Source: Candidatus Nanosyncoccus alces (GTDB lineage: Bacteria > Patescibacteriota > Saccharimonadia > Saccharimonadales > Saccharimonadaceae). From it: a DNA stretch of 64,000 nucleotides. Positions 1 to 64,000 of the stretch are shown one piece after another. The notes beneath the pieces are model-generated. The model did not search any database, was not told the origin of the DNA, and was given only the letters and a program-made list of their open reading frames with translations. The stretch lies in assembly GCF_004138395.1 (NCBI RefSeq), contig NZ_PRLM01000001.1:1-64000 (forward strand), given 5' to 3'. How positions within the stretch are numbered: the stretch's first letter is position 1; the number at the start of each line of letters is the position of its first letter. The position numbers and the translations under genes were made by a program.

Positions 1-293
1 TCGTGAGACAGTTCGGTTTATATCCGGCATGATCGTTAGGAATTTTGAGGAGATCTGTCTCTAGTACGAGAGGACCGAGATGGACGAATCTCTAGTGTAC
101 CGGTTGTGGTCACCTACTGCATCGCCGGGTAGCTATGTTCGGAAGAGATAAGCGCTGAAAGCATATTAAGCGCGAAGCCCACTCCAAGATAAGAATTCCC
201 TAGGAGACTCCAGAAAGAAGATCTGGTTGATAGGCGCAAGGTGGAAGCATGGCAACATGTGGAGCCGAAGCGTACTAATAGGTCCATCGCCTT
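1..293 (+). rRNA. 23S ribosomal RNA, 3' end (partial)
   Basis: The window opens inside 23S rRNA. The universal sarcin-ricin loop AGTACGAGAGGACCG lies near position 62-77, and the following helices match domain VI of large-subunit rRNA. The 3' boundary is estimated at about 290-295, just before a T-rich stretch; it cannot be placed exactly without the 5' end that pairs with it. A 5S gene follows on the same strand, so this is the tail of an rRNA operon. The short open frames read across it are not genes. Confidence 0.95.
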
Positions 294-463
294 TTTATGT
301 TCCATGTTCTCATTATAATTTTTGCCTTTGCGGCGACGCGGTGAGAATTTACGGCGAGAACATGGGAGACTTAGCTAGCAATCGGCGTTTGATACGTCGT
401 GCGTCATTAAAATCTAAACACCTTATGGACATCAATAGTAATAATAGTGACGCTGTTATTACG

Positions 464-572
464 ATTTGGTGCCCATAGCGCTGGGGAAATACCTGTTCCC
501 ATTCCGAACACAGAAGTCAAGCCCAGTAGCGCCGATTATACTGCTTTGCGGGAAACTAGGAAGGTGCCAAAT
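464..572 (+). rRNA. 5S ribosomal RNA
   Basis: The sequence has the 5S hallmarks: complementary ends (TTTGGTGCC near 465 with GGTGCCAAA near 563-571), the loop region CCGAACACAGAAGTCAAGC, and GCGGGAAACTAGG before the 3' helix. It lies about 170 nt after 23S. The spacer (about 294-463) holds no tRNA and no recognisable gene. End points are estimated from the terminal helix, within a few nucleotides. Confidence 0.93.
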
Positions 573-581
573 TATCGTTCT

Positions 582-603
582 GGGGCTTTCTTGAAAGAAA
601 GCC
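582..603 (+). terminator. Hairpin after 5S rRNA
   Basis: A perfect 10-bp stem, GGGCTTTCTT / AAGAAAGCCC, with a 2-nt loop lies 10 nt after the 5S gene. It has no T-run, so it may be a processing stem or the first of two terminators; a second hairpin with a T-run follows at 629. Confidence 0.6.
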
Positions 604-628
604 CAAACGAGAGAACTTATTATGAAAA

Positions 629-660
629 ATAAACTGGGAGTCAATTCCAGTTTATTTTTG
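629..660 (+). terminator. Rho-independent terminator of the rRNA operon
   Basis: The stem AATAAACTGG / CCAGTTTATT with a 9-nt loop is followed by TTTTTG. Together with the preceding hairpin it closes the rRNA operon. From 661 to 731 nothing else is recognised. Confidence 0.75.
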
Positions 661-731
661 TTTTAGGTGGGTCTTTTTTGCGCGAGATTTAAGATTAGTT
701 TGTTATGTGAGAATAAGGCCGCATCGCGACC

Positions 732-1112
732 TTATAAAAATGATTTAATTTTGGATGTTATTTCTGCTTCGAGAGTTTTATAATCTGTGCGAGTTGTATA
801 AAGCATGTAGCGTTTCCTTGGCGAGAATCCTGGATAAGCGATATTGAGTATTGCCAGAAACCAACTGGCATGTTCGACGTCTACAATCAAAAGCCCATCT
901 TCGTATTGGTATTTGAATGGGATGTTGGGGGCTTCAGGTGGAAAGCATAGTATTGCGTTTGTGGGCATTATCGGTGTGTCTACGGCGGTATAATTGCCGT
1001 CCGATAATATTTCGTAATACTGGTAGTTATCGAAGCTATGCTGATAATACACTAAAGCTATACGTTTGTGACTCGGGTCGATATTCGCTGCAAGTTCTAT
1101 CTCGATATTCAC
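732..1112 (-). CDS. Small protein of unknown function
   Basis: This 126-aa protein is not recognised. It has no signal peptide or membrane segment and is rich in Tyr, Phe and Ile in the first two thirds, so it is probably a small globular cytoplasmic protein. I chose the GTG at 1112 because AGGAGG ends 7 nt before it; the alternative TTG at 1121 would sit directly on the Shine-Dalgarno sequence. It stands alone between the rRNA operon and nusA and has its own promoter. The upstream motif ACAAAGGAGGTT also precedes another orphan gene (23448-23999), although the two proteins are not obviously related. Confidence 0.6.
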   Translation of the reverse strand: MNIEIELAANIDPSHKRIALVYYQHSFDNYQYYEILSDGNYTAVDTPIMPTNAILCFPPEAPNIPFKYQYEDGLLIVDVEHASWFLAILNIAYPGFSPRKRYMLYTTRTDYKTLEAEITSKIKSFL

Positions 1113-1145
1113 ACAAAACAACCTCCTTTGTAAAGTACTGTTGTA

Positions 1146-1174
1146 ATTTTAACATATTTTGTCTATAAAATCAA
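1146..1174 (-). promoter_or_regulatory. Promoter of the orphan gene at 732-1112
   Basis: On the minus strand, TTGATT (-35, 1174-1169) and TAAAAT (-10, 1151-1146) are separated by 17 nt, with TGT before the -10. The leader to the GTG start is about 25-30 nt and contains the strong ribosome binding site. Confidence 0.6.
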
Positions 1175-1203
1175 GTAGTAGTATGGCGGGTCTTTTTTGT
1201 GAG

Positions 1204-1233
1204 AAAAAAGTAGCTCCCTTATAAGGGGGCTAC
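1204..1233 (-). terminator. Terminator of nusA
   Basis: Read on the minus strand, GTAGC-CCCTT-ATA-AGGG-GCTAC forms a hairpin with two small mismatches, followed by six T. It lies 22 nt after the nusA stop codon. Confidence 0.75.
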
Positions 1234-1255
1234 TGGATATATGTTGGTATATGAA

Positions 1256-2374
1256 TTATTCTTCGGAAGAGGTCTCCTCGATGGCGGAAAGTAAAGAATC
1301 TTCCACATTCTTCTTTTTCTTCTTGGGCGCAGTTTTTTGAAGTTCAATATCGATGTCATAGCCAGTAAGTTTGGAGGCTAAGCGAACATTTTGACCTTGC
1401 TTACCGATGGCAATTGATTGTTGATCTTCGGAAACAAAGACCTTGGCTTTTTTGCCGTCGATTTCGACTTTATTGACTTCGGCAGGACTTAAAGCTTCGC
1501 GAATGTATTCCGAAGCGTTGTCGCTCCAAGTAATAACGTCGATTTTTTCGCGGTCGCCGATTTCGTTCATGACAGCTTGGACACGAATGCCGCGACCACC
1601 GACAAAGGTACCGACTGGATCGACACCGGGGACGGTAGATATAACGGCGATTTTGGTGCGGCGACCAGCTTCACGGGCGATGCCGCGGATTTCTACGGTG
1701 CCGTTTTCAAGTTCTGGGACTTCTTGACGGAAGAGATATTCTACGAACTCGGCGTTGCCACGGGAGAGGATGAGCTGAGCGCCGCGGTCACCGTGCTCGA
1801 TATTTTTGATATAGACCTTGATACGACTACCAACGGTATAGTATTCGCCATCGATTTGCTCGGAACGAGGCATGATGCCGGAGGCTCGGCCAAGGTCAAT
1901 ACGAACGAGTTTTGGCTCGATGCGTGACACTGTACCGGTAACGACGGTGCCGATTTTATCCTCAAACGCCGTAAGAACGGCATCGTTTTCGGCTTCGCGG
2001 AGACGCTGAACGACAACTTGTTTAGCAGTCATAGCGGCGACACGACCGAAGGTGCTGACTTTGGATTTTTCTTCGACGATGTCGCCGAGTTTGGCATCTT
2101 TGTTGTTTTCTAGAGCTTCGGCTAGAGGGATTTCGGTAGATGGGTTATAGCCCACACCATCTTCGATGACTTCACGAGCAACGTAGACGTCGGCTTCACC
2201 AGTTTTGGTGTTCAGGACGGCGCGGACGTTCATCTCGCGATCGCCGTTATCTTTGCGCCAAGCGGCAGCAATAGCTTGTTCGATTACATTTAAGACAGTG
2301 TCTTTTGGTAAGCCTTTTTCTTCGGCAATAATATCTACCATGGCAGACATCTGTTTAAGATCTAGATTTTCCAT
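1256..2374 (-). CDS. nusA: Transcription termination/antitermination factor NusA
   Basis: NusA binds RNA polymerase and nascent RNA and modulates pausing, termination and antitermination. The 372-aa product has the N-terminal RNA-polymerase-binding domain (about 1-125), an S1 domain (about 130-200) and two KH domains, ending in the typical IGKQGQNVRLASKLTGYDI segment. The tail is a lysine run followed by an acidic end, without the extra acidic repeats of E. coli NusA, so its length matches the Firmicutes type. I chose ATG 2374 (MENLDLKQ) because AAAGGA lies 5 nt upstream and the upstream extension lacks similarity. It is monocistronic here, not in the usual nusA-infB cluster, and is divergent from rnj. 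Confidence 0.95.
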   Translation of the reverse strand: MENLDLKQMSAMVDIIAEEKGLPKDTVLNVIEQAIAAAWRKDNGDREMNVRAVLNTKTGEADVYVAREVIEDGVGYNPSTEIPLAEALENNKDAKLGDIVEEKSKVSTFGRVAAMTAKQVVVQRLREAENDAVLTAFEDKIGTVVTGTVSRIEPKLVRIDLGRASGIMPRSEQIDGEYYTVGSRIKVYIKNIEHGDRGAQLILSRGNAEFVEYLFRQEVPELENGTVEIRGIAREAGRRTKIAVISTVPGVDPVGTFVGGRGIRVQAVMNEIGDREKIDVITWSDNASEYIREALSPAEVNKVEIDGKKAKVFVSEDQQSIAIGKQGQNVRLASKLTGYDIDIELQKTAPKKKKKNVEDSLLSAIEETSSEE

Positions 2375-2435
2375 TTGGTCCTTTCTGTTAAAAATACCGC
2401 CTCTTTTTGGGAGCCGGTCGAATCTGTATATCTTG

Positions 2436-2479
2436 ATTGTAACAAAAAACTTGAAAAAGTGCAAGAGGTTTGGTATAAT
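2436..2479. promoter_or_regulatory. Overlapping divergent promoters of nusA and rnj
   Basis: Toward rnj: TTGAAA (2451-2456), a 17-nt spacer, and TATAAT (2474-2479) preceded by TGG. Toward nusA (minus strand): TTGCAC (2464-2459), a 17-nt spacer, and TACAAT (2441-2436). The two -35 regions lie within each other's spacers, so RNA polymerase can occupy only one promoter at a time. This couples expression of a transcription factor with that of an RNase. Confidence 0.75.
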
Positions 2480-2517
2480 TAGAGTAACAGAGTTTGCTTG
2501 TAATAAAAAGGAAAATT

Positions 2518-4683
2518 ATGAATTTAAAAGAGGAGGAGCGTCGTGCACGCTTGCTAAAATCTAGGGCTGAGAGGCTGCCAGATATCAAAAAACAGTTTGA
2601 GATGGCACAAAACCGTAATTTTAACTCTAATTTCGCCCCCGGGGGAAAAGATGCAAAGCTGGTGGGTAAGACAGCCAAACGCACTAAAAACGCCGGAAAA
2701 GGGCCAAAAAATGGCTCTGAGGGCAAAAATACAAACGCGAAAGCGGTAAAAGGCAACAAAAAAGTTGTTAAAACAGCACAAACTGAGGCGGAAAAGCGAA
2801 AAGTAAATCTATCTGTGAGCACACGTAAGGGAGAGATGGTGCATCATCAACGAATGCTTTCTCAAGATGTGAACGCACAAGCAACGCAGCATATTATAGG
2901 GGTGCCAGTGAATAAATCACGTTATAATGGCTATGGTGGTACTCAGGTAACGAATGCACAGTTAAAGTCGGCGCGACCAGATCCGGAATCGGTGCGAATT
3001 ATCCCGATTGGGGGTTTGGGTGAGTTTGGTATCGGTAAAAACATGACTTTAATCGAGTACAAGTCTGAGATGATTGTGGTAGACATGGGGGTGCTGTTTG
3101 CCGGCGAGGATTATCCTGGGGTAAATTACATGATTCCAGATATTAAATATTTAGAAGATAATCGCGATAAGGTAAAGGCAATTTGCTTTACACATGCGCA
3201 CTTGGACCATATTGGGGCGTGTAAACATTTGCTACCAAAATTTGGGCCTTTGGTGCCGATATATGGGACCGATTTTACGATTGGGATGATAGAACGGCAA
3301 ATGAGTGAGCTTCAAGATGAGCCAGACATGAATTACGTGAAAGTGGATCCATTTAAACATGAAAAGTTTCAGGTTTCGGAGCACTTGAGCGTGGAATTTA
3401 TCCATACTTTGCACTCTATTCCAGGAAATACGGCAATTGTAGTGCGAACGCCGAATGGGGTGATTTATCTGTCCGGTGACTGGCGGCACGAAGAAAATCC
3501 GATGGGAATACAGACGGACTATGCGCGGATAGATGAGATTGTGGCAAAGGAAGGCATTGATTTGATGCTAAATGAGTCTACGAATATTGACTCGCCGGGA
3601 CGCCATCCGCATTCAGAATATGATGTGGGGGAGAATTTGGGCCGGGTAATGGACCATTATGCGAGTGGACGGGTGATTATTTCGTGCTTTTCGTCACAGA
3701 TTTTAAGAATTGAATTGATTTTGAAAGAAGCAGCTAAACGTGGAAGAAAAGTTGCATTTAGTGGTTTTTCGATGATCAATAACGTGGAGGTGGCGCTCCG
3801 TGCTAAGTCTATTAAGGTTCCAAAAGATACGATTGTAAAAATGGAAGACATTATAAAGATGCCGGACGAGAAAGTTTGTATAGTGTGTACGGGCTCGCAG
3901 GGGGAATTAAATGCGGTGTTGAATCGGATGGTGACGGGTGCGCATAAGTATATTAAGATTAAATCTACTGACACGATAGTATTTTCGTCTAACCCGATTC
4001 CGGGTAATGAACCACATGTAGTAAATACTGTGGACGGGTTATTGCGTGAGGGTGCACAGGTAATCCAAAACGGTAAGACGCACTTAACGAATATTGGGCC
4101 TTTGCATTTGTCTGGGCATGCCTATTATGAGGATCATGTGGAATTTGTGACGAGGTTGCAGCCGAAGAACTATATGCCATATCATGGTGAGTTTTATATG
4201 TTAGAGCATAATGCTGAGATGGCGGAAAATGTGGTAGGGATTGCAAAAGAGCGGATATTGATTGCGGATGATGGTGATGTGGTGGAATTGACTCCGGAAA
4301 AGAAGATAAGAAAGTGTGGACGGATACACGTGGGGAATAAGTTATATGATGATGCGGATCAGCCGGTACATGAAGCAGTAGTAAAAGACCGGATTCATAT
4401 TTCGCGCGAAGGTATCTTTGTGATTGTACTAACTTTGAGCAAGAAAACAGGGCATTTGATGAAAACGCCGGATATTGTGTCGCGAGCGTTTATATATTTA
4501 GATAATTCGGAAGAGTTAATTGGAAAGATACGGCATTATTTGAGGCAGAAGACGGATAAATCTATTTCTACTGACCCAGAGATGAAAGTACTGAAAGAAG
4601 AAATTAAGGAAGATATTACGCATATCTTGTTTGATGCGACTGGACATACACCGATTGTGATACCGGTGATAAATAAAGTTTAG
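2518..4683 (+). CDS. rnj: Ribonuclease J
   Basis: RNase J is a metallo-beta-lactamase/beta-CASP nuclease with 5'-3' exonuclease and endonuclease activity in mRNA decay and rRNA maturation. The 721-aa product has the metal-binding motif HAHLDH at about residue 225, LSGDWRH, the beta-CASP motif GSQGEL, LHLSGHA, and the C-terminal MPYHGEFYML region. An N-terminal extension of about 150 residues, rich in Lys, Asn and Ala and probably disordered, precedes the catalytic part; classical RNase J is about 555 aa. I chose ATG 2518 because AAGGA lies 7 nt upstream; the TTG at 2494 has no such site. The extension contains a CCCCCGGGGG palindrome near 2636-2645. Confidence 0.93.
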   Translation: MNLKEEERRARLLKSRAERLPDIKKQFEMAQNRNFNSNFAPGGKDAKLVGKTAKRTKNAGKGPKNGSEGKNTNAKAVKGNKKVVKTAQTEAEKRKVNLSVSTRKGEMVHHQRMLSQDVNAQATQHIIGVPVNKSRYNGYGGTQVTNAQLKSARPDPESVRIIPIGGLGEFGIGKNMTLIEYKSEMIVVDMGVLFAGEDYPGVNYMIPDIKYLEDNRDKVKAICFTHAHLDHIGACKHLLPKFGPLVPIYGTDFTIGMIERQMSELQDEPDMNYVKVDPFKHEKFQVSEHLSVEFIHTLHSIPGNTAIVVRTPNGVIYLSGDWRHEENPMGIQTDYARIDEIVAKEGIDLMLNESTNIDSPGRHPHSEYDVGENLGRVMDHYASGRVIISCFSSQILRIELILKEAAKRGRKVAFSGFSMINNVEVALRAKSIKVPKDTIVKMEDIIKMPDEKVCIVCTGSQGELNAVLNRMVTGAHKYIKIKSTDTIVFSSNPIPGNEPHVVNTVDGLLREGAQVIQNGKTHLTNIGPLHLSGHAYYEDHVEFVTRLQPKNYMPYHGEFYMLEHNAEMAENVVGIAKERILIADDGDVVELTPEKKIRKCGRIHVGNKLYDDADQPVHEAVVKDRIHISREGIFVIVLTLSKKTGHLMKTPDIVSRAFIYLDNSEELIGKIRHYLRQKTDKSISTDPEMKVLKEEIKEDITHILFDATGHTPIVIPVINKV

Positions 4684-4779
4684 AGTGAGTATATCGCTAA
4701 ATGACTGTTGAAAGGTTAAGGTTTTTGTTCTATTGAAAAAATAATGAAGGTATCGGATAATAGAGGAAAAGGAGATAAA

Positions 4780-5325
4780 ATGAGCGGGATTTATGACTTT
4801 AAGGTAAAAAATCGCAAAGGTGAAGAAGTAGATTTGGCGGATTATAAGGGTAAAGCTTTATTGATCGTCAATACGGCGACAGGGTGTGGGTTTACGCCAC
4901 AATATGAAGGGTTGGAAGATTTGTATGAGAAATACCATAGTAAGGGATTAGATATTTTGGATTTTCCGTGTAATCAGTTTGGGCATCAGGCGCCGGGGAC
5001 GGATGATGAGATTCATGAATTTTGTACAGCGAAGTATAAAACGACTTTTGATCAGTTAGCGAAGATAGAGGTAAATGGTGATAAAGCGGATCCGTTGTTC
5101 GTGTATTTAAAAGAAGAAATTAGTGAAGACCCAGAACCGAAGGGGATGAAAAATAAGGTTGCGATGGCGGCAATTTCTAAACTGCCGGGCGTAGGGAAAG
5201 AGAAAGGGTTTATCAAGTGGAACTTTACGAAGTTTTTGGTGGATAGGGATGGTAAAGTGGTAGATAGATTTGGCCCGACGGACGAGCCGAAAGATTTTGA
5301 AGGAAGGATAAAAGAATGTCTGTAG
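4780..5325 (+). CDS. Glutathione peroxidase family protein (probably thioredoxin-dependent peroxidase)
   Basis: This 181-aa thioredoxin-fold peroxidase has the peroxidatic Cys in NTATGCGFTPQY (about residue 36, a TGT codon, not selenocysteine), the FPCNQFGHQ motif with a second Cys, and WNFTKFLVD near the C terminus, giving the Cys-Gln-Trp-Asn catalytic set. Cys-type family members usually reduce peroxides with thioredoxin rather than glutathione. The context supports this: trxA overlaps its 3' end by 10 nt and trxB follows directly. I chose ATG 4780 because AAGGAG lies upstream. The operon would remove hydrogen and lipid peroxides in the cytoplasm. Confidence 0.88.
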   Translation: MSGIYDFKVKNRKGEEVDLADYKGKALLIVNTATGCGFTPQYEGLEDLYEKYHSKGLDILDFPCNQFGHQAPGTDDEIHEFCTAKYKTTFDQLAKIEVNGDKADPLFVYLKEEISEDPEPKGMKNKVAMAAISKLPGVGKEKGFIKWNFTKFLVDRDGKVVDRFGPTDEPKDFEGRIKECL

Positions 5326-5573
5326 AATTGATTGATTTTTATGCGGACTGGTGTGGGCCGTGCCAAATGATGAAGCCGGTGGTGGCGGAGCTGGAAAAAG
5401 TGCACCCGGAAATAAAAGTAACATCGGTAAACATAGATGAAGAAGATGAGTTGGCCGAGAAGTATGGTGTATCCTCTATTCCCTGTTTTGTGGTGCTGAG
5501 AGATGGCAAAGAAGTGGCACGAGAAGTGGGTGTGGTGCCGCTAAAAAAGCTAGAAAAAATGTTGGAGAAATAA
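5316..5573 (+). CDS. trxA: Thioredoxin (short form)
   Basis: The active site WCGPC is at residues 12-16, and the cis-proline segment GVSSIPCFVV lies near residues 50-59. At 85 aa it is shorter than the usual 105-110 aa because the first beta strand and helix are missing; the protein starts directly at the central strand (ELIDFYADWCGPC). It overlaps gpx by 10 nt and its TAA shares a base with the trxB start, so the three genes are translationally coupled. It probably carries electrons from TrxB to the peroxidase and other disulfide targets. Confidence 0.9.
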   Translation: MSVELIDFYADWCGPCQMMKPVVAELEKVHPEIKVTSVNIDEEDELAEKYGVSSIPCFVVLRDGKEVAREVGVVPLKKLEKMLEK

Positions 5574-6496
5574 TGAAACATTACGACGTGATAGTAGTGG
5601 GGGGCGGGATTGCCGGGATGACAGCGGCGATTTATGTGCGACGAGCAAACAAGACAGTGCTGGTGTTAGAAGGTCGGACTTATGGCGGACAGATTATTAA
5701 TACGCTAAATATTGAAAACTGGCCAGGCGATATGGGAGTGAGCGGGGTGGATTTGGTGCAGAAGATTTACCAGCAGATGACGGAACTGGGTGCGAAGATG
5801 GAATTTGAAACTGTGACAGCAGTGGAGAGAAGTGACAATGGGTTTATGGTGAAAACGGAAGACGAAACATACACAGCTGGTGCGGTGATATTAGCAGTGG
5901 GGGCAGAAGATAAAAAGCTGGGCTTAGCTAGCGAAGAGAAATTTACTGGCCGGGGAGTGAGTTACTGTGCAACGTGTGACGGGGCGTTTTATAAAGGTAA
6001 AAAGGTTGCGGTGATAGGCGGCGGCAATACGGCGTTGTATGATGCATTGTATCTGGCGGATATTGTAGAAAAAGTGTATTTGGTGCACCGCAGGAGTGAG
6101 TTTAGGGGCGACGCGGTATTGGTGGAGCGGCTATGCGGTAAAAGTAATGTAGAATTTGTGCTGGGATATGTACCAGAAGAAATTGTGGGTGGTAAAAAAG
6201 TTTCTGGTGTGAGGCTGGTGTCAAGTGGTAAAGTGGCAGACGTGAAAGACGGAATGGACCTGGACATAGATGGGGTGTTTGTGGCGATAGGGAAATTACC
6301 AATGACGGGGGGCTTTGCAGGGCTGGTAGAGCTGGATACTGGTGGATATATTAAAGCGGCAGAAGATTGTGTGACGAGCTGCCCGGGGGTGTTCGCGGCA
6401 GGGGATTGCCGAGTGAAAGATATGCGGCAGTTGGTGACAGCGGCGGCAGATGGTGCAGTAGCAGCTGACAAAGCGGTAAATTATTCAAATAATTAA
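5573..6496 (+). CDS. trxB: Thioredoxin reductase (NADPH)
   Basis: This 307-aa FAD/NAD(P)-dependent disulfide reductase has the FAD-binding GGGIAGMTAAIY near the N terminus, the redox-active CATCD at about residues 132-136, the NADPH-binding GGGNTA, and the C-terminal FAD motif GVFAAGDC. Length and order match bacterial low-molecular-weight TrxB. Its start overlaps the trxA stop by one base. It would reduce TrxA with NADPH and so feed the peroxidase encoded first in the operon. Confidence 0.95.
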   Translation: MKHYDVIVVGGGIAGMTAAIYVRRANKTVLVLEGRTYGGQIINTLNIENWPGDMGVSGVDLVQKIYQQMTELGAKMEFETVTAVERSDNGFMVKTEDETYTAGAVILAVGAEDKKLGLASEEKFTGRGVSYCATCDGAFYKGKKVAVIGGGNTALYDALYLADIVEKVYLVHRRSEFRGDAVLVERLCGKSNVEFVLGYVPEEIVGGKKVSGVRLVSSGKVADVKDGMDLDIDGVFVAIGKLPMTGGFAGLVELDTGGYIKAAEDCVTSCPGVFAAGDCRVKDMRQLVTAAADGAVAADKAVNYSNN

Positions 6497-6497
6497 T

Positions 6498-6998
6498 ATG
6501 GTAGATAAAGCGACTGAGGCGGAGTGGGAAAAATCCAAACGGATAGAAGCGGAGCGGATGAAGGCCGTGCGGGCTTTGGAGACGGAAAAGTCTGATAGTG
6601 CAAATGTGGCGTATCTAGATCCGCAGACGACAAAAGTGAAAGGCTGGTCTAGCGACAAAAATGTGATATTAGCTAGTATAGAGAGACTAGGTAATAGGTC
6701 TGTAGTGTTGGCGGTTGCAGGCGTGGCGTTAGGCGTAGTGGGCTATGGCGGTGGTATGGTGACTTCGAGCTTTCAATTGGGAATGGCAGGAGTTATGATC
6801 TCTGGATTGCCAAGTGGGGCTGGTTTCATTTGTTTAGGATTAGCAGTATTGATGGCGGTGATTACGATTGGTAGTGAAATTTGGCGTAAAGTTAAACATA
6901 AACAGAGAGTTGGTGCGGCGTTTGGTTCGGCTATTGGTGCGATAGTAATTGTAGTGGTTTATGTATTAATAAGATGGCTGATTATTAGATTTGGCTAA
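6498..6998 (+). CDS. Small membrane protein of unknown function
   Basis: This 166-aa protein has a charged N-terminal cytoplasmic part of about 65 residues (rich in Glu, Lys, Arg) and then about three hydrophobic segments: SVVLAVAGVALGVVGYG, GFICLGLAVLMAVITIG and GAIVIVVVYVLIRWLIIRF. No family is recognised. The ATG follows the trxB stop after a single base and no Shine-Dalgarno is seen, so translation is probably coupled to trxB. A functional tie to the redox operon is only positional. Confidence 0.65.
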   Translation: MVDKATEAEWEKSKRIEAERMKAVRALETEKSDSANVAYLDPQTTKVKGWSSDKNVILASIERLGNRSVVLAVAGVALGVVGYGGGMVTSSFQLGMAGVMISGLPSGAGFICLGLAVLMAVITIGSEIWRKVKHKQRVGAAFGSAIGAIVIVVVYVLIRWLIIRFG

Positions 6999-7002
6999 AA
7001 TG

Positions 7003-7011
7003 TGGTATAAT
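7003..7011 (+). promoter_or_regulatory. Extended -10 promoter of tRNA-Leu(UAA)
   Basis: TGGTATAAT, an extended -10 element, lies 8 nt before the tRNA; no good -35 is visible. The same TGNTATAAT form recurs before many genes in this window. Confidence 0.7.
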
Positions 7012-7019
7012 AATGATGT

Positions 7020-7104
7020 GCTCGGATGGCGGAACTGGTATACGCGTTCGACTTAAAATCGAATGGGGAAACCCGTGCGGGTTCGATTCCCGCTCCGAGC
7101 ACCA
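7020..7104 (+). tRNA. tRNA-Leu (anticodon UAA)
   Basis: The acceptor GCTCGGA pairs with TCCGAGC. The anticodon loop CTTAAAA reads UAA, a long variable arm marks the leucine class, and the T arm is GCGGGTTCGATTCCCGC. The CCA end is encoded. The GT8 gene starts 39 nt downstream. Confidence 0.96.
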
Positions 7105-7143
7105 TGTCGAGCTTTGAGATTAAAGTAGGGTTCAGAGTTCGCC

Positions 7144-7968
7144 ATGAATATATTATATTGTGGCGATAAGGGGATAGCGCGGGGGGTGTTAGTTTCGATT
7201 TTGTCTCTAGTGAAAAATAATTTTGAACCGCTGAATATTTATATTCTGACGATAAATTATGAAGATACTGCGGCGTTTGCAGAAAAAGCGGCGAAGTTTT
7301 TGGATAAGTTGGTGAAAGAAAAAAATGCGAAAAGTTTTGTGAAACTGATTGATGCTACGGATGTATTTGTAGAGAATTTGCCAAAGAAGAACATGGGATC
7401 GTATTTTACACCATGCTCGATGCTTCGGCTCTATATGGATAAAGTGCCGGAAATTGCGAAGTTAGATAGAGTGTTATATTTAGATTATGATGTGGTGTGC
7501 CGAAAGGATATCAGTAATTTTTATAATATGAATTTGACTGGAGTGGAAGCGGCGGGGGTGCTAGATATTTATGGGAAGAATTTTTATCATTACCGCGGGA
7601 TATTAAATTTTGATTATATGAATTCTGGGGTGATGCTATTTAATATGCCGGAATGTATAAAAACGAAAATGTTTGAAAAGGCGGTAAGGTTATGTGCGGA
7701 GCGGTGGATGATGCTAGCGGACCAAGCGGCGCTAAACAAAGCCATTGCGCGGCGAAAATTGGTGGCGCGAAAATATAATGAACAAGGTGAACGGCCGAAG
7801 GAAGATACGGTATTGCATCACTTCAGTAACAATTTTAAGTTTTGGCCGTATTTTAGGGTGCAAAAAGTGAAACCGTTTGAGGTGGAAAAGATTCACAAGG
7901 TTTTGAAGATTACGGAATATGATGATATCTTGGCAGATTACGAAAAACTTAAAGCTAATGTGATATAA
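7144..7968 (+). CDS. Glycosyltransferase family 8 protein
   Basis: This 274-aa protein resembles GT8 retaining galactosyl/glucosyltransferases, which use nucleotide sugars. It has an N-terminal MNILYCGDKGI strand, the metal-binding DxD motif in LYLDYDVVCRKDI (about residues 112-122), and the family segment FDYMNSGVMLFNM. The C terminus contains the HHFSNNFKFWPY region that closes the active site. It opens a run of three genes (GT8, PlsC-like, GT8) probably making a glycolipid or surface glycan. Its start has no clear Shine-Dalgarno and it may be co-transcribed from the tRNA-Leu promoter. Confidence 0.82.
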   Translation: MNILYCGDKGIARGVLVSILSLVKNNFEPLNIYILTINYEDTAAFAEKAAKFLDKLVKEKNAKSFVKLIDATDVFVENLPKKNMGSYFTPCSMLRLYMDKVPEIAKLDRVLYLDYDVVCRKDISNFYNMNLTGVEAAGVLDIYGKNFYHYRGILNFDYMNSGVMLFNMPECIKTKMFEKAVRLCAERWMMLADQAALNKAIARRKLVARKYNEQGERPKEDTVLHHFSNNFKFWPYFRVQKVKPFEVEKIHKVLKITEYDDILADYEKLKANVI

Positions 7969-7998
7969 TGAATTTTAAGTTTATTTTAAAGAATTGAG

Positions 7999-8826
7999 AT
8001 GGCGAAGGCAGAATTATTCCAAAAAGATATTCCGGTAGAAGAACGGGTGTTTTACTACGCTTCGGAAGAAGATGATCCGATTAAAACAGACGAACAAGAA
8101 CAAAAAGTAGAGGTGGGGTTACCGGAAGGCTATGATTTTATCCCTAAAAACCTGTTCACAAAGATGTATTCGGCAGTGTTGTTTCGGATTTTCAAACTTT
8201 TTGGGCAGTATTATGAACGAGGATATTGGCAGGCGAAGTTCCATGGGCGAGAAAAATTGAAAAAGGCGAAAGGAAAAGGCTATGTACTGTATGCTAATCA
8301 TACTAATCCTTTTCACGATGTGTTTGGGCCGGCATTAGCGGCGGATAGACGGATTTTTACAATTATTTCGCCGGTGAACTTGAAAATTCCGGGGATAGGG
8401 AAAGTGTTGCCATATATTGGCGGGTTGCCGTTAGGAAAAACTAAGGAAGAAAAAGCTGCCTTTCATGAAGCGGCGGACAAGAGGCTGAAGCAAGGGAATT
8501 GTTTGGTGATTTATCCGGAGGCCCACGTGTGGCCTTATGCGACGACAATTAGGAAATTCCCGGCGGGAGATAGGTCGTTTACCTACGCAGTGCGAAATAA
8601 TTTGCCGATTTTCACGATGACGACGACATATCATAAGCGTAAAGACAAGAAGCGGGGAGATTTGCCGCGAATGGATGTGTATATAGATGGGCCGTTTTGG
8701 CCGGATCCGAAGAAGACGGAAGAGGAAAATCGGGCGAAGCTGGCGCAAGAAGCTTATGATTCTATGGTAAAATGGAGTAAGAAGAATAGCTACGAGTATT
8801 TTAAGTATATAAAGAAGAAAAAATGA
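7999..8826 (+). CDS. PlsC-like 1-acyl-glycerol-3-phosphate acyltransferase
   Basis: This 275-aa protein belongs to the lysophospholipid acyltransferase superfamily, which transfers acyl chains to glycerol phosphates or related lipids at the membrane. The catalytic block is ANHTNPFHD at about residues 98-106: the His-to-Asp spacing is five residues instead of the usual four. Block II is IGGLPLGK, and IYPEAHVWPY stands where EGTR is normal. A TGATATAAT promoter-like element lies in the end of the preceding gene (about 7961-7969). The stop overlaps the next GT8 start (ATGA). The substrate is unknown. Confidence 0.78.
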   Translation: MAKAELFQKDIPVEERVFYYASEEDDPIKTDEQEQKVEVGLPEGYDFIPKNLFTKMYSAVLFRIFKLFGQYYERGYWQAKFHGREKLKKAKGKGYVLYANHTNPFHDVFGPALAADRRIFTIISPVNLKIPGIGKVLPYIGGLPLGKTKEEKAAFHEAADKRLKQGNCLVIYPEAHVWPYATTIRKFPAGDRSFTYAVRNNLPIFTMTTTYHKRKDKKRGDLPRMDVYIDGPFWPDPKKTEEENRAKLAQEAYDSMVKWSKKNSYEYFKYIKKKK

Positions 8827-9800
8827 GTATTTTTGATACGGGTTTGAACCCTTTGAAAAAAACTAAGGTTGTACCAGTTTTTTTGACGATTAATAGCGCT
8901 TATGCTCCGTATGCAGCGGCGGCGATTCATTCATTGACTCAACATGCGAACAAAAAGCGGTATTACCGAGTGATTATCTTGCATGATGGGCTGAACTGGG
9001 TGAATCGGGTACGGCTGAGAAGCCTGGTGACGAAAAACGTGGCGATACAGTTTAAAAAGATTAGCAGTAGTTTATATCTTAAGGCAATTGTTAAATATTG
9101 CTCACGGCGGAAAGGAGCAGGAGATTTCTTTTCTTCGGCGGTATATTATTATAGGTTTTTTATTCCGCGACTGTTCCCGATATATAGCAAGTGTGTATAT
9201 ATAGATAGTGATACGATTTTGCGCGGAGATATTGGTGAACTATTTGACATAGACCTAGAGGGGAAAATGATGGCAGCGATGGTAGATCCAAAAGTGGAGG
9301 TGATACCGGAATTTCGTGAGTACGTAGATAGAGCGGTAGGAGTGCAATATTGGGATTATTGTAATTCTGGGGTGCTGGTGATGGATATGAAGGCCTTAAG
9401 GAAGTTTGGATACTTGTCAGCTTTGGTGGATACAATAAATAAGTATGATGCTGATCTGGTGGCACCGGACCAAGATTATATGAATGTGATTTTGCGCGGA
9501 AAGATTTTGCATTTGGATGCAAAGTGGAATATGGAACCGGCGGAAGAATTGCCGAAAGATGCAAAATTGGTGCACTTTAATTTGTTTAATAAACCGTGGC
9601 ATTATAAAAATGTGCCGCAAGAAAAGATTTTTTGGAATGCGGCGAGGGGGACTGGATTTTATGGTGAGCTAAAGAGACAACAGCAGGCATTTGATGCAGA
9701 AAAACAGAAGGCAGACCATGAGAAGATAGAAGCATTGATCAAGAAGGCGGGGAGGCTTTCTAAAACTAAAGAGCCGATTTTGAAGTTTGAAGATAAGTAG
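8823..9800 (+). CDS. Glycosyltransferase family 8 protein
   Basis: A second GT8-type enzyme of 325 aa. The N terminus VVPVFLTINSAYAPYAAAAIHSL is the classical GT8 opening; the DxD motif lies in VYIDSDTILRGDIGELF (about residues 125-141); WDYCNSGVLVMDM and the C-terminal LVHFNLFNKPWHYK complete the family pattern. The last 50 residues are Lys-rich. It overlaps the acyltransferase by 4 nt, so the two are translationally coupled, suggesting that the acylated lipid and the transferred sugar belong to one glycoconjugate. Acceptor unknown. Confidence 0.87.
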   Translation: MSIFDTGLNPLKKTKVVPVFLTINSAYAPYAAAAIHSLTQHANKKRYYRVIILHDGLNWVNRVRLRSLVTKNVAIQFKKISSSLYLKAIVKYCSRRKGAGDFFSSAVYYYRFFIPRLFPIYSKCVYIDSDTILRGDIGELFDIDLEGKMMAAMVDPKVEVIPEFREYVDRAVGVQYWDYCNSGVLVMDMKALRKFGYLSALVDTINKYDADLVAPDQDYMNVILRGKILHLDAKWNMEPAEELPKDAKLVHFNLFNKPWHYKNVPQEKIFWNAARGTGFYGELKRQQQAFDAEKQKADHEKIEALIKKAGRLSKTKEPILKFEDK

Positions 9801-9815
9801 GGCGGGGTTTGCGGA

Positions 9816-9845
9816 CGATATTGGAAAATATCGGTATGTTATAAT
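9816..9845 (+). promoter_or_regulatory. smpB promoter with upstream palindrome
   Basis: TATAAT (9840-9845) lies 6 nt before the smpB ATG. The inverted repeat CGATATT-GGAA-AATATCG (9816-9833) occupies the -35 region, where no -35 hexamer is seen. It could be an operator or a weak terminator of the GT8 transcript. Confidence 0.55.
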
Positions 9846-9851
9846 TACTCT

Positions 9852-10268
9852 ATGAAAAAGAAGAAGGCCCCAGATATGGTGACGGTGAATCGCAAGGCGC
9901 GTTATGATTATGCGCTAGGTGATGAGCTGACGGTGGGGATGAGCTTAGCGGGGCCAGAAGTACGAGCGATTCGGGACCATCATGTGCAGTTGAAAGGGTC
10001 TTTTGTAACGATAAGGAATAGTGAACTATGGCTAAATAACCTGACTTTGGGTGCGGAAACGGCGCGGAACATTAAGTTATTAGCCACAAAAAAACAAATT
10101 GCTGCGCTAGAAAAAGAGAAAGTGGCTGGGTGTACGGTGGTGCCAGTAAAGCTTTTGGGCGGTGGAAGACATATTAAACTAGTGATTGCGGTAGGGAAAG
10201 GCAAGAAAAAATATGATAAGCGTGAAACGATAAAGAAACGTGATATAGAGCGGGGGCGGTACGCATGA
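9852..10268 (+). CDS. smpB: SsrA-binding protein SmpB
   Basis: SmpB delivers tmRNA to stalled ribosomes for trans-translation. The 138-aa sequence has the beta-barrel core YALGDELTVGMSLAGPEVRAIRD, the RNA-binding LLGGGRHIKLVIAVGKGKKKYDKRE, and the basic C-terminal tail that enters the mRNA channel. Its first residues (MKKKK) are basic. No Shine-Dalgarno is present; the -10 hexamer lies 6 nt before ATG, so a leaderless transcript is likely. Its stop overlaps the xth start (ATGA). No tmRNA gene lies in this window. Confidence 0.95.
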   Translation: MKKKKAPDMVTVNRKARYDYALGDELTVGMSLAGPEVRAIRDHHVQLKGSFVTIRNSELWLNNLTLGAETARNIKLLATKKQIAALEKEKVAGCTVVPVKLLGGGRHIKLVIAVGKGKKKYDKRETIKKRDIERGRYA

Positions 10269-11047
10269 GAATATTTTCGTGGAATGTGAATGGGCTACGA
10301 GCGGTGCTAAATAAGGGCGCTTTGCAAGAGTTTATGACGAACGAGCAGCCGGATATTTTGTGCGTGCAAGAAACTAAAGCCAAACCGGGGCAAGCGGAGG
10401 TGGATTTTCCGGAGTATGAAGAATTGTGGAATTCGGCGGAGCGGGCGGGATATAGCGGCACGGCAATTTTTACAAAAATCAAACCGATTGCAGTGAATAA
10501 TGTTTTGCCGGTGGAAGCGGATTTGGCGGATCAATTTGGCGACCCCTTAAGTGAGGGTAGAGTGCAGACGGCGGAATTCGAGAAGTTTTATTTGGTGAAT
10601 ATTTATACGCCGAATTCGAAACGAGGGTTAGAGAGATTAGAATTAAGGGAAAAGATGTGGGATCCGGCGGTATGTAAGTATTTGAAAGAATTAGAAAAGA
10701 AAAAACCGGTGGTGGTGTGCGGGGACTTTAATGCGGCGCATACAGAAATAGATTTAGCACGACCAGCGGCAAATCGTCATAATGCGGGGTTTACGGATGA
10801 AGAACGGCGGGGCGTAACAAATTTGTTGAAGGCGGGGCTGGTGGATACGTTTAGAGAGTTGAATCCGGATGTGCAGAGGTATACTTGGTGGAGCCATTGG
10901 GGGTATGCACGCGAGAATAATGTGGGATGGCGGATAGATTACTTTTTTGTTTCGAAAAGCTTAAAGGGCAATTTGAAAGCGGCGGAGATTTATGAGGATG
11001 TGATGGGCTCGGATCATTGTCCGATATCGATTACGTTGGAGTTCTGA
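10265..11047 (+). CDS. xth: Exodeoxyribonuclease III / AP endonuclease
   Basis: This 260-aa enzyme of the ExoIII/APE1 family incises abasic sites in base-excision repair. Motifs in order: FSWNVNGLRA (Asn), LCVQETKA (metal-binding Glu), VNIYTPNS, VVCGDFNAAH (Asp/Asn), WWSHWGYARENNVGWRIDYFF, and GSDHCPI (catalytic His). Length matches the family. It overlaps smpB by 4 nt and the following gene by 1 nt, forming a three-gene unit. Confidence 0.93.
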   Translation: MRIFSWNVNGLRAVLNKGALQEFMTNEQPDILCVQETKAKPGQAEVDFPEYEELWNSAERAGYSGTAIFTKIKPIAVNNVLPVEADLADQFGDPLSEGRVQTAEFEKFYLVNIYTPNSKRGLERLELREKMWDPAVCKYLKELEKKKPVVVCGDFNAAHTEIDLARPAANRHNAGFTDEERRGVTNLLKAGLVDTFRELNPDVQRYTWWSHWGYARENNVGWRIDYFFVSKSLKGNLKAAEIYEDVMGSDHCPISITLEF

Positions 11048-11826
11048 TGGAATATTTTGAAAAGTTAGAGAATAATACGGCGGAAGATTTGCTGTGGAAT
11101 ATGCCAGAGCGCAAACAAGGGGCGGTGAATGTGGTGGGCGGAAATGCACAGAATTTTCGTACGCCAGTGAAAGTGGCAGAATATTTGGTGGAGAAGTATC
11201 CGGTGGAAACGGTAAATTTGGTGTTGCCGGATGTTTTGAAAAATAAATTGCCGCCGATGCCGAATTTTATGTTTTTAAAAGCTACAGAAAGTGGTTCTTT
11301 TGCAGATAGTGAGGAGTTTGGTGAAGCTATGGGGAGGGCGGATTATAATTTGGTAATTGGGGATTTATCGAAAAATGTGATTACGGGGAAGGCTGTAGCG
11401 AGCGCGTGTGGAAGTTCCGAAAAACCAGTGATGATCACGAGAGATGCGGTGGATTTGGTGACGGAGAATGGACCGGAAAAATTGCTGTTGAATGAAAATT
11501 TGGTGATTTTTGGATCGTTAGCGCAAATGCAAAAAATGTTGCGGTCGGTGTATTATCCGAAGATGCTACTTTTGTCACAATCTCTGGTACAGGTGGCGGA
11601 GGTGTTGCATAAATTTACGTTAAGTTATCCGGTGGGGTTGGTGACTTTGCACAGCGGACAGATATTGATTGCGAGAGATGGCAGAGTGAAAGCAGTACCA
11701 TTAGAAAAATCTGGTTATTCGCCGATAATGTTTTGGGATGGGGAACTCGCGGCTAAGATTGTGGCGTTGAATTTATATAATCCTGGTGATTGGGTGCAGG
11801 CTACCGTAGCGGCGATTTTTGCGTAA
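11047..11826 (+). CDS. Possible NAD(P)H-hydrate dehydratase-like (ribokinase fold) protein
   Basis: The 259-aa product has a glycine-rich strand-turn (VNVVGGNAQNF), repeated beta-alpha units (VETVNLVLPDVLKNKLP, YNLVIGDLSKN) and a late GLVTLHSGQILIARDG segment. The order resembles the NnrD/YjeF C-terminal family, which repairs hydrated NAD(P)H, but the key motifs are too diverged for me to be certain. I chose ATG 11047 because it overlaps the xth TGA (TGATG); the frame extended upstream would overlap xth by 30 nt. If it is not a dehydratase, it is best called a ribokinase-fold or hypothetical protein. Confidence 0.5.
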   Translation: MEYFEKLENNTAEDLLWNMPERKQGAVNVVGGNAQNFRTPVKVAEYLVEKYPVETVNLVLPDVLKNKLPPMPNFMFLKATESGSFADSEEFGEAMGRADYNLVIGDLSKNVITGKAVASACGSSEKPVMITRDAVDLVTENGPEKLLLNENLVIFGSLAQMQKMLRSVYYPKMLLLSQSLVQVAEVLHKFTLSYPVGLVTLHSGQILIARDGRVKAVPLEKSGYSPIMFWDGELAAKIVALNLYNPGDWVQATVAAIFA

Positions 11827-11844
11827 GTATGATATGATAAAAAT

Positions 11845-13746
11845 ATGAGACTAAAACACTTTCTTTGGGGTATGGTGATTGTGTTGGCTTTGGTGCCGAT
11901 AAACAATGTCTTTGCAAGTGCTCAAGATTTTTATTTTGAGGATTTTACGGCAGATTATTATTTGACAAAACTAGAGGATGGGACGAGCAATTTACATGTA
12001 AAAGAAGTGCTGACTGCAGTTTTTCCGGAGACAAACCAGAATCACGGAATTACGCGGACGATACCGTATACGAATCAGGGTGGGGTGAACCGGACGATAG
12101 CGAATGAAGCGGCGTTGAATTTGACGGTACTAAGAAACGGGAAGTCGGAAAACGTGAATAAGATTGTGGATGACGACGGATACTATACGATATATATTGG
12201 CAGTGCAAGTGAATATGTGCACGGGGAGCAAGTGTATACCTTGGAATATGATTACACAGACGTGATTACGGAATTTGCGGCAGATGGTGAAAATGTGAGT
12301 GGAAAAGAAAATGCAGAAAAGGCGTTTCAGGAATTGTACTGGGATACGAATGGTACAGGTTGGAAACAGGAATTTGGTAAAGTGTCGGCGAGACTACACG
12401 TGTCGGCGGACATGTATGAAAATATGTTTGATGATGCATGGTGCTATGTGGGACGGTACGGTGCGAAGGGTGAAGATAGGTGCGTGATTATGCCGACTGG
12501 TGATGGCTTTGAGTTTGAAGCGGTGAAACTGGGTGCGGGCGAGAATTTGACTTTCGTGACGGAATTTGAGCCGGATACGTTTAAGGTGGTTATTAAAAAA
12601 GACTACACGTTGGTGATAATATTGGCGACCGAAATTATGTTAGCCGCAATTATCGTGATATGGCGGATATTGAAGTGGAAAAGTGAAGCGAAGCCGAAAT
12701 ATGACATGTATAAGAAAATTTTTGTGGTGCCACAGTATCAACCACCGAAGGACAAGAATGTTTGCGTGGCGGAAGGTGGGCAGGTTTACGTAAAGAAAAC
12801 TAAATCTTCGTACGTGGCGACTTTGTTAGAATTAGCAGTAAGTAAAAAAGTGACGATAAAAAAGATAGAAGGTGAGAAATATGATTGGGCGGTAATTTTA
12901 AATGTGGAGCCGGAGAAACTGACTGGCTCGCAGAAGCAAATGATGAATATACTGTCTGGAGATGGTAAATTTAAAAAGGATGATGAAATAGCAATTCAGA
13001 AACATATAGAAACTAGTTATTTGTCGGACTGTGCGAAAAAATATGAGGAGGGGGCTGAAGATGTACTGAAGAAAAACGGGTATTTTATTAAGGAAGAAAA
13101 GGAGAAAAATAAATTTAAATGGTTATCGGTAATTTTGCTTGTGTTCGTAATGTGGGGTGTGATATTCGGGATTGAAACGATTGAAAACTTTGTAGAAAAA
13201 TATGTAGCAAATGCAAATGGGGTGTTGGTTGGAGGGGGTTTGATCCCATTGCTAATACCTGTGATATTTATGATAACCGTAATAATAATATCCAAAATAG
13301 AGCAGCAAAGACGTAAGTATGCTAAATATACAGAAGAGGGCTTGAAGTTGGTAAGGTTTTTGGAAGGTCTGGAATTGTATATTAAAATGGCAGAAGCGGA
13401 TAGGCTGAAGTTTTTACAATCGGTGGAAGGGGCGGATATGTCTAATGCGGGTATTGTGAAACTGTATGAAAAACTTTTACCATGGGCGAGTTTGTTTGGA
13501 GAAGAGAAAAGTTGGGCGAAGGAACTAGAAAAATATTATGATTTTGAAGGTGTAAATGAAGTTATTAGTTCTGATGTGCTGAATGGGATTATTGCTTCTA
13601 ATATGGTGCGGGATATTAATAATACAATTATGAAATCGACAAGCTACGCGAATGCTGGTGGCGGGGGAAGTTCTTTCTCGTCTGGTGGCGGAGGCGGTGG
13701 ATTCTCCGGCGGTGGGGGCGGAGGTGGAGGTGGGGGCGGCTGGTAA
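11845..13746 (+). CDS. DUF2207 family membrane protein
   Basis: The 633-aa product starts with a signal peptide (MRLKHFLWGMVIVLALVPIN, ending near FASA), has an extracellular DUF2207-type beta-rich domain (about 25-245, with HGITRTIPY), a membrane segment near 250-272, a cytoplasmic domain, a further pair of membrane segments (about 420-490), and a C-terminal glycine run with interspersed Ser/Phe (from about residue 603). This architecture is typical of DUF2207/YciQ-like proteins, whose function is unknown. TATGAT lies 6 nt before the ATG, implying a leaderless mRNA. Confidence 0.85.
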   Translation: MRLKHFLWGMVIVLALVPINNVFASAQDFYFEDFTADYYLTKLEDGTSNLHVKEVLTAVFPETNQNHGITRTIPYTNQGGVNRTIANEAALNLTVLRNGKSENVNKIVDDDGYYTIYIGSASEYVHGEQVYTLEYDYTDVITEFAADGENVSGKENAEKAFQELYWDTNGTGWKQEFGKVSARLHVSADMYENMFDDAWCYVGRYGAKGEDRCVIMPTGDGFEFEAVKLGAGENLTFVTEFEPDTFKVVIKKDYTLVIILATEIMLAAIIVIWRILKWKSEAKPKYDMYKKIFVVPQYQPPKDKNVCVAEGGQVYVKKTKSSYVATLLELAVSKKVTIKKIEGEKYDWAVILNVEPEKLTGSQKQMMNILSGDGKFKKDDEIAIQKHIETSYLSDCAKKYEEGAEDVLKKNGYFIKEEKEKNKFKWLSVILLVFVMWGVIFGIETIENFVEKYVANANGVLVGGGLIPLLIPVIFMITVIIISKIEQQRRKYAKYTEEGLKLVRFLEGLELYIKMAEADRLKFLQSVEGADMSNAGIVKLYEKLLPWASLFGEEKSWAKELEKYYDFEGVNEVISSDVLNGIIASNMVRDINNTIMKSTSYANAGGGGSSFSSGGGGGGFSGGGGGGGGGGGW

Positions 13747-13754
13747 AGCTGCCG

Positions 13755-14402
13755 CTACTTCTTTTCTTTTTTGGCTTTTCTGGTTAATTCTTTTTCGATG
13801 TCTACCGCATCACGGGAAATGTTCTCGCGGCGTTGGCGAAGGAAAAGCCACATGTAGATGTATACTGAGCAACCGGCGGCAAAGAGGATGTATTTGACTG
13901 GGTTAGGCCAGCTGGTGGCGAAAAGTACTACAGCATTAATGATGCCGATGCAGATGGTGTAGATGTAGCGGCGAACGAGAACAAGTTTTTTGGCGAGAGG
14001 GAAGTTTTTCTTGGTGAGTGAGTTTGGCGTACAGTTGTCTGGATGACCAAAGAATTTGCCATAAACGATAAGCTCAATAATACTACAGATTACGACGTAG
14101 AAGATGATGACAGAAATGCCGAAGATGGCATTGACATGTAGAGTCAAGAAGAGTACTTGAGAAGCTGCGAGAAGGACATCAGAAACCATGTCGTAAAGGG
14201 CGGCGTATTTGCGATATTTGGGCTCTTTGCCTTTAGGGAAAGGCCATTTACGAGCGCATGTACCATCGAAAGTGTCTGTAAGTACAGCAGCGAAGAAAAT
14301 GATAAAAGCGCCTTCAGTAGATCCGCCAAGGATAGCCCAGAAGAATAGAACAATGGCTAAAATGAATCTTGATAATGTAAGTATGTCTGCTAAGTATCTC
14401 AT
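13755..14402 (-). CDS. CDP-alcohol phosphatidyltransferase family protein
   Basis: This 215-aa polytopic membrane protein transfers a phospho-alcohol from a CDP-lipid in phospholipid synthesis. The signature starts DTFDGTCARKW and ends ALYDMVSD, which supplies the four Asp of the DGxxAR...Dx3D motif; the spacing is longer than usual and the Gly four residues before the third Asp is Ala. About five or six hydrophobic segments are visible. It is 8 nt from the end of the GT4 glycosyltransferase gene encoded upstream. The -10 (14415-14410) is 7 nt before the ATG and no Shine-Dalgarno is seen. The alcohol (glycerol-P, inositol-P or other) cannot be read from sequence. Confidence 0.8.
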   Translation of the reverse strand: MRYLADILTLSRFILAIVLFFWAILGGSTEGAFIIFFAAVLTDTFDGTCARKWPFPKGKEPKYRKYAALYDMVSDVLLAASQVLFLTLHVNAIFGISVIIFYVVICSIIELIVYGKFFGHPDNCTPNSLTKKNFPLAKKLVLVRRYIYTICIGIINAVVLFATSWPNPVKYILFAAGCSVYIYMWLFLRQRRENISRDAVDIEKELTRKAKKEKK

Positions 14403-14410
14403 ATTCGTAA

Positions 14411-15637
14411 TTATAGCATAAGATGAAATATATCTTCGAGAGTCTTGATTCTTTGAGAAATTAAGGTCTCTTGGCGATGTTTTAGCATAATTTTGCTCAT
14501 TTGCTGGATTTTGTCTGGGTGATTAAGTAAATCGTTGAGGGCCTCGGCCATTTGGAAGGGAGTAGGGCCAGAACTTAAGATATAGCTGTCTTTCGGAATG
14601 ATTTCTTGCATGTCTGGGTCGCAAATAAAAACTGGTACGCCACTGGCTTCGGCTTCCACTAAAGTCATTGGGTAGTTGTCAAAATTATAAGAGGCTAATA
14701 CGTCTAAGTGGGATTTGAGGATAGCGTTTTGAACTGTATTAAATTTGCTGTTGCCGTGGAAGGTGACGTTTAGGTGGTGTTTGGTGGCGTAGCGTTTGGC
14801 TTTGTTAAGATTGGCACCGTCACCGTAAACGTTGAGATGATATTTCCCGTTAACTTGATTTAATGCGCGCAAAAATGGCAGGATACGCTTTTCGCCGGAG
14901 AGACGCGAGTGCCAAATGATTTCTAAGGTTTGGCCTAGCTTTAGTGTTTTTACTGAGGGGTTAGTGGGGAAGTTTTTGTCTGGGTAGCCGTTGGGGAAGA
15001 TCTTGATCTTGTGCTTGACCCCGTAGTGGTTAAGTTTTTTGGCAAAGTGGTGGGATGGCGTGATGACACAGTCGGCGTAGTTGGCGTGGTTTACCATTAA
15101 AGTCCACATTTTAGCTTTAGCGACGGTGTTGGCTAAATAATTGTCTTTATGAACTCTTGTGGGATGGGGTATATACCAAGAGTGAAACCAGTTTAATAAA
15201 GTAGCGACGATGGTGCGGAGACCAAAGGGGATAATACTGGTGACGCCCATATCTTCGCGACCATGCATTACTTGGATAGAGGGAATTTTTAACTTTTTGG
15301 CAAGGTGTAGACCAGCGATAGAGCAGCCAGATTCGTAATGGATATAGTAAATATCAAAATCTTTGATTTCGGGATGTTCTTGAAGAAGCCATTTTTCGAC
15401 GAGTTTAGGGCGACGTGAGACTGGCGTGAGGCCACGGAAACACCAGTGACAACTTGGTACTGGGAAAATATTTTCTTTGGCAAGATTTTGTCGCTCTTTT
15501 GGAGTTTTAGGGTAACTAGTACTAAAGATGTAGACGGTGTGGCCGCGGCGTTCAAGTTCGGTTTTTTGGGCATTAATGGAAGAAGTGATGCCACCGGTAA
15601 GATCTAGGTAGCAATCCGAGAAAAATGCGATCTTCAT
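14411..15637 (-). CDS. GT4 glycosyltransferase (possible diacylglycerol glucosyltransferase)
   Basis: This 408-aa GT-B enzyme has the N-terminal Gly-rich loop FFSDCYLDLTGGITSSI, the central IWHSRLSGEKRILPFLRA phosphate-binding region and the C-terminal EAEASGVPVFICDPD motif that contacts the nucleotide sugar. Such enzymes resemble 1,2-diacylglycerol 3-glucosyltransferases and mannosyltransferases acting at the cytoplasmic face of the membrane. With the CDP-alcohol enzyme downstream, a role in glycolipid synthesis is likely. Its -10 region overlaps the metK promoter on the opposite strand, and the leader is at most a few nucleotides. Confidence 0.82.
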   Translation of the reverse strand: MKIAFFSDCYLDLTGGITSSINAQKTELERRGHTVYIFSTSYPKTPKERQNLAKENIFPVPSCHWCFRGLTPVSRRPKLVEKWLLQEHPEIKDFDIYYIHYESGCSIAGLHLAKKLKIPSIQVMHGREDMGVTSIIPFGLRTIVATLLNWFHSWYIPHPTRVHKDNYLANTVAKAKMWTLMVNHANYADCVITPSHHFAKKLNHYGVKHKIKIFPNGYPDKNFPTNPSVKTLKLGQTLEIIWHSRLSGEKRILPFLRALNQVNGKYHLNVYGDGANLNKAKRYATKHHLNVTFHGNSKFNTVQNAILKSHLDVLASYNFDNYPMTLVEAEASGVPVFICDPDMQEIIPKDSYILSSGPTPFQMAEALNDLLNHPDKIQQMSKIMLKHRQETLISQRIKTLEDIFHLML

Positions 15638-15641
15638 ATGC

Positions 15642-15651
15642 TATAATAATA
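15642..15651. promoter_or_regulatory. Overlapping divergent -10 elements of metK and GT4 gene
   Basis: TATAAT (15642-15647, plus strand, TGCTATAAT form) serves metK. The complementary strand of the same bases offers TATTAT (15648-15643 or 15651-15646) for the GT4 gene, 5 or 8 nt from its ATG. The two promoters cannot be used at the same time. Confidence 0.55.
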
Positions 15652-15673
15652 ACATATTTAAGTGGAGGTATTT

Positions 15674-16633
15674 ATGTTCTATAGGACTGCGGAAAGTGTT
15701 TCTCCGAAACACCCGGATAAATTGTGTGATCAGATTAGTGACGCGATTTTGGATGCGTATTTAGCGGCAGATCCGGATGCGCGTGTGGCGGCCGAGGCTT
15801 GTGGCGGGCACGGCGTAGTGTTCGTGACGGGAGAGATTACTTCTACGGTGGATGTTGATATTCCTTCTGTTGTAAAGCGTATTGCTGGCGATGTGGAAGT
15901 GCATACTAAAATTGTGAAGCAATCGCCAGAAATTGCACAAGGGGTGGATACTGGTGGTGCGGGTGATCAGGGGATAATGATTGGCTATGCGTGTGATGAG
16001 ACACCAGAAATGTTGCCTTTGGAAGTAATATTGGCGCGACGGTTGAATCAATATATTTATGAAAAATACCCATACGACGGTAAAACGCAAGTAACAATTG
16101 CGCCGGATGGAACGATTGATTCAATCGTAGCAAGTTTTCAGAATGTGCCAAAAGGGGAATTGGAGAAATTGGTGCGTGAGTTTGTGGAGAAGGAGGGGCT
16201 AGAAGGGAAGTTGGAGCTACATATTAATCCGGCGGGGGATTGGCAACAAGGTGGATTTGATGCGGATACTGGTTTGACTGGGCGGAAGTTGATAGTGGAT
16301 AATTATGGACCAAGAGTGGCGATTGGCGGTGGGTGCTATTCGGGTAAAGATCCGTCAAAGGTGGATAGATCAGCGGCATATATGGCACGGAGGATTGCAG
16401 TGGATTATCTTAGAAAGCGGAAAGCGCACGAAGTATTGGTGCGGTTGGCTTACGCGATTGGTTATGCCGAGCCTTTGGAAAAGACGGTGATTGTAGATGG
16501 TGAGGCTGAAGAGATTGAGGGGTATGATCTTACACCGAATGGGATTATAAAATTCTTAGATTTGAAGAGACCGATATACGAGGGTACGGCATGTTACGGG
16601 CATTATGGCGAGGGGTTTGATTGGGATAAGTAA
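15674..16633 (+). CDS. metK: S-adenosylmethionine synthetase (short form)
   Basis: MetK makes S-adenosylmethionine from ATP and methionine. Conserved motifs include SVSPKHPDKLCDQISDA, GAGDQGIMIGYA, DTGLTGRKLIVDNYG and GGCYSGKDPSKVDRSAAYMA. The protein is about 319 aa against the usual 380-400; most of the missing length lies between the conserved motifs. I chose ATG 15674 because TGGAGG lies just upstream; a GTG 12 nt earlier lies on the Shine-Dalgarno. It has its own promoter and terminator. Confidence 0.94.
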   Translation: MFYRTAESVSPKHPDKLCDQISDAILDAYLAADPDARVAAEACGGHGVVFVTGEITSTVDVDIPSVVKRIAGDVEVHTKIVKQSPEIAQGVDTGGAGDQGIMIGYACDETPEMLPLEVILARRLNQYIYEKYPYDGKTQVTIAPDGTIDSIVASFQNVPKGELEKLVREFVEKEGLEGKLELHINPAGDWQQGGFDADTGLTGRKLIVDNYGPRVAIGGGCYSGKDPSKVDRSAAYMARRIAVDYLRKRKAHEVLVRLAYAIGYAEPLEKTVIVDGEAEEIEGYDLTPNGIIKFLDLKRPIYEGTACYGHYGEGFDWDK

Positions 16634-16642
16634 TTAAGCTAG

Positions 16643-16670
16643 AAAAATACCCCGGGAGGGGTATTTTTTT
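16643..16670 (+). terminator. Terminator of metK
   Basis: AAAAATACCCC / GGGGTATTTTT forms an 11-bp stem with a GGGA loop and a T-run, and is therefore effective in both directions. It also closes the tRNA-Leu(CAA) transcript from the right. Confidence 0.88.
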
Positions 16671-16694
16671 GTGATATTTTTGCTCGATTGTCAA

Positions 16695-16781
16695 TGGTGG
16701 GCGAGGAGGGACTTGAACCCTCACGGCCTTACGACCACAAGATTTTGAGTCTAGCGCGTCTACCAGTTCCGCCACTCGCCC
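16695..16781 (-). tRNA. tRNA-Leu (anticodon CAA)
   Basis: The acceptor GGGCGAG pairs with CTCGCCC; the anticodon loop CTCAAAA reads CAA; a long variable arm and an encoded CCA are present. Confidence 0.96.
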
Positions 16782-16828
16782 GTGATGTTATTTTACCATA
16801 TTTTCTCTAATTATGCTATAATTTTGTT

Positions 16829-18034
16829 ATGGATTCCGAAAAAGGTGGGCGATCTTCTAGTGATTTGCAGAGACAGACAGCTGCTCAGATAGCCAGAAAG
16901 AAGGTTCTGGCGGCTTATGCTGCTTCGGCCAAAAAAGCGGTGAAAGAGACGGAGAATGACGGGCATCTGAAAGATGAGCCGATTACTCCTAAGATTAACT
17001 CGGAGTCTTGGAAAAAATATCATTCGGCTTGGCAGGATTATTATCAGAAGTATTATAGTGATTACTATTCTAAGGCGGCACGAACTTATATTGAAAAGGA
17101 GCGTTTAAAAGATGCGAGAGAAAAGGCCGAAGAAGAAGAGATTTTGGGCTCTCTGACTCGGGCAAGTATGAAAAGCGATAAGAAGGCTGGGCTCTCGTTG
17201 AGACGTGATGATTCTAGTGAAGAGGGAACTACGAGTGCCGAAGATGACATAAAGAGCCGATTGCGGCAGAGGATTAGAAAAAAAGCGACCGAGAATGTTA
17301 AGAAATCGCGTCGGAAACGTCATTTGTTGCCGGTTTTGGCTGGCGTGGCGGTAGTGTTGTTGATTTTATTTTTGCAATATAATAGATTGATCTTTGCGCC
17401 AATTATGGCTTATGTGTCACCTGGTAACGCTCCGGCTTCGGAAATAGAAGCGATAGACCCGACTGTGACGCAGACGGTTTCGGCGGAACCGCGTTTGATT
17501 ATTCCGAAATTGAATATAGACGTTCCTGTGCATTTCGGTATTTCGGTGAGCGAAGTGATGTCTGCCATGAATAACGGAGTGGCGCATTATAGGATTGCGG
17601 GGGCAAGTGCGTATCCTGGAGAGATAGGAAATTTAGTGATTACGGGACATTCGGCGGGAGATGTTTATAGTTCTAATCCATACAAATATATTTTTTCGGG
17701 TTTAGAGCGGCTGGGTGATGGAGATTTGATTTATATAAATTATAATTCAGTGAGATATACATATAGGGTGATTAAAAAGGAGGTGGTGGAGCCGTCTAAT
17801 GTAGCGGCTTTGGTGGTGGACACCAATAAGCCTTTATTAACTTTGGTGACTTGTACTCCGTTAGGTACTTCTAGATATCGTCTGCTGGTGACGGCGGAAC
17901 AAATATCGCCGAGTTATGATGGTGCAGATAAGTCTGAAGATATGCCTACGGTGGATCAGAACGTGAGTGAAGATTTGCCGTCTAATGAGCCTTCCTTCTT
18001 TGAGGGCATATGGAATTGGTTAACTGGTAATTAA
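16829..18034 (+). CDS. Sortase with long cytoplasmic N-terminal region
   Basis: The 401-aa protein has about 160 charged, coiled-coil-prone residues, a membrane anchor (about 165-188), and a sortase domain. Catalytic residues are the His in TGHSAGD (about 274), the Cys in TLVTCTPLGTSRYRLLV (about 341) and the Arg in the same motif, a pattern close to class C/pilus-type sortases. Such enzymes join proteins to cell wall or to pilin subunits outside the membrane. The 160-residue cytoplasmic region is unusual, since sortases normally start with a short tail. TATAAT lies 6 nt before the ATG. No LPxTG substrate gene is seen in the window. Confidence 0.85.
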   Translation: MDSEKGGRSSSDLQRQTAAQIARKKVLAAYAASAKKAVKETENDGHLKDEPITPKINSESWKKYHSAWQDYYQKYYSDYYSKAARTYIEKERLKDAREKAEEEEILGSLTRASMKSDKKAGLSLRRDDSSEEGTTSAEDDIKSRLRQRIRKKATENVKKSRRKRHLLPVLAGVAVVLLILFLQYNRLIFAPIMAYVSPGNAPASEIEAIDPTVTQTVSAEPRLIIPKLNIDVPVHFGISVSEVMSAMNNGVAHYRIAGASAYPGEIGNLVITGHSAGDVYSSNPYKYIFSGLERLGDGDLIYINYNSVRYTYRVIKKEVVEPSNVAALVVDTNKPLLTLVTCTPLGTSRYRLLVTAEQISPSYDGADKSEDMPTVDQNVSEDLPSNEPSFFEGIWNWLTGN

Positions 18035-19443
18035 TCAGTTATGACTTCTCTAATTAATGTGTCATTGTTGAAGTAGTATAGCCACTTGTTGTTGGTGATG
18101 GCGGCGGGGAAGTAGGGGGATGCGTTATTGGCAATGACGCGATGGTTGAGCCCGTCGTAGTCATAAACTGAGAGACTGTTGTTTTCGACCGAATAAACCA
18201 TGTCGTTGTCGATCCAGCCGTAATTAGTGCTGGCAGTTTGCCATTCCGTGACGGCGAGGGCTTCCATATCGAGAGTAGCGATTTGACTGTCTAATGACAT
18301 AGTGATGAATTCGCCGTCATGACCGACTTCTATGGTGTTGGGGATAAAGCTTAGATTAAAGGTGTCGATTAATTTGAAATCTTCTTTTTGATAAAGAGAA
18401 ACTGTGGTATCTTCTAGAACGGTGATATATTTATCTTCATAGAAACGACTAAGAGTGGTTTTTGCTGGGGTGGTGGTATTTTGGAGTTTGGCGATGTTGC
18501 TGTCACCGATTTTGAAGTAACCGATATAATAATTGGGTGCATCGGATTCGGTAAGATTGGCAGCGGAAAAGACGATTTCGTTGTTGTAGTGGTCAAAATT
18601 AATAACGCTTTCGACGAGGACTGCAGACAGAGATTTGTTGGATATGTCTATTTTATGGAGGTTTCCATTTTGAATGGCGAGGAGATTATTAGAAGAATTG
18701 TCGAGGATTTGGATTTCGCTAAAATTATTTCCGAACTCCCTGGTAATATTGACGCTTTTGGCAACATTTTTGATATCTAAGAGTACCCACTCGGTGATAT
18801 TTTCTGGTGATTGAGTTTTAAAGAGGACGTGGGAGCCGTCGTAATCCCAGTGAGTGTCCAAAATTTGGCCGGTGAAAAGCCCTTTTTCGGCGTTGTCGGC
18901 AAGACTAACACTAGAGAAAAGTTGTGAAATATCGATAGCTTTTGGTTCGATATTGTCAGTGTCTAGGTTGATGTATGCCCATTCGGTGGTGTTGTTGACT
19001 AGTAGAAGTGAGTTGTGGTCGGGAGAGATGGTGGCGAGAGTAGTGCCAGGAACGTTTAATATTTCTTCGGCGGTTCTATCTAAGAGGAAAAGGCGGGGAT
19101 AGTGCAACCTGTATAGTAGTCCTTCGGAGATATTGATGGTTTTGGACCAAGAATCGTAGCCATCTTTGGTGAGAGTAATGGTGTGTTCTCCGCTAGGCAA
19201 GACTTTTGAAGTGTTGGTGCGTTGAAGCCAAGAGGAACTACCATCTATGTAGACATCGGCGCCGGTCGGGACGGAGGATATCTGAAGGAGCCCTTGACGT
19301 TCTACTTTGAAGTCGGAGTTAATCCAGTACCCAGAAACTAATAGCGCGAGGATAATAACTGTTAAGATGACGGCGACCACCATGATAGTTTCAGAAACAA
19401 TGATCTTGAAGCTTTGGCGTCGCTTGATTTTTTCTGGATTCAT
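18031..19443 (-). CDS. Membrane-anchored PEGA domain protein
   Basis: The 470-aa product has an N-terminal membrane anchor (about 18-42), a PEGA domain (about 52-108, with ISSVPTGADVYIDG and PSGEHTITLTKDGY), and a long C-terminal beta-rich region that may be a propeller. PEGA domains occur in surface proteins of Gram-positive-type and CPR bacteria and probably bind envelope polymers. It converges on the sortase gene with a 4-nt overlap of the ends. The -10 hexamer lies 8 nt before the ATG. Confidence 0.75.
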   Translation of the reverse strand: MNPEKIKRRQSFKIIVSETIMVVAVILTVIILALLVSGYWINSDFKVERQGLLQISSVPTGADVYIDGSSSWLQRTNTSKVLPSGEHTITLTKDGYDSWSKTINISEGLLYRLHYPRLFLLDRTAEEILNVPGTTLATISPDHNSLLLVNNTTEWAYINLDTDNIEPKAIDISQLFSSVSLADNAEKGLFTGQILDTHWDYDGSHVLFKTQSPENITEWVLLDIKNVAKSVNITREFGNNFSEIQILDNSSNNLLAIQNGNLHKIDISNKSLSAVLVESVINFDHYNNEIVFSAANLTESDAPNYYIGYFKIGDSNIAKLQNTTTPAKTTLSRFYEDKYITVLEDTTVSLYQKEDFKLIDTFNLSFIPNTIEVGHDGEFITMSLDSQIATLDMEALAVTEWQTASTNYGWIDNDMVYSVENNSLSVYDYDGLNHRVIANNASPYFPAAITNNKWLYYFNNDTLIREVITD

Positions 19444-19536
19444 ATGTTTGTATTATAACATAAAATGCCACAAAATTAGCTCTTGCGTTTTCGTGTTAGG
19501 GATAGTATGATGATTATAAGAATAAGCGAGGTAAAA

Positions 19537-20406
19537 ATGCAAAAATCCGATATTAATCAGCAAGCTGCTACTGTTCGTCGAAAGACACGACCATCTACCA
19601 CGCTGAATCGTAAGTATGTGAAGAGGCCAAGTAAAAGCGGCGATGTGATGGTGTCGGTAAAACGTAGTCCGCAGGTGAGACATTTTAGTTCTGCCCAGGT
19701 GACAACTAAGAAGGCACAAGATAACACGCCGGTGGCTCCAGCCAAGGCGCATCCTATGCAGGCTGCGGCTATTAGTAAGATGCAAAAAAGAACAGCTTCT
19801 ATGCCGGTTAGCAGAATGACAGCGAAAGAACTTAAGGATCAGGCTATTAAAAAGGCTTTGGCTGACGCATCGCGGTCTATGAATGAGAAGAAGATGGCTG
19901 AGGAAGTGAGAAAATCAGAGAAAGAGAAGTCGACAAGGATGCATTTTGGGCTTGGTAGAATAGTTTTGGCTTTGTCGTGTGCAGCAGCAGCGGTTTTTGC
20001 GATTGTTTATTTTGTGAATTTGAATATGCCAGATATTTCTATAAGGGTGGCGGCAATACAAACGGGCATCGAAGCTTCATATCCTAGTTACGTGCCAAGG
20101 GATTTTAGTTTGTCGAATATTGCATCGGAGGACGGAAAGGTCACTTTGAGTTTTAAGAGCAACGAGACTGGTGATGAGTTTTTGCTGATTGAAGAGCAAT
20201 CATCCTGGGATTCTAATGCTCTACTTGCTAATTTTGTAAAAGATGAATATGGTGAAAATTATTCAATCGTGCGAGAGCAGGGGCTGACAATATATATGGG
20301 TGAGGACGGTGCTGCTTGGGTGAACGGTGGAATGGTCTATAAATTGAATGCTGCTACTGGTTTGCTTACAAAGAAGCAAATTTGTTCGATTGCTGTGTCG
20401 CTGTAG
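19537..20406 (+). CDS. Single-pass membrane protein with DUF4367-like domain
   Basis: The 289-aa product has a basic cytoplasmic part of about 145 residues (Lys/Arg/Ser/Thr-rich), a membrane segment (about 150-172, IVLALSCAAAAVFAIVYFV), and an extracytoplasmic domain whose pattern (SYVPRDFSL, FLLIEEQSSWDS, GLTIYMGEDGAAWVNGGMVY) resembles DUF4367, found in anti-sigma-like and envelope proteins. I chose ATG 19537 because GAGGT precedes it; the frame remains open 54 nt further upstream. Function unknown. Confidence 0.65.
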   Translation: MQKSDINQQAATVRRKTRPSTTLNRKYVKRPSKSGDVMVSVKRSPQVRHFSSAQVTTKKAQDNTPVAPAKAHPMQAAAISKMQKRTASMPVSRMTAKELKDQAIKKALADASRSMNEKKMAEEVRKSEKEKSTRMHFGLGRIVLALSCAAAAVFAIVYFVNLNMPDISIRVAAIQTGIEASYPSYVPRDFSLSNIASEDGKVTLSFKSNETGDEFLLIEEQSSWDSNALLANFVKDEYGENYSIVREQGLTIYMGEDGAAWVNGGMVYKLNAATGLLTKKQICSIAVSL

Positions 20407-20417
20407 GGCTCTGACTT

Positions 20418-21860
20418 TTATATTGAGCGAGCTACCGTGTTGAGGCGGGCGAGGGTTGTTTCGCGTCCTAATACTTCCATGGTGAGGTTGAGTGCTGGGC
20501 TAAACGGGGCAAAACTGATAGCTATACGGATGAGGCCAAAAAGTTCGGCGGGTTTCTTGTCAGTTTCAACCAGGAGCTCGTTAAGAGAGTTTTGTACGTT
20601 GTCTGCATCCCAAGCTTTAGTGTTAGTGAGTTTTGTGATGGTTTGTTTGAGTAAAGTTTCGAGTTCGGATTCGGAGAATTTTTTGAGAAATTTATTTTTA
20701 GTTAATAGGTCTAGGTCAATGGTTGGATCTTCGAAGAAATAGCTAGTCATGTTGCGAAGATCGGAAAGAGTTTTGAGACGATCGTAAATGATAGATAGGA
20801 CTTTGATTTTATAGTCGTCAGGATAGTTTTCGGCGCTTTGTGGCCAGAAATTTTGGGTGCGTGGGTATAGGTTCTCGACGCCTTGTTCATCGAAGATTTT
20901 GCGAATCCATTGACCATTGAGCCAGATTAGCTTAGTTTCATCGTAGCGTGCGCCTGAAGTCTGGATGCGCTCCAAAGAGAAATTCTGGATAAGTTCGTCT
21001 TTAGTGTAAATTTCTTGTTCGGTGCCATCGTTCCAACCAAGACAAGCGAGGTAGTTTAGCATAGCTTCTGGCAGGATACCATCGTCGCGATACTCAGTGA
21101 CGGATTTAGCTCCGTCGCGTTTCCCAAGTTTTTTGTTACCTTGCGAGGCGAGGATGTGAGGCAGAGAAACCAGCTTCGGACGTTTTAGGCCCAGAGCTTC
21201 ATAGATCGCTAGGTAGTTTGGTGTACTTGAGAGGTATTCGACACCGCGCATTACGTGCGTGACGCCCATTTCGGCATCGTCTACGATATGTGCAAAGTTA
21301 TAGGTAGGGTAACCATCTTTTTTGATTAGGATAATGTCATCTAGAACTTCGGGACCGGCGTGCATATCACCCATGACTTCGTCGTGCCAAGAATAGTTTT
21401 TGGGTTCAGTTTTGAAGCGAAGTGGGATGCCGGGTTGCCATTCTGGGACATCTGTAGGGCGGAAGTTCCGGTAGAGGAAGGGAATTTTTGCTTGATTACA
21501 TTGTTCGCGGTATTCGGCGATTTTTTCTGGAGGGGTAGGGTCGGCGTAGGCACGGCCGGATTTTATTAATTTGTTGGCCCAGTCGTGATAGATTTTTTGA
21601 CGTTCGCTTTGGAAGTATGGGCTGTGGGGGCCTTCTACAATTGGGCCTTCATCCCAGTTGAGACCAAGCCATTCGAGGGTATTTTCGATGAGTTCGGTGG
21701 CGCCTTCAACATAACGTGCGCGGTCGGTGTCTTCAATGCGTAAGATGAGAGACCCGTTTGATTGGCGGGCTAAAAGATAGGGATAGATTGCCGAGCGGAC
21801 GTTGCCAATGTGAATATAGCCGGTAGGGCTGGGAGCAAATCTAGTAATTGCTTTTTCCAT
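20418..21860 (-). CDS. gltX: Glutamyl-tRNA synthetase
   Basis: This class I synthetase of 480 aa charges tRNA-Glu. The HIGH-type motif is in RFAPSPTGYIHIGNVRSA and the KMSKS-type motif is KKLGKRDGA, with Gly replacing the usual Ser (KLSKR). The C-terminal anticodon-binding helical domain is complete. No Glu/Gln discrimination can be read here; if gatCAB exists elsewhere it may be non-discriminating. Its -10 (21873-21868) lies 7 nt before the ATG. Two tRNA-Glu genes (CUC and UUC) are in the window. Confidence 0.95.
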   Translation of the reverse strand: MEKAITRFAPSPTGYIHIGNVRSAIYPYLLARQSNGSLILRIEDTDRARYVEGATELIENTLEWLGLNWDEGPIVEGPHSPYFQSERQKIYHDWANKLIKSGRAYADPTPPEKIAEYREQCNQAKIPFLYRNFRPTDVPEWQPGIPLRFKTEPKNYSWHDEVMGDMHAGPEVLDDIILIKKDGYPTYNFAHIVDDAEMGVTHVMRGVEYLSSTPNYLAIYEALGLKRPKLVSLPHILASQGNKKLGKRDGAKSVTEYRDDGILPEAMLNYLACLGWNDGTEQEIYTKDELIQNFSLERIQTSGARYDETKLIWLNGQWIRKIFDEQGVENLYPRTQNFWPQSAENYPDDYKIKVLSIIYDRLKTLSDLRNMTSYFFEDPTIDLDLLTKNKFLKKFSESELETLLKQTITKLTNTKAWDADNVQNSLNELLVETDKKPAELFGLIRIAISFAPFSPALNLTMEVLGRETTLARLNTVARSI

Positions 21861-21983
21861 AAGACATATTATAACATATTATTGAATTGATGGAACTTGG
21901 CAGGATGGTCGCTGGTATTTATATTGTGACAAAACTAAAAAAGAATTGTGCTAAAATAAGTATAAGTAATATCAGGAGTTAAT

Positions 21984-23162
21984 ATGACGCCAGAAAAACA
22001 ACCTATAGATAAGAAAAGTTTGATTTTCTTGATTAGTGGCATAGTTGGAGTGGTAGCTGGGATTGGGTGTTTGCTGGTTGGGATTTTTGGCGTAAAGATA
22101 GTTGGGGCGGATGTAGTTTTTCCGCAGGTCGGTGAGGTAGAAAATAGGGAGGTTAGTTATAGTGATTTGACTGGGGAGCCATTGGCAGATGCGGCGGCAA
22201 AAACAGCTCCAGTGTATTGTATACAGACCCCCAATGGTACAGATGGTGCGCGGCCGCAGGCTGGGTTGAATGAGGCTGGCGTGGTATTTGAAGCAATTGC
22301 TGAGGCGGGTATTACGCGGTTTGCAGCGATTTATCAAAATCCGAGTTCAGCAGTGATTGGCCCGATTCGATCGCTTCGTATTTATTATCTTGAGTGGGAT
22401 ACGCCGTTTGATTGTACGATTGTGCATGCTGGGGGATCAGGGGATGCATTGGCGGCAGTGGCGGCGGGGGGATATAAAGATTTGTCGGAGGACTATTCTT
22501 ATATGTATCGTGGAACTTATGGTTCTAGATTGTGGAACAATCTGTTCACGACCGCGGCTTATTTGAAACAGTTTAGTGATGATCATGGATACAATACTTC
22601 AGACGTACAAGGGTTTGCGCGGATGACACCAGAGGAATCGGCAAAGTCTAGAGTGGATGCCTTAGCGGCGGAAGTCTTGGATATCGTGAAGGCTACTAAT
22701 GTAGACACATCGGAAATGGTGGATGGCGTAAATAATATTGCTTTGAATTTTGGGGGTTGGGCGAATTTTAATGTTCGTTACGCTTATAATGCAGAGACTA
22801 ATACTTATTTTAGGAGTTATGAATCTGGCGTACCGCACGAGGTGTATGCGTGTGACGCTATAGATTTAGGAGAAAAAAATCCGGAGGACGTATGTAGCTT
22901 AACACAAATTAACCCTTCGGTGGTCGTAGCAATGGTAGTGCAAGAGAGTAAAGCGTCAGACAATTATCATGAGGCGATTTCTACGATTGGTACGGGAGAT
23001 GCGTATATTTTTCAGAATGGCGTAGCGATTAAAGGTTCGTGGGCTAAAGGTGCTAAGGACGAGCAAATTAAGTTTTTCGATGAAAATGGTGAGGAAATGG
23101 CTTTAGCTCCGGGGCAGACTTTTGTTTCGGCGGTGCCAGCGTATGGCAGTGTTGAATATTAG
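21984..23162 (+). CDS. DUF3048 (YerB-like) membrane-anchored protein
   Basis: The 392-aa product has an N-terminal membrane anchor (about 12-40) followed by the DUF3048 domain: PVYCIQTPNGTDGARPQAGLNEAGVVFEA, ITRFAAIYQ and GPIRSLRIYYLEW are the family's conserved stretches (the first given in part). The C-terminal region carries the second half of the domain (VVAMVVQES, YIFQNG). YerB-type proteins lie outside the membrane; their role is unknown. AGGAG precedes the ATG. It is followed by tRNA-Glu 27 nt downstream. Confidence 0.85.
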   Translation: MTPEKQPIDKKSLIFLISGIVGVVAGIGCLLVGIFGVKIVGADVVFPQVGEVENREVSYSDLTGEPLADAAAKTAPVYCIQTPNGTDGARPQAGLNEAGVVFEAIAEAGITRFAAIYQNPSSAVIGPIRSLRIYYLEWDTPFDCTIVHAGGSGDALAAVAAGGYKDLSEDYSYMYRGTYGSRLWNNLFTTAAYLKQFSDDHGYNTSDVQGFARMTPEESAKSRVDALAAEVLDIVKATNVDTSEMVDGVNNIALNFGGWANFNVRYAYNAETNTYFRSYESGVPHEVYACDAIDLGEKNPEDVCSLTQINPSVVVAMVVQESKASDNYHEAISTIGTGDAYIFQNGVAIKGSWAKGAKDEQIKFFDENGEEMALAPGQTFVSAVPAYGSVEY

Positions 23163-23189
23163 GTGAGTTTGTGTTAAAATAGTGATAGT

Positions 23190-23266
23190 GGCTCCTTCGT
23201 CTAGTGGTCCAGGACGTCTGGTTCTCATCCAGAAAATCGCGGGTTCGACTCCCGCAGGAGTCACCA
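23190..23266 (+). tRNA. tRNA-Glu (anticodon CUC)
   Basis: The acceptor GGCTCCT pairs with AGGAGTC (one G-U pair), the anticodon loop TTCTCAT reads CUC, the T arm is GCGGG-TTCGACT-CCCGC, and CCA is encoded. The last 21 nt are duplicated at 23311-23331. Confidence 0.95.
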
Positions 23267-23289
23267 TTTTTTTGGAGAAATATAGGTTA

Positions 23290-23331
23290 GCGGAAGTCGG
23301 ACCTTCGGTGCGACTCCCGCAGGAGTCACCA
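23290..23331 (+). repeat. Partial tRNA-Glu tail copy within a palindrome
   Basis: CGACTCCCGCAGGAGTCACCA (23311-23331) repeats the 3' end of the neighbouring tRNA exactly (23246-23266; given here as 21 nt in two parts: T loop through CCA). Immediately before it, GCGG-AGTCG-ACC-TTC-GGT-CGACT-CCGC (23290-23320, three single mismatches omitted) is a hairpin. The minus-strand text CACCGAAGGTCCGAC resembles the CCGAACGGTCCCGAG core of the palindromic elements in uvrD, ligA and pgi. Confidence 0.75.
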
Positions 23332-23356
23332 CATTGACATTTTAGCGTAAATGTGG

Positions 23357-23443
23357 TATAATGAGAATATGGTGCCCCAGTTGGGGATTTTTTGTGTCGA
23401 AAAAATGGATAAGAAAAACCCACCGAACAGATTCGGTGGGTGA
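23357..23443 (+). other. Possible leaderless small ORF (24 codons) after a TATAAT
   Basis: TGGTATAAT (23354-23362) lies 6 nt before an ATG at 23369, the same geometry as at verified genes here. The frame encodes 24 residues (MVPQLGIFCVEKMDKKNPPN...) and ends at TGA 23441-23443, within a terminator hairpin of the opposite strand. A small CCCC-AGTT-GGGG hairpin followed by TTTTTT overlaps its start, so the promoter may instead make a very short RNA. It may be a pseudo-promoter. Confidence 0.3.
23414..23441 (-). terminator. Terminator of the orphan gene at 23448-23999
   Basis: On the minus strand ACCCACCGAA / TTCGGTGGGT forms a 10-bp stem with a 4-nt loop followed by a T-run. It begins 6 nt after the stop codon. 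Confidence 0.85.
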
Positions 23444-23447
23444 TGAA

Positions 23448-23999
23448 TTAGTGTTTGTACGGGCGACTGTAGCTGAAGGGTTTGGTGGAAACTTGAAAGA
23501 CGTGGCCGTCGTAGTTTTCGGTGGCTTTAACGTAGGTCGCTGCAACCAGTTCGGCTAAGACTCTGCCCATGTCCGCGGCAGGAGCATTTTTGCATATAGC
23601 ATATACGGCGAGCGTACCGGATTCTTCTTTTTGGTACGGCAGACTGTGCCCACTGTCTTTTGTCGGATATTTGTAATTATAAGGTAAGATTAGGGCGGAT
23701 TTTTCTTTGATGGCTAGTGTCGCGATTTGGTCGCTGTCTTCGTTCGCCATGCCCTGACCGATATCGAGACGGAAAGCAATTTCTATATTGCCAGGGCCGT
23801 AGTCTCGTTCGACGATGATACGAAAATCATATTGGTTTTGGAATTCGTATCTTAACGATCTTTCTGATTCGCCTTTAATTTCGGTTTGACTAGGACTGAT
23901 GCGCTTTGCGATGGCTTTTTCGATATTGCCAGCTATAGCTGCATCATGTTCGTGGGTGAAATAATGACGATATTCTTCCGGGCATCCTTTTACGTACAT
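23448..23999 (-). CDS. Small protein of unknown function
   Basis: This 183-aa soluble protein is not recognised. No signal peptide or membrane segment is seen; composition is balanced with many Glu/Lys and Tyr. ATG 23999 is supported by AAAGGAGG 7 nt upstream. It has its own terminator and a long leader with repeated GAACTAAG sequences (24021-24056). The ribosome binding site context ACAAAGGAGGTT is identical to that of the orphan gene at 732-1112. Confidence 0.65.
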   Translation of the reverse strand: MYVKGCPEEYRHYFTHEHDAAIAGNIEKAIAKRISPSQTEIKGESERSLRYEFQNQYDFRIIVERDYGPGNIEIAFRLDIGQGMANEDSDQIATLAIKEKSALILPYNYKYPTKDSGHSLPYQKEESGTLAVYAICKNAPAADMGRVLAELVAATYVKATENYDGHVFQVSTKPFSYSRPYKH

Positions 24000-24020
24000 A
24001 GTTTAACCTCCTTTGTACCC

Positions 24021-24056
24021 GAACTAAGTTTAAAAAGTTCCTAAGAACTAAGCTTA
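24021..24056 (-). promoter_or_regulatory. Direct repeats in the leader of the orphan gene
   Basis: GAACTAAGTTTA (24021-24032) and GAACTAAGCTTA (24045-24056) are repeated 24 nt apart in the 5' leader. A related TAAACTTAGAAC lies near 24091. A TGATATAAT -10 for the orphan gene lies upstream on the minus strand (about 24075-24067). They may bind a regulator, or pair in RNA through GTTC-CTAA-GAAC (24037-24048). Confidence 0.4.
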
Positions 24057-24147
24057 CATTATAAATTATATCATATTTTCTGAATAAGTAAACTTAGAAC
24101 TCTTAGAGCTGTTTGCTTTTTATGCTAAAATCTGCTATAATTTAGAT

Positions 24148-25488
24148 ATGAAAAAGTTGCCGATTATAGCGTTAATAGGACAGACGAATGCTGGGAAATC
24201 TAGCATTCTTAATCGTATGGCGCGCAAAAATATTGCGATTGTGGCGCGCGAAGAGGGTACAACACGTGATAACGTGATGGCGACAATAGACGATAGTTTT
24301 ATATTGGTGGATACAGCGGGACTGAAAGACCCGAATGATGATTTCGAGGCTTCGATTCAGGATCAGATTGCGGACGCTATAGATGTAGCGGATGTGATAT
24401 TGGTGACGCTGGACTCGGCAAGATATTTCGACCATCGTGACGCAAAGATTGCGAAAGATGCGCTGCGTTCTGGGAAGCCGGTCTACTTGGTGCTGAACAA
24501 GTGCGATCTTGGGGATTCTTTGCCAATAACAGAATTTCGGGCGCTAGGTGTTGCACCGGAAAATATTTTCTATGTGTCAGCGACGACTGGGCAGGGGATT
24601 AGTAAACTAAAAGATGCTTTGCCAAAGGGCAAAATTTCGCAGAAAGATGATGTATTGAAGATTGCGTTCATTGGTAGGCCGAACGTGGGGAAGTCGAGCC
24701 TGTTTAACTCATTAGCGAAAAAGCAGCAGGCGATAGTATCGAGTCTACAAGGAACGACGCGGGATGTAAACCGGGTGACAGTAAAATACAAAGGGCGGGA
24801 TCTTGAGATTTTGGATACTGCTGGTCTTCGCAAGCCGGGGAAACGTGAAGTTGGCATAGAAAAGTTTTCGGCGATTCGGACTTTGGCAGCGATTGAGGAA
24901 GCTGACGTTTGTGCATTGCTTATCGATTCCACTGAGCCTCATTCCAAGTTAGATCAATCCTTGGCTGGTCAGATTGTAGAGGCTGGTAAAGGCATCATTA
25001 TGGTAGTGACGAAATCGGATTTGTTGGATGAGGCTACGCCTACGAATTATTTTGGTGAGGAAAATGTAGGGAATCGTACAGCAGCTGATTTTTTGATAGA
25101 TAGTTTGGAGAAGGATTTTGATTTTTTGCCGTATGCGCCGGTGCTGATTACGAGTTCGGAGACGGGGGAAAATGTAACTCGGTTATTTGAGCTGACTTTG
25201 GAAATAGACAAAAATCGCCATACGGAAATTAAAACTTCGGATCTCAACAAGATTTTGAATGAGGCAATAGTGTTGCATCCGCCGGCGGGACTAAAGAATA
25301 CGCGGCCAAAGCCGAAATATATCGTACAGACGGACGTTTGCCCGCCGTGGTTCGTGGTGCATGGACGTGAGCTAGGGCTTTTGCACTGGTCGTGGAAGAG
25401 GTTTTTGGAGCGGAAGATTCGTGAAAAATATCCGTTTGTGGGAACTCCAATAATGTTTTCGTATCGTAGTGATAAGGGGAAAGAATAA
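24148..25488 (+). CDS. der: GTPase Der (EngA), ribosome assembly
   Basis: Der is a tandem GTPase needed for 50S assembly. The 446-aa protein has two G domains and a C-terminal KH-like domain. First domain: GQTNAGKS (residue 11), DTAGL, NKCD. Second domain: GRPNVGKS (about 175), DTAGLRKPGK, TKSD. The first P-loop reads QTNA instead of the usual RPNV. TATAAT lies 6 nt before the ATG and there is no Shine-Dalgarno. Its TAA shares a base with the pth start codon. Confidence 0.95.
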   Translation: MKKLPIIALIGQTNAGKSSILNRMARKNIAIVAREEGTTRDNVMATIDDSFILVDTAGLKDPNDDFEASIQDQIADAIDVADVILVTLDSARYFDHRDAKIAKDALRSGKPVYLVLNKCDLGDSLPITEFRALGVAPENIFYVSATTGQGISKLKDALPKGKISQKDDVLKIAFIGRPNVGKSSLFNSLAKKQQAIVSSLQGTTRDVNRVTVKYKGRDLEILDTAGLRKPGKREVGIEKFSAIRTLAAIEEADVCALLIDSTEPHSKLDQSLAGQIVEAGKGIIMVVTKSDLLDEATPTNYFGEENVGNRTAADFLIDSLEKDFDFLPYAPVLITSSETGENVTRLFELTLEIDKNRHTEIKTSDLNKILNEAIVLHPPAGLKNTRPKPKYIVQTDVCPPWFVVHGRELGLLHWSWKRFLERKIREKYPFVGTPIMFSYRSDKGKE

Positions 25489-26024
25489 TGAAACTGGTGG
25501 TGGGATTAGGAAATCCTGGAGCGCGATATAATTTTACGCGGCATAATTTTGGGTTTTTGGCGTTGGATTTTTATTTTAAAGTGCGGGGGCTAGAGTGGAA
25601 GGACAAGCCGAAGTTTGGCGCATTGTGGGGGCGAGATGGCGACACGATTTTTGTTAAACCGCAGGAATTTTATAATGAAACTGGGCGAGTGGTGGCGGAA
25701 TTTATGCGGTTTTACAAGATTGATGTTTCGGATATTTTGGTAGTGTGCGATGATTTTAATTTGGAATTTGGCAAGTTGCGGTATAGAGCGCAAGGTTCGG
25801 CTGGCGGGAATAACGGGCTAAAATCTATTATTGCGGCGCTAGGAATGGAAGAGTTTGGTAGGTTGCGCTTAGGCACGGGGAATGACGAACTGCGCGGTAG
25901 GATGGGGGATATGGATTTTGTGTTGTCTAAGTTTACGCCAGAAGAAAAGGAAAAATTACCGGATATCTTAGAACAAGTTGTAGAAAAAATTGACGAAAAA
26001 AATGGAGGTGCCTACCGGAATTGA
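25488..26024 (+). CDS. pth: Peptidyl-tRNA hydrolase
   Basis: Pth releases peptides from peptidyl-tRNA that drop off the ribosome. The 178-aa sequence has GLGNPGARYNFTRHNFGF with the catalytic His near residue 20, a substrate-binding NETG, the catalytic Asp in VVCDDFNLEFG, and GSAGGNNGLKSI. It is coupled to der (TAATG). The last codons (GGAYRN) and the stop lie inside the tRNA-Cys gene encoded on the opposite strand, an overlap of 22 nt. Confidence 0.94.
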   Translation: MKLVVGLGNPGARYNFTRHNFGFLALDFYFKVRGLEWKDKPKFGALWGRDGDTIFVKPQEFYNETGRVVAEFMRFYKIDVSDILVVCDDFNLEFGKLRYRAQGSAGGNNGLKSIIAALGMEEFGRLRLGTGNDELRGRMGDMDFVLSKFTPEEKEKLPDILEQVVEKIDEKNGGAYRN

Positions 26025-26076
26025 ACCGGTGTACGCGGTTTTGCAGACCGCTGCGTAACCACTCCGCCAAAGCACC
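26003..26076 (-). tRNA. tRNA-Cys (anticodon GCA)
   Basis: The acceptor GGTGCTT pairs with AGGCACC, the anticodon loop CTGCAAA reads GCA, the T arm is CCGG-TTCAATT-CCGG, the discriminator is U as expected for cysteine, and CCA is encoded. A T-run follows as a possible terminator. The 3' end overlaps pth antisense. Confidence 0.95.
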
Positions 26077-26147
26077 ACCTGGAAGTATTATAGCATATTT
26101 GGCTTTGCTTCTTTGAAAGAAAAATTAACTGAAAATTGGTGGGGAAG

Positions 26148-27071
26148 TTAAATTTGCATGAGGAGTATGCCGATAACGATTAGGATGGTGGCGATAAGAT
26201 GGACAAGGACGATTTTTCTTTGTAGTTTTTCACGGCCAAACTTAGGCCAGATGAGAGTGAGGAGGATCCCCATAAAGAAGATAACAATTGGCTCAGCGGA
26301 GTCTGAAGTCACTGAGGCGATTGCTACGGCAGGTGCGGCAGTTAATGCTCCGCGGTAGGTAAAATCTTTGACTAGGCTGGTGGAAAAATTGAGTAATAGC
26401 GGGCGAAAAACTTTCTTTTTACTTGACTTAACGACATAATGAAAACGTTTGCGCCATTTTGGACGGCAATATACGATTAGAAGGTTGCCAATGCCTTTGC
26501 CTAAAAAGATGAGAATCATTTCATGTACGAAGTTGACGCCTACACTGTTTTCTTTGACGAAAATAATGTTGCCAATGACATCAATTAGTACATAGAGAAC
26601 AGCGTAGAGGGCGGCGCGGATCTTGATTTTACGGCTGCGTTTGCGAGAAGAAAGAATGATGAGCAGCGGTGCAGCGAGAATGATGATGAACGCGATTAAT
26701 TGGAACGGGGAGAAAGTTTCGCCGAGAAAAAACCAGCCGAAAATTAGGTATAAGATAGGTGATAACTGGATAAAGATGCCGATATTGGTAGAATCGTCTA
26801 TTTCAAGAGCTTTGTAGTATGGAATGCCGGAGAGACTATTAAGAAATCCGGCCAGGAGTATTAGAAGGATGGTTGATGCAGATAAGGTGAAGACGTCAAA
26901 TCCGGAAATAATTGCGACGACTATGGATGCAATGATAAAAAGGTAGCCGAAGAAAAGTTTTTGCGATACTGCGTGTTTATCTTTGAAGTAGACATCTGAG
27001 GTGTAGTTATCAATAAAAATACGTAAAACGTCGAAGAATACGGCGACGGCGACGAGGATTAACCAATTCAT
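26148..27071 (-). CDS. EamA/DMT-family transporter
   Basis: The 307-aa protein has about ten hydrophobic helices in two halves, the arrangement of the drug/metabolite transporter superfamily. The first half carries the typical GIPYYKALEIDDSTNIGIFIQLSPI and GWFFLGETFSPFQLIAF stretches. Substrate unknown. I chose ATG 27071 (MNWLILVAV), which overlaps the TGA of the upstream exchanger gene by 4 nt, rather than the ATG 24 nt upstream. The two transporter genes form one operon. Confidence 0.82.
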   Translation of the reverse strand: MNWLILVAVAVFFDVLRIFIDNYTSDVYFKDKHAVSQKLFFGYLFIIASIVVAIISGFDVFTLSASTILLILLAGFLNSLSGIPYYKALEIDDSTNIGIFIQLSPILYLIFGWFFLGETFSPFQLIAFIIILAAPLLIILSSRKRSRKIKIRAALYAVLYVLIDVIGNIIFVKENSVGVNFVHEMILIFLGKGIGNLLIVYCRPKWRKRFHYVVKSSKKKVFRPLLLNFSTSLVKDFTYRGALTAAPAVAIASVTSDSAEPIVIFFMGILLTLIWPKFGREKLQRKIVLVHLIATILIVIGILLMQI

Positions 27072-28042
27072 GCTAGTGCTCCGTAGATAATGCATCCGTA
27101 ATAAATTGCGAATATAGTAAGCATAAGAGCACCATCAACGCGAGAGATTTTATGATCTCGGCGTGTTAGGATGAACAATAAAACGGCAGATGAAACAAGC
27201 ATGATTAGGTCGATAGCCTGGAAACTTTCTGGAGTGATAGTTCCGAAGATGGCGACCGGTAGTCCCATAACTATGCAAATGTTAAAAATATTGCTGCCGA
27301 TGATGTTGCCGACTATTAGATCGGTTTCTTTATGGCGAGCGGCAATGATAGTCGTGACAAGTTCGGGCAACGAAGTCCCGATAGCGATAACAGTGAGAGC
27401 GATAATACGATCAGAGACCCCTATGGTGGAGGCAAGAAAAGAAGCACTGTTAACCACGAGTTGGCTGCCTAAAACTAAACCGACTAATCCGACTACAGTG
27501 AGAAAAAAAGATTTGCCAAGTTTGTACTGTGGTTTTTCGCTTTTTTGAGATTTGATTTCGTGATTACGTTTTGCCATGACGATGAGATAATAGAGGAAAA
27601 TAGCGAAAAAGAGTAGACAAATAATAGCGTCACTACGAGTGATGGAGTTGGTGGCGGCGTTGGCTAGGGACATATCTAGGGATAATACTACTAGGGCAGT
27701 AGAAATGAGCAAGAGGATGGGGAGTTCTTTTTTGACGGTATTCTTATTGACGGTAATAGGGCAGATAAGGGCGCCAACACCGATTAGTAGTAGTATATTG
27801 ATGATATTGCTACCAATGACATTGCCAAGCAGCATGTCAGTGGAACCAGAAGCGAGGGAACTGATAGAGACAGCGAGTTCTGGTGCGCTGGTGCCAAATG
27901 CTACAATTGTGAGACCAATTAGAGTTTTGGAAACTTTAAAATTAGTAGCGATAGATGAAGCACCGTTGACGAGCCAATCTGCGCCTTTGATAAGAATGGC
28001 GAAACCGATAATTAGGAGGGCGATTTGTAGAATTATTTCCAT
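27068..28042 (-). CDS. Na+/Ca2+ exchanger (CaCA) family protein, YrbG-like
   Basis: The 324-aa protein has about ten membrane helices and the two inverted alpha repeats of cation/Ca2+ exchangers: LTIVAFGTSAPELAVSI...GNVIGSNIINI and LTVIAIGTSLPELVTTI...GNIIGSNIFNI. The Glu/Asn residues there bind Ca2+ and Na+. It likely exports Ca2+ in exchange for Na+ or H+. A TATAAT lies 12 nt before the ATG and no Shine-Dalgarno is seen, so the leader is about 5 nt. Confidence 0.9.
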   Translation of the reverse strand: MEIILQIALLIIGFAILIKGADWLVNGASSIATNFKVSKTLIGLTIVAFGTSAPELAVSISSLASGSTDMLLGNVIGSNIINILLLIGVGALICPITVNKNTVKKELPILLLISTALVVLSLDMSLANAATNSITRSDAIICLLFFAIFLYYLIVMAKRNHEIKSQKSEKPQYKLGKSFFLTVVGLVGLVLGSQLVVNSASFLASTIGVSDRIIALTVIAIGTSLPELVTTIIAARHKETDLIVGNIIGSNIFNICIVMGLPVAIFGTITPESFQAIDLIMLVSSAVLLFILTRRDHKISRVDGALMLTIFAIYYGCIIYGALA

Positions 28043-28163
28043 ATGTTTGTCTTGATTATATTTATGTTAATTATAGCATGGAACTTTACAAAATTAGCTA
28101 TTTTTGGTATATATGGGGTTATAAGATACAAAAATAAAAACGATAGACAAAAAGGAGAGTTAA

Positions 28164-28601
28164 ATGAAGGTAACTTTCAGGGTGGCGAGTAAGAGAAATT
28201 TGAAGAGTATAGTTGAACTATGCAACGAGTGTTTTGACGAAAATACTTCTTTGGCTTATGCTAAGAAAATTTGGAAGAAGAATAAACACGACAAGAACCA
28301 AATTTATATAGTTGGTTATGTAGATGGCAAGATTGCGGCGCATGCCAAAGTTAATATTATTCCGACGATTTATGAAGATATGAATACTTACGCTATTTTG
28401 AATCATATTTGTGTGAAGCCGGGTTTTCGGCGCTTGCATATCGGTACGAGGTTATTGGATGCTTGTTTTAAGGTGGCGAAGCAGCATAATTGCAAGACGG
28501 TAGAATTGTGGTCGAAGAATTTTCGGGTAGCGGCGCATGGGTTGTATCACAAGTACGGCTTTGAGGTGATGGATGCAAAATTTTTTGAAAAACGTGTCTA
28601 A
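28164..28601 (+). CDS. GNAT family N-acetyltransferase
   Basis: The 145-aa protein has the GNAT fold: N-terminal VASKRNLKSIVELCNECF, a beta strand ILNHICVKPGFRR, and the acetyl-CoA pyrophosphate-binding loop RRLHIGTRLLDACF (an R/QxxGxG/A variant). The C-terminal HGLYHKYGFEVMDAKFFEK is a common ending. The substrate is unknown. AAGGAG lies before the ATG. The 393-aa gene follows 11 nt later with a strong Shine-Dalgarno, so both are probably one transcript. Confidence 0.85.
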   Translation: MKVTFRVASKRNLKSIVELCNECFDENTSLAYAKKIWKKNKHDKNQIYIVGYVDGKIAAHAKVNIIPTIYEDMNTYAILNHICVKPGFRRLHIGTRLLDACFKVAKQHNCKTVELWSKNFRVAAHGLYHKYGFEVMDAKFFEKRV

Positions 28602-28612
28602 AGGAGGCATCA

Positions 28613-29794
28613 ATGAAAATCAATAACGTTTATGTGGGTGGGTGGTATCAGAGAACAATGTTGCAGCTCTCGGAGATTTATGATTTCTTGCGAAACTGTG
28701 AGGTAAAAATTAAACTTGATAAAAAGAAGCTAGAGGTACATCGCAAAAATTTGGAAATTGGAAACATTTCTTATGGCGTGTCTGGTGAGGAATTTGTGTA
28801 TTTTACCACTGCGAATGGCATTAGCGTAAAGATTTTTGAAGACGGGTTGATAATACTTGGCAATAAAGATATTAGCGAAGATACACTTTTTACAGACATT
28901 GATAAAGTACAAAATTATTACGAGACGAAATTGTCTCCAGCTTTGAATTATTTGTTTAGTTTGGGTGCGCCGGTACCAAAAGAGTTGGCGGGCATAAAAA
29001 ATATATATCCTTACTTTATCGTGTGTGAGAAAGCTACCGATTCGGAGATGCAGGGTTTGTTGGCGAAGACCGAAGGGCAACAGTATTTTGAGTTTAAGAA
29101 TAATAAATATGATGTAATTCGGGGAGATAAATATTACTTTATCAACAATAAGACGCGCTCAGGTGATCAAATAGAACGTTATATTGAAGAGCAGGTCTTT
29201 ATTCGTGAATTTAAAGCGCAGTTACATCGGTATTTAAATATTCATCGGATTATTTGGGAGAAGATTGATCAGGTAAAAGCTCATTCAAGGGTGAAGGGGG
29301 CGGATATTGTAAAATTTACTACAAAGTTGGAAGCTTATGCCAAGACGATTAATTTGATTGATGGGCGAATTAAACAAATGAGCACTTACATTCCGACGCG
29401 AGAAAGAATTGCAAAGAGCGATAAAGATTTGGAAGAGTTTTTGGAAATTTCTGGATACCGCTACGAAACTTTGCGCGATACATTGGACTATATCAAATAT
29501 CTTTGGAATATGACAGAGAATTACGTAAGTGCGGCCTTGAAACAGTTTGAAAGTTTGAAGAGTGATATTACAAGTAAATCAGTAAATAGTTTGACGATTG
29601 TGACGTCGATGAGTGCTGGTGCGGCGATTTTGGGATTATTCACTAAAGCAGAGCCTACTTTTACGGCGTTTGGATTTATGTATTTCTTTATTTTAGCGTT
29701 AGTAGGTTGGGGATCGCAGAAGATTTTGTCTTACGTTGGTAATCGTCAGAAGTACGATGTGACCGACGTGGAATACGAAAAAGATATAAAATAA
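28613..29794 (+). CDS. Membrane-anchored coiled-coil protein of unknown function
   Basis: The 393-aa protein has an N-terminal mixed alpha/beta half, then a long helical region (about 185-320) rich in Glu, Lys and Ile likely to form coiled coils, followed by two hydrophobic segments near the C terminus (about 328-345 and 348-368) and a short charged tail. The helical-then-two-TM layout recalls CorA-type or RMND1/Sif2-type proteins, but no GxN motif is present. AAAGGAGG precedes the ATG. Not otherwise recognised. Confidence 0.6.
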   Translation: MKINNVYVGGWYQRTMLQLSEIYDFLRNCEVKIKLDKKKLEVHRKNLEIGNISYGVSGEEFVYFTTANGISVKIFEDGLIILGNKDISEDTLFTDIDKVQNYYETKLSPALNYLFSLGAPVPKELAGIKNIYPYFIVCEKATDSEMQGLLAKTEGQQYFEFKNNKYDVIRGDKYYFINNKTRSGDQIERYIEEQVFIREFKAQLHRYLNIHRIIWEKIDQVKAHSRVKGADIVKFTTKLEAYAKTINLIDGRIKQMSTYIPTRERIAKSDKDLEEFLEISGYRYETLRDTLDYIKYLWNMTENYVSAALKQFESLKSDITSKSVNSLTIVTSMSAGAAILGLFTKAEPTFTAFGFMYFFILALVGWGSQKILSYVGNRQKYDVTDVEYEKDIK

Positions 29795-29799
29795 AAAAA

Positions 29800-29876
29800 T
29801 GGTGCGAATGAAGAGACTCTAACTCTCGACCTCTTCCTTGGCAAGGAAGCGCTCTAAACAACTGAGCTACATTCGC
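29800..29876 (-). tRNA. tRNA-Gly (anticodon GCC)
   Basis: The acceptor GCGAATG pairs with CATTCGC; the anticodon loop TTGCCAA reads GCC; D arm GCTCAG and an encoded CCA are present. It lies 5 nt beyond the stop of the converging coiled-coil gene. Confidence 0.94.
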
Positions 29877-29942
29877 ACGTTGATGTAGTTATTATATCAT
29901 ATATTTTTGGTCTTGCATACATTTTTGCCGAAAAAACTGTGC

Positions 29943-29948
29943 TATAAT
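29943..29948 (+). promoter_or_regulatory. -10 element of the lemA-htpX-ligA operon
   Basis: TGCTATAAT, an extended -10, lies 26 nt before the lemA ATG; the leader contains AAGGAG. No downstream promoter of this quality is seen through ligA, so the four genes up to 34663 may share it. Confidence 0.55.
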
Positions 29949-29974
29949 GGTTATATAAATTAAAAGGAGAGAAT

Positions 29975-30553
29975 ATGTCCACAGGTGGAATTATAGCAAT
30001 TGTGGTGGTCGTGGTTATTATCTTGATTATCGCAGTAATAGCGGGGTCTTATAATGGCCTAGTAAAGTTAAATGAGCGCGTGAATGAGGCATGGTCTGAT
30101 ATTACTGTGCAGCTTAAATATCGTGCGGATTTGATTCCTAACGTGGTAGAAACAGTGAAGGGTTACGCTAAGCACGAGAAAGAAACCTTCCAGATGGTAA
30201 CTGAAGCACGCAGTGCAGTGATGGGTGCGAAGACTGTAAAGCAGGTAGCTGAGGCGGAGAAGGAAATGCAAGGTGCCCTTGGCCGGATTTTTGCGATCGC
30301 GGAGGCTTATCCTGAACTTAAGGCCAATGAAAATTTTAAAACTTTGCAGACACAACTCCAAGATGTAGAAGATAAAATTCAGGCGGCGCGCAGGTTTTAT
30401 AACGCTGGTGCGAAGGAACTTAATACTAAGATTATGACTTTCCCGACTAATTTGATTAATAATATGGTGGGACATTTTAAGAAGCGGGATTATTTTGAGG
30501 TAGAAGAATCTGAGAAGGCAAAGATTGAGAAGGCACCGGAAGTAAAATTCTAA
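29975..30553 (+). CDS. lemA: LemA family protein
   Basis: The 192-aa protein has one N-terminal membrane helix (about 4-26) and the LemA helical-bundle domain: YNGLVKLNERVNEAWSDI, LKYRADLIPNVVETVKGY, AEAYPELKANENFKTLQ and RFYNAGAKELNTKI. LemA proteins are membrane-anchored; their function is not settled. The pairing with htpX downstream is common and suggests a shared role in membrane or envelope quality control. Confidence 0.93.
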   Translation: MSTGGIIAIVVVVVIILIIAVIAGSYNGLVKLNERVNEAWSDITVQLKYRADLIPNVVETVKGYAKHEKETFQMVTEARSAVMGAKTVKQVAEAEKEMQGALGRIFAIAEAYPELKANENFKTLQTQLQDVEDKIQAARRFYNAGAKELNTKIMTFPTNLINNMVGHFKKRDYFEVEESEKAKIEKAPEVKF

Positions 30554-30587
30554 TTAATATTGTTGTAGGCGTAAATAGAGGCTGACA

Positions 30588-31446
30588 ATGTATAAACAGA
30601 TTGCTGAGAATAAGCGCAAGACCGTGTTTATAATAATAGGGTTTGTGATAATGATTGGCGCGATTGCGGGGGTTTTTGCGTATTTTTATAAAGACTCGTG
30701 GATTGCGGTGTGGACGGTTGTAGTATCGATTATTTACGCCTTAATACAGTATTATCTTGCTGGAGATATCGCGATGGCGATGACTGGTGCGAAGGAGATT
30801 GCCAAAAAAGATAATCCTAGACTTTACAATATAGTGGAGAATTTGTCGATTACTACTGGATTACCGATGCCCAAGGTATATGTTATAGATGATAAAGCGC
30901 CGAATGCATTTGCTACGGGTCGTGATCCGAAGCATGCAGCGGTGGCTGCTACTACTGGACTTGTGGACATTATGGATGATAAGGAATTGACTGCAGTGAT
31001 GGCGCATGAGATGTCGCATGTAAAAAATTACGATATTCGGGTGAGTATGATAGTATTTGGGTTGGTGTGTGTGATAGGGCTAATTTCCGATATTGCGTTT
31101 AGGATGATGTTTTATGGTAATCGACGACGCGATAATGAGGGTAGTCCGGTGGGATATGCGTTGATTGTAATTGCTGCAATACTTTCGCCGATAGTGGCCG
31201 GAGTGGCGCAGATGGCGGTTTCGCGACAGAGGGAATATCTGGCGGATGCGTCAGCGGTTAATATTACACGGTATCCGGAAGGTATGATAGCGGCGCTTAA
31301 GAAGTTGCAATCACATTCGCAACCGATGAAGAGCCAAAATATTGCCACAGAGGCCATGTATATAAATAATCCTTTGCGGAAGGGTTTCTTTAGTAATCTG
31401 TTTAGCTCACATCCACCGATCGAGAAACGAATAGAAAGGCTGGAAC

Positions 31447-31466
<20 letters not shown>
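30588..31466 (+). CDS. htpX: HtpX-type membrane zinc metalloprotease (M48)
   Basis: The 292-aa protein has two N-terminal membrane helices, the zinc-binding HEMSH at about residues 139-143, a second pair of hydrophobic segments (about 155-215), and the third zinc ligand Glu in REYLADASAV. HtpX degrades misfolded membrane proteins together with FtsH, which is encoded at 44.8 kb. It overlaps the following gene by 20 nt. Confidence 0.94.
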
Positions 31467-34697
<3,231 letters not shown>

Positions 34698-34771
34698 AGC
34701 CAGTGGATTTATTATAACAAAAGCTGCCAAAAACTGCAAGAGCGGGCGAATGTTATGGTAAACTAGTATAT

Positions 34772-36202
34772 ATGAGTAAACTTTTCAAAAGAACAAAAAT
34801 TTTAGCGACGATTGGGCCAGCGACGAATACGGCCGAAAAGATTGAAGAAGTGATTATGGCGGGGGTAAATGGGTGTAGGCTAAACTGTTCGCATGGATCA
34901 AACGAAGAGCGCGATCAGCAGATAAAATGGATTCGTGAAGCAGCAGCAAAAAAGGGGCGTAGCGTGGCGATCTTGCAGGATTTGCAAGGGCCAAAGATTC
35001 GTTTGGGTTTTATTAAGGACAATCATTTGGATTTAAAGGTTGGTGACGAATTGATATTGGAAGCGGCAGAGGGGTTTGAGCATGATGGTGGAATGGTAGT
35101 GCCGGTGCAGTATAATTTAGCCGAGAAAGTGAAGGTGGGTGAACCTTTGTCGATGTTTGATGGAAAAGTAAAAAGTGAGGTGATGGAAGTCGTCTCGGAT
35201 ACAGCGATTAAGGTGAAGATTTTGAACGACGGATTTATTATGTCTAAGAAAGGCTTAAATTTGCCGGATACGGATTTCGGTGGGGACATTTTGACCGAGA
35301 AGGACATGGCGGATATTGAATATGGTGCTGGATGTGACTATGATTATGTGTCTTTGTCTTTCGTGCAGTCTGCAAATGACATTGAGAAATTAAAACAGAT
35401 TTTGTTGTCGTTAGGTTCTACAGCTAAAGTTGTAGCAAAGATTGAAACAAAGAAAGCGATTGAGAGTGAAGAGAATTTGGAGGCTATAGTAAAAGCGGCC
35501 GATGGTATTATGGTGGCGCGTGGAGATATGGCGGTCGAGGCTGGTGCAGAAGTAGTACCGATTATCCAGCGCAAATTGATTGCGATGTGCAGAGCAAACT
35601 CGAAACTTTGTATCGTAGCGACGCAGATGCTTAGTTCGATGGTGGATTCGCCGGAGCCTACACGTGCGGAAGTTAGCGATGTAGCTACAGCTGTAGTGCA
35701 GGGTGCAGATGCAGTGATGCTTTCTGACGAGACTGCGAACGGTAAGTATCCTCTAGAAACAGTAAAAGCTATGAAAAAGGTGATTTTGTATACGCAAAAT
35801 CATTCACGTTTGGCAGCAGTGTCCAGAGCGATTAGCAAAGATAAGATTTATGATGCGATTTCTAACGCTGCGGCGAGATTAGCTGAGAATATTGAGGCTG
35901 ATGTGATAGTGTGCCAGACGGCGTCTGGGGTAACTGCTACGACGATGGCGGCGCAGCGACCAAACTTGCCAATTATTACTGTGACGGCGAATCAAAGAGT
36001 AGCGAACCAGTTGGCGCTCATATACGCAAATTCAGCATTTGTGCGTCCGTATTCACCAGATTTCGGTTACGATTTAGCAAAAGAATTGAAGAATTCAGAG
36101 TATTTACATACTAAAGAGGGCGAGAAGGATTTGTTGGCAGTGATAGTATCTGGAGATAAGGACAAAATTGGCACAGATACAGTAAAAGTGCGTTATGTAT
36201 AG
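34772..36202 (+). CDS. pyk: Pyruvate kinase
   Basis: Pyk converts PEP and ADP to pyruvate and ATP. The 476-aa protein has KILATIGPATNTAEKI, NCSHGSNEER, LQDLQGPKIRLGF, the B domain, the catalytic KIETKKAIE, MVARGDMAVE and TQMLSSM. The C-terminal regulatory domain is complete. The -10 TGGTAAACT lies 7 nt before ATG and no Shine-Dalgarno is seen, so the mRNA is probably leaderless. pgk follows after 9 nt with a strong Shine-Dalgarno, giving a pyk-pgk glycolytic operon. Confidence 0.96.
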   Translation: MSKLFKRTKILATIGPATNTAEKIEEVIMAGVNGCRLNCSHGSNEERDQQIKWIREAAAKKGRSVAILQDLQGPKIRLGFIKDNHLDLKVGDELILEAAEGFEHDGGMVVPVQYNLAEKVKVGEPLSMFDGKVKSEVMEVVSDTAIKVKILNDGFIMSKKGLNLPDTDFGGDILTEKDMADIEYGAGCDYDYVSLSFVQSANDIEKLKQILLSLGSTAKVVAKIETKKAIESEENLEAIVKAADGIMVARGDMAVEAGAEVVPIIQRKLIAMCRANSKLCIVATQMLSSMVDSPEPTRAEVSDVATAVVQGADAVMLSDETANGKYPLETVKAMKKVILYTQNHSRLAAVSRAISKDKIYDAISNAAARLAENIEADVIVCQTASGVTATTMAAQRPNLPIITVTANQRVANQLALIYANSAFVRPYSPDFGYDLAKELKNSEYLHTKEGEKDLLAVIVSGDKDKIGTDTVKVRYV

Positions 36203-36211
36203 GAGGATGTG

Positions 36212-37267
36212 ATGTATCAAACGATTCGCGATGTAGATGTAAAGGGTAAGACTATACTAGTGCGGGTGGATTACAATGTGCCACTTGATGGCGACAAAAT
36301 CACGGACGATCTTAGAGTGCGAGCGAGTCTGCCGACGTTAGAATATTTGCGTGCGGCAGGTGCAGAGAAAATTATAGTGATTTCGCATCTAGGGAGACCG
36401 GAAGGAAAGGATGAATCTCTCTCACTGGGAATAGTAGCAAAGGCATTGGGGAAGATGCTGCCGGATGTGGCTTTTGTCTCTGAGGTTGATGGTAAAGAGG
36501 TAAAGGAGGCCGTTGCTAGATTGAAAAATGGTGGGATTTTGATGTTGGAAAATTTGCGGTTTTATTCTGGGGAAAAGGCGAATTCGTCAGATTTTATTCA
36601 GAGCATTATTGAAACGACTGGTGCAGAAATTTATGTACAGGATGGGTTTGCGGTGGTGCATCGAGCGCATGCTTCGACGGATGCAGTGGCGAAGTTTTTG
36701 CCGGTGTATATGGGATTGTTGCTAGAGAAGGAAATAACGAACTTAGAAAAAGTAGCTAATGATCCGGAAAAGCCTGTACTTTTGATAATTGGCGGGTCAA
36801 AAGTTGAAGATAAAAAACCATTGATTGAAAAGTTCATGAGAAGCGCTGATCGAATCGTGGTAGGTGGAAAGATTGCAGCGGATGGTTACGAAGGTAAAGG
36901 AAATATCTATGTAGCGGAAGATTTCGATGAAGATAGTGCTGGAGCGAAGTTAGATGTAGGTCCACTATCTATGGCAAAGATTGCTGGTTTTATTACAGAT
37001 GCTAAGACGATAATATGGAATGGCTTGCTTGGCAAAGCAGAGGACCCGGCTTATGCAACTGCGTCGACTATTACTGCAGAGATGATTGGCGAAAAGGAGG
37101 ATGCTGAGACTGTTATATGTGGCGGTGATACGACTGGGTTTGTGGAGAATTTGATGAAAGACCATTCGAACCTGAAATATTCGTTGGTCTCTACTGGTGG
37201 TGGGGCAGCTTTGGAGCTCTTGGCGGGTAAGAGGTTGCCTGGGCTTGAGGTGATTAAGAAGAACTAG
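36212..37267 (+). CDS. pgk: Phosphoglycerate kinase (short form)
   Basis: Pgk makes ATP from 1,3-bisphosphoglycerate. Conserved segments are VRVDYNVPLDG, ISHLGRPEGKD, LMLENLRFYSGE, DGFAVVHRAHAS, IIGGSKVEDK and the C-terminal GGDTTGFVE and STGGGAALELLAG. The product is about 351 aa versus the usual 390-415. I chose ATG 36212 because AGGAGG ends 5 nt before it; the GTG at 36209 is too close. It converges on murA with only 3 nt between stops. Confidence 0.95.
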   Translation: MYQTIRDVDVKGKTILVRVDYNVPLDGDKITDDLRVRASLPTLEYLRAAGAEKIIVISHLGRPEGKDESLSLGIVAKALGKMLPDVAFVSEVDGKEVKEAVARLKNGGILMLENLRFYSGEKANSSDFIQSIIETTGAEIYVQDGFAVVHRAHASTDAVAKFLPVYMGLLLEKEITNLEKVANDPEKPVLLIIGGSKVEDKKPLIEKFMRSADRIVVGGKIAADGYEGKGNIYVAEDFDEDSAGAKLDVGPLSMAKIAGFITDAKTIIWNGLLGKAEDPAYATASTITAEMIGEKEDAETVICGGDTTGFVENLMKDHSNLKYSLVSTGGGAALELLAGKRLPGLEVIKKN

Positions 37268-37270
37268 AGT

Positions 37271-38821
37271 TTAAATACCGGTAAGCGGAGTGATATCTGC
37301 GCCTAGATGGCGAAGGCGGGCGGCGAAGTCTTGATAGCCGCGATTGATAGGATAAATGTTGCGGAGAATGGATGTGCCTGGTGCGGCTAACATGCCGATA
37401 AGTACAACTACGGCAGGGCGGAGAGCTTGGGGTGCGACTAACTCGGCCGGGCGCCAGTTGGTGGGACCTTCAATATAAACACGGTGAGCATCGAGGAGCT
37501 CTACTTTGACGTTAAGGTTAGCTAGTTCGGTAGTATAAACGGCGCGGTTTTCGAAGACCCAGTCATGGATAAGCGTACGTCCTTCAGCGACAGCAGCGAT
37601 TACTGAGAAAAATGGCAGATTGTCGATGTTGAGACCAGGGAAAGGCATAGGGTGGATTTTGTCTACTGGTGCTACGAGTTTTGATTTTTTAATGGTAAGA
37701 TCCACTAGCCTGGTACGACCGTTCATCGAAAGATATTCGGGGGATTTTTCGAACTTAGCATGCATGTTTTTTAATACTTCTAGTTCGATTTCTAGGAATT
37801 CGATTGGGGCGCGAAGTAGGGTGATTTCGGAATTGGTAACAAGTGCGGCAGCAATAAAAGACATTGCCTCAATGGGGTCTTCGGACAGGTGATAGTCGAT
37901 ATCAATATCGATGCGAGAGCGGCCGTGGATAACAAGCGTGGTAGTACCGACACCGGTAATTTTGATGCCAAGTTTTTCCAAAAAGAAACAAACGTCTTGA
38001 ACCATGTAATTGGGCGAAGCACCAATAATAGTAGTTTTACCAGGGAATAGAGCGGCAGCCATTAATACATTTTCAGTAACGGTATCGCCACGTTCAGTAA
38101 GGACAATGTAACGACCCTCTTTGCTAAGCAGAGTGTTTTGATCGACTTCTACTTCATAAAAGCCACTGTTGCACTCGGCGTCGACCTTGAGCCCAAAAGT
38201 TTCTAAGGCTTTAAGATGCGGTTCCACGGTGCGAGTACCAAGTGAGCAGCCTCCGGCGTAAGGAAGCTTGAATTTGTTGTAGCGATGAAGTAATGGCCCG
38301 AGGAACATAATAATAGAACGTGTGCGACGGGCGGCTTCGATGTCCATTTCGTCTAATTTTAATTCGCGGGGTGATATAATTTCTAGATCGCGGTGGCGGT
38401 TTTGCCAGCGGCATTTTACGCCAATTGACTCTAGGACTTCGATGATACGGAAGACTTCCTCGATACGGGCCACACGATGGAGTACGGTGCGCCCTTCGTT
38501 TAGCAACGCGGCGCAAAGTAATCCGACAGCGGCGTTTTTGGAAGTATTAATGGTGATTTCGCCAGTGAGTTCTTTACCACCTCGGATGCGGAAACTTTGT
38601 GAAACAGAGTCATTAATAGAGAGAATCTGATTGCCTAAGGCCTCAGAGAGTTTTTTGATCATCTCGAGAGAGATGTTCTGGCCACCTTTTTCGATGCGGT
38701 GGATGGCAGACTGGGAAGAACCGACGGCTTTGGCGAGGTCTTCTTGAGTCCAATCTTTTTTGAGGCGCATGTGTTCGATGGTCTCACCGATGACTTGTTG
38801 GTATGTCCTAGGCTTTTTCAT
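37271..38821 (-). CDS. murA: UDP-GlcNAc enolpyruvyltransferase MurA fused to an XRE HTH domain
   Basis: MurA catalyses the first committed step of peptidoglycan synthesis. The 516-aa product starts with an XRE-type helix-turn-helix (about residues 8-64: MRLKKDWTQEDLAKAVG, SQSAIHRIEKGGQNIS, MIKKLSEAL) joined directly to a full MurA domain: SKNAAVGLLCAALL with the catalytic Lys, GGCSLGTRTVEPHLKALE with the PEP-reactive Cys (about 192), and FPGLNIDNLP with the catalytic Asp. Usual MurA is about 420-430 aa. The fusion suggests that the enzyme may bind DNA and control its own gene or others according to substrate. The -10 lies 7 nt before ATG and no Shine-Dalgarno is seen. Confidence 0.93.
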   Translation of the reverse strand: MKKPRTYQQVIGETIEHMRLKKDWTQEDLAKAVGSSQSAIHRIEKGGQNISLEMIKKLSEALGNQILSINDSVSQSFRIRGGKELTGEITINTSKNAAVGLLCAALLNEGRTVLHRVARIEEVFRIIEVLESIGVKCRWQNRHRDLEIISPRELKLDEMDIEAARRTRSIIMFLGPLLHRYNKFKLPYAGGCSLGTRTVEPHLKALETFGLKVDAECNSGFYEVEVDQNTLLSKEGRYIVLTERGDTVTENVLMAAALFPGKTTIIGASPNYMVQDVCFFLEKLGIKITGVGTTTLVIHGRSRIDIDIDYHLSEDPIEAMSFIAAALVTNSEITLLRAPIEFLEIELEVLKNMHAKFEKSPEYLSMNGRTRLVDLTIKKSKLVAPVDKIHPMPFPGLNIDNLPFFSVIAAVAEGRTLIHDWVFENRAVYTTELANLNVKVELLDAHRVYIEGPTNWRPAELVAPQALRPAVVVLIGMLAAPGTSILRNIYPINRGYQDFAARLRHLGADITPLTGI

Positions 38822-38882
38822 GTTTATAATTATATCATAGCGCGAATAATTTGAAAAGGCTTAGGTATGGTATAATTGGATG

Positions 38883-40970
38883 ATGGATACGATTCTGGGA
38901 GGTTTGAACTCGGCACAAAGAGAGGCGGTAGAAACTTTGGAAGGGCCGCTTTTGATATTGGCGGGGGCGGGGTCGGGTAAGACTAAAACTCTGACACATC
39001 GAATTGCTAATTTGATAGCGCATGGGGTGCAACCGAGTAATATTTTAGCAGTGACGTTTACTAACAAAGCGGCGAAGGAAATGCGAAATCGTCTGTGGGA
39101 TTTGCTGCAAGGGGTTTCGGGGCACGGGCCGCTTCGGCCCGTCGTTACGGGCGAATCGCCCTCTTTCTCGGTTGTAACCTCCGAACGGTCCCGAGAACTC
39201 CTTGTGGCAAATCCATCCGACCCTCCGCGTTCGTTCATGCCTTATATGGGTACTTTTCACGGGATTGCGGTGAGGATATTGCGGATTGAGGCAGATGCGG
39301 CAGGACTAGATAAAAATTTCGTGATTTATGACACGGATGATCAGGTTTCGTTGATTAAACGGATTTTGAAGAGTTTAAAGCTATCTGATAATAAAAATTT
39401 GAAACCAAAATCTATTCAGGCGATTATTTCTAGTGAAAAAAATCAAGGTAATGGGCCAGAAGAATATGCGGCGGGAGCGTTTTATCCGAACCAACAAAAT
39501 ATTGCCAAAGTTTTTAGGCATTATGAAGAAGAAAAGGCTAAGGCTGGGGCGCTAGATTTTGACGATTTGCTTTTGAAAGAACTAGAACTTTTTCAGAAAA
39601 ATTTGAGCGTGCGAAAAAAGTGGCAAGAAAAGTTTCGACACATTTTGATAGATGAGTATCAGGACACGAATATGGTGCAGTATAGCATTGTGAAACTTTT
39701 GGTGAATGAGCGGAAGAATATTTGTGTGGTGGGGGATGATTGGCAGTCTATTTATAGCTGGCGGGGAGCGGACTTTACGAATATTTTGAATTTTGAACGG
39801 GATTATCCAGGCGCAAAGGTGATAAAGCTGGAGCAAAATTACCGTTCTACTGGCAATATTTTGGCGGCGTCGCAAAAAATTATTAACGAAAATAAAACGC
39901 GGACGGATAAAACTTTGTTTACGGAAACCGGCAAAGGTGAGCCGGTGGAAATAGAGTCTTTGCGCGACGAGACGGAGGAAGCAAACTACGTGGCGCTAAA
40001 GATTATGAGTATGCAGCGGCAATATCCGGATTTTAGTGATTTCGCGGTGCTGTATCGCACCAACGCGCAGTCGTATACTTTTGAAAAAGCGTTTATCAAT
40101 ATGCATATTCCGTACAAGATTGTAGGTGGTGTGAGATTTTACGATCGGAAAGAAGTCAAAGATGTATTAGCAATACTGAAATTATTAGTGAGTGGGCGCG
40201 ATAAAGTGAGCTTAGAACGAGTAGTAAAAAATGTACTCTCGGGCGTGGGTGAAGCATCACTTGCGAAAATTTTAATGGCGATAGATGCGTTGCCGGATGC
40301 GGAGCCGCTGAAAAATTCGGATCTTTTGGAAGTACTAGGTGCAGCGAAAGCAAAAAATGGGTTTATGCGACTAGTAAATTTTATGAAAAAAGTTTCGCTG
40401 GATGAAAATCCGGGTGAAATCGTGAAAAAAGTGATTGAATATTTTGATTTTAAAACTTTGACGGATGATGGCACGCCGAGCTCGGAGGAGCGAATGGGAA
40501 ACTTGGAAGTTTTGGCGAGTAACGCGGCGGTGTATGATAATTTGGAAGATTTTTTGGCGGATGCGAGCTTGATGTCTAGTGCGGATGAAAGTTCGGTGAA
40601 GAATTCGGTAACATTGATGACTTTGCATGCGGCAAAAGGATTGGAATTTCCGGTGGTGTTTATGGTAGGGATGGAAGATGGGCTGTTCCCAAGCGGTAGA
40701 GCGACGGATAATGAGGAAGATTTAGAGGAAGAGCGGCGTTTGGCATATGTGGGGATGACGCGAGCAATGCGGAAACTGTTTTTGACGTATGCGGCGAGTA
40801 GATATTCGTATGGGAACCGAAATTATAATATGCCGTCGCGGTTTTTGACGGAGTTGGGATATAATCCGTACGGATCTTCTGGATATAAGGATAACGATGG
40901 TGATGGATTTAATGATTTTACGGAGGACGATTTTGACCCGTTTCCGGAAGACGTGCCGGTATTCGAATAA
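38883..40970 (+). CDS. pcrA: UvrD/PcrA-type superfamily 1 DNA helicase
   Basis: This 3'-5' DNA helicase acts in repair and replication restart. The 695-aa product contains GAGSGKTKTL (about 27), FTNKAAKEMRNRL, GTFHGIAVRILR, DEYQDTN, GDDWQSIYSWRGA, QNYRST, VTLMTLHAAKGLEFPVVF and RRLAYVGMTRA. It is short at the C terminus and lacks the usual long tail. About 39 codons between FTNKAAKEMRNRL and GTFHG are an insertion that is a palindromic DNA element (39098-39214). I chose the second ATG (38883) because TATAAT lies 6 nt before it; the first ATG would be 3 nt away. Confidence 0.93.
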   Translation: MDTILGGLNSAQREAVETLEGPLLILAGAGSGKTKTLTHRIANLIAHGVQPSNILAVTFTNKAAKEMRNRLWDLLQGVSGHGPLRPVVTGESPSFSVVTSERSRELLVANPSDPPRSFMPYMGTFHGIAVRILRIEADAAGLDKNFVIYDTDDQVSLIKRILKSLKLSDNKNLKPKSIQAIISSEKNQGNGPEEYAAGAFYPNQQNIAKVFRHYEEEKAKAGALDFDDLLLKELELFQKNLSVRKKWQEKFRHILIDEYQDTNMVQYSIVKLLVNERKNICVVGDDWQSIYSWRGADFTNILNFERDYPGAKVIKLEQNYRSTGNILAASQKIINENKTRTDKTLFTETGKGEPVEIESLRDETEEANYVALKIMSMQRQYPDFSDFAVLYRTNAQSYTFEKAFINMHIPYKIVGGVRFYDRKEVKDVLAILKLLVSGRDKVSLERVVKNVLSGVGEASLAKILMAIDALPDAEPLKNSDLLEVLGAAKAKNGFMRLVNFMKKVSLDENPGEIVKKVIEYFDFKTLTDDGTPSSEERMGNLEVLASNAAVYDNLEDFLADASLMSSADESSVKNSVTLMTLHAAKGLEFPVVFMVGMEDGLFPSGRATDNEEDLEEERRLAYVGMTRAMRKLFLTYAASRYSYGNRNYNMPSRFLTELGYNPYGSSGYKDNDGDGFNDFTEDDFDPFPEDVPVFE
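39098..39214 (+). repeat. GC-rich palindromic element inside the uvrD/pcrA gene
   Basis: Outer arms GGATTTGCTGCAAGGGG-TTTCGGGG (39098-39122) and its imperfect inverse (39190-39214) enclose hairpins: ACGGGCCG-CTT-CGGCCCGT (39124-39142) and GGGCG-AAT-CGCCC (39149-39161). The segment CGGCCCGTCGTTACGGGCG (39135-39153) recurs in pepN with two changes; CCGAACGGTCCCGAG (39181-39195) recurs in ligA and near pgi. The element adds 39 codons with no stop. Its GC content is far above that of the surrounding gene. Confidence 0.85.
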
Positions 40971-40974
40971 AAAT

Positions 40975-40997
40975 AAACTCCTGACTTGCTGGAGTTT
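40975..40997 (+). terminator. Terminator of uvrD/pcrA
   Basis: AAACTCC / GGAGTTT with a 9-nt loop lies 4 nt after the stop codon. Confidence 0.6.
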
Positions 40998-41239
40998 TAC
41001 TAGTTTTTACCTGATAAAATATTTTGATTGGCATTGCACGTCAGTTTGAAGCATCGCTCTTGCCGTCCTTTGCGAGATGATACGGATAATCCCAAAAGCC
41101 ATTTTTGCACCAATCTGCGCCAATTTCGAAATTATCCGTATCAGCTCGGATTTCTCTCTATTCTCCAGGGAGGCTCAACAAGCCAAAACTATACAAAATG
41201 CCTAAATAACTGTGCTATATGCTAATTCAATTCAAGACC
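40998..41239. other. Non-coding stretch with inverted repeat
   Basis: No gene is recognised. At 41074-41090 and 41131-41147 lie 17-nt inverted repeats (GAGATGATACGGATAAT and ATTATCCGTATCAGCTC, one mismatch) around a 40-nt centre. The centre has no match I can see to the GC-rich elements in uvrD and pepN. The surrounding sequence may be decayed DNA at the island edge. Short frames here look accidental. Confidence 0.5.
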
Positions 41240-41574
41240 TTGGCTACAGCTCCGTTCTTTGTTGAGTTTCTTTTAATGTTTCTTTGGCTGGGATGTAGTC
41301 TCCTAAACACTCTTCTCTTAAAGTCTCATAATATCATCTTGGAACTTTTTACCAAACTCCGGGCCATTATCTGTTTGAATCGTATCAAAATTAAAACCAA
41401 ACTTCTTTCTCGCTAAAAGTACAGCTTTTGCAGAATGATATTGTTGTATCTATACCACTTACTTTTAGCTCTTTCTAAATGTGCTCGTTTAATAATTCTC
41501 CTGACACTAGATAGACTAATATCTATGCCTTTATCTCTAGCTTTTTCTTGTAGTTTTGTTTTATTATAGGACAT
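41240..41574 (-). pseudogene. IS481-like transposase remnant
   Basis: On the minus strand a 53-aa frame (41574-41413) reads SYNKTKLQEKARDKGIDIS then SLSSVRRIIKRAHLERAKSK, the helix-turn-helix/linker type found before the DDE domain. A different frame (about 41433-41318) then reads AKAVLLARKKFGFNFDTIQT and DNGPEFGKKFQDD, containing the conserved second catalytic Asp block TDNGPEF. A third frame (about 41320-41245) reads REECLGDYIPAKETLKETQQ. The first catalytic Asp region and the C terminus are missing. Frameshifts and deletions show it is inactive. It marks past transposition into the uvrD-tRNA-Pro interval. Confidence 0.8.
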
Positions 41575-41635
41575 AGGTAGTCTCTACTTTCTATAGGTTA
41601 TTTTACTTTTAAATCTACAGTTTAGAGGACTACCT
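41575..41635. repeat. Inverted repeat at the transposase remnant
   Basis: AGGTAGTC-TCTA (41575-41586) and TAGAGGACTACCT (41623-41635) are inverted repeats (one extra base) lying just upstream of the transposase start codon. They may be an IS end region or its promoter/operator. From 41636 to 41683 nothing else is recognised. Confidence 0.5.
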
Positions 41636-41683
41636 TTTTGTTGGCAATATTTGTTGCGAGGGTGCTGAGTTAATATGTAAACA

Positions 41684-41712
41684 TTGACATTTTATTTAAA
41701 GTGTGCTATAAT
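41684..41712 (+). promoter_or_regulatory. Consensus promoter of the island helicase
   Basis: TTGACA (41684-41689), a 17-nt spacer and TATAAT (41707-41712): a perfect sigma-70 consensus. Other promoters in the window mostly rely on an extended -10 without a good -35, so this is foreign-looking and likely strong. Confidence 0.85.
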
Positions 41713-41719
41713 TGTACTT

Positions 41720-41752
41720 ATGGAGCTTATGATTAAGTTTCAGGCAAATTAA
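41720..41752 (+). other. Possible leader peptide upstream of the helicase
   Basis: An ATG 7 nt after the -10 opens a 10-codon frame (MELMIKFQAN) ending in TAA at 41750-41752, directly before the structured leader. The geometry matches a leaderless start. Coding is unproven; the frame is too short for composition tests. Confidence 0.3.
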
Positions 41753-41757
41753 TAATG

Positions 41758-41856
41758 ATTCCCCCCTGTTATCGGTAGGATCAAGAGTACCTTTACTGGC
41801 ACTATTGATTCCGCCGATAACGGCGAGAATATTCTTTTTATTCTTGAAGGGGGAAT
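41758..41856 (+). promoter_or_regulatory. Leader RNA structure that can hide the helicase ribosome binding site
   Basis: ATTCCCCC (41758-41765) is complementary to GGGGGAAT (41849-41856), which contains the Shine-Dalgarno sequence of the helicase. Nested inside, GTTATCGG (41768-41775) pairs with CCGATAAC (41814-41821). The folded form would block translation; a trigger that opens it is unknown. Confidence 0.6.
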
Positions 41857-41860
41857 TACC

Positions 41861-43828
41861 GTGGACACTACTAAACCGAGAAATTACCAACAGAGCTGCC
41901 TTGAGAATCTCGCTCTTGCGAGAGAACAAGGCGCGAATAAAGCATTGGTTGTGATGGCGTCTGGTCTAGGTAAAACCTTGACCGGCGCTTTCGACATCAA
42001 GAACTACCTGAACTCGGCCCAGGGCACATGCCAAAACAGGCGTGTGCTCATACTCTGTCACTCCGAAGCAATCCTGAGCCAAATCAAGGAAGTCTATAAG
42101 ACTCTGTTTGGCGAAGAATACAGATACGGAATGTACAACGGCTTTGAGAAAGCGACTCATCAGACAGACTTCCTGTTTGCAAATTTGCAGTCTGTAAATC
42201 TGCATAAGGATGAGTTCGATCCGAATGAGTTCGTTTACATTCTCGTAGACGAGGCTCACCACAGTCCCGCAAAGACCTACCGGCAAGCGATCGAATACTT
42301 CCACCCGCAGTTTCTGCTGGGTATGACGGCCACGCCGGAACGCATGGATGATGCTGTTCTCTCCGAGATATTCGGGGAAACGGCGTTTGAGTATCGGCTG
42401 GTGGACGCTGTCCAAGACGGATGGCTGTCCGAAGTGGAGTATCGTGTAAAGACGGATGAATTACAGAAGCTGGAAACCATCCTAGATTCCGGCGAGAGGT
42501 TCTCCCTGTCTCAACTGAACCGTGAGGTGTTTGTGCCGAAGCGGGATGAAGAGATTGTCCGGATTATTCGCGAGGATATTTCGGGCAAGAACGATCCCAC
42601 GATGGTTGTTTTCTGCCAAACCATTGCTCACGCGGAGAAATTCGCAGAGCTGATGGGCGACGCGGTGGTAATCCACTCGCAGATGAGCAACGAGGAACGG
42701 AACCGGAGGCTGAAAGGCTTCCGCTCTGGGGAAATCAAGACCGTTTGCGCCGTGGACATCCTGAACGAGGGCATCGATGTACCGAGGACTGACGTGATCG
42801 TTTTTTTACGCGTTACGCAGTCCAAGATCGTGTTTACCCAGCAACTGGGGCGTGGCCTTCGCCGCGCTAAGGGGAAGGGTAACGTCCTCGTACTGGACTT
42901 CGTCTCGACGGCGACCCGGCTGGAGATGCTGTACCGGTTCGAGCGCGAGTTCAAGGAGGCAACCGGGCGTTACGTACGTAGGAAGCAAACCGAAGAGAGG
43001 GAGTATTTCAATCTCGATATCGAGGCCCCCGTCTTCCGCGAGCGAAAGGTGGACATAATGGCTCTGATCGAGAGGGCGAGGCGCGTCAGCGAACGTTATA
43101 ACTCTACTTATACAGACGAGGAACTGATTTCTCTGCTAAAGGCATTTGCCGAAAAACGGGGGCATGCTCCGACGCAAACAGAAGCAGATATGAGTCAAGA
43201 AATACCGGCTTCGACGACATACGTAAAACGATTTGGAACTTGGGAAGCAGCGATGTCTTTAGCGGGAATGAAAGCGTATCGTAGTTATTATTCTGATACA
43301 AAGATGATTGAATTGCTGCGCAATTTCATTGAGCGATTAGGGCACATTCCAACGATAGGTGAAATTGATGCAGACGAAACGATGCCGTGTTCCGCGACGT
43401 ATATCTGCCATTTTGGTTCTATAGAAAGCGCAATCAAGAAGGCTGGATACAACTATGGACGCGCCAAAAGAAAAGTATCGTATGAAGAGGGAATAGTTCT
43501 GCTAAAAGAGTTTTTCGAGAAGACTGGACATCCGCCCAAGACGACAGATCTAGGGAAAGGAGTTCTTCCCTCCTATCTTTTTTACACGAGGAAATACGGT
43601 TCATGGTCGAATGCATTAGCACTTGCAGGGCTTGGAGTGGTTGGAAAAAATGCAGGCTATTCTGATGAAGAAATGTTAAATCTACTTAGGGATAAGGCAG
43701 AGCGTGATGGCAAGGTGCCGTCACGCAGAGAAGTAGAGGCAGACCCCGATATGCCGAGTGCGACGACTTACAGAGCACATTTTGGAAGTTGGGAAAATAC
43801 TCTCAGACTAGCTGGTCTGAAAAAATGA
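41861..43828 (+). CDS. SF2 DEAD/DEAH-type helicase with four homing-endonuclease-associated repeats
   Basis: The 655-aa protein has an SF2 core like the Type III restriction/UvrB-like group: NYQQSCLENL (Q-like), ASGLGKT (about 33-39), DEAH (about 130-133), GMTATPER, and motifs V-VI in ILNEGIDVPRTD and QQLGRGLRRAKGKG. From about residue 415 follow four diverged copies of about 55 aa with the pattern Y(S/T)DEE.I.LL..F.E..GH.P......(M)P...TY...FG.W..AL..AG, the pattern of homing-endonuclease-associated repeats (HNH_repeat), which may bind DNA. No nuclease domain is seen. The first 400 codons are GC-richer and C-richer than neighbours, suggesting transfer. The GTG start is preceded by AAGGGGG. 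Possible role: mobile-element or defence protein. Confidence 0.85.
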   Translation: MDTTKPRNYQQSCLENLALAREQGANKALVVMASGLGKTLTGAFDIKNYLNSAQGTCQNRRVLILCHSEAILSQIKEVYKTLFGEEYRYGMYNGFEKATHQTDFLFANLQSVNLHKDEFDPNEFVYILVDEAHHSPAKTYRQAIEYFHPQFLLGMTATPERMDDAVLSEIFGETAFEYRLVDAVQDGWLSEVEYRVKTDELQKLETILDSGERFSLSQLNREVFVPKRDEEIVRIIREDISGKNDPTMVVFCQTIAHAEKFAELMGDAVVIHSQMSNEERNRRLKGFRSGEIKTVCAVDILNEGIDVPRTDVIVFLRVTQSKIVFTQQLGRGLRRAKGKGNVLVLDFVSTATRLEMLYRFEREFKEATGRYVRRKQTEEREYFNLDIEAPVFRERKVDIMALIERARRVSERYNSTYTDEELISLLKAFAEKRGHAPTQTEADMSQEIPASTTYVKRFGTWEAAMSLAGMKAYRSYYSDTKMIELLRNFIERLGHIPTIGEIDADETMPCSATYICHFGSIESAIKKAGYNYGRAKRKVSYEEGIVLLKEFFEKTGHPPKTTDLGKGVLPSYLFYTRKYGSWSNALALAGLGVVGKNAGYSDEEMLNLLRDKAERDGKVPSRREVEADPDMPSATTYRAHFGSWENTLRLAGLKK

Positions 43829-43842
43829 GGGTGTTCATTATA

Positions 43843-43867
43843 GGCCCCGACTTACGTCGGGGCTTTT
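43843..43867 (+). terminator. Terminator of the island helicase
   Basis: GCCCCGAC-TTAC-GTCGGGGC followed by TTTTT, 14 nt after the stop codon. Confidence 0.92.
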
Positions 43868-44435
43868 TCATGCCAACAATAGAGTTTACTAATATTGTTA
43901 TTGATCGACTTCACCTGATTAATGAATATATGACAGCAATCGCGATAGTAATAATTATTGTAGGCTTGAGAAATAAGTTAACCACAGACAATAGACGTAA
44001 GTTTGTTTTTAGCTCTATTATACCAGATAATATAGATACGATTGCTAGCGGAACACCCAATGTCCAATAGTTATAAGCCACTAAACTGCGCCTGGTCCAT
44101 TTTCATTTGCGCTTCCACCAGAAACTATCAGGCAGTAAAATCAAACCAATATTGGGATAATAGTAGTTATTATTGATAAAACCGAGTAAGCTTTTCGTTC
44201 TTGCATTCTGTTTTGTCCTATTTCTGTAATGCTTTCAGTCGAAGGCTGAATCGTCGGATTACTTTCTTTAGATCACAAGATTTGTACCCCTTCAACTACT
44301 GTCCAAATATATGATATTACTATGAGATGTTGCAAAAACATGGTTATTACAGATGTATTATAGCGATTGTCTGCATTGCTGCACAATGCGTTAGTTATCA
44401 TGTGCGGGGCATAGCACGCAATAGCTATAATAAAA
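43868..44435. other. Decayed DNA between helicase and tRNA-Pro cluster
   Basis: No intact gene is recognised. On the plus strand a frame from 43870 to 44070 (MPTIEFTNIVIDRLHLINEY...) has one hydrophobic stretch but no ribosome binding site. On the minus strand, near 44215-44090, MQERKAYSVLSIITTIIPIL, then a stop, then LIVSGGSANENGPGA look like pieces of a broken small membrane protein. The stretch is AT-rich with frequent stops in all frames and is best read as remnants. Confidence 0.5.
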
Positions 44436-44511
44436 TGGTCTGGGTGATCAGACTTGAACTGACGACCTCAGCGTCCCGAACGCTGCGCGCTACCAACTGC
44501 GCCACACCCAG
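44436..44511 (-). tRNA. tRNA-Pro (anticodon CGG)
   Basis: The acceptor CTGGGTG pairs with CACCCAG; the anticodon loop TTCGGGA reads CGG; CCA is encoded. Last of three proline tRNAs in tandem on the minus strand. Confidence 0.93.
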
Positions 44512-44520
44512 ATATATCTG

Positions 44521-44597
44521 TGGTCTGGGATAGGAGATTTGAACTCCTGACCTCACGCACCCCATGCGTGCGCGCTACCAGGCTGCGCCAATCCCAG
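44521..44597 (-). tRNA. tRNA-Pro (anticodon GGG)
   Basis: The acceptor CTGGGAT pairs with ATCCCAG; the anticodon loop ATGGGGT between CACGC and GCGTG reads GGG; CCA is encoded. It lies 9 nt upstream of tRNA-Pro(CGG). An 11-bp hairpin (44610-44636) separates it from tRNA-Pro(UGG). Confidence 0.92.
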
Positions 44598-44609
44598 ATT
44601 GGTAATATA

Positions 44610-44636
44610 ATATTCTTGACGTTAAGTCAAGAATAT
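44610..44636 (-). terminator. Hairpin between proline tRNAs
   Basis: ATATTCTTGAC / GTCAAGAATAT with a 5-nt loop is a perfect 11-bp stem. There is no clean T-run, so it may be a processing stem rather than a full terminator. TTGAC within it could also be a -35 for the next tRNA. Confidence 0.4.
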
Positions 44637-44645
44637 GCATAGTTA

Positions 44646-44721
44646 TGGTCTGGGTGACAGGACTTGAACCTGCGACCTCGACTTCCCAAAAGTCGCGCGC
44701 TACCAACTGTGCTACACCCAG
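44646..44721 (-). tRNA. tRNA-Pro (anticodon UGG)
   Basis: The acceptor CTGGGTG pairs with CACCCAG; the anticodon loop TTTGGGA between CGACT and AGTCG reads UGG; CCA is encoded. A TGCTATAAT promoter element lies upstream (44740-44732). Confidence 0.94.
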
Positions 44722-44731
44722 CCACGGTATT

Positions 44732-44740
44732 ATTATAGCA
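44732..44740 (-). promoter_or_regulatory. Extended -10 of the tRNA-Pro cluster
   Basis: On the minus strand TGCTATAAT lies about 10 nt before tRNA-Pro(UGG). No good -35 is visible. Confidence 0.6.
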
Positions 44741-44824
44741 CATTATGCATGGATAACAAAACACAAAATAGATTATAAAACTAGATTGAATTATGATAGA
44801 ATTATAGGATAAGGAGAAAAAATA

Positions 44825-46750
44825 GTGGCGGAAAAAATGACCAAAAAGCCAGCGGGGCGGCCCGGCAATATGAATAAGTCGAATACGATTAGAAGTGTTT
44901 TGTTTACTTTTATTTTGATTTGTTTTGGAGCGTTGCTGATTGCAAATATGAATTATGGTGGTATTCAGAAGACTGAGGTGCCGATTTCTGAGGTAATTCA
45001 AAGGGCGAATGATCCAAATGGTAATATTGCTAAAATTACTGTAACTGGCGAAACTCTGGATATTACTTTGAAAGGAAATGACAAAGCGACTGAAACTTCG
45101 CGTAAGGATTCGTCTGGCACGCTTTATGATCAGGGTTTGGTGAATTATTGTGATAGTTTAGCGGGTGAAGAGTTGGTAGAATGTCAAGAAAAATATCCAG
45201 TGATTGAGTATAAGGAAGACACGAATACTTGGGGAATTGTGTTGGATGTGGCATTGACGGTACTGCCGATTATTGCGATTGTGATATTTTTTAGTTGGAT
45301 GATGAGACAGGCAAGTGCGGCGAACAATCAGTCTATGAGCTTTGGCAAAGCAAAAGCGCGGTTGTATGGGCCAGACAAGAAGAAAGTAACTTTTAAGGAT
45401 GTGGCAGGAAACGAGTCGGCGAAACAAGATTTGACGGAGATTGTGGATTTTCTAAAATCACCGAAAAAATACGAGAAATTAGGTGCTAAAATTCCGCGTG
45501 GCGTGTTGTTGGCTGGTGAGCCGGGTACGGGTAAAACTTTGATGGCTCGTGCGGTAGCGGGCGAAGCGGACGTGCCGTTTTTCTCAATTTCTGGTTCGGA
45601 ATTTGCTGAGATGTTTGTAGGCGTGGGCGCGAGTCGGGTACGTGATTTGTTTTCTAAGGCGAAGAAAAATGCTCCGTCGATTATCTTTATTGATGAAATT
45701 GATGCGGTGGCCCATAAACGTGATGCGCGGGGTGGCGCGGGCCGTGAAGATGAACAAACTCTAAATCAGATTTTAGTGGAGATGGATGGGTTTGATAATG
45801 ATAGCGGCGTGATAGTGATGGCGGCGACTAACCGGGTGGATATGCTAGATAAGGCGCTTTTGCGTCCGGGGCGGTTTGATCGGCACGTGAATGTGGCTTT
45901 GCCGGAAAGAAAAGATCGGCTGGAGATTTTGAAGGTGCATTTTAAGGGTAAGCCGGTAGAGGAGAATGTAGATTTAGAGGCTTTGGCGAAGAAGACAGCG
46001 GGGTCTAGCGGGGCGGATCTTGCGAATATCGCAAACGAAGCGGCGATTACGGCAGCGCGGGAAGGTCATAAAGCGATTTCGAACAAAGATTTGACTGAAG
46101 CGTTCGAGCGAGTAGCGATAGGGCCGGAGCGCAAGAGTAAAGTGATGAACGACAAGGAACGTAAAATTACAGCTTATCACGAGGCGGGCCATGCGATAGT
46201 AGGGCATGTATTGCCAGACAGTGATCCGGTACACAAGGTGACGATCATCCCGCGTGGGCAAACTGGAGGTGTAACCTGGTTCTTGCCGCCAGAAGATAGA
46301 AGCTATAAGAGTATTTATGAATTGAAGGATATTTTGGCGCGAGCGATGGGCGGTCGCGTGGCGGAGAAATTGATTTTTGGTAAGGATGCAGTGACAACTG
46401 GGGCATCTTCTGATTTAAAGAATGTAGCGGAACTGGCGAAGTCGATGATTATTGAAGAAGGTATGGGTGATGGCACGCGGAATTTGGTGTTCCCGAGCGA
46501 AGCTGCCGGTTATTATACGATTTCAACAGGTAAGCCATATTCAGAGAAAACGGCGGAAATAATTGATGCGGAGATTAAGAAGCTTTCAGACGAAGCGGCA
46601 AAGCGGGCAGAGGAAGTACTGAAGGCGAATAAATCAGTGTTAGATAAATTGGCAGAGGAGTTGTTGACACACGAAACTTTGGAAGAAACCGAGTTGGGGC
46701 CGATTTTGAAAGATGCGAAAATTCCAGAAATTGTAAAATTACATAAGTAA
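44825..46750 (+). CDS. ftsH: ATP-dependent zinc metalloprotease FtsH
   Basis: FtsH is a membrane AAA+ protease that degrades membrane and regulatory proteins. The 641-aa sequence has two membrane helices (about 20-40 and 140-160) around an extracytoplasmic domain, Walker A GEPGTGKT (about 230), Walker [10 protein letters not shown], the SRH region, and the zinc site HEAGH (about 452). The start is GTG with AAGGAG 8 nt upstream; GTG gives a basic N terminus in the normal place. pepN follows 24 nt later with its own Shine-Dalgarno, probably in the same transcript. Confidence 0.97.
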
Positions 46751-46774
46751 ACTTAACAAAAGTGTGGAGGTGAA

Positions 46775-49243
46775 ATGGAAAGATTGATTAATTATTTTGT
46801 GCCAGAGAAATATATTCTGGATCTTGAGGTAGATAAGGGTGCTAAGACTATCGGCGGTAAGGTGATGGTGTTGGGACAGGCAAAAGCGGAAAATATTAAA
46901 TTTCACGCAGTGGGTTTATCTGTTGACTCGGTGGTGGTAAACGGTGAAAGTGCCAAATTTGAAGTGGCAGATGGCGTTTTGACAGTATTTAAAGTATCTA
47001 GCGGCGATTTGAAGGTAGAAATAGGGTACCACGGCACTTTAAATGAAAATATGCAAGGAGCGTACCTTTCTACCTATGAGTATGATGGCAAAACAGAGGT
47101 GATAGTGGCGACGCAGTTTGAAAGTCATTATGCTAGAGAGGCTTTCCCTTGTATAGATGAACCGGAGGCGAAGGCAGTGTTTGAATTATCGATTTCTATT
47201 CCGGATAGTTCGGAAGATATAATATTGTCTAATACGCTAGAACTAAAGTTTGATTCGTCGCCGCGTCCGTCCGGCCCGTCGCCACGGGCGGACGGCGCTA
47301 ATTCTCGCGCTGCCGCGCTCCGAAATGCGCCGAATCAAACTTTAGCTTCTGGCTATAAAACTATTTCTTTCCAACCAACTCCTAGAATGAGCACATACTT
47401 ACTCGCCTGGGTGATTGGTAAGTTTCACGGTAAAACGGTGAAAAATGCGCATGGAGTGGAGATTACGACGTATTGTTCACTAGCGCAAGATATAGATTCG
47501 GTGGATTTTGCTAATGAGATTGCCGCGAAATCTTTGGAATTCTATGATGACAATTTTGGCGTGCCGTATCCTTTAAAAAAAATAGACCAAGTAGCGTTGC
47601 CAGACTTTGAAGCGGGAGCGATGGAAAACTGGGGATTAGTGACATATCGTGAGTCGATGCTTCTGGCTGGTAAAAATGCGACGCTTGGTACTAAAAAAGG
47701 TGTAGCGCTAACTGTGGCGCATGAGTTGTCGCACCAATGGTTTGGTGATTTGGTAACAATGGACTGGTGGGATGATTTGTGGTTGAACGAATCGTTTGCT
47801 AGTGTAATGGAATATTACGCGGTGGATTATATTCATCCGGAATATAAGATTTTTGAAGGATTTTTCACGGGGGATTCATATGCGGCATTAATGCGTGATG
47901 CATACAAAGATGTGCAATCGGTGCATCAGGATGTAAATAGTCCAGAGGAAATTGCTACGCTATTTGATGGAGCAATCGTGTATTCCAAGGGTGCACGACT
48001 GATGTTGATGTTGATTCGGGCGATGGGTTGGAAAAATTTTTGTAGAGGCATTCGTGATTATTTTGAGAAGTTTAAATATCAGAATACGGTGGGGGATGAT
48101 TTGTGGGCGGCATTGAAGCCATATGCCGAGTTTGACCCGGGCAAATTAATGCACGCATTTATTGACAAGCCGGGATATCCGGTGGTAACTGGAGAAAAAC
48201 AGCAGAGATTCTTGTTGGACGGGCCTTTAGAAGATGAAAATTGGCCGTTGCCAGAAATTAGTGAAGACATGAGCGGACATTATATTTTGAATTTGACGGA
48301 TGCGGAATTTGAAGAAAGGCTGGCGCGGTTTGATGAATTAGATTTGGAAGAAAAGCTGCGGCTTTTGATAGACCGGAATTTGTTGGCGAAGACGGAATTG
48401 GTAAGTAGCGCATCATTGCTACCGCTGGTGGCGAAGTTTAAAAATGAAGAAGCGGCGGCGGTATGGAATATTGTTTTGGCTATTGTGGGGAATTTAAAGA
48501 TTTTCTTTGAAGCTGGTTCGGCGGAAGAAAAGAAATTTAAGAAATTTGTGGGCGAACTGGTGGCGCCGAAATTGGCAGAGATTGGTGTGAAGACGCGAAA
48601 AGATGACGACGAAAACACCATTCGGCTGCGAGCGATATTACTTAGCTTGGATTACTATGCGGAAACAGTGGAGAATCTGGAAAAGCTGGCGGCAATGTAC
48701 AGTAAAAATTACGAAAAACTGGATACGGAGATTCGCGAAGATATTTTGGATGCGAAGCTTTATTTAGAGCCGGGCGTGATAGACGATTATTTGAAAGCGT
48801 ATCAAAAGATTGCCGATCCAGAACTGAAGTTTGAGTTGTTATTTGCTGGAACTTTATCGAAAGATGAAAAAGTGTTAGCGAAGATGCTAAGTTTACTGGA
48901 AAAACCGGAAATTGTAAAGCCGCAAGACCAAACGCATTTGTTTATTTATCTATATCGTAATTTGAAATCGCGTGAGCAAGCGTTTGAATGGCTGACAAAA
49001 CATTGGGACTATGTAAAGAAAATGGCGGGAGATAAATCCTTAGATAGCTATCCGCGATATATGGCGAATGTGATTCGGGCGGAAAAAGAATATCGGGCAT
49101 GGCGAGATTTCTTTGAGCCAATGAAAGATAATCCGGCACTAGCGCGCGCGATTAAGATTGGCGAAAGAGAAATTAAGGCACGGTTAAAACTAATTGCAGA
49201 TGATAAAGTGGCGGTGTGCGCTGAGCTAGATGCTATAATGTAA
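46775..49243 (+). CDS. pepN: M1 family zinc aminopeptidase
   Basis: This 822-aa aminopeptidase cleaves N-terminal residues from peptides in the cytoplasm; for an organism with few biosynthetic genes it would supply amino acids. It has the GAMENWG exopeptidase motif (about 281), the zinc motif HELSHQWFGDLVTMDWWDDLWLNE (given in part; HELSH about 316), and a C-terminal ERAP1-like helical domain. TGGAGG precedes the ATG. Residues about 157-190 are an insertion encoded by a palindromic element (47243-47345), placed in a loop between ISIPDSSEDIILSNT and TISFQPTPRMSTYLLAW, before the catalytic domain. Confidence 0.95.
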   Translation: MERLINYFVPEKYILDLEVDKGAKTIGGKVMVLGQAKAENIKFHAVGLSVDSVVVNGESAKFEVADGVLTVFKVSSGDLKVEIGYHGTLNENMQGAYLSTYEYDGKTEVIVATQFESHYAREAFPCIDEPEAKAVFELSISIPDSSEDIILSNTLELKFDSSPRPSGPSPRADGANSRAAALRNAPNQTLASGYKTISFQPTPRMSTYLLAWVIGKFHGKTVKNAHGVEITTYCSLAQDIDSVDFANEIAAKSLEFYDDNFGVPYPLKKIDQVALPDFEAGAMENWGLVTYRESMLLAGKNATLGTKKGVALTVAHELSHQWFGDLVTMDWWDDLWLNESFASVMEYYAVDYIHPEYKIFEGFFTGDSYAALMRDAYKDVQSVHQDVNSPEEIATLFDGAIVYSKGARLMLMLIRAMGWKNFCRGIRDYFEKFKYQNTVGDDLWAALKPYAEFDPGKLMHAFIDKPGYPVVTGEKQQRFLLDGPLEDENWPLPEISEDMSGHYILNLTDAEFEERLARFDELDLEEKLRLLIDRNLLAKTELVSSASLLPLVAKFKNEEAAAVWNIVLAIVGNLKIFFEAGSAEEKKFKKFVGELVAPKLAEIGVKTRKDDDENTIRLRAILLSLDYYAETVENLEKLAAMYSKNYEKLDTEIREDILDAKLYLEPGVIDDYLKAYQKIADPELKFELLFAGTLSKDEKVLAKMLSLLEKPEIVKPQDQTHLFIYLYRNLKSREQAFEWLTKHWDYVKKMAGDKSLDSYPRYMANVIRAEKEYRAWRDFFEPMKDNPALARAIKIGEREIKARLKLIADDKVAVCAELDAIM
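47243..47345 (+). repeat. GC-rich palindromic element inside pepN
   Basis: Perfect 15-nt inverted arms CTAAAGTTTGATTCG (47243-47257) and CGAATCAAACTTTAG (47331-47345) enclose a strong hairpin, CGTCCG-CCCGT-CGCC-ACGGG-CGGACG (one bulged G omitted). CGGCCCGTCGCCACGGGCG (47272-47290) matches the uvrD element at 17 of 19 positions, and TTCTCG and CTCCGAA follow in the same order in both. The two genes read the shared core in different frames. The AT-rich host gene becomes abruptly GC-rich here. Confidence 0.88.
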
Positions 49244-49245
49244 GC

Positions 49246-50154
49246 ATGAACGTTTTAGAATATGCTAAGGGGGTAGAAAAATTAGTAGACCCGATGGCAG
49301 TGGGGAAAGTGCAGTATCTGCAGACGAAGTTGAGACGGTTGCCGGTGTGCTGGCAAAAGAAAATCGTGAATAGCGCTACGAAGAAAGCAGACAAAATGCC
49401 GTTCGTGGTAGAGCCGTACTGTACTTTCTTGTTCTATGAAATTCCGGATCCTAGTAAGGTGCAGAAATTTATGCCGGACGGATTTTTGCCAGCAAAAGCG
49501 GCGGTGTTTGAGGGTGGGGCGAAAAAGTATTATGGGATAGTGAGTATGTTCCGTATCCATACTAGCGTGTTTTGGGGTGCGCGGGCGGAATATTATTTGG
49601 TAGCGGAGAATACGAAAACGGGCTTGCTCAGTTGGATAATGATGGACTATATTAGTGATACGATTTCATACGATGAGAAACATGGACTGAAATCGCCGGA
49701 TGCGAAAAAAGCGGTGATGACGACGACTTGTGAAGGGGATTTCGTGTGCGAAATGCGAGCGGATGATGGCAAACAGAAGGTGATTTGCCAAGCGAATTTG
49801 ATGCGGGCCAAAATGAAACTGCTGAATCAACGGCTGTGGATAGAGGGTAACACTTCTATCGCCTATGGTCGGTTGGCGGGCGAAACGGACGGGGACCTAT
49901 TTTCGCTAACTTTCTTTCCGGAAGAAATGAAACAAGCGTTAGAAATACCGATGGAAGACGTAGCGCTAGCGGAAGTGGCATCTAGTCGGACAGGAAAGTT
50001 TGGCGCGGTGTTAGATAAAGTGGTGAGTTTTCCTTTCGCACAGCACATGCTAAGTGATGCGCCGGGACAGCAGACGCATTACGATAGTGAAGTGGCGCTA
50101 AGGGCGGCGGTTGAAGGTGTGGATTTTAATAAAATTAGAACTTTGAACGATTAG
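49246..50154 (+). CDS. Protein of unknown function (possible acetoacetate decarboxylase-like fold)
   Basis: The 302-aa protein is not firmly recognised. The central region (CTFLFYEIPDPSKVQKFMPD, AEYYLVAENTKTGLLSWIMM, ISDTISYDEKHGL) has the beta-rich feel of the acetoacetate decarboxylase-like superfamily, but no catalytic Lys motif can be asserted. No signal peptide is seen. TATAAT (49234-49239), inside the end of pepN, lies 6 nt before the ATG, so the gene probably has a leaderless transcript of its own despite the 2-nt gap from pepN. Its end overlaps the converging gene by 4 nt. Confidence 0.6.
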   Translation: MNVLEYAKGVEKLVDPMAVGKVQYLQTKLRRLPVCWQKKIVNSATKKADKMPFVVEPYCTFLFYEIPDPSKVQKFMPDGFLPAKAAVFEGGAKKYYGIVSMFRIHTSVFWGARAEYYLVAENTKTGLLSWIMMDYISDTISYDEKHGLKSPDAKKAVMTTTCEGDFVCEMRADDGKQKVICQANLMRAKMKLLNQRLWIEGNTSIAYGRLAGETDGDLFSLTFFPEEMKQALEIPMEDVALAEVASSRTGKFGAVLDKVVSFPFAQHMLSDAPGQQTHYDSEVALRAAVEGVDFNKIRTLND

Positions 50155-50786
50155 TGATATTTAAAACCAAGTGCTTGATAAAAATCCATTGCTGAGTATA
50201 GGCGGAAGATTTTGGCGGTGAGATTGTAGAGCTCGTCCGCCATTATAAGTGAGAATAAAGTGATGGCAAGGATGAGAAAGGTTTTGCGGCTGAGTTTTTG
50301 TGAAAGATAAATACAAGATGGTAAAATGATATACATTAAAAGAAGCGAGGAAAAACCAAAGAACAGTACACTACGTAAACAGACAAACCCGCCGATATTG
50401 CCGAAGTTTAAGATTTCGGTATTGTAATCCCAGTAGCGGGTGCCATTGCCGATGGTGTAGACCAGCCAGCCGGCTACAAGTTCTAAAATACCGGTGACGA
50501 GAAAGGAAATGAAAAATACGGCTATGGGGTGCTTTTTGATTTTGTAGGTGGTGAGTAAAATTAGGATGCTACCGATGGCGTAGATATTGATCCACGGAAG
50601 GAAATTGCCACCTTGCATATACCATTCTTGCATGCCGCCGTTGAAAAAGTAAAAGATAAATTCGTATACCCAGCCGAAAAAGCCAGAAATGACGATTAAT
50701 AGAAAGATAACGCCGAGTTTTTGGTACGGTTGTAATTTTAATTTGTCATCTAGGTAATTATGGAATAATTTGCGGTATTTTAACAT
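50151..50786 (-). CDS. Putative ABC-transporter permease-like membrane protein (CmpB family)
   Basis: The 211-aa protein has about six membrane helices. The GWVYEFIFYFFNGGMQ opening, LPWINIYAIGSILILL, ELVAGWLVYTIGNGTRYWDY and NFGNIGGFVCLRS stretches match the CmpB-type putative ABC permease family, commonly annotated as a small multi-span protein of unknown transport role. No ATPase gene is near. The -10 (50798-50793) lies 6 nt before ATG and no Shine-Dalgarno is seen. Confidence 0.75.
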   Translation of the reverse strand: MLKYRKLFHNYLDDKLKLQPYQKLGVIFLLIVISGFFGWVYEFIFYFFNGGMQEWYMQGGNFLPWINIYAIGSILILLTTYKIKKHPIAVFFISFLVTGILELVAGWLVYTIGNGTRYWDYNTEILNFGNIGGFVCLRSVLFFGFSSLLLMYIILPSCIYLSQKLSRKTFLILAITLFSLIMADELYNLTAKIFRLYSAMDFYQALGFKYH

Positions 50787-50834
50787 AAGTTTATTATAGC
50801 AAGTTTGGCAGCAAAAAAGCAGTTAAAACTGCCG

Positions 50835-50921
50835 TGGTGCCCGCGAAGAGATTCGAACTCTTACACCGGTGAAGGCACTAGCACCTGAAGCTAGCGCGTC
50901 TACCAATTCCGCCACGCGGGC
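50835..50921 (-). tRNA. tRNA-Leu (anticodon CAG)
   Basis: The acceptor GCCCGCG pairs with CGCGGGC; the anticodon loop TTCAGGT reads CAG; a long variable arm and encoded CCA are present. Third leucine tRNA in the window. Confidence 0.95.
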
Positions 50922-50939
50922 CTAGAGTGATTGTACCAT

Positions 50940-50968
50940 AAAAATGCCCCGAACGGAATGTTCGGGGC
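50940..50968 (-). terminator. Terminator of the orphan gene at 51009-51272
   Basis: GCCCCGAAC / GTTCGGGGC, a 9-bp stem with a 5-nt loop, is followed on the minus strand by ATTTTT. Confidence 0.88.
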
Positions 50969-51008
50969 GGGCGAGATTAGAGAAGGCTTAGAAAAGCATA
51001 GAAGGAAG

Positions 51009-51272
51009 CTACTGAGTCTTGGTAAAGCTGTATTCCAATACCAGACCATTATCGAATTCTTCATCTAATCTCTTGAGTACTGCTTCTGATAAAGGTTCGT
51101 CTTTGCTATAGAAACATTTGTAATAGTGCGGGACGTTGCCCTGATCGTCGATATCGTCATCTTGGGAGATACCGGTAAGGTTTATCCGGTAGGTTCTGAA
51201 TCCATTTTCTCGCAGATAGACACGAAAAGGTTGACTTCCTGAACTTAATTTGACTGATGCGTTTTGATGCAT
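51009..51272 (-). CDS. Small protein of unknown function
   Basis: The 87-aa product (MHQNASVKLSSGSQPFRVYL...) is not recognised. It is acidic in the C-terminal half and has no membrane segment. I chose ATG 51272 because a purine-rich AGGGGGGGTGAA tract precedes it; the upstream extension has no such site. A TGGTAAAAT promoter element lies upstream (about 51336-51328). It stands alone with its own terminator, like the orphan genes at 732 and 23448. Confidence 0.55.
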   Translation of the reverse strand: MHQNASVKLSSGSQPFRVYLRENGFRTYRINLTGISQDDDIDDQGNVPHYYKCFYSKDEPLSEAVLKRLDEEFDNGLVLEYSFTKTQ

Positions 51273-51360
51273 TGTTTCACCCCCCCTGAATATTTTGGAT
51301 GTACGAGCAGTATTGCGTGAGATATATTTTACCATCTTTTATGGTTATTGCAATATGTGA

Positions 51361-51366
51361 TATAAT
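51361..51366 (+). promoter_or_regulatory. -10 element of pgi
   Basis: TGATATAAT, an extended -10, lies 22 nt before the pgi ATG; the leader carries TGGAGGTGAG. Confidence 0.65.
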
Positions 51367-51388
51367 TTCGGTATAGATTGGAGGTGAG

Positions 51389-52516
51389 ATGATAAAAGTT
51401 AATTTCAATGCGGAAGTGGACGAGGCGCGAGCACAGAAGATTTTGGCTGAAATCAAAAAAGACAAAATGGGTGGTTGGATGGAACTTCCCCGCAAGTACG
51501 ATATGGGGGAATTTGCAAGGATCAAAGAAGCAGCAAAAAAAATCAATGAAGAGAGTGAATATCTGGTATGTATTGGGATCGGTGGGTCGTATTTGGGGCA
51601 TAGGGCGGTAATAGAAGCTTTGCGCCCGAAGTCTGAAACGAAGATTATTTATGCTGGGAATTCTTTGAGTAGACGAGAACTAGAGTGGGCCCTTGCAAAG
51701 GTAGGAGATCATGATTTTTCAATTAATGTGATTTCTAAGTCTGGGACCACATTGGAACCAGCGATTGCTTTTGAAGCGTTTAAGAAAAAATTGGTTGAAA
51801 AATACGGGGCGGAAGAAGCGACACGGCGGATTTATGCAACGACGGATGCCAAACAAGGAGCATTGCACGATGAGGCTACAGAGAATGGTTATACGAAGTT
51901 TGTAGTACCGGATAATATTGGTGGGAGATATTCAGTGTTGACGGCGGTGGGGCTATTGCCGATGGCAGTGGCTGGCGTAGATGTAGACAAAATGTTGAAG
52001 GGAGCGGCTGAGGCGGTAGAAACAGCGGTGGAACCGGCGTTGAACTATGCTTTTATGCGGTATGCTTTGGATGCAAAGAAGTATGATACGGAAATATTTG
52101 CGAGTTTTGAGCCATCGACTGTGTATTTTAACGAGTGGTTGAAACAATTGTTTGGCGAAAGTGAGGGAAAAGATAAACGAGGAATTTTGCCGGATTCAGT
52201 GATATATTCTACTGACCTTCATTCTCTAGGACAGTATCTCCAGGATGGACGACGGAATTTGTTTGAAACTATTATTGATTTTCCAACTGATGATTTGAAC
52301 GCCAAAATTGTGGCGGCAGTGCGGATTGCGCATACTGGAGGGGGAATACCAGTATTAAATATTAGCGTAACTTCGTTTGATGAAAAAGGATTTGGTGAGT
52401 TAATCTATTTCTTTGAACTGGCATGTGCAGTAAGCGCAAAACTTATCGGAGTAAACCCGTTTGATCAGCCTGGGGTGGAGAAATATAAATTAGAACTACA
52501 TAAATTATTAGGATAA
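51389..52516 (+). CDS. pgi: Glucose-6-phosphate isomerase (short form)
   Basis: Pgi interconverts glucose-6-P and fructose-6-P. The 375-aa protein has GIGGSYLGHRAVIEAL, NVISKSGTTLEPAIAF (phosphate-binding), NIGGRYSVLTAVGLLP, and the catalytic Glu/His regions near YFNEWLKQLFGESEGK and STDLHSLGQYLQDG. Bacterial enzymes are usually about 445-450 aa; the N-terminal part is reduced. GGAGGTGAG precedes the ATG. It ends at a bidirectional terminator shared with aguC. Confidence 0.95.
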   Translation: MIKVNFNAEVDEARAQKILAEIKKDKMGGWMELPRKYDMGEFARIKEAAKKINEESEYLVCIGIGGSYLGHRAVIEALRPKSETKIIYAGNSLSRRELEWALAKVGDHDFSINVISKSGTTLEPAIAFEAFKKKLVEKYGAEEATRRIYATTDAKQGALHDEATENGYTKFVVPDNIGGRYSVLTAVGLLPMAVAGVDVDKMLKGAAEAVETAVEPALNYAFMRYALDAKKYDTEIFASFEPSTVYFNEWLKQLFGESEGKDKRGILPDSVIYSTDLHSLGQYLQDGRRNLFETIIDFPTDDLNAKIVAAVRIAHTGGGIPVLNISVTSFDEKGFGELIYFFELACAVSAKLIGVNPFDQPGVEKYKLELHKLLG

Positions 52517-52529
52517 TATTTGAAGAAAC

Positions 52530-52598
52530 AAAAATAATAGTTTCAGGATACACTCAAGTCCGTTCGGTTGAGCTTACGGTTCTGAAACTATTATTTTT
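52530..52598. terminator. Bidirectional terminator of pgi and aguC carrying a palindromic element
   Basis: AAAATAATAGTTTCAG (52531-52546) and CTGAAACTATTATTTT (52582-52597) form a perfect 16-bp stem with T-runs in both directions. The 35-nt loop contains CTCAA-CCG-TT-CGG-TTGAG as an inner hairpin and matches the interior of the ligA element at 32 of 37 positions. Its minus-strand 15-mer is CCGAACGGACTTGAG (52567-52553). Confidence 0.88.
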
Positions 52599-53536
52599 TA
52601 TTTCCTGATTATTGTCCCGGCTTTGCCTTGTAATGCTTCGCTTAAATGTTCTATGTCGGTGATGATCCCGGTGCCGCCTGATTCAGCGAATTTGATGGCG
52701 GCATCTACTTTGGGGAGCATGGAACCAGTTTTGAAGTAATTGTATTTTTTATAATTATGGAGTTCTGTAATAGTGACGTTTTGTAAGGCGGTTTGATCTG
52801 GCGTACCGTATTTAATATAGACGTTGGGCACGGCAGTAACGGAAACAAAGATATTAGCCTTTACTTCTTCGGCGAGTTTTTCGGCGGCATAATCTTTGTC
52901 GATAACAGCGTCTATACCTTTAAGCCGTTTTAGAACTTTGGTGCGAGTAACGGGAATGCCACCTCCGCCGGCGGCTATAACAATCACGCCATCTTTGACA
53001 AGTTCTAAAATAGTGCGTTTTTCGACGATATCGATAGGTTTGGGGCTAGCAACTACGCGACGCCAGCCACGGCCAGCATCCTCTTTGACAGCCCAGCCGG
53101 TAACTTTGGCTAAAGCTTTGGCCTGTTTTTCGGGATAGAATTGGCCGATAGGCTTGGTGGGGTTTTTGAAAGCCGGATCGTTTTTATCTACTACAACTTG
53201 TGAAATCACAGTGGCAACTTTTTTATGTTTGCCGAGTTTGGCAAAAGCGTTGTTGATAGCTTGAGTGAGCCAGTAGCCGATTTGGCCTTGGCTCATTGCG
53301 ACAGCAGTTTCTAGTGGCATAGCGGGAGCTTTGTCGGTGGCGGCGGACTCTTCGTGGATAAGAATATTACCGACTTGTGGGCCATTGCCATGAGCGACGA
53401 TGATTTCGTATTTATCGGCAAGACTGGCGATAGTTTCACCTACTTTGGTGGCGATTTTTTTCTGAGCTTCAGCAGTAGCTTCGCCATTTTTTTGCAAAGC
53501 ATTGCCACCGAGAGCTAAAACTACGCGTTTTTTCAT
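52598..53536 (-). CDS. aguC: Carbamate kinase
   Basis: Carbamate kinase transfers the phosphate of carbamoyl phosphate to ADP, giving ATP, NH3 and CO2. The 312-aa protein has LALGGNALQKNGE, VAHGNGPQVGNI, AMSQGQIGYW, AAGGGGIPV, and DAVIDKDYAAEKLA (ATP site). It is divergent from aguB-aguD-aguA and supplies the ATP-yielding step of agmatine breakdown. ArcC and AguC cannot be told apart by sequence alone; the symbol is chosen from context. The -10 lies 6 nt before the ATG. Confidence 0.93.
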   Translation of the reverse strand: MKKRVVLALGGNALQKNGEATAEAQKKIATKVGETIASLADKYEIIVAHGNGPQVGNILIHEESAATDKAPAMPLETAVAMSQGQIGYWLTQAINNAFAKLGKHKKVATVISQVVVDKNDPAFKNPTKPIGQFYPEKQAKALAKVTGWAVKEDAGRGWRRVVASPKPIDIVEKRTILELVKDGVIVIAAGGGGIPVTRTKVLKRLKGIDAVIDKDYAAEKLAEEVKANIFVSVTAVPNVYIKYGTPDQTALQNVTITELHNYKKYNYFKTGSMLPKVDAAIKFAESGGTGIITDIEHLSEALQGKAGTIIRK

Positions 53537-53560
53537 ATGTTTATTATAACATTTAAATGC

Positions 53561-53589
53561 TTGTGCTTAAAATAAACTTAATATATAAT
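53561..53589 (+). promoter_or_regulatory. Promoter of aguB-aguD-aguA
   Basis: TTGTGC (53561-53566), a 17-nt spacer and TATAAT (53584-53589), with the start codon 7 nt after the -10. The aguC -10 on the other strand (53548-53543) lies just upstream, so one regulator binding between them could control both. Confidence 0.6.
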
Positions 53590-53596
53590 AAAGTTT

Positions 53597-54634
53597 ATGG
53601 ATAGGGCATATACTTTGACGCATCAAACACCGACTAGAAAAGATTTTGTGGATACGGCGGATTTTGATCAATCGGAGATTGTGGATATTATCAAACTTTC
53701 GCGAGTTGTGCGGGGATACATAAAAGAAGGTGGTTTGTTGAATTCTTTGTTACATAAGACTTTAGCGATGTTGTTTGAACAAAAGTCAACGCGAACTAGG
53801 GTGTCATTTGAAGTGGCAATGGTGCAGCTTGGTGGTCATGCATTAAATTTGGCTCCGGGCGCGATTCAGTTGGGAGCGCATGAAACAATTGAGGACACAG
53901 CGCAGGTGTTGGGACGAATGTGCGATATGATAATGTCGCGGGTGGATAAGCATGAATCAATTGAGGCGCTGGCAAAATATGCTCAAGTATCGGTGATTAA
54001 TGGTATGAGTGACAGAGCGCATCCAACTCAGGGTGTTGGTGATATGATTACGATTTTTGACCATTGGCCGGCTGGGAAAAAACCGGGTGAAGTGAAAGTG
54101 ATTTTTGTGGGCGATGCGACGCAAGTATGTAATACGTTGTGCGATATGACGACAAAGATGGGTATGAATTTTGTGCATTATGGACCAGAAAATCACAAAA
54201 TTGGTGAGGAATGGTTAGAGATTGGTCGGAAAAATGTAGAAAAATATGGTGGCTCGGTGATGTGGACAGACGATGCTGAGTGTCTGAAGGGTGCAGACTT
54301 TATCTACACGGATGTGTGGTATGGCTTGTACGACAAAGAGACCCCGAAAGAAGAGTATATGAAGGATTTTTATCCGAAATATCAAGTGAATGATGAGATG
54401 ATGGCGGCGACTAGCAATCCGAATTGTAGGTTTATGCATTGTTTACCAGCAAATCGCAACGAGGAAGTGACGGATTCGGTATTAGACGGGCCGAATTCGA
54501 TAGCGTGGGATGAGGCAGAAAATCGTCTGACAGCTCAGCGCGGGCTGGTGTTATATTTTGGTCGGGTAGCGCAGGTAACGCTCGATTATATAAAACAACA
54601 AAAGGAGGGCAAAGATGCCAAAGAAGAAATATAA
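53597..54634 (+). CDS. aguB: Putrescine carbamoyltransferase
   Basis: The enzyme converts N-carbamoylputrescine and phosphate to putrescine and carbamoyl phosphate. The 345-aa product has the carbamoyl-phosphate site KSTRTRVSFE (about 63-72), HPTQGVGD, and HCLPANR (about 280). In place of the ornithine-binding SMG loop of ornithine carbamoyltransferases it has TDVWYGLYDKE (about 237-247), the pattern I associate with putrescine carbamoyltransferases, and a helical C-terminal tail. This and the agmatine deiminase downstream support AguB rather than ArgF/ArcB. It overlaps aguD by 20 nt. Confidence 0.88.
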   Translation: MDRAYTLTHQTPTRKDFVDTADFDQSEIVDIIKLSRVVRGYIKEGGLLNSLLHKTLAMLFEQKSTRTRVSFEVAMVQLGGHALNLAPGAIQLGAHETIEDTAQVLGRMCDMIMSRVDKHESIEALAKYAQVSVINGMSDRAHPTQGVGDMITIFDHWPAGKKPGEVKVIFVGDATQVCNTLCDMTTKMGMNFVHYGPENHKIGEEWLEIGRKNVEKYGGSVMWTDDAECLKGADFIYTDVWYGLYDKETPKEEYMKDFYPKYQVNDEMMAATSNPNCRFMHCLPANRNEEVTDSVLDGPNSIAWDEAENRLTAQRGLVLYFGRVAQVTLDYIKQQKEGKDAKEEI

Positions 54635-56084
54635 ATTCAGGCTGTTTTCGGCAGTGCTTGCGACAGTCTGTATAATTTTGGTGGGAGATGCCGTAGCACC
54701 TACTGCAGCCATCGGGAATTCGATGTATGTGTGGTGGGCGATTATGCTAATTGGCTTCTTTGTGCCGTATGCGTTGATTAGCGCAGAGTTAGGTACGCAG
54801 TACCCGTCTGAGGGTGGTATGTATACCTGGATTAAAAAGGCTTTTGGCAAGAAATGGGCCGGTAGAGTAGCTTGGTTTTACTGGGTGAACTATCCACTAT
54901 GGATTGCCTCACTTGCAGATCTCATCACTACGATGATTATGCAGATGTTTGGTATCGAGATGGAAATGTGGATGGTGCTGGCAATTCAGATATTCTACAT
55001 TTTCCTAGTGACGATATTGGGAATGCTAAGGATTTCGCAGTCTGACTGGGTATCGAATATCGGTGCGATTATTAAAATTTTGCTACTTTCTGGTATTGGC
55101 TTCTTAGGCCTTTATGTGTTGTTTTCTAAAGGAACGGCAAATCCGGTAGAGGGTTGGCAAGATTTTGTACCTTTAGCATCGGCTGATGGAGGAATTGATT
55201 GGGCGGGGCTGTCATTTGTGTCGCTTATTATCTTTAATATGCTTGGTTTTGAAGTAGTGGGGACGTTTTACGATGATATGGATAAGCCAAAGAAACAAAT
55301 TCCAAAAGCGATTATCCTAGGTGGGATTTTGATTGCTATTTTCTACATTTTCCCGTCGTTTGGTATGGGCGTAGGTACGCCATTTGAAGAAATCCAAACC
55401 AATACTGGTTTCTTGGATTCTTATACTGTATTAATGGCAAATGCCGGCTTTGAGGCGGCGGCAATTCAATCTATCTTGGTAGTGGTAGGCGGGTTGTTTA
55501 TTTTGACACTGATTTCCAATGTTTCGTCATGGAACTTCGGTGTGTACTCGGTGATTGCATGCGCAGCCGAAGATGGGATGTTCCCGAAGTCTTGGAAGAA
55601 GCGCAATAAAGACGGCGTGCCATATATGGTAGGAATTTGGACCGGCATCGTGGCAACGATTCTAGCGGTGGCGGGTATAATTATTGCCTATGTATTCCCA
55701 GAAATGGAAGAGCTATCTAATATGTTCTGGGCATTCTTCTCACTGTCTTTGGTGTGTCTACTTTTGTCCTATATTCCAATGTTTGCGGCGTTTATCAAAT
55801 TGCACAAGCAAGGGCAACAAGTTAAGAATGGCTATTGGCTAAAGATTGGTCCGGTACTACGTTGGGTAATGGGCGTTGTGCCACTAATCTTGCTGTTTGT
55901 ATCACTATTCTTCACTTTGATACCAGAGCTTAGCTTGGAAGCGATTTTGGACAACTATATATTGATTATTAGTACAGTAATATGTATAGGCATTGGTGAA
56001 ATAATGGTATTCCATATGAGCCAAAAAGATAAACAAAAGAAATTGGCGCGTAAAAAGAAGACAGCGCTAAAGTCTGGCAGATAG
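54615..56084 (+). CDS. aguD: APC-family antiporter, probable agmatine/putrescine exchanger
   Basis: The 489-aa protein has about 12 membrane helices and the APC layout of glutamate/GABA-type antiporters: VCIILVGDAVAPTAAIGNS, EGGMYTWIKKAFGKKWAGR, FNMLGFEVVGTFYDDM and PKKQIPKAI. In agmatine pathways such a transporter exchanges external agmatine for internal putrescine. Position between aguB and aguA supports this, but the substrate is inferred. AAGGAGG lies before the ATG. Confidence 0.85.
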   Translation: MPKKKYKFRLFSAVLATVCIILVGDAVAPTAAIGNSMYVWWAIMLIGFFVPYALISAELGTQYPSEGGMYTWIKKAFGKKWAGRVAWFYWVNYPLWIASLADLITTMIMQMFGIEMEMWMVLAIQIFYIFLVTILGMLRISQSDWVSNIGAIIKILLLSGIGFLGLYVLFSKGTANPVEGWQDFVPLASADGGIDWAGLSFVSLIIFNMLGFEVVGTFYDDMDKPKKQIPKAIILGGILIAIFYIFPSFGMGVGTPFEEIQTNTGFLDSYTVLMANAGFEAAAIQSILVVVGGLFILTLISNVSSWNFGVYSVIACAAEDGMFPKSWKKRNKDGVPYMVGIWTGIVATILAVAGIIIAYVFPEMEELSNMFWAFFSLSLVCLLLSYIPMFAAFIKLHKQGQQVKNGYWLKIGPVLRWVMGVVPLILLFVSLFFTLIPELSLEAILDNYILIISTVICIGIGEIMVFHMSQKDKQKKLARKKKTALKSGR

Positions 56085-56092
56085 TTTATAAT

Positions 56093-56123
56093 AAATAGTG
56101 GGGTAGTTAAAGCCCCACTATTT
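56093..56123 (+). terminator. Hairpin between aguD and aguA
   Basis: AAATAGTGGGG / CCCCACTATTT, 11 bp with a 9-nt loop, followed by TTAATAAAA. It lies inside the operon, 20 nt before aguA, and could reduce aguA expression or protect the upstream mRNA. Confidence 0.7.
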
Positions 56124-56143
56124 TAATAAAAGAAAGGAATTAA

Positions 56144-57238
56144 ATGAGATTGAGTTCTACTCCGAAGCAAGATGGTTTTCATATGCCATCAGAATTGGCG
56201 CCACATAAATGCACTTATCTTTTATGGCCGGAACGTCCGGATAACTGGAGGGGTGGTGCAAAACCAGCCCAGAAGGCTTTTCGGGAAGTGGTAGAGAAGA
56301 TCGCTAAACATGAGCCTGTGGTATTGGGCGTAAATCAATCGCAGTATTTGCATGTGTTGGGTATGAACATGAAGAATGTGCAGGTAGTAGAGATTTCTAA
56401 TAATGATTCGTGGATCCGCGATACTGGCGCGACGATGGTGGTAAACGATGCTGGTGAGATGCGTGCGGTAGATTGGGGTTTTAATGGTTATGGTGGTTTG
56501 GTAGATGGGATTTATTTCCCGTGGGATTTGGACGATCAAATTGCAGCGAAGATGTCTAACATTGAGGGGGTAGATAGATATAGAACGGATGATTTTGTGT
56601 TGGAGGGCGGTTCGATTCATACGGATGGCGAAGGTACTTTGCTGGTAACAGAGGAGACTTTGTTGGCTGAAGGACGCAATCCGGGCAAGAGCAAAGAAGA
56701 GATTGAGGTAATTTTAAAAGAATATACTGGAGCCGAGAAAGTGTTGTGGTTGCCTTATGGTGTATATAAGGATGAGGATACGAATGGTCACGTGGACAAT
56801 ATTTGCCAATTTGTGGCGCCTGGAAAGGTAGTGCTAGCTTGGGAAGATAATCCAGAAGATCCGCAGCATGAACGATCAGTAGCTGATTTGGAGTATCTAC
56901 AAAGTGTGACGGATGCACGAGGGAGGCAACTCGAAGTTGTAAAGATTCATGTGCCAAATGTAATAACAATTACAAAGGAAGAATCAGAGGGCGTAGACGT
57001 GGTGGAAGGTACTTTTCCGCGTAACGAGGGGGATCGCTTGCCGGCATCGTATATCAATTATTATAACTGTAATGGCGCGATAATTTTGCCGGTATTTAAC
57101 GATGAGCATGATGCAGAAGCGGTACGAGTTTTGCAAGAGTGCTTTCCGGATCGGGTGATTGAGACGGTGTATGCGAGAGAGATTTTGCTGGGGGGTGGGA
57201 ACATTCACTGCATTACGCAGCAGGTGCCCAAAGTTTAG
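56144..57238 (+). CDS. aguA: Agmatine deiminase
   Basis: The enzyme hydrolyses agmatine to N-carbamoylputrescine and ammonia. The 364-aa product has the family motifs NDSWIRDTGATMVVN, FNGYGG, LEGGSIHTDGEGTLL, DEDTNGHVDNICQFV and the catalytic Cys in LLGGGNIHCITQQ (about residue 355). These separate it from arginine deiminase (ArcA), whose motifs differ. AAAGGAATT precedes the ATG. It begins the pathway although it lies last in the operon, after an internal hairpin. Confidence 0.96.
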   Translation: MRLSSTPKQDGFHMPSELAPHKCTYLLWPERPDNWRGGAKPAQKAFREVVEKIAKHEPVVLGVNQSQYLHVLGMNMKNVQVVEISNNDSWIRDTGATMVVNDAGEMRAVDWGFNGYGGLVDGIYFPWDLDDQIAAKMSNIEGVDRYRTDDFVLEGGSIHTDGEGTLLVTEETLLAEGRNPGKSKEEIEVILKEYTGAEKVLWLPYGVYKDEDTNGHVDNICQFVAPGKVVLAWEDNPEDPQHERSVADLEYLQSVTDARGRQLEVVKIHVPNVITITKEESEGVDVVEGTFPRNEGDRLPASYINYYNCNGAIILPVFNDEHDAEAVRVLQECFPDRVIETVYAREILLGGGNIHCITQQVPKV

Positions 57239-57254
57239 CAAAAAGGCTAGTTAG

Positions 57255-57289
57255 AAAATTGAGTTGGAAGTGAACTCCAACTCAATTTT
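57255..57289 (+). terminator. Terminator of the agu operon
   Basis: AAAATTGAGTTGGA / TCCAACTCAATTTT, a perfect 14-bp stem with a 7-nt loop and T-run. Confidence 0.93.
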
Positions 57290-57299
57290 TGTTGACGGT

Positions 57300-57338
57300 A
57301 TTTTAATTCCGTTGGAATTAAAATGGTTATGGTATAAT
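57300..57338 (+). promoter_or_regulatory. gpmI promoter with upstream palindrome
   Basis: TGGTATAAT (57330-57338) lies 6 nt before the ATG. Directly upstream ATTTTAATTCC-GTT-GGAATTAAAAT (57300-57324) is a perfect inverted repeat with 11-nt arms covering the -35 region, suggesting a dimeric regulator site; a hairpin role is possible. Confidence 0.6.
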
Positions 57339-57344
57339 TGGGCT

Positions 57345-58967
57345 ATGGATAAATTATCGTATGATGGGCCGATAGTTTTGGCAATTTTGGACGGTGTGGG
57401 GTTGGCGCCGGATGGGCCGGGTAACGCTGTAAGCAGGGCTCGGACATCGTTTCTCGGCAAAGCAGCACGAGAGTATTTACACGTAGCATTGGACGCTTCT
57501 GGTGAAGCAGTGGGGTTGGTGGCTGGTCAAATGGGTAATTCTGAAGTAGGACATAACACGATGGGCGCGGGTCGGGCGATCAAACAAGGTATTGCGAAAA
57601 TAGAAGAGGCTTTTGCTACTGGTGAAGTGTTTGACTCTGAAGCTTGGAAGGGTGCGATTTTAAGAGTGCTTGATAGGAGCGAAGGGACTGGCGGCAATGA
57701 GCAGGCAGCTCAACGTACATTGCATTTTGCTGGGATTTTTTCTGATGGTGGGGTGCATAGCCATATTTCGCATTTAGAGCAAATGATACAAAAAGCGTAC
57801 GATGATGGTGTGCGACGAATGCGTGTGCATGCTATTTTTGATGGGCGTGACGTTTTGCCTCAATCTGAGCCAAAATATATTCAGAGGTTTGAGAAATTTG
57901 CGGCGAAGTTTCAGGATGCAGATATACGAATAGCTTCTGGTGGGGGGCGGATGACTACGGTGTCGGATAGATATGGGAATGATTGGCAGATGGTGGCACG
58001 TGGTTGGGATATGATGGTGAATGGGGAGGCGGATTATTATTTTAAGTCTGCTGAGGAAGCGATATCGGTGTTGCGTCGGGTGAAACCTGGTGTGCAAGAT
58101 CAGAATTTGCCGGCTTTTGTGATAGTTGGTGCTGATGAGCAGCCGGTAGGGAAGATAGAAAAAGGCGACGCGTTGATTTATTTTGATTTTCGGGCAGATC
58201 GGGCGATAGAAATTGCAATGGCGTTTACCTATTGGGACTTCCCGTATTTTAAGCGAGGTGATTACCAGCCGACTGATGTGTATTTTGTGGGGATGACGGA
58301 ATATAATTCTGATACGCATGTACCGGAGCATCGTTTGGTGGAACCGGTGGAAATAGACGAGACTTTGAATAGATTTTTGAGCAAGCAAGGTATTTCGGAG
58401 CTTGCGGTCTCGGAAACGGTGAAGTTTGGCCATGTGACCTATTACTTTAATGGCAATAGTTATGATAAAGTAGTAGGGGAGGAGCACGTAAAGATAGATT
58501 CATATACTGAGCCTTATGAAACACGGCCATGGATGCGGACGGCAGAAATTACCGATGTGGTGTTGGAGAATTTGGATAAGTATAAGTTTGTGAGGCTAAA
58601 CTATCCGGGCGGTGATATGGTGGGGCATACAGCCGATATGGAGGCAACAATTGTAGCAATGGAGGCGATAGATTTGTCGTTAGCACGGATTGCTGCTAAA
58701 GTAGATGAATTGGGTGGTGTGTTGGTGATAGTGGCGGATCACGGTAATGCAGAAGAGTTACTGGACGCGAATGGAGCGAAAAAGACTTCGCATACCACTA
58801 ATAAGGTTCCGTGTATTATATACGATAATACGGCGAATAGAACAAAATATCAGTTAGCACCAGTAGTAGAACCGGGATTAGCAAATATTGCGGCAACGAT
58901 GGCTGTGCTGTTGGGCGAAAATGATTATCCGGAAAGTTGGGATACGGCGCTGATAGAAGTTGAATGA
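57345..58967 (+). CDS. gpmI: 2,3-bisphosphoglycerate-independent phosphoglycerate mutase
   Basis: GpmI interconverts 3- and 2-phosphoglycerate using Mn2+. The 540-aa protein has VLAILDGVGL (metal Asp), the catalytic Ser in GQMGNSEVGHNTMGAGR (about 66), IFDGRDVLP, DFRADRAIEIA, and late metal ligands NYPGGDMVGHTAD and VADHGNAEEL. I chose ATG 57345 because of the -10 6 nt upstream; the frame stays open for 81 nt upstream but through the terminator and operator. No Shine-Dalgarno is present. Confidence 0.95.
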   Translation: MDKLSYDGPIVLAILDGVGLAPDGPGNAVSRARTSFLGKAAREYLHVALDASGEAVGLVAGQMGNSEVGHNTMGAGRAIKQGIAKIEEAFATGEVFDSEAWKGAILRVLDRSEGTGGNEQAAQRTLHFAGIFSDGGVHSHISHLEQMIQKAYDDGVRRMRVHAIFDGRDVLPQSEPKYIQRFEKFAAKFQDADIRIASGGGRMTTVSDRYGNDWQMVARGWDMMVNGEADYYFKSAEEAISVLRRVKPGVQDQNLPAFVIVGADEQPVGKIEKGDALIYFDFRADRAIEIAMAFTYWDFPYFKRGDYQPTDVYFVGMTEYNSDTHVPEHRLVEPVEIDETLNRFLSKQGISELAVSETVKFGHVTYYFNGNSYDKVVGEEHVKIDSYTEPYETRPWMRTAEITDVVLENLDKYKFVRLNYPGGDMVGHTADMEATIVAMEAIDLSLARIAAKVDELGGVLVIVADHGNAEELLDANGAKKTSHTTNKVPCIIYDNTANRTKYQLAPVVEPGLANIAATMAVLLGENDYPESWDTALIEVE

Positions 58968-58999
58968 TACCTGGGGCATTATGCGCGGGAAGTTTGTGC

Positions 59000-59005
59000 T
59001 ATAAT
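59000..59005 (+). promoter_or_regulatory. -10 element of galU
   Basis: TGCTATAAT (58997-59005) ends 9 nt before the galU ATG, implying a leader of only about 2 nt. Confidence 0.6.
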
Positions 59006-59014
59006 GGTGGCATT

Positions 59015-59848
59015 ATGATTACGAAAGCTATTATCCCAGTCGCGGGGTGGGGCACGCGGCGGTTACCAATTACGAAAATTATTGAGAAATCTATGTTGCC
59101 GGTGGGGAATCGGCCACTGGTGGACTATTCCGTGCAAGATTTGATAAAGGCGGGTGTGAAAGATATATATATGGTGATATCTAACGTAGAGCCGTGTCAA
59201 GTGCAGGAGTTTTATAAGGATAATTTGGCGTTGAACCAGTACTTGATTGAACGCGGAAAAGAGGACAGGTTGAAATTGGCAAAAACTTTGCCGGATGACG
59301 TGACGATTCACTATACAGTGCAAGACCCGGCGGCAAAATATGGGACAGCAGTGCCGATTGCGATGGTAGTAGAAGAATATAATATAGATGAGCCGGTGTT
59401 GGTGTTTATGGGCGATGATTTCGTGTGGAACCCGGGTGGCGAGAATGCAGCGGAAGCTTTGATAAAAGCGGCGGGTGAAAATGAGAGCGCGATACTGGGT
59501 GTAGAAATTCCGCTAGAGAAAGTGGAGAAATACGGTGTATTAGCGGCAGAAGATGGGAAGTTGACTGGTGTGGTGGAAAAACCAAAGCCGGAAGAGGCGC
59601 CAAGCAATTTGATTAATGTTTCTAAGTATATAATGGCGCCGGAGCTTTTGCAGCGGATTGTGAAATATGTGAATGAGAATGATTTTGGGCCGAAAGATCA
59701 AGAATACATGGTGACCGACCCGATTGATGAATATATTAAAGATGGTGGTGTGGTGCGTGTGGCACCAGCTACGGGCGAGTACTTGGACGGTGGCTCAGTA
59801 GAAGGCTGGTTGCATGCGAATGAAGTAGTATGTAAAGAACGCAAGTAG
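59015..59848 (+). CDS. galU: UTP-glucose-1-phosphate uridylyltransferase
   Basis: GalU makes UDP-glucose for glycolipids and surface sugars. The 277-aa product has the nucleotide-binding AGWGTRRLPITKIIEKSMLP, QDPAAKYGTAVPIA, VFMGDDFVW, GVVEKPKPEEAPSNLI and DGGSVEGWLHAN. I chose ATG 59015, which starts the conserved domain; the frame remains open 51 nt upstream into gpmI. UDP-glucose from this enzyme could feed the GT8 and GT4 glycosyltransferases at 7-9.8 and 14.4-15.6 kb. Confidence 0.95.
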   Translation: MITKAIIPVAGWGTRRLPITKIIEKSMLPVGNRPLVDYSVQDLIKAGVKDIYMVISNVEPCQVQEFYKDNLALNQYLIERGKEDRLKLAKTLPDDVTIHYTVQDPAAKYGTAVPIAMVVEEYNIDEPVLVFMGDDFVWNPGGENAAEALIKAAGENESAILGVEIPLEKVEKYGVLAAEDGKLTGVVEKPKPEEAPSNLINVSKYIMAPELLQRIVKYVNENDFGPKDQEYMVTDPIDEYIKDGGVVRVAPATGEYLDGGSVEGWLHANEVVCKERK

Positions 59849-59854
59849 TATTTT

Positions 59855-61573
59855 TTATTTGTGTTCTTCTCCGATTTCTTTGGCCATACGCTCGAGTTTG
59901 CGGAAATCGGTTTTGTTGGCGCGGGTGAGTGGAAGATCGTCCAAGAAAATGACTTTGCGGGGGATTTCGTAAGATTTGAGCGTGATGCGGCGACGGCCGA
60001 GATTAAACGGTTGGGTAGCTTGCTTCATGATTTTACGACGGATTTGGTTGTTATGGCCGACGCCGTCATTGGTGACGATGAAAGCGTAAGAAGCGAGCTT
60101 TAGCTTGGGATCGGGGCCTTTAACAACGTAGCATTTTTTCACTAAATCGGATTTGGCGATGGCGGCACGGACAACTTCGTAATAAACTTTGGCCGGAAGA
60201 TTATTAATAAAGAAAGTGGCGCGACCAACCAAAGTGATGTAGCCGGTTTCGGAAACGTAGGCGAGATCGCCGGTTTTGACGAAGCGCTTGCCTTTGATTT
60301 TGATGATTTTGTCTTCGTCTAGTTCCGGACGGTTATAGTAGCGGTTTAGCATGTGCTTGCCGGTGCAATAAAGGATGCCGGTTTTGCCGAAGCCGAGCTC
60401 TTCGCCAGTTTCCGGGTCTAGCACCATGACGTGGGTGCCGGCGGGGATGCGGCCGACAGAATCGGGATTATAGGCGGCGGTGCCGACAGCGGTGGAAATA
60501 AGGCCGAGAGCTTCGCCGACACCGTAGCCGTTGCTGATTTTGACGTTTTTGAGCCCGCGAGATTTGAAAAACTCTAGCGCGGCCAGTGAAGCGGATTTTT
60601 CTAGGCGTTCACCGCCAGAAGCGAACATTTTGAGATCAGAAATGTCGGTGTCTTCTTTGATATTTGGCAAAGCTTCAAGTAGGGGCGGGATGCCGAAGAT
60701 GGTGTTAGGGTTTTTGCCGATATAATAATCTAGGTTAGTATCGTCTATATCGGGGGTAAGGATGACTTCGCCACCGCCGCAAATGGGGGCGATAACAGAA
60801 ACTACCAGCCCGTAAGGGCAGTCAAACTTGACGTAGCTCATCCAGGAATGCAACTCTTTATCCCACATTTTGACGTTGGACGCAACTTTGGAATAGATAG
60901 CATCGGCGATGAGATTTTTGTTAGTAAAGACCATGGGCTTGGGGCCAGAAGTAGAGCCAGAAGTGAAAGAGATAAGAGCTTCTTTGTTGGCGGAAAAGAT
61001 GTTTCTAGGTGTGTGGCCTTTATATTTTTCGGCAATTTTAGTGATGGGCTGATGGCCAAGCCAGAAACCATCTAGGGCGTGAAATTCAATATCTTCTGTT
61101 TGCTCATCGTCTGGGCTGGCTTCGTCTACGGTGCGGCCATCTAGATTGATGACGTATTTGACGGACTTGGCGTCTTTTTTAAGATCTTTGATACGGCCGG
61201 GAGATTTTTTGTAAGTGATAAGAATGGACGAATTGAATTCGTCTAGGTAGTGTAAGAGCGTGTCGCGTGGGGTTTTTTCGTCCAGAAAGGCAACGACGGC
61301 GCCGATTTGGTTGGCGGCTAAGAAAATTAGGATATTTTCGTACATAGAGCGGCCGGTGGCGACGGTGATAATGTCGCCAGATTTGATGCCGAGTTCTAGG
61401 AAGGCTTTGGCAAGGGTTTTGCGGTCGTTTTTGAGTTCGCGACGGGTGAAGTCTAGTTCTTTCTGATTGGCGACGACGCCGTCCCAGTGGCGGAAACTAG
61501 AAAGATTAAATAATGCTGATATGCTGATAGGCGGGACGAATGGGTCGCGCTTCTGATGCTTGATTTTTAACAT
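59855..61573 (-). CDS. AMP-forming acyl ligase (acyl-CoA synthetase-like)
   Basis: The 572-aa protein belongs to the ANL superfamily, which activates a carboxylate as acyl-AMP. It has the phosphate-binding TSGSTSGPKPMVFT (about 205), the A5-type SNGYGVGEALG, KTGDLAYVSETGYITLVGR (A7-A8 hinge) and NKTDFRKLERM with the catalytic Lys near the C terminus. It may activate fatty acids taken from a host or medium for the acyltransferase at 8 kb; no carrier protein gene is adjacent. AGGAGG precedes the ATG. It converges on galU with a 6-nt gap. Confidence 0.85.
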   Translation of the reverse strand: MLKIKHQKRDPFVPPISISALFNLSSFRHWDGVVANQKELDFTRRELKNDRKTLAKAFLELGIKSGDIITVATGRSMYENILIFLAANQIGAVVAFLDEKTPRDTLLHYLDEFNSSILITYKKSPGRIKDLKKDAKSVKYVINLDGRTVDEASPDDEQTEDIEFHALDGFWLGHQPITKIAEKYKGHTPRNIFSANKEALISFTSGSTSGPKPMVFTNKNLIADAIYSKVASNVKMWDKELHSWMSYVKFDCPYGLVVSVIAPICGGGEVILTPDIDDTNLDYYIGKNPNTIFGIPPLLEALPNIKEDTDISDLKMFASGGERLEKSASLAALEFFKSRGLKNVKISNGYGVGEALGLISTAVGTAAYNPDSVGRIPAGTHVMVLDPETGEELGFGKTGILYCTGKHMLNRYYNRPELDEDKIIKIKGKRFVKTGDLAYVSETGYITLVGRATFFINNLPAKVYYEVVRAAIAKSDLVKKCYVVKGPDPKLKLASYAFIVTNDGVGHNNQIRRKIMKQATQPFNLGRRRITLKSYEIPRKVIFLDDLPLTRANKTDFRKLERMAKEIGEEHK

Positions 61574-61644
61574 ATACCTCCTGTGTTAAGTTTATTTTAA
61601 CATATTTTTGTATGGGGAGTGGAGGACTTTTGGGGAATGTATGA

Positions 61645-61650
61645 TATAAT
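61645..61650 (+). promoter_or_regulatory. -10 element of the gene at 61679
   Basis: TGATATAAT extended -10 (61642-61650) with a leader of about 20 nt containing AAAGGA. Confidence 0.6.
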
Positions 61651-61678
61651 CTAAACATAAATAATTTGAAAGGAAAAT

Positions 61679-62485
61679 ATGCAACCAAATAATATAGGCA
61701 ATCAGCCGGCGGGGCCAGCAGCTGAGGCCGGAATGGCGAGTGCGGGTGCGCCGGTGAATGCGGCTAGTGCTGCACCAAAATCACCTGACCCAACGTTTGA
61801 TAACGGGCCATCCGTAGTAGAGGGTAAAGGTGGAAAGAAGACCGGCTGGATAATTGGTTTAGTATTGATGGCTTTGATTGCAGCCGGTGGCGTAGGATTT
61901 GGCGTGTGGGCCTGGATGGATGGCAATACACAGAAGGACGCGTTGAATATGCAAATTAGCTCGCTGAAGCAACAGGTTAATAGTTTGCAAGAGCAATTAG
62001 ATAATGGTGGAGCTGAATATAATAATCCAATAATACAATCTTTGAATTCTGACGAAGAATATAGAGTATGGCTGAGTTCTTCCATTGTGGATGGGAAAGA
62101 AATGAGAATTGGGATTAAAGATGGAAAAATTGATATTTGTAGTATCTATGAGACGGGCGGTGCTTTTGTTGACGATTGCATGATTGAAGGCGTTTCTGGT
62201 GATATTTTTAATGTAGTAGAATTTGGACAAGGACAGGATAATTCGAATTCAAACATTGGTTTCATTATGACGGACGGCTCTGTTTATTATTTTCCGTTTG
62301 TTGAGGCTATGAAAAATAATGAGTTCAGCATAAAAGGTAAATTAAATGTTGACGGATTTGTTACTGACGCTATTGAGATTACTGCTGGTCCTACAGAGCC
62401 TGGTGTGGCGGGCGGTTATGGCTCTACAATATTCATCCTTAAGGATGGTACTTACGTTAAGTTTGATGAAGCAATGTTAAATTAG
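61679..62485 (+). CDS. Membrane-anchored protein with coiled coil, function unknown
   Basis: The 268-aa protein has an Ala/Pro/Gly-rich cytoplasmic N terminus (about 1-52), one membrane helix (about 56-80, IIGLVLMALIAAGGVGFGVW), a short coiled coil (about 88-107, NMQISSLKQQVNSLQEQLD), and an extracytoplasmic beta-rich domain of about 150 residues. The layout resembles Saccharibacteria-type surface proteins with a low-complexity N-terminal tail. No family is recognised. Confidence 0.65.
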   Translation: MQPNNIGNQPAGPAAEAGMASAGAPVNAASAAPKSPDPTFDNGPSVVEGKGGKKTGWIIGLVLMALIAAGGVGFGVWAWMDGNTQKDALNMQISSLKQQVNSLQEQLDNGGAEYNNPIIQSLNSDEEYRVWLSSSIVDGKEMRIGIKDGKIDICSIYETGGAFVDDCMIEGVSGDIFNVVEFGQGQDNSNSNIGFIMTDGSVYYFPFVEAMKNNEFSIKGKLNVDGFVTDAIEITAGPTEPGVAGGYGSTIFILKDGTYVKFDEAMLN

Positions 62486-62508
62486 TTACAAGATAGGAAG
62501 AATGATAA

Positions 62509-62546
62509 TTAGCACTCTTGCATTGTGAGTGCTAATTTGCTACAAT
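62509..62546 (+). promoter_or_regulatory. CIRCE operator overlapping the clpC promoter
   Basis: TTAGCACTC-N9-GAGTGCTAA (62509-62535) is a perfect CIRCE element, the binding site of the heat-shock repressor HrcA. The -35 TTGCAT (62518-62523) lies in the CIRCE spacer and the -10 TACAAT (62541-62546) follows after 17 nt, so HrcA binding would directly cover the promoter. Confidence 0.95.
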
Positions 62547-62556
62547 AGGGGGTATT

Positions 62557-64000
62557 ATGCAAGAAGAATTTAGTGAAATCATGAATCGGTTAAGCGAAAA
62601 CGCAAGGTTTGCGCTACAAAAGGCCGATTATTACAGTAAGCGATATAACAATGGTTATATGGGAACGGAGCATCTGCTACTCGGAATTATGAGCATAGAT
62701 ATGTCTACCGGGGCGAAGATGATTCGTGACGAAGGTGCGACGCTAGAAGAAGTGGAAAAAGCGTTAAATAAAGCGGCGGTGGAAGTGCCGGGTAGCGACA
62801 TGGCAATGATGTCGCTATCGGAAGCGGTGATTTTGACGCTTAGGATGGCGCAAAATTATATACGCGAGCAGGGCCTGAGTGTGATAGGCACCGAGCATAT
62901 ATTATATGCTTTGCTTTCTCAGCCGAATTCGCGGGCTTCGCTAATATTAACTGGGCTGAAGGTAGATACGGAAAAGTTATTGAACGAAATTGAAGATCTA
63001 GTAGAAGAACAAACTAAAGATGAAAAGCTAAAAGCTGAAAAAGCGAAATATTTGAAGAAAACGCCACTGAAGTTTTTGAATCGGTACGGGAAAGATTTGA
63101 CGGAAGAGGCGAAGGCGGGGAAACTAGATACCGTAATAGGGCGTGAAAACGAGATAGAACGGGTGGTGACGGTATTAAGTCGCCGGACGAAATCTAACCC
63201 GGTGTTAATAGGTGAGGCAGGCGTAGGTAAAACGGCGATTGTGGAGGGTTTGGCGACACGGATTGCGAATAATGAAGTGCCAGGGAACTTAATTGGTAAA
63301 CATATTTACCAAGTGGATCTGAGCTCGGTGGTGGCGGGGACGAAGTTCCGCGGGGAATTCGAAGAACGTATTAAGGGGATTATAGATGAGGCGACGGGGG
63401 ATGATAGCGTGCTGTTATTTATAGACGAAATACATCTGCTTTCTGGTGCGGGGTCTAGTGAAGGCAGCATGGATGCGGCGAATATTTTGAAGCCAGCGTT
63501 AGCGCGGAATTCTATCAACCTGATCGGTGCGACGACTTTGGACGAATATCGGAAATCTATTGAAAAAGACAAGGCGCTTTCGCGTAGATTCCAGACGGTG
63601 ATGGTGGAAGAACCCTCGGCTGCAGTGACGCTCCGGATTTTGAAGGGGATTAAGAAACATTACGAAAAGCATCATGGGGTGGTGATACCGGACGAGATTT
63701 TGGAAACGGCGATTACGATGAGTCAAAGATATATTAACGACAGATTTATGCCGGACAAGGTAATAGACGTGATAGACGAAGCAAGTGCGATTGCAAAAGT
63801 GGCGGCAGATAAAAAGGGCGGCGGCAAGTATAAAAAATTGAAAATTGAAAAAACAACTTTGGAGAATAAGATTTCGGATGCGGCGGAAAAAGAGGATTAC
63901 GAAAAAGCGGCGAATTTGAAGACAGAACTGGCGAAGCTAGAGCAAGAGATTAAGAAATTAGAAAAAGCCGGTGTGAAAGAAACGGAGAATCCGATTTTGA
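62557..64000 (+). CDS. clpC: ATP-dependent Clp protease ATP-binding subunit ClpC (partial, cut by window end)
   Basis: ClpC is an AAA+ unfoldase that feeds ClpP or remodels aggregates. The visible 481 codons give an N-terminal double Clp repeat ([46 protein letters not shown]), the first AAA+ domain with Walker [16 protein letters not shown], Walker B LLFIDEIH and the [16 protein letters not shown] segment, then a coiled M/UVR-like stretch near the end ([20 protein letters not shown]). The short middle helix favours ClpC over ClpB. AGGGGG precedes the ATG. The second AAA+ domain lies beyond the window. CIRCE control makes it a heat-shock gene. Confidence 0.93.

What the first reader, a model, noticed from the sequence alone, without database searches (positions are those of the whole stretch)
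41861..43828. SF2 helicase with four homing-endonuclease-associated repeats, foreign composition
Seen: a DEAH-type helicase core followed by four diverged ~55-aa repeats with the HNH_repeat pattern, no nuclease domain, base use unlike neighbours in the first 400 codons, a perfect sigma-70 promoter and its own strong terminator. The gene stands alone in an island with a transposase remnant beside tRNA genes. Inference: a self-contained cargo gene, possibly a stand-alone defence or mobile-element protein in which the repeats recognise DNA and the helicase remodels it.
Basis: partly seen in the sequence, partly recalled or inferred. Interest (0 to 1): 0.65.

Follow-up and report, generated by a model that had tools for sequence, protein, structure and literature searches.

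The report
Mobile DNA motor with swappable repeats
A lone, horizontally moving gene of tiny gut-dwelling bacteria encodes a DNA-motor protein whose tail of DNA-recognition-like repeats is exchanged wholesale between near-identical copies, much as restriction enzymes swap their target readers, and whose mRNA start is locked in a conserved folded leader.

Summary
Confirmed and extended. Window 41861-43828 encodes an SF2 helicase/translocase with intact motifs, four HNH_repeats and no nuclease. It fills a 3.46-kb island between pcrA and three tRNA-Pro genes; a same-genus genome has these about 60 bp apart. Some 23 of 174 genomes of the genus carry a homologue, at differing sites, without recurrent neighbours. 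The nearest solved structure is the restriction enzyme SauUSI, minus its nuclease and with its reader domain replaced by repeats.

Best reading: a mobile, target-specified DNA translocase used in conflict (defence or inter-element exclusion). Function, DNA binding and any nuclease in trans are untested.

The parts
41684..41712 (+). sigma-70-type promoter TTGACA-17-TATAAT
   Evidence: read directly from sequence
41720..41752 (+). possible leaderless 10-codon upstream ORF (ATGGAGCTT...TAA), also a small 5' hairpin; low confidence
   Evidence: 10-codon ORF at the same distance from the -10 box in G022 and G165, not in G111 or G092
41754..41869 (+). conserved three-way-junction leader RNA whose outer stem pairs the Shine-Dalgarno sequence (AAGGGGG 41847-41853)
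   Evidence: z -7.8 fold in the window; same fold in 3 homologues, 8 pairs with two-sided changes, 95.8% cells paired against at most 60% when slid; covariance model hits only these 4 leaders convincingly in 174 genus genomes
41861..43085 (+). SF2 helicase/translocase core (about codons 1-408): Walker A ASGLGKT, DEAH, TAT, QQLGRGLR motifs intact
   Evidence: Pfam, alignments, AF2 model and Foldseek with SauUSI at rank 1
43109..43276 (+). HNH_repeat unit 1
43289..43456 (+). HNH_repeat unit 2
43475..43639 (+). HNH_repeat unit 3
43658..43825 (+). HNH_repeat unit 4
43844..43869 (+). intrinsic terminator (GCCCCGAC-TTAC-GTCGGGGC-TTTTT); in relatives the cassette homology returns at the equivalent element
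40971..44435 (.). island absent from same-genus genome G002 (pcrA to tRNA-Pro(cgg) about 60 bp there)
41216..41577 (-). weak transposase remnant, frameshifted pieces with rve-like DNGPEF motif
   Evidence: rve E=0.047, below cut-off

Best explanation
It is a mobile single-gene system: an SF2 double-stranded-DNA translocase of the SauUSI/HsdR-like branch that has no nuclease and whose C-terminal array of helix-turn-helix-like HNH_repeats acts as an exchangeable target-recognition domain. Proposed action: the array docks the protein on a foreign DNA sequence, docking switches on the ATPase, and translocation strips or stalls proteins on that DNA (or feeds a cellular nuclease), so that the invading element fails. 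Specificity is changed by swapping the array as a cassette. Expression is held down by a leader RNA that hides the Shine-Dalgarno sequence until an unknown signal opens it. Shown here: architecture, mobility, array exchange, alternative arrays, leader RNA with covariation. Inferred: DNA binding by the arrays, translocation, the conflict role, and opening of the leader.
For: Domain make-up and absence of a nuclease. Nearest solved relative by sequence and fold is SauUSI 7clg, matched over its ATPase and part of its coupler; in SauUSI the part after ATPase and coupler is the target-recognition domain, and target binding activates translocation (PMC7913695). PADLOC best models are type IV restriction enzymes, core only. 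Cassette exchange: G092b against G022 core 98.0% aa and 92.5% DNA, arrays 31% aa with no DNA match, junction right after the core's last helix, homology back at the terminator, flanks unrelated. Array type switches on the core tree: sister cores L131 (INT_rpt) and L133 (HNH_repeat) at 100/99 support, 6 changes in all; DUF4379 array in L134. The most variable repeat positions fall mainly on predicted helices 2 and 3 while the scaffold is conserved. Patchy, empty site, solo gene. Provirus-like contig with two tandem copies beside integrase and Panacea genes. Leader RNA.
Against: No binding, ATPase, translocation or phage data. No recurrent defence-gene neighbourhood. No nuclease in the protein, and a partner elsewhere in the genome was not looked for. 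Foldseek with a single repeat gave no significant match (best E 0.24 DsrC; LexA at E about 2.4), so the DNA-binding role rests on a LexA_DNA_bind profile hit, the repeat context and the exchange pattern. The clearest exchange case (G092b) comes from a MAG contig that starts inside the gene; an assembly chimera cannot be excluded without reads.
Confidence: 0.5

Rival explanations
1. A DNA repair or replication-fork helicase (RadD/XPB-like) that happens to travel as cargo; the repeats help it grip branched or damaged DNA without sequence specificity.
For: RadD and XPB are among the next nearest structures and profiles; phage replication modules carry related helicases.
Against: Scores are far below the RadD/XPB curated cut-offs; absent from most genomes of the genus; arrays replaced wholesale by unrelated repeat families while the core is kept, hard to explain for a nonspecific grip.
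Confidence: 0.15
2. An accessory protein of a homing or integrative element: arrays of kinds named from homing endonucleases and integrases guide the helicase to the element's own target or ends to promote its movement.
For: HNH_repeat and INT_rpt are named in Pfam from homing endonucleases and integrases; genes lie near tRNA 3' ends in the window, G165 and G111; an integrase lies near the L140 pair.
Against: No intact recombinase or nuclease in the island and no direct repeats at its borders; homologues sit at unrelated sites without recurrent mobility genes.
Confidence: 0.15
3. A degraded restriction enzyme: the motor subunit of a former SauUSI/Type I-like enzyme that works only with a nuclease supplied in trans, or not at all.
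For: The core is restriction-like and the PLD domain is missing.
Against: Helicase motifs are kept across some 20 homologues without a nuclease; the nuclease-less form occurs across several Patescibacteria lineages, so it is not recent decay.
Confidence: 0.15

Closest known systems
SauUSI, ATP-dependent Type IV restriction enzyme (7clg, PMC7913695)
   Same: SF2 dsDNA-translocase core followed by a helical linker and a C-terminal target-reading part; best sequence and fold match
   Different: no N-terminal PLD nuclease; SRA reader of modified cytosine replaced by tandem HNH_repeats; stand-alone island gene with leader RNA
Type I / ISP restriction motors (HsdR EcoAI family, LlaBIII)
   Same: ResIII/SWI2-SNF2-type motor; exchange of target readers is the known way such systems change specificity (established knowledge)
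   Different: no nuclease, no methyltransferase or S subunit, scores far below family cut-offs
HNH homing endonucleases carrying PF18780 repeats
   Same: the tandem HNH_repeat array
   Different: no HNH catalytic domain; a helicase instead
RadD (YejH) and XPB helicases
   Same: SF2 core fold
   Different: below family cut-offs, different C-terminus, patchy mobile distribution
Shine-Dalgarno-sequestering leader RNAs and riboswitches in general
   Same: conserved stem hiding the Shine-Dalgarno sequence
   Different: no Rfam match; restricted to this gene in the genus; ligand or trigger unknown

Membership tests
SauUSI-like Type IV restriction enzyme | SF2 helicase-like ATPase core | tested here: met
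SauUSI-like Type IV restriction enzyme | N-terminal PLD nuclease | tested here: not met
   helicase begins at residue 5; no nuclease family at E<=1
SauUSI-like Type IV restriction enzyme | C-terminal SRA-type reader of modified cytosine | tested here: not met
   HNH_repeat x4 instead
SauUSI-like Type IV restriction enzyme | target-activated ATPase and translocation | not testable with these tools
   biochemistry needed
HNH homing endonuclease | HNH nuclease motif | tested here: not met
   no HNH family in the Pfam scan
HNH homing endonuclease | HNH_repeat array | tested here: met
   1.9e-56
Type I HsdR (EcoAI/FtnUII) | NCBIfam curated cut-off, 550 bits | tested here: not met
   124 bits
RadD / XPB repair helicase | NCBIfam curated cut-offs, 720 / 610 bits | tested here: not met
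   115 and 69 bits
Known anti-phage defence protein (PADLOC) | a PADLOC model matched over its full length | tested here: not met
   only helicase parts of mREase_IV, PbeA and HsdR models
Known RNA family (Rfam 15) | covariance-model match to the leader | tested here: not met
   no leader match at E<=1

The most novel reading that the evidence does not exclude
A family of nuclease-free DNA motors, spread through Patescibacteria, whose targets are set by interchangeable tandem repeat arrays drawn from several unrelated repeat families (HNH_repeat, INT_rpt, DUF4379), each array reading a longer DNA sequence repeat by repeat; in one lineage it is under control of a new class of Shine-Dalgarno-locking leader RNA.
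Probability: 0.3. Interest if true: 0.85.

Novelty: new variant of a known kind. Interest (0 to 1): 0.62.

Why it matters
Defence in the highly reduced, mostly uncultured Patescibacteria is poorly known. A one-gene system with a constant motor and swappable repeat arrays would show restriction-like specificity switching without a nuclease, and the repeats are candidates for a modular DNA-reading code because their variable positions sit on two helices of a conserved scaffold. The near-identical-core pair makes a clean test: same motor, different array, ask whether the target changes. The leader RNA is a new structured element whose trigger can be sought.

Tried and rejected
Rfam for the leader: no family. 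Leader as a scattered mobile RNA: rejected; the covariance model hits only the four helicase leaders convincingly in 174 genus genomes and no other genus in a 295-genome order sample (strict filters, weak matches may be lost). Direct repeats or att sites at the island borders: none. Recurrent neighbour genes in 28 loci: none beyond housekeeping synteny. Homologues in viral contigs by single query: none; one via alignment. Phage and plasmid records: only helicase-core relatives; those inspected had other architectures or contexts, e.g. a PLD-type nuclease-helicase in L141. A shared AACTTAA-like motif in several leaders: seen, not tested beyond a count in the window. Literature: nothing under 'homing endonuclease associated repeat'; 'HNH_repeat' gave only a structure-modelling paper. 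pcrA as same-locus anchor worked only in G002; in the other genomes what follows pcrA is different, so the empty site rests on one genome.

Full report
Setting. The window lies in a 727-kb, six-contig genome (G000) whose nearest named relatives are ruminant-gut Candidatus Saccharibacteria MAGs.

Observation. The ORF 41861-43828, its DEAH-type core, four HNH_repeats, absence of nuclease, perfect promoter and own terminator are all confirmed. The composition claim is refined: the core is GC3-rich (0.66, z 4.9 against 41 window ORFs) while the repeat half is not (0.40, z -1.4), so the two parts of the gene have different base use. Many homologues show the same direction of difference, so it is partly a property of the family.

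Island. In the same-genus genome G002, pcrA is followed after about 60 bp by tRNA-Pro(cgg), tRNA-Pro(ggg), tRNA-Pro(tgg) and ftsH; the window has 3.46 kb there. No direct repeats mark the borders. A transposase remnant is only weakly supported. In G165 the gene again follows tRNA-Pro(cgg), in G111 it follows tRNA-Ala(cgc).

Distribution. At E<=1e-15, 27 of 174 genus genomes match; leaving out three repeat-only hits (G020, G142, G138) and one distant large helicase (G002), 23 carry the helicase. Named relatives reach Nomurabacteria, Colwellbacteria, Falkowbacteria and Parcubacteria. Neighbourhoods of 28 loci share no recurrent partner gene. One provirus-like IMG/VR contig carries two tandem copies with six or more repeats each; upstream are a tyrosine integrase and a SocA_Panacea gene, downstream methyltransferase, HNH endonuclease and ParB-methyltransferase genes.

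Motor. The profile of 18 homologues finds SauUSI first in the PDB (E 9.7e-84, chain residues 222-686), and Foldseek on the AF2 model (mean pLDDT 81) does too. SauUSI is nuclease, ATPase, coupler, target-recognition domain; target binding activates ATP hydrolysis, which powers translocation (PMC7913695).

Arrays as exchangeable readers. G092b (L126) and G022 (L113) are 98.0% identical over the 203 core residues available and 92.5% at DNA level; their arrays are 31% identical and not alignable as DNA. The break falls right after the last core helix (...DIIALIERAR), homology returns at the terminator, and beyond it the flanks differ. Window against G022: core 75%, arrays 31.5%; G022 against G165: core 81%, arrays 60%. 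On a 39-row core tree the array type needs 6 changes; the cores of L131 (INT_rpt) and L133 (HNH_repeat) are sisters at 100/99. L134 carries five DUF4379 treble-clef repeats. Across 108 repeat copies the scaffold (G17, P20, F41, G42, A51, G52 in the numbering) is conserved while columns 22, 23, 26, 27, 30, 34, 35, 38, 39 are among the most variable; shifted by one residue to the AF2 single-repeat model (pLDDT 95), most of these fall on helices 2 (23-28) and 3 (35-42). Helix 1 has variable exposed positions too. Foldseek with one repeat is not significant, so a DNA-binding fold is suggested (LexA_DNA_bind profile hit) but not proven.

Leader RNA. The 116-nt 5' leader folds at z -7.8 into a three-way junction whose outer stem pairs the Shine-Dalgarno sequence. 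G022, G111 and G165 share it; 8 of 30 pairs show changes on both sides and 95.8% of cells are paired, against at most 60% in slid controls. Four sequences are a small sample, and the outer SD stem itself shows one-sided changes only. G092a, whose core is closest to G022, has promoter, 5' hairpin and SD but lacks the junction. The model finds no other convincing copies in 174 genus genomes, nor outside the genus among 295 of the order, and Rfam has no match. Because the leader is kept while arrays differ (window, G111, G022), the array is unlikely to be what reads the leader (inference).

Mechanism and verdict. Best reading: a mobile, target-specified dsDNA translocase used in conflict between bacteria and invading DNA, or between elements, with specificity changed by cassette swapping and expression gated by a leader RNA (confidence 0.5). 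By family membership it is neither a Type IV restriction enzyme nor a homing endonuclease, since the nuclease of each was tested and not found; it most resembles the motor-plus-reader part of the former.

Noticed in passing
L026 (G020), L082 (G142), L090 (G138), L085 (G068), L096 (G079): Stand-alone HNH_repeat proteins without helicase (several repeats, or one repeat plus a conserved unknown domain in the G079/G174/G157/G175 group); possible spare arrays or separate regulators.
   Followed up: partly
G195:C3:72284-72844 (-), upstream of the helicase G195:C3:70094-72088 (-): An HNH_repeat-only ORF directly upstream of a helicase-HNH_repeat gene, like a silent spare cassette.
   Followed up: no
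leaders of G013, G168, G192, G196 and of the repeat-only gene of G020: A (GC)AACTTAA-like motif between a 5' hairpin and the SD recurs in leaders of several family members that lack the junction RNA, and in a repeat-only gene.
   Followed up: partly
window 41720-41752; same place in L002 and L033: A 10-codon ORF starting about 7-8 nt after the -10 box (possibly leaderless) precedes the leader junction in three of the four leader-bearing genes.
   Followed up: partly
L140 4294-9263: Two tandem helicase-HNH_repeat genes in a provirus-like contig, the first with near-duplicate repeats, suggesting recent array growth.
   Followed up: partly
L118, L121, L122, L123: Four helicase loci lie downstream of an M1 aminopeptidase-like gene, a kind that in the window follows ftsH (46775-49243); possibly an insertion hotspot region.
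   Followed up: no
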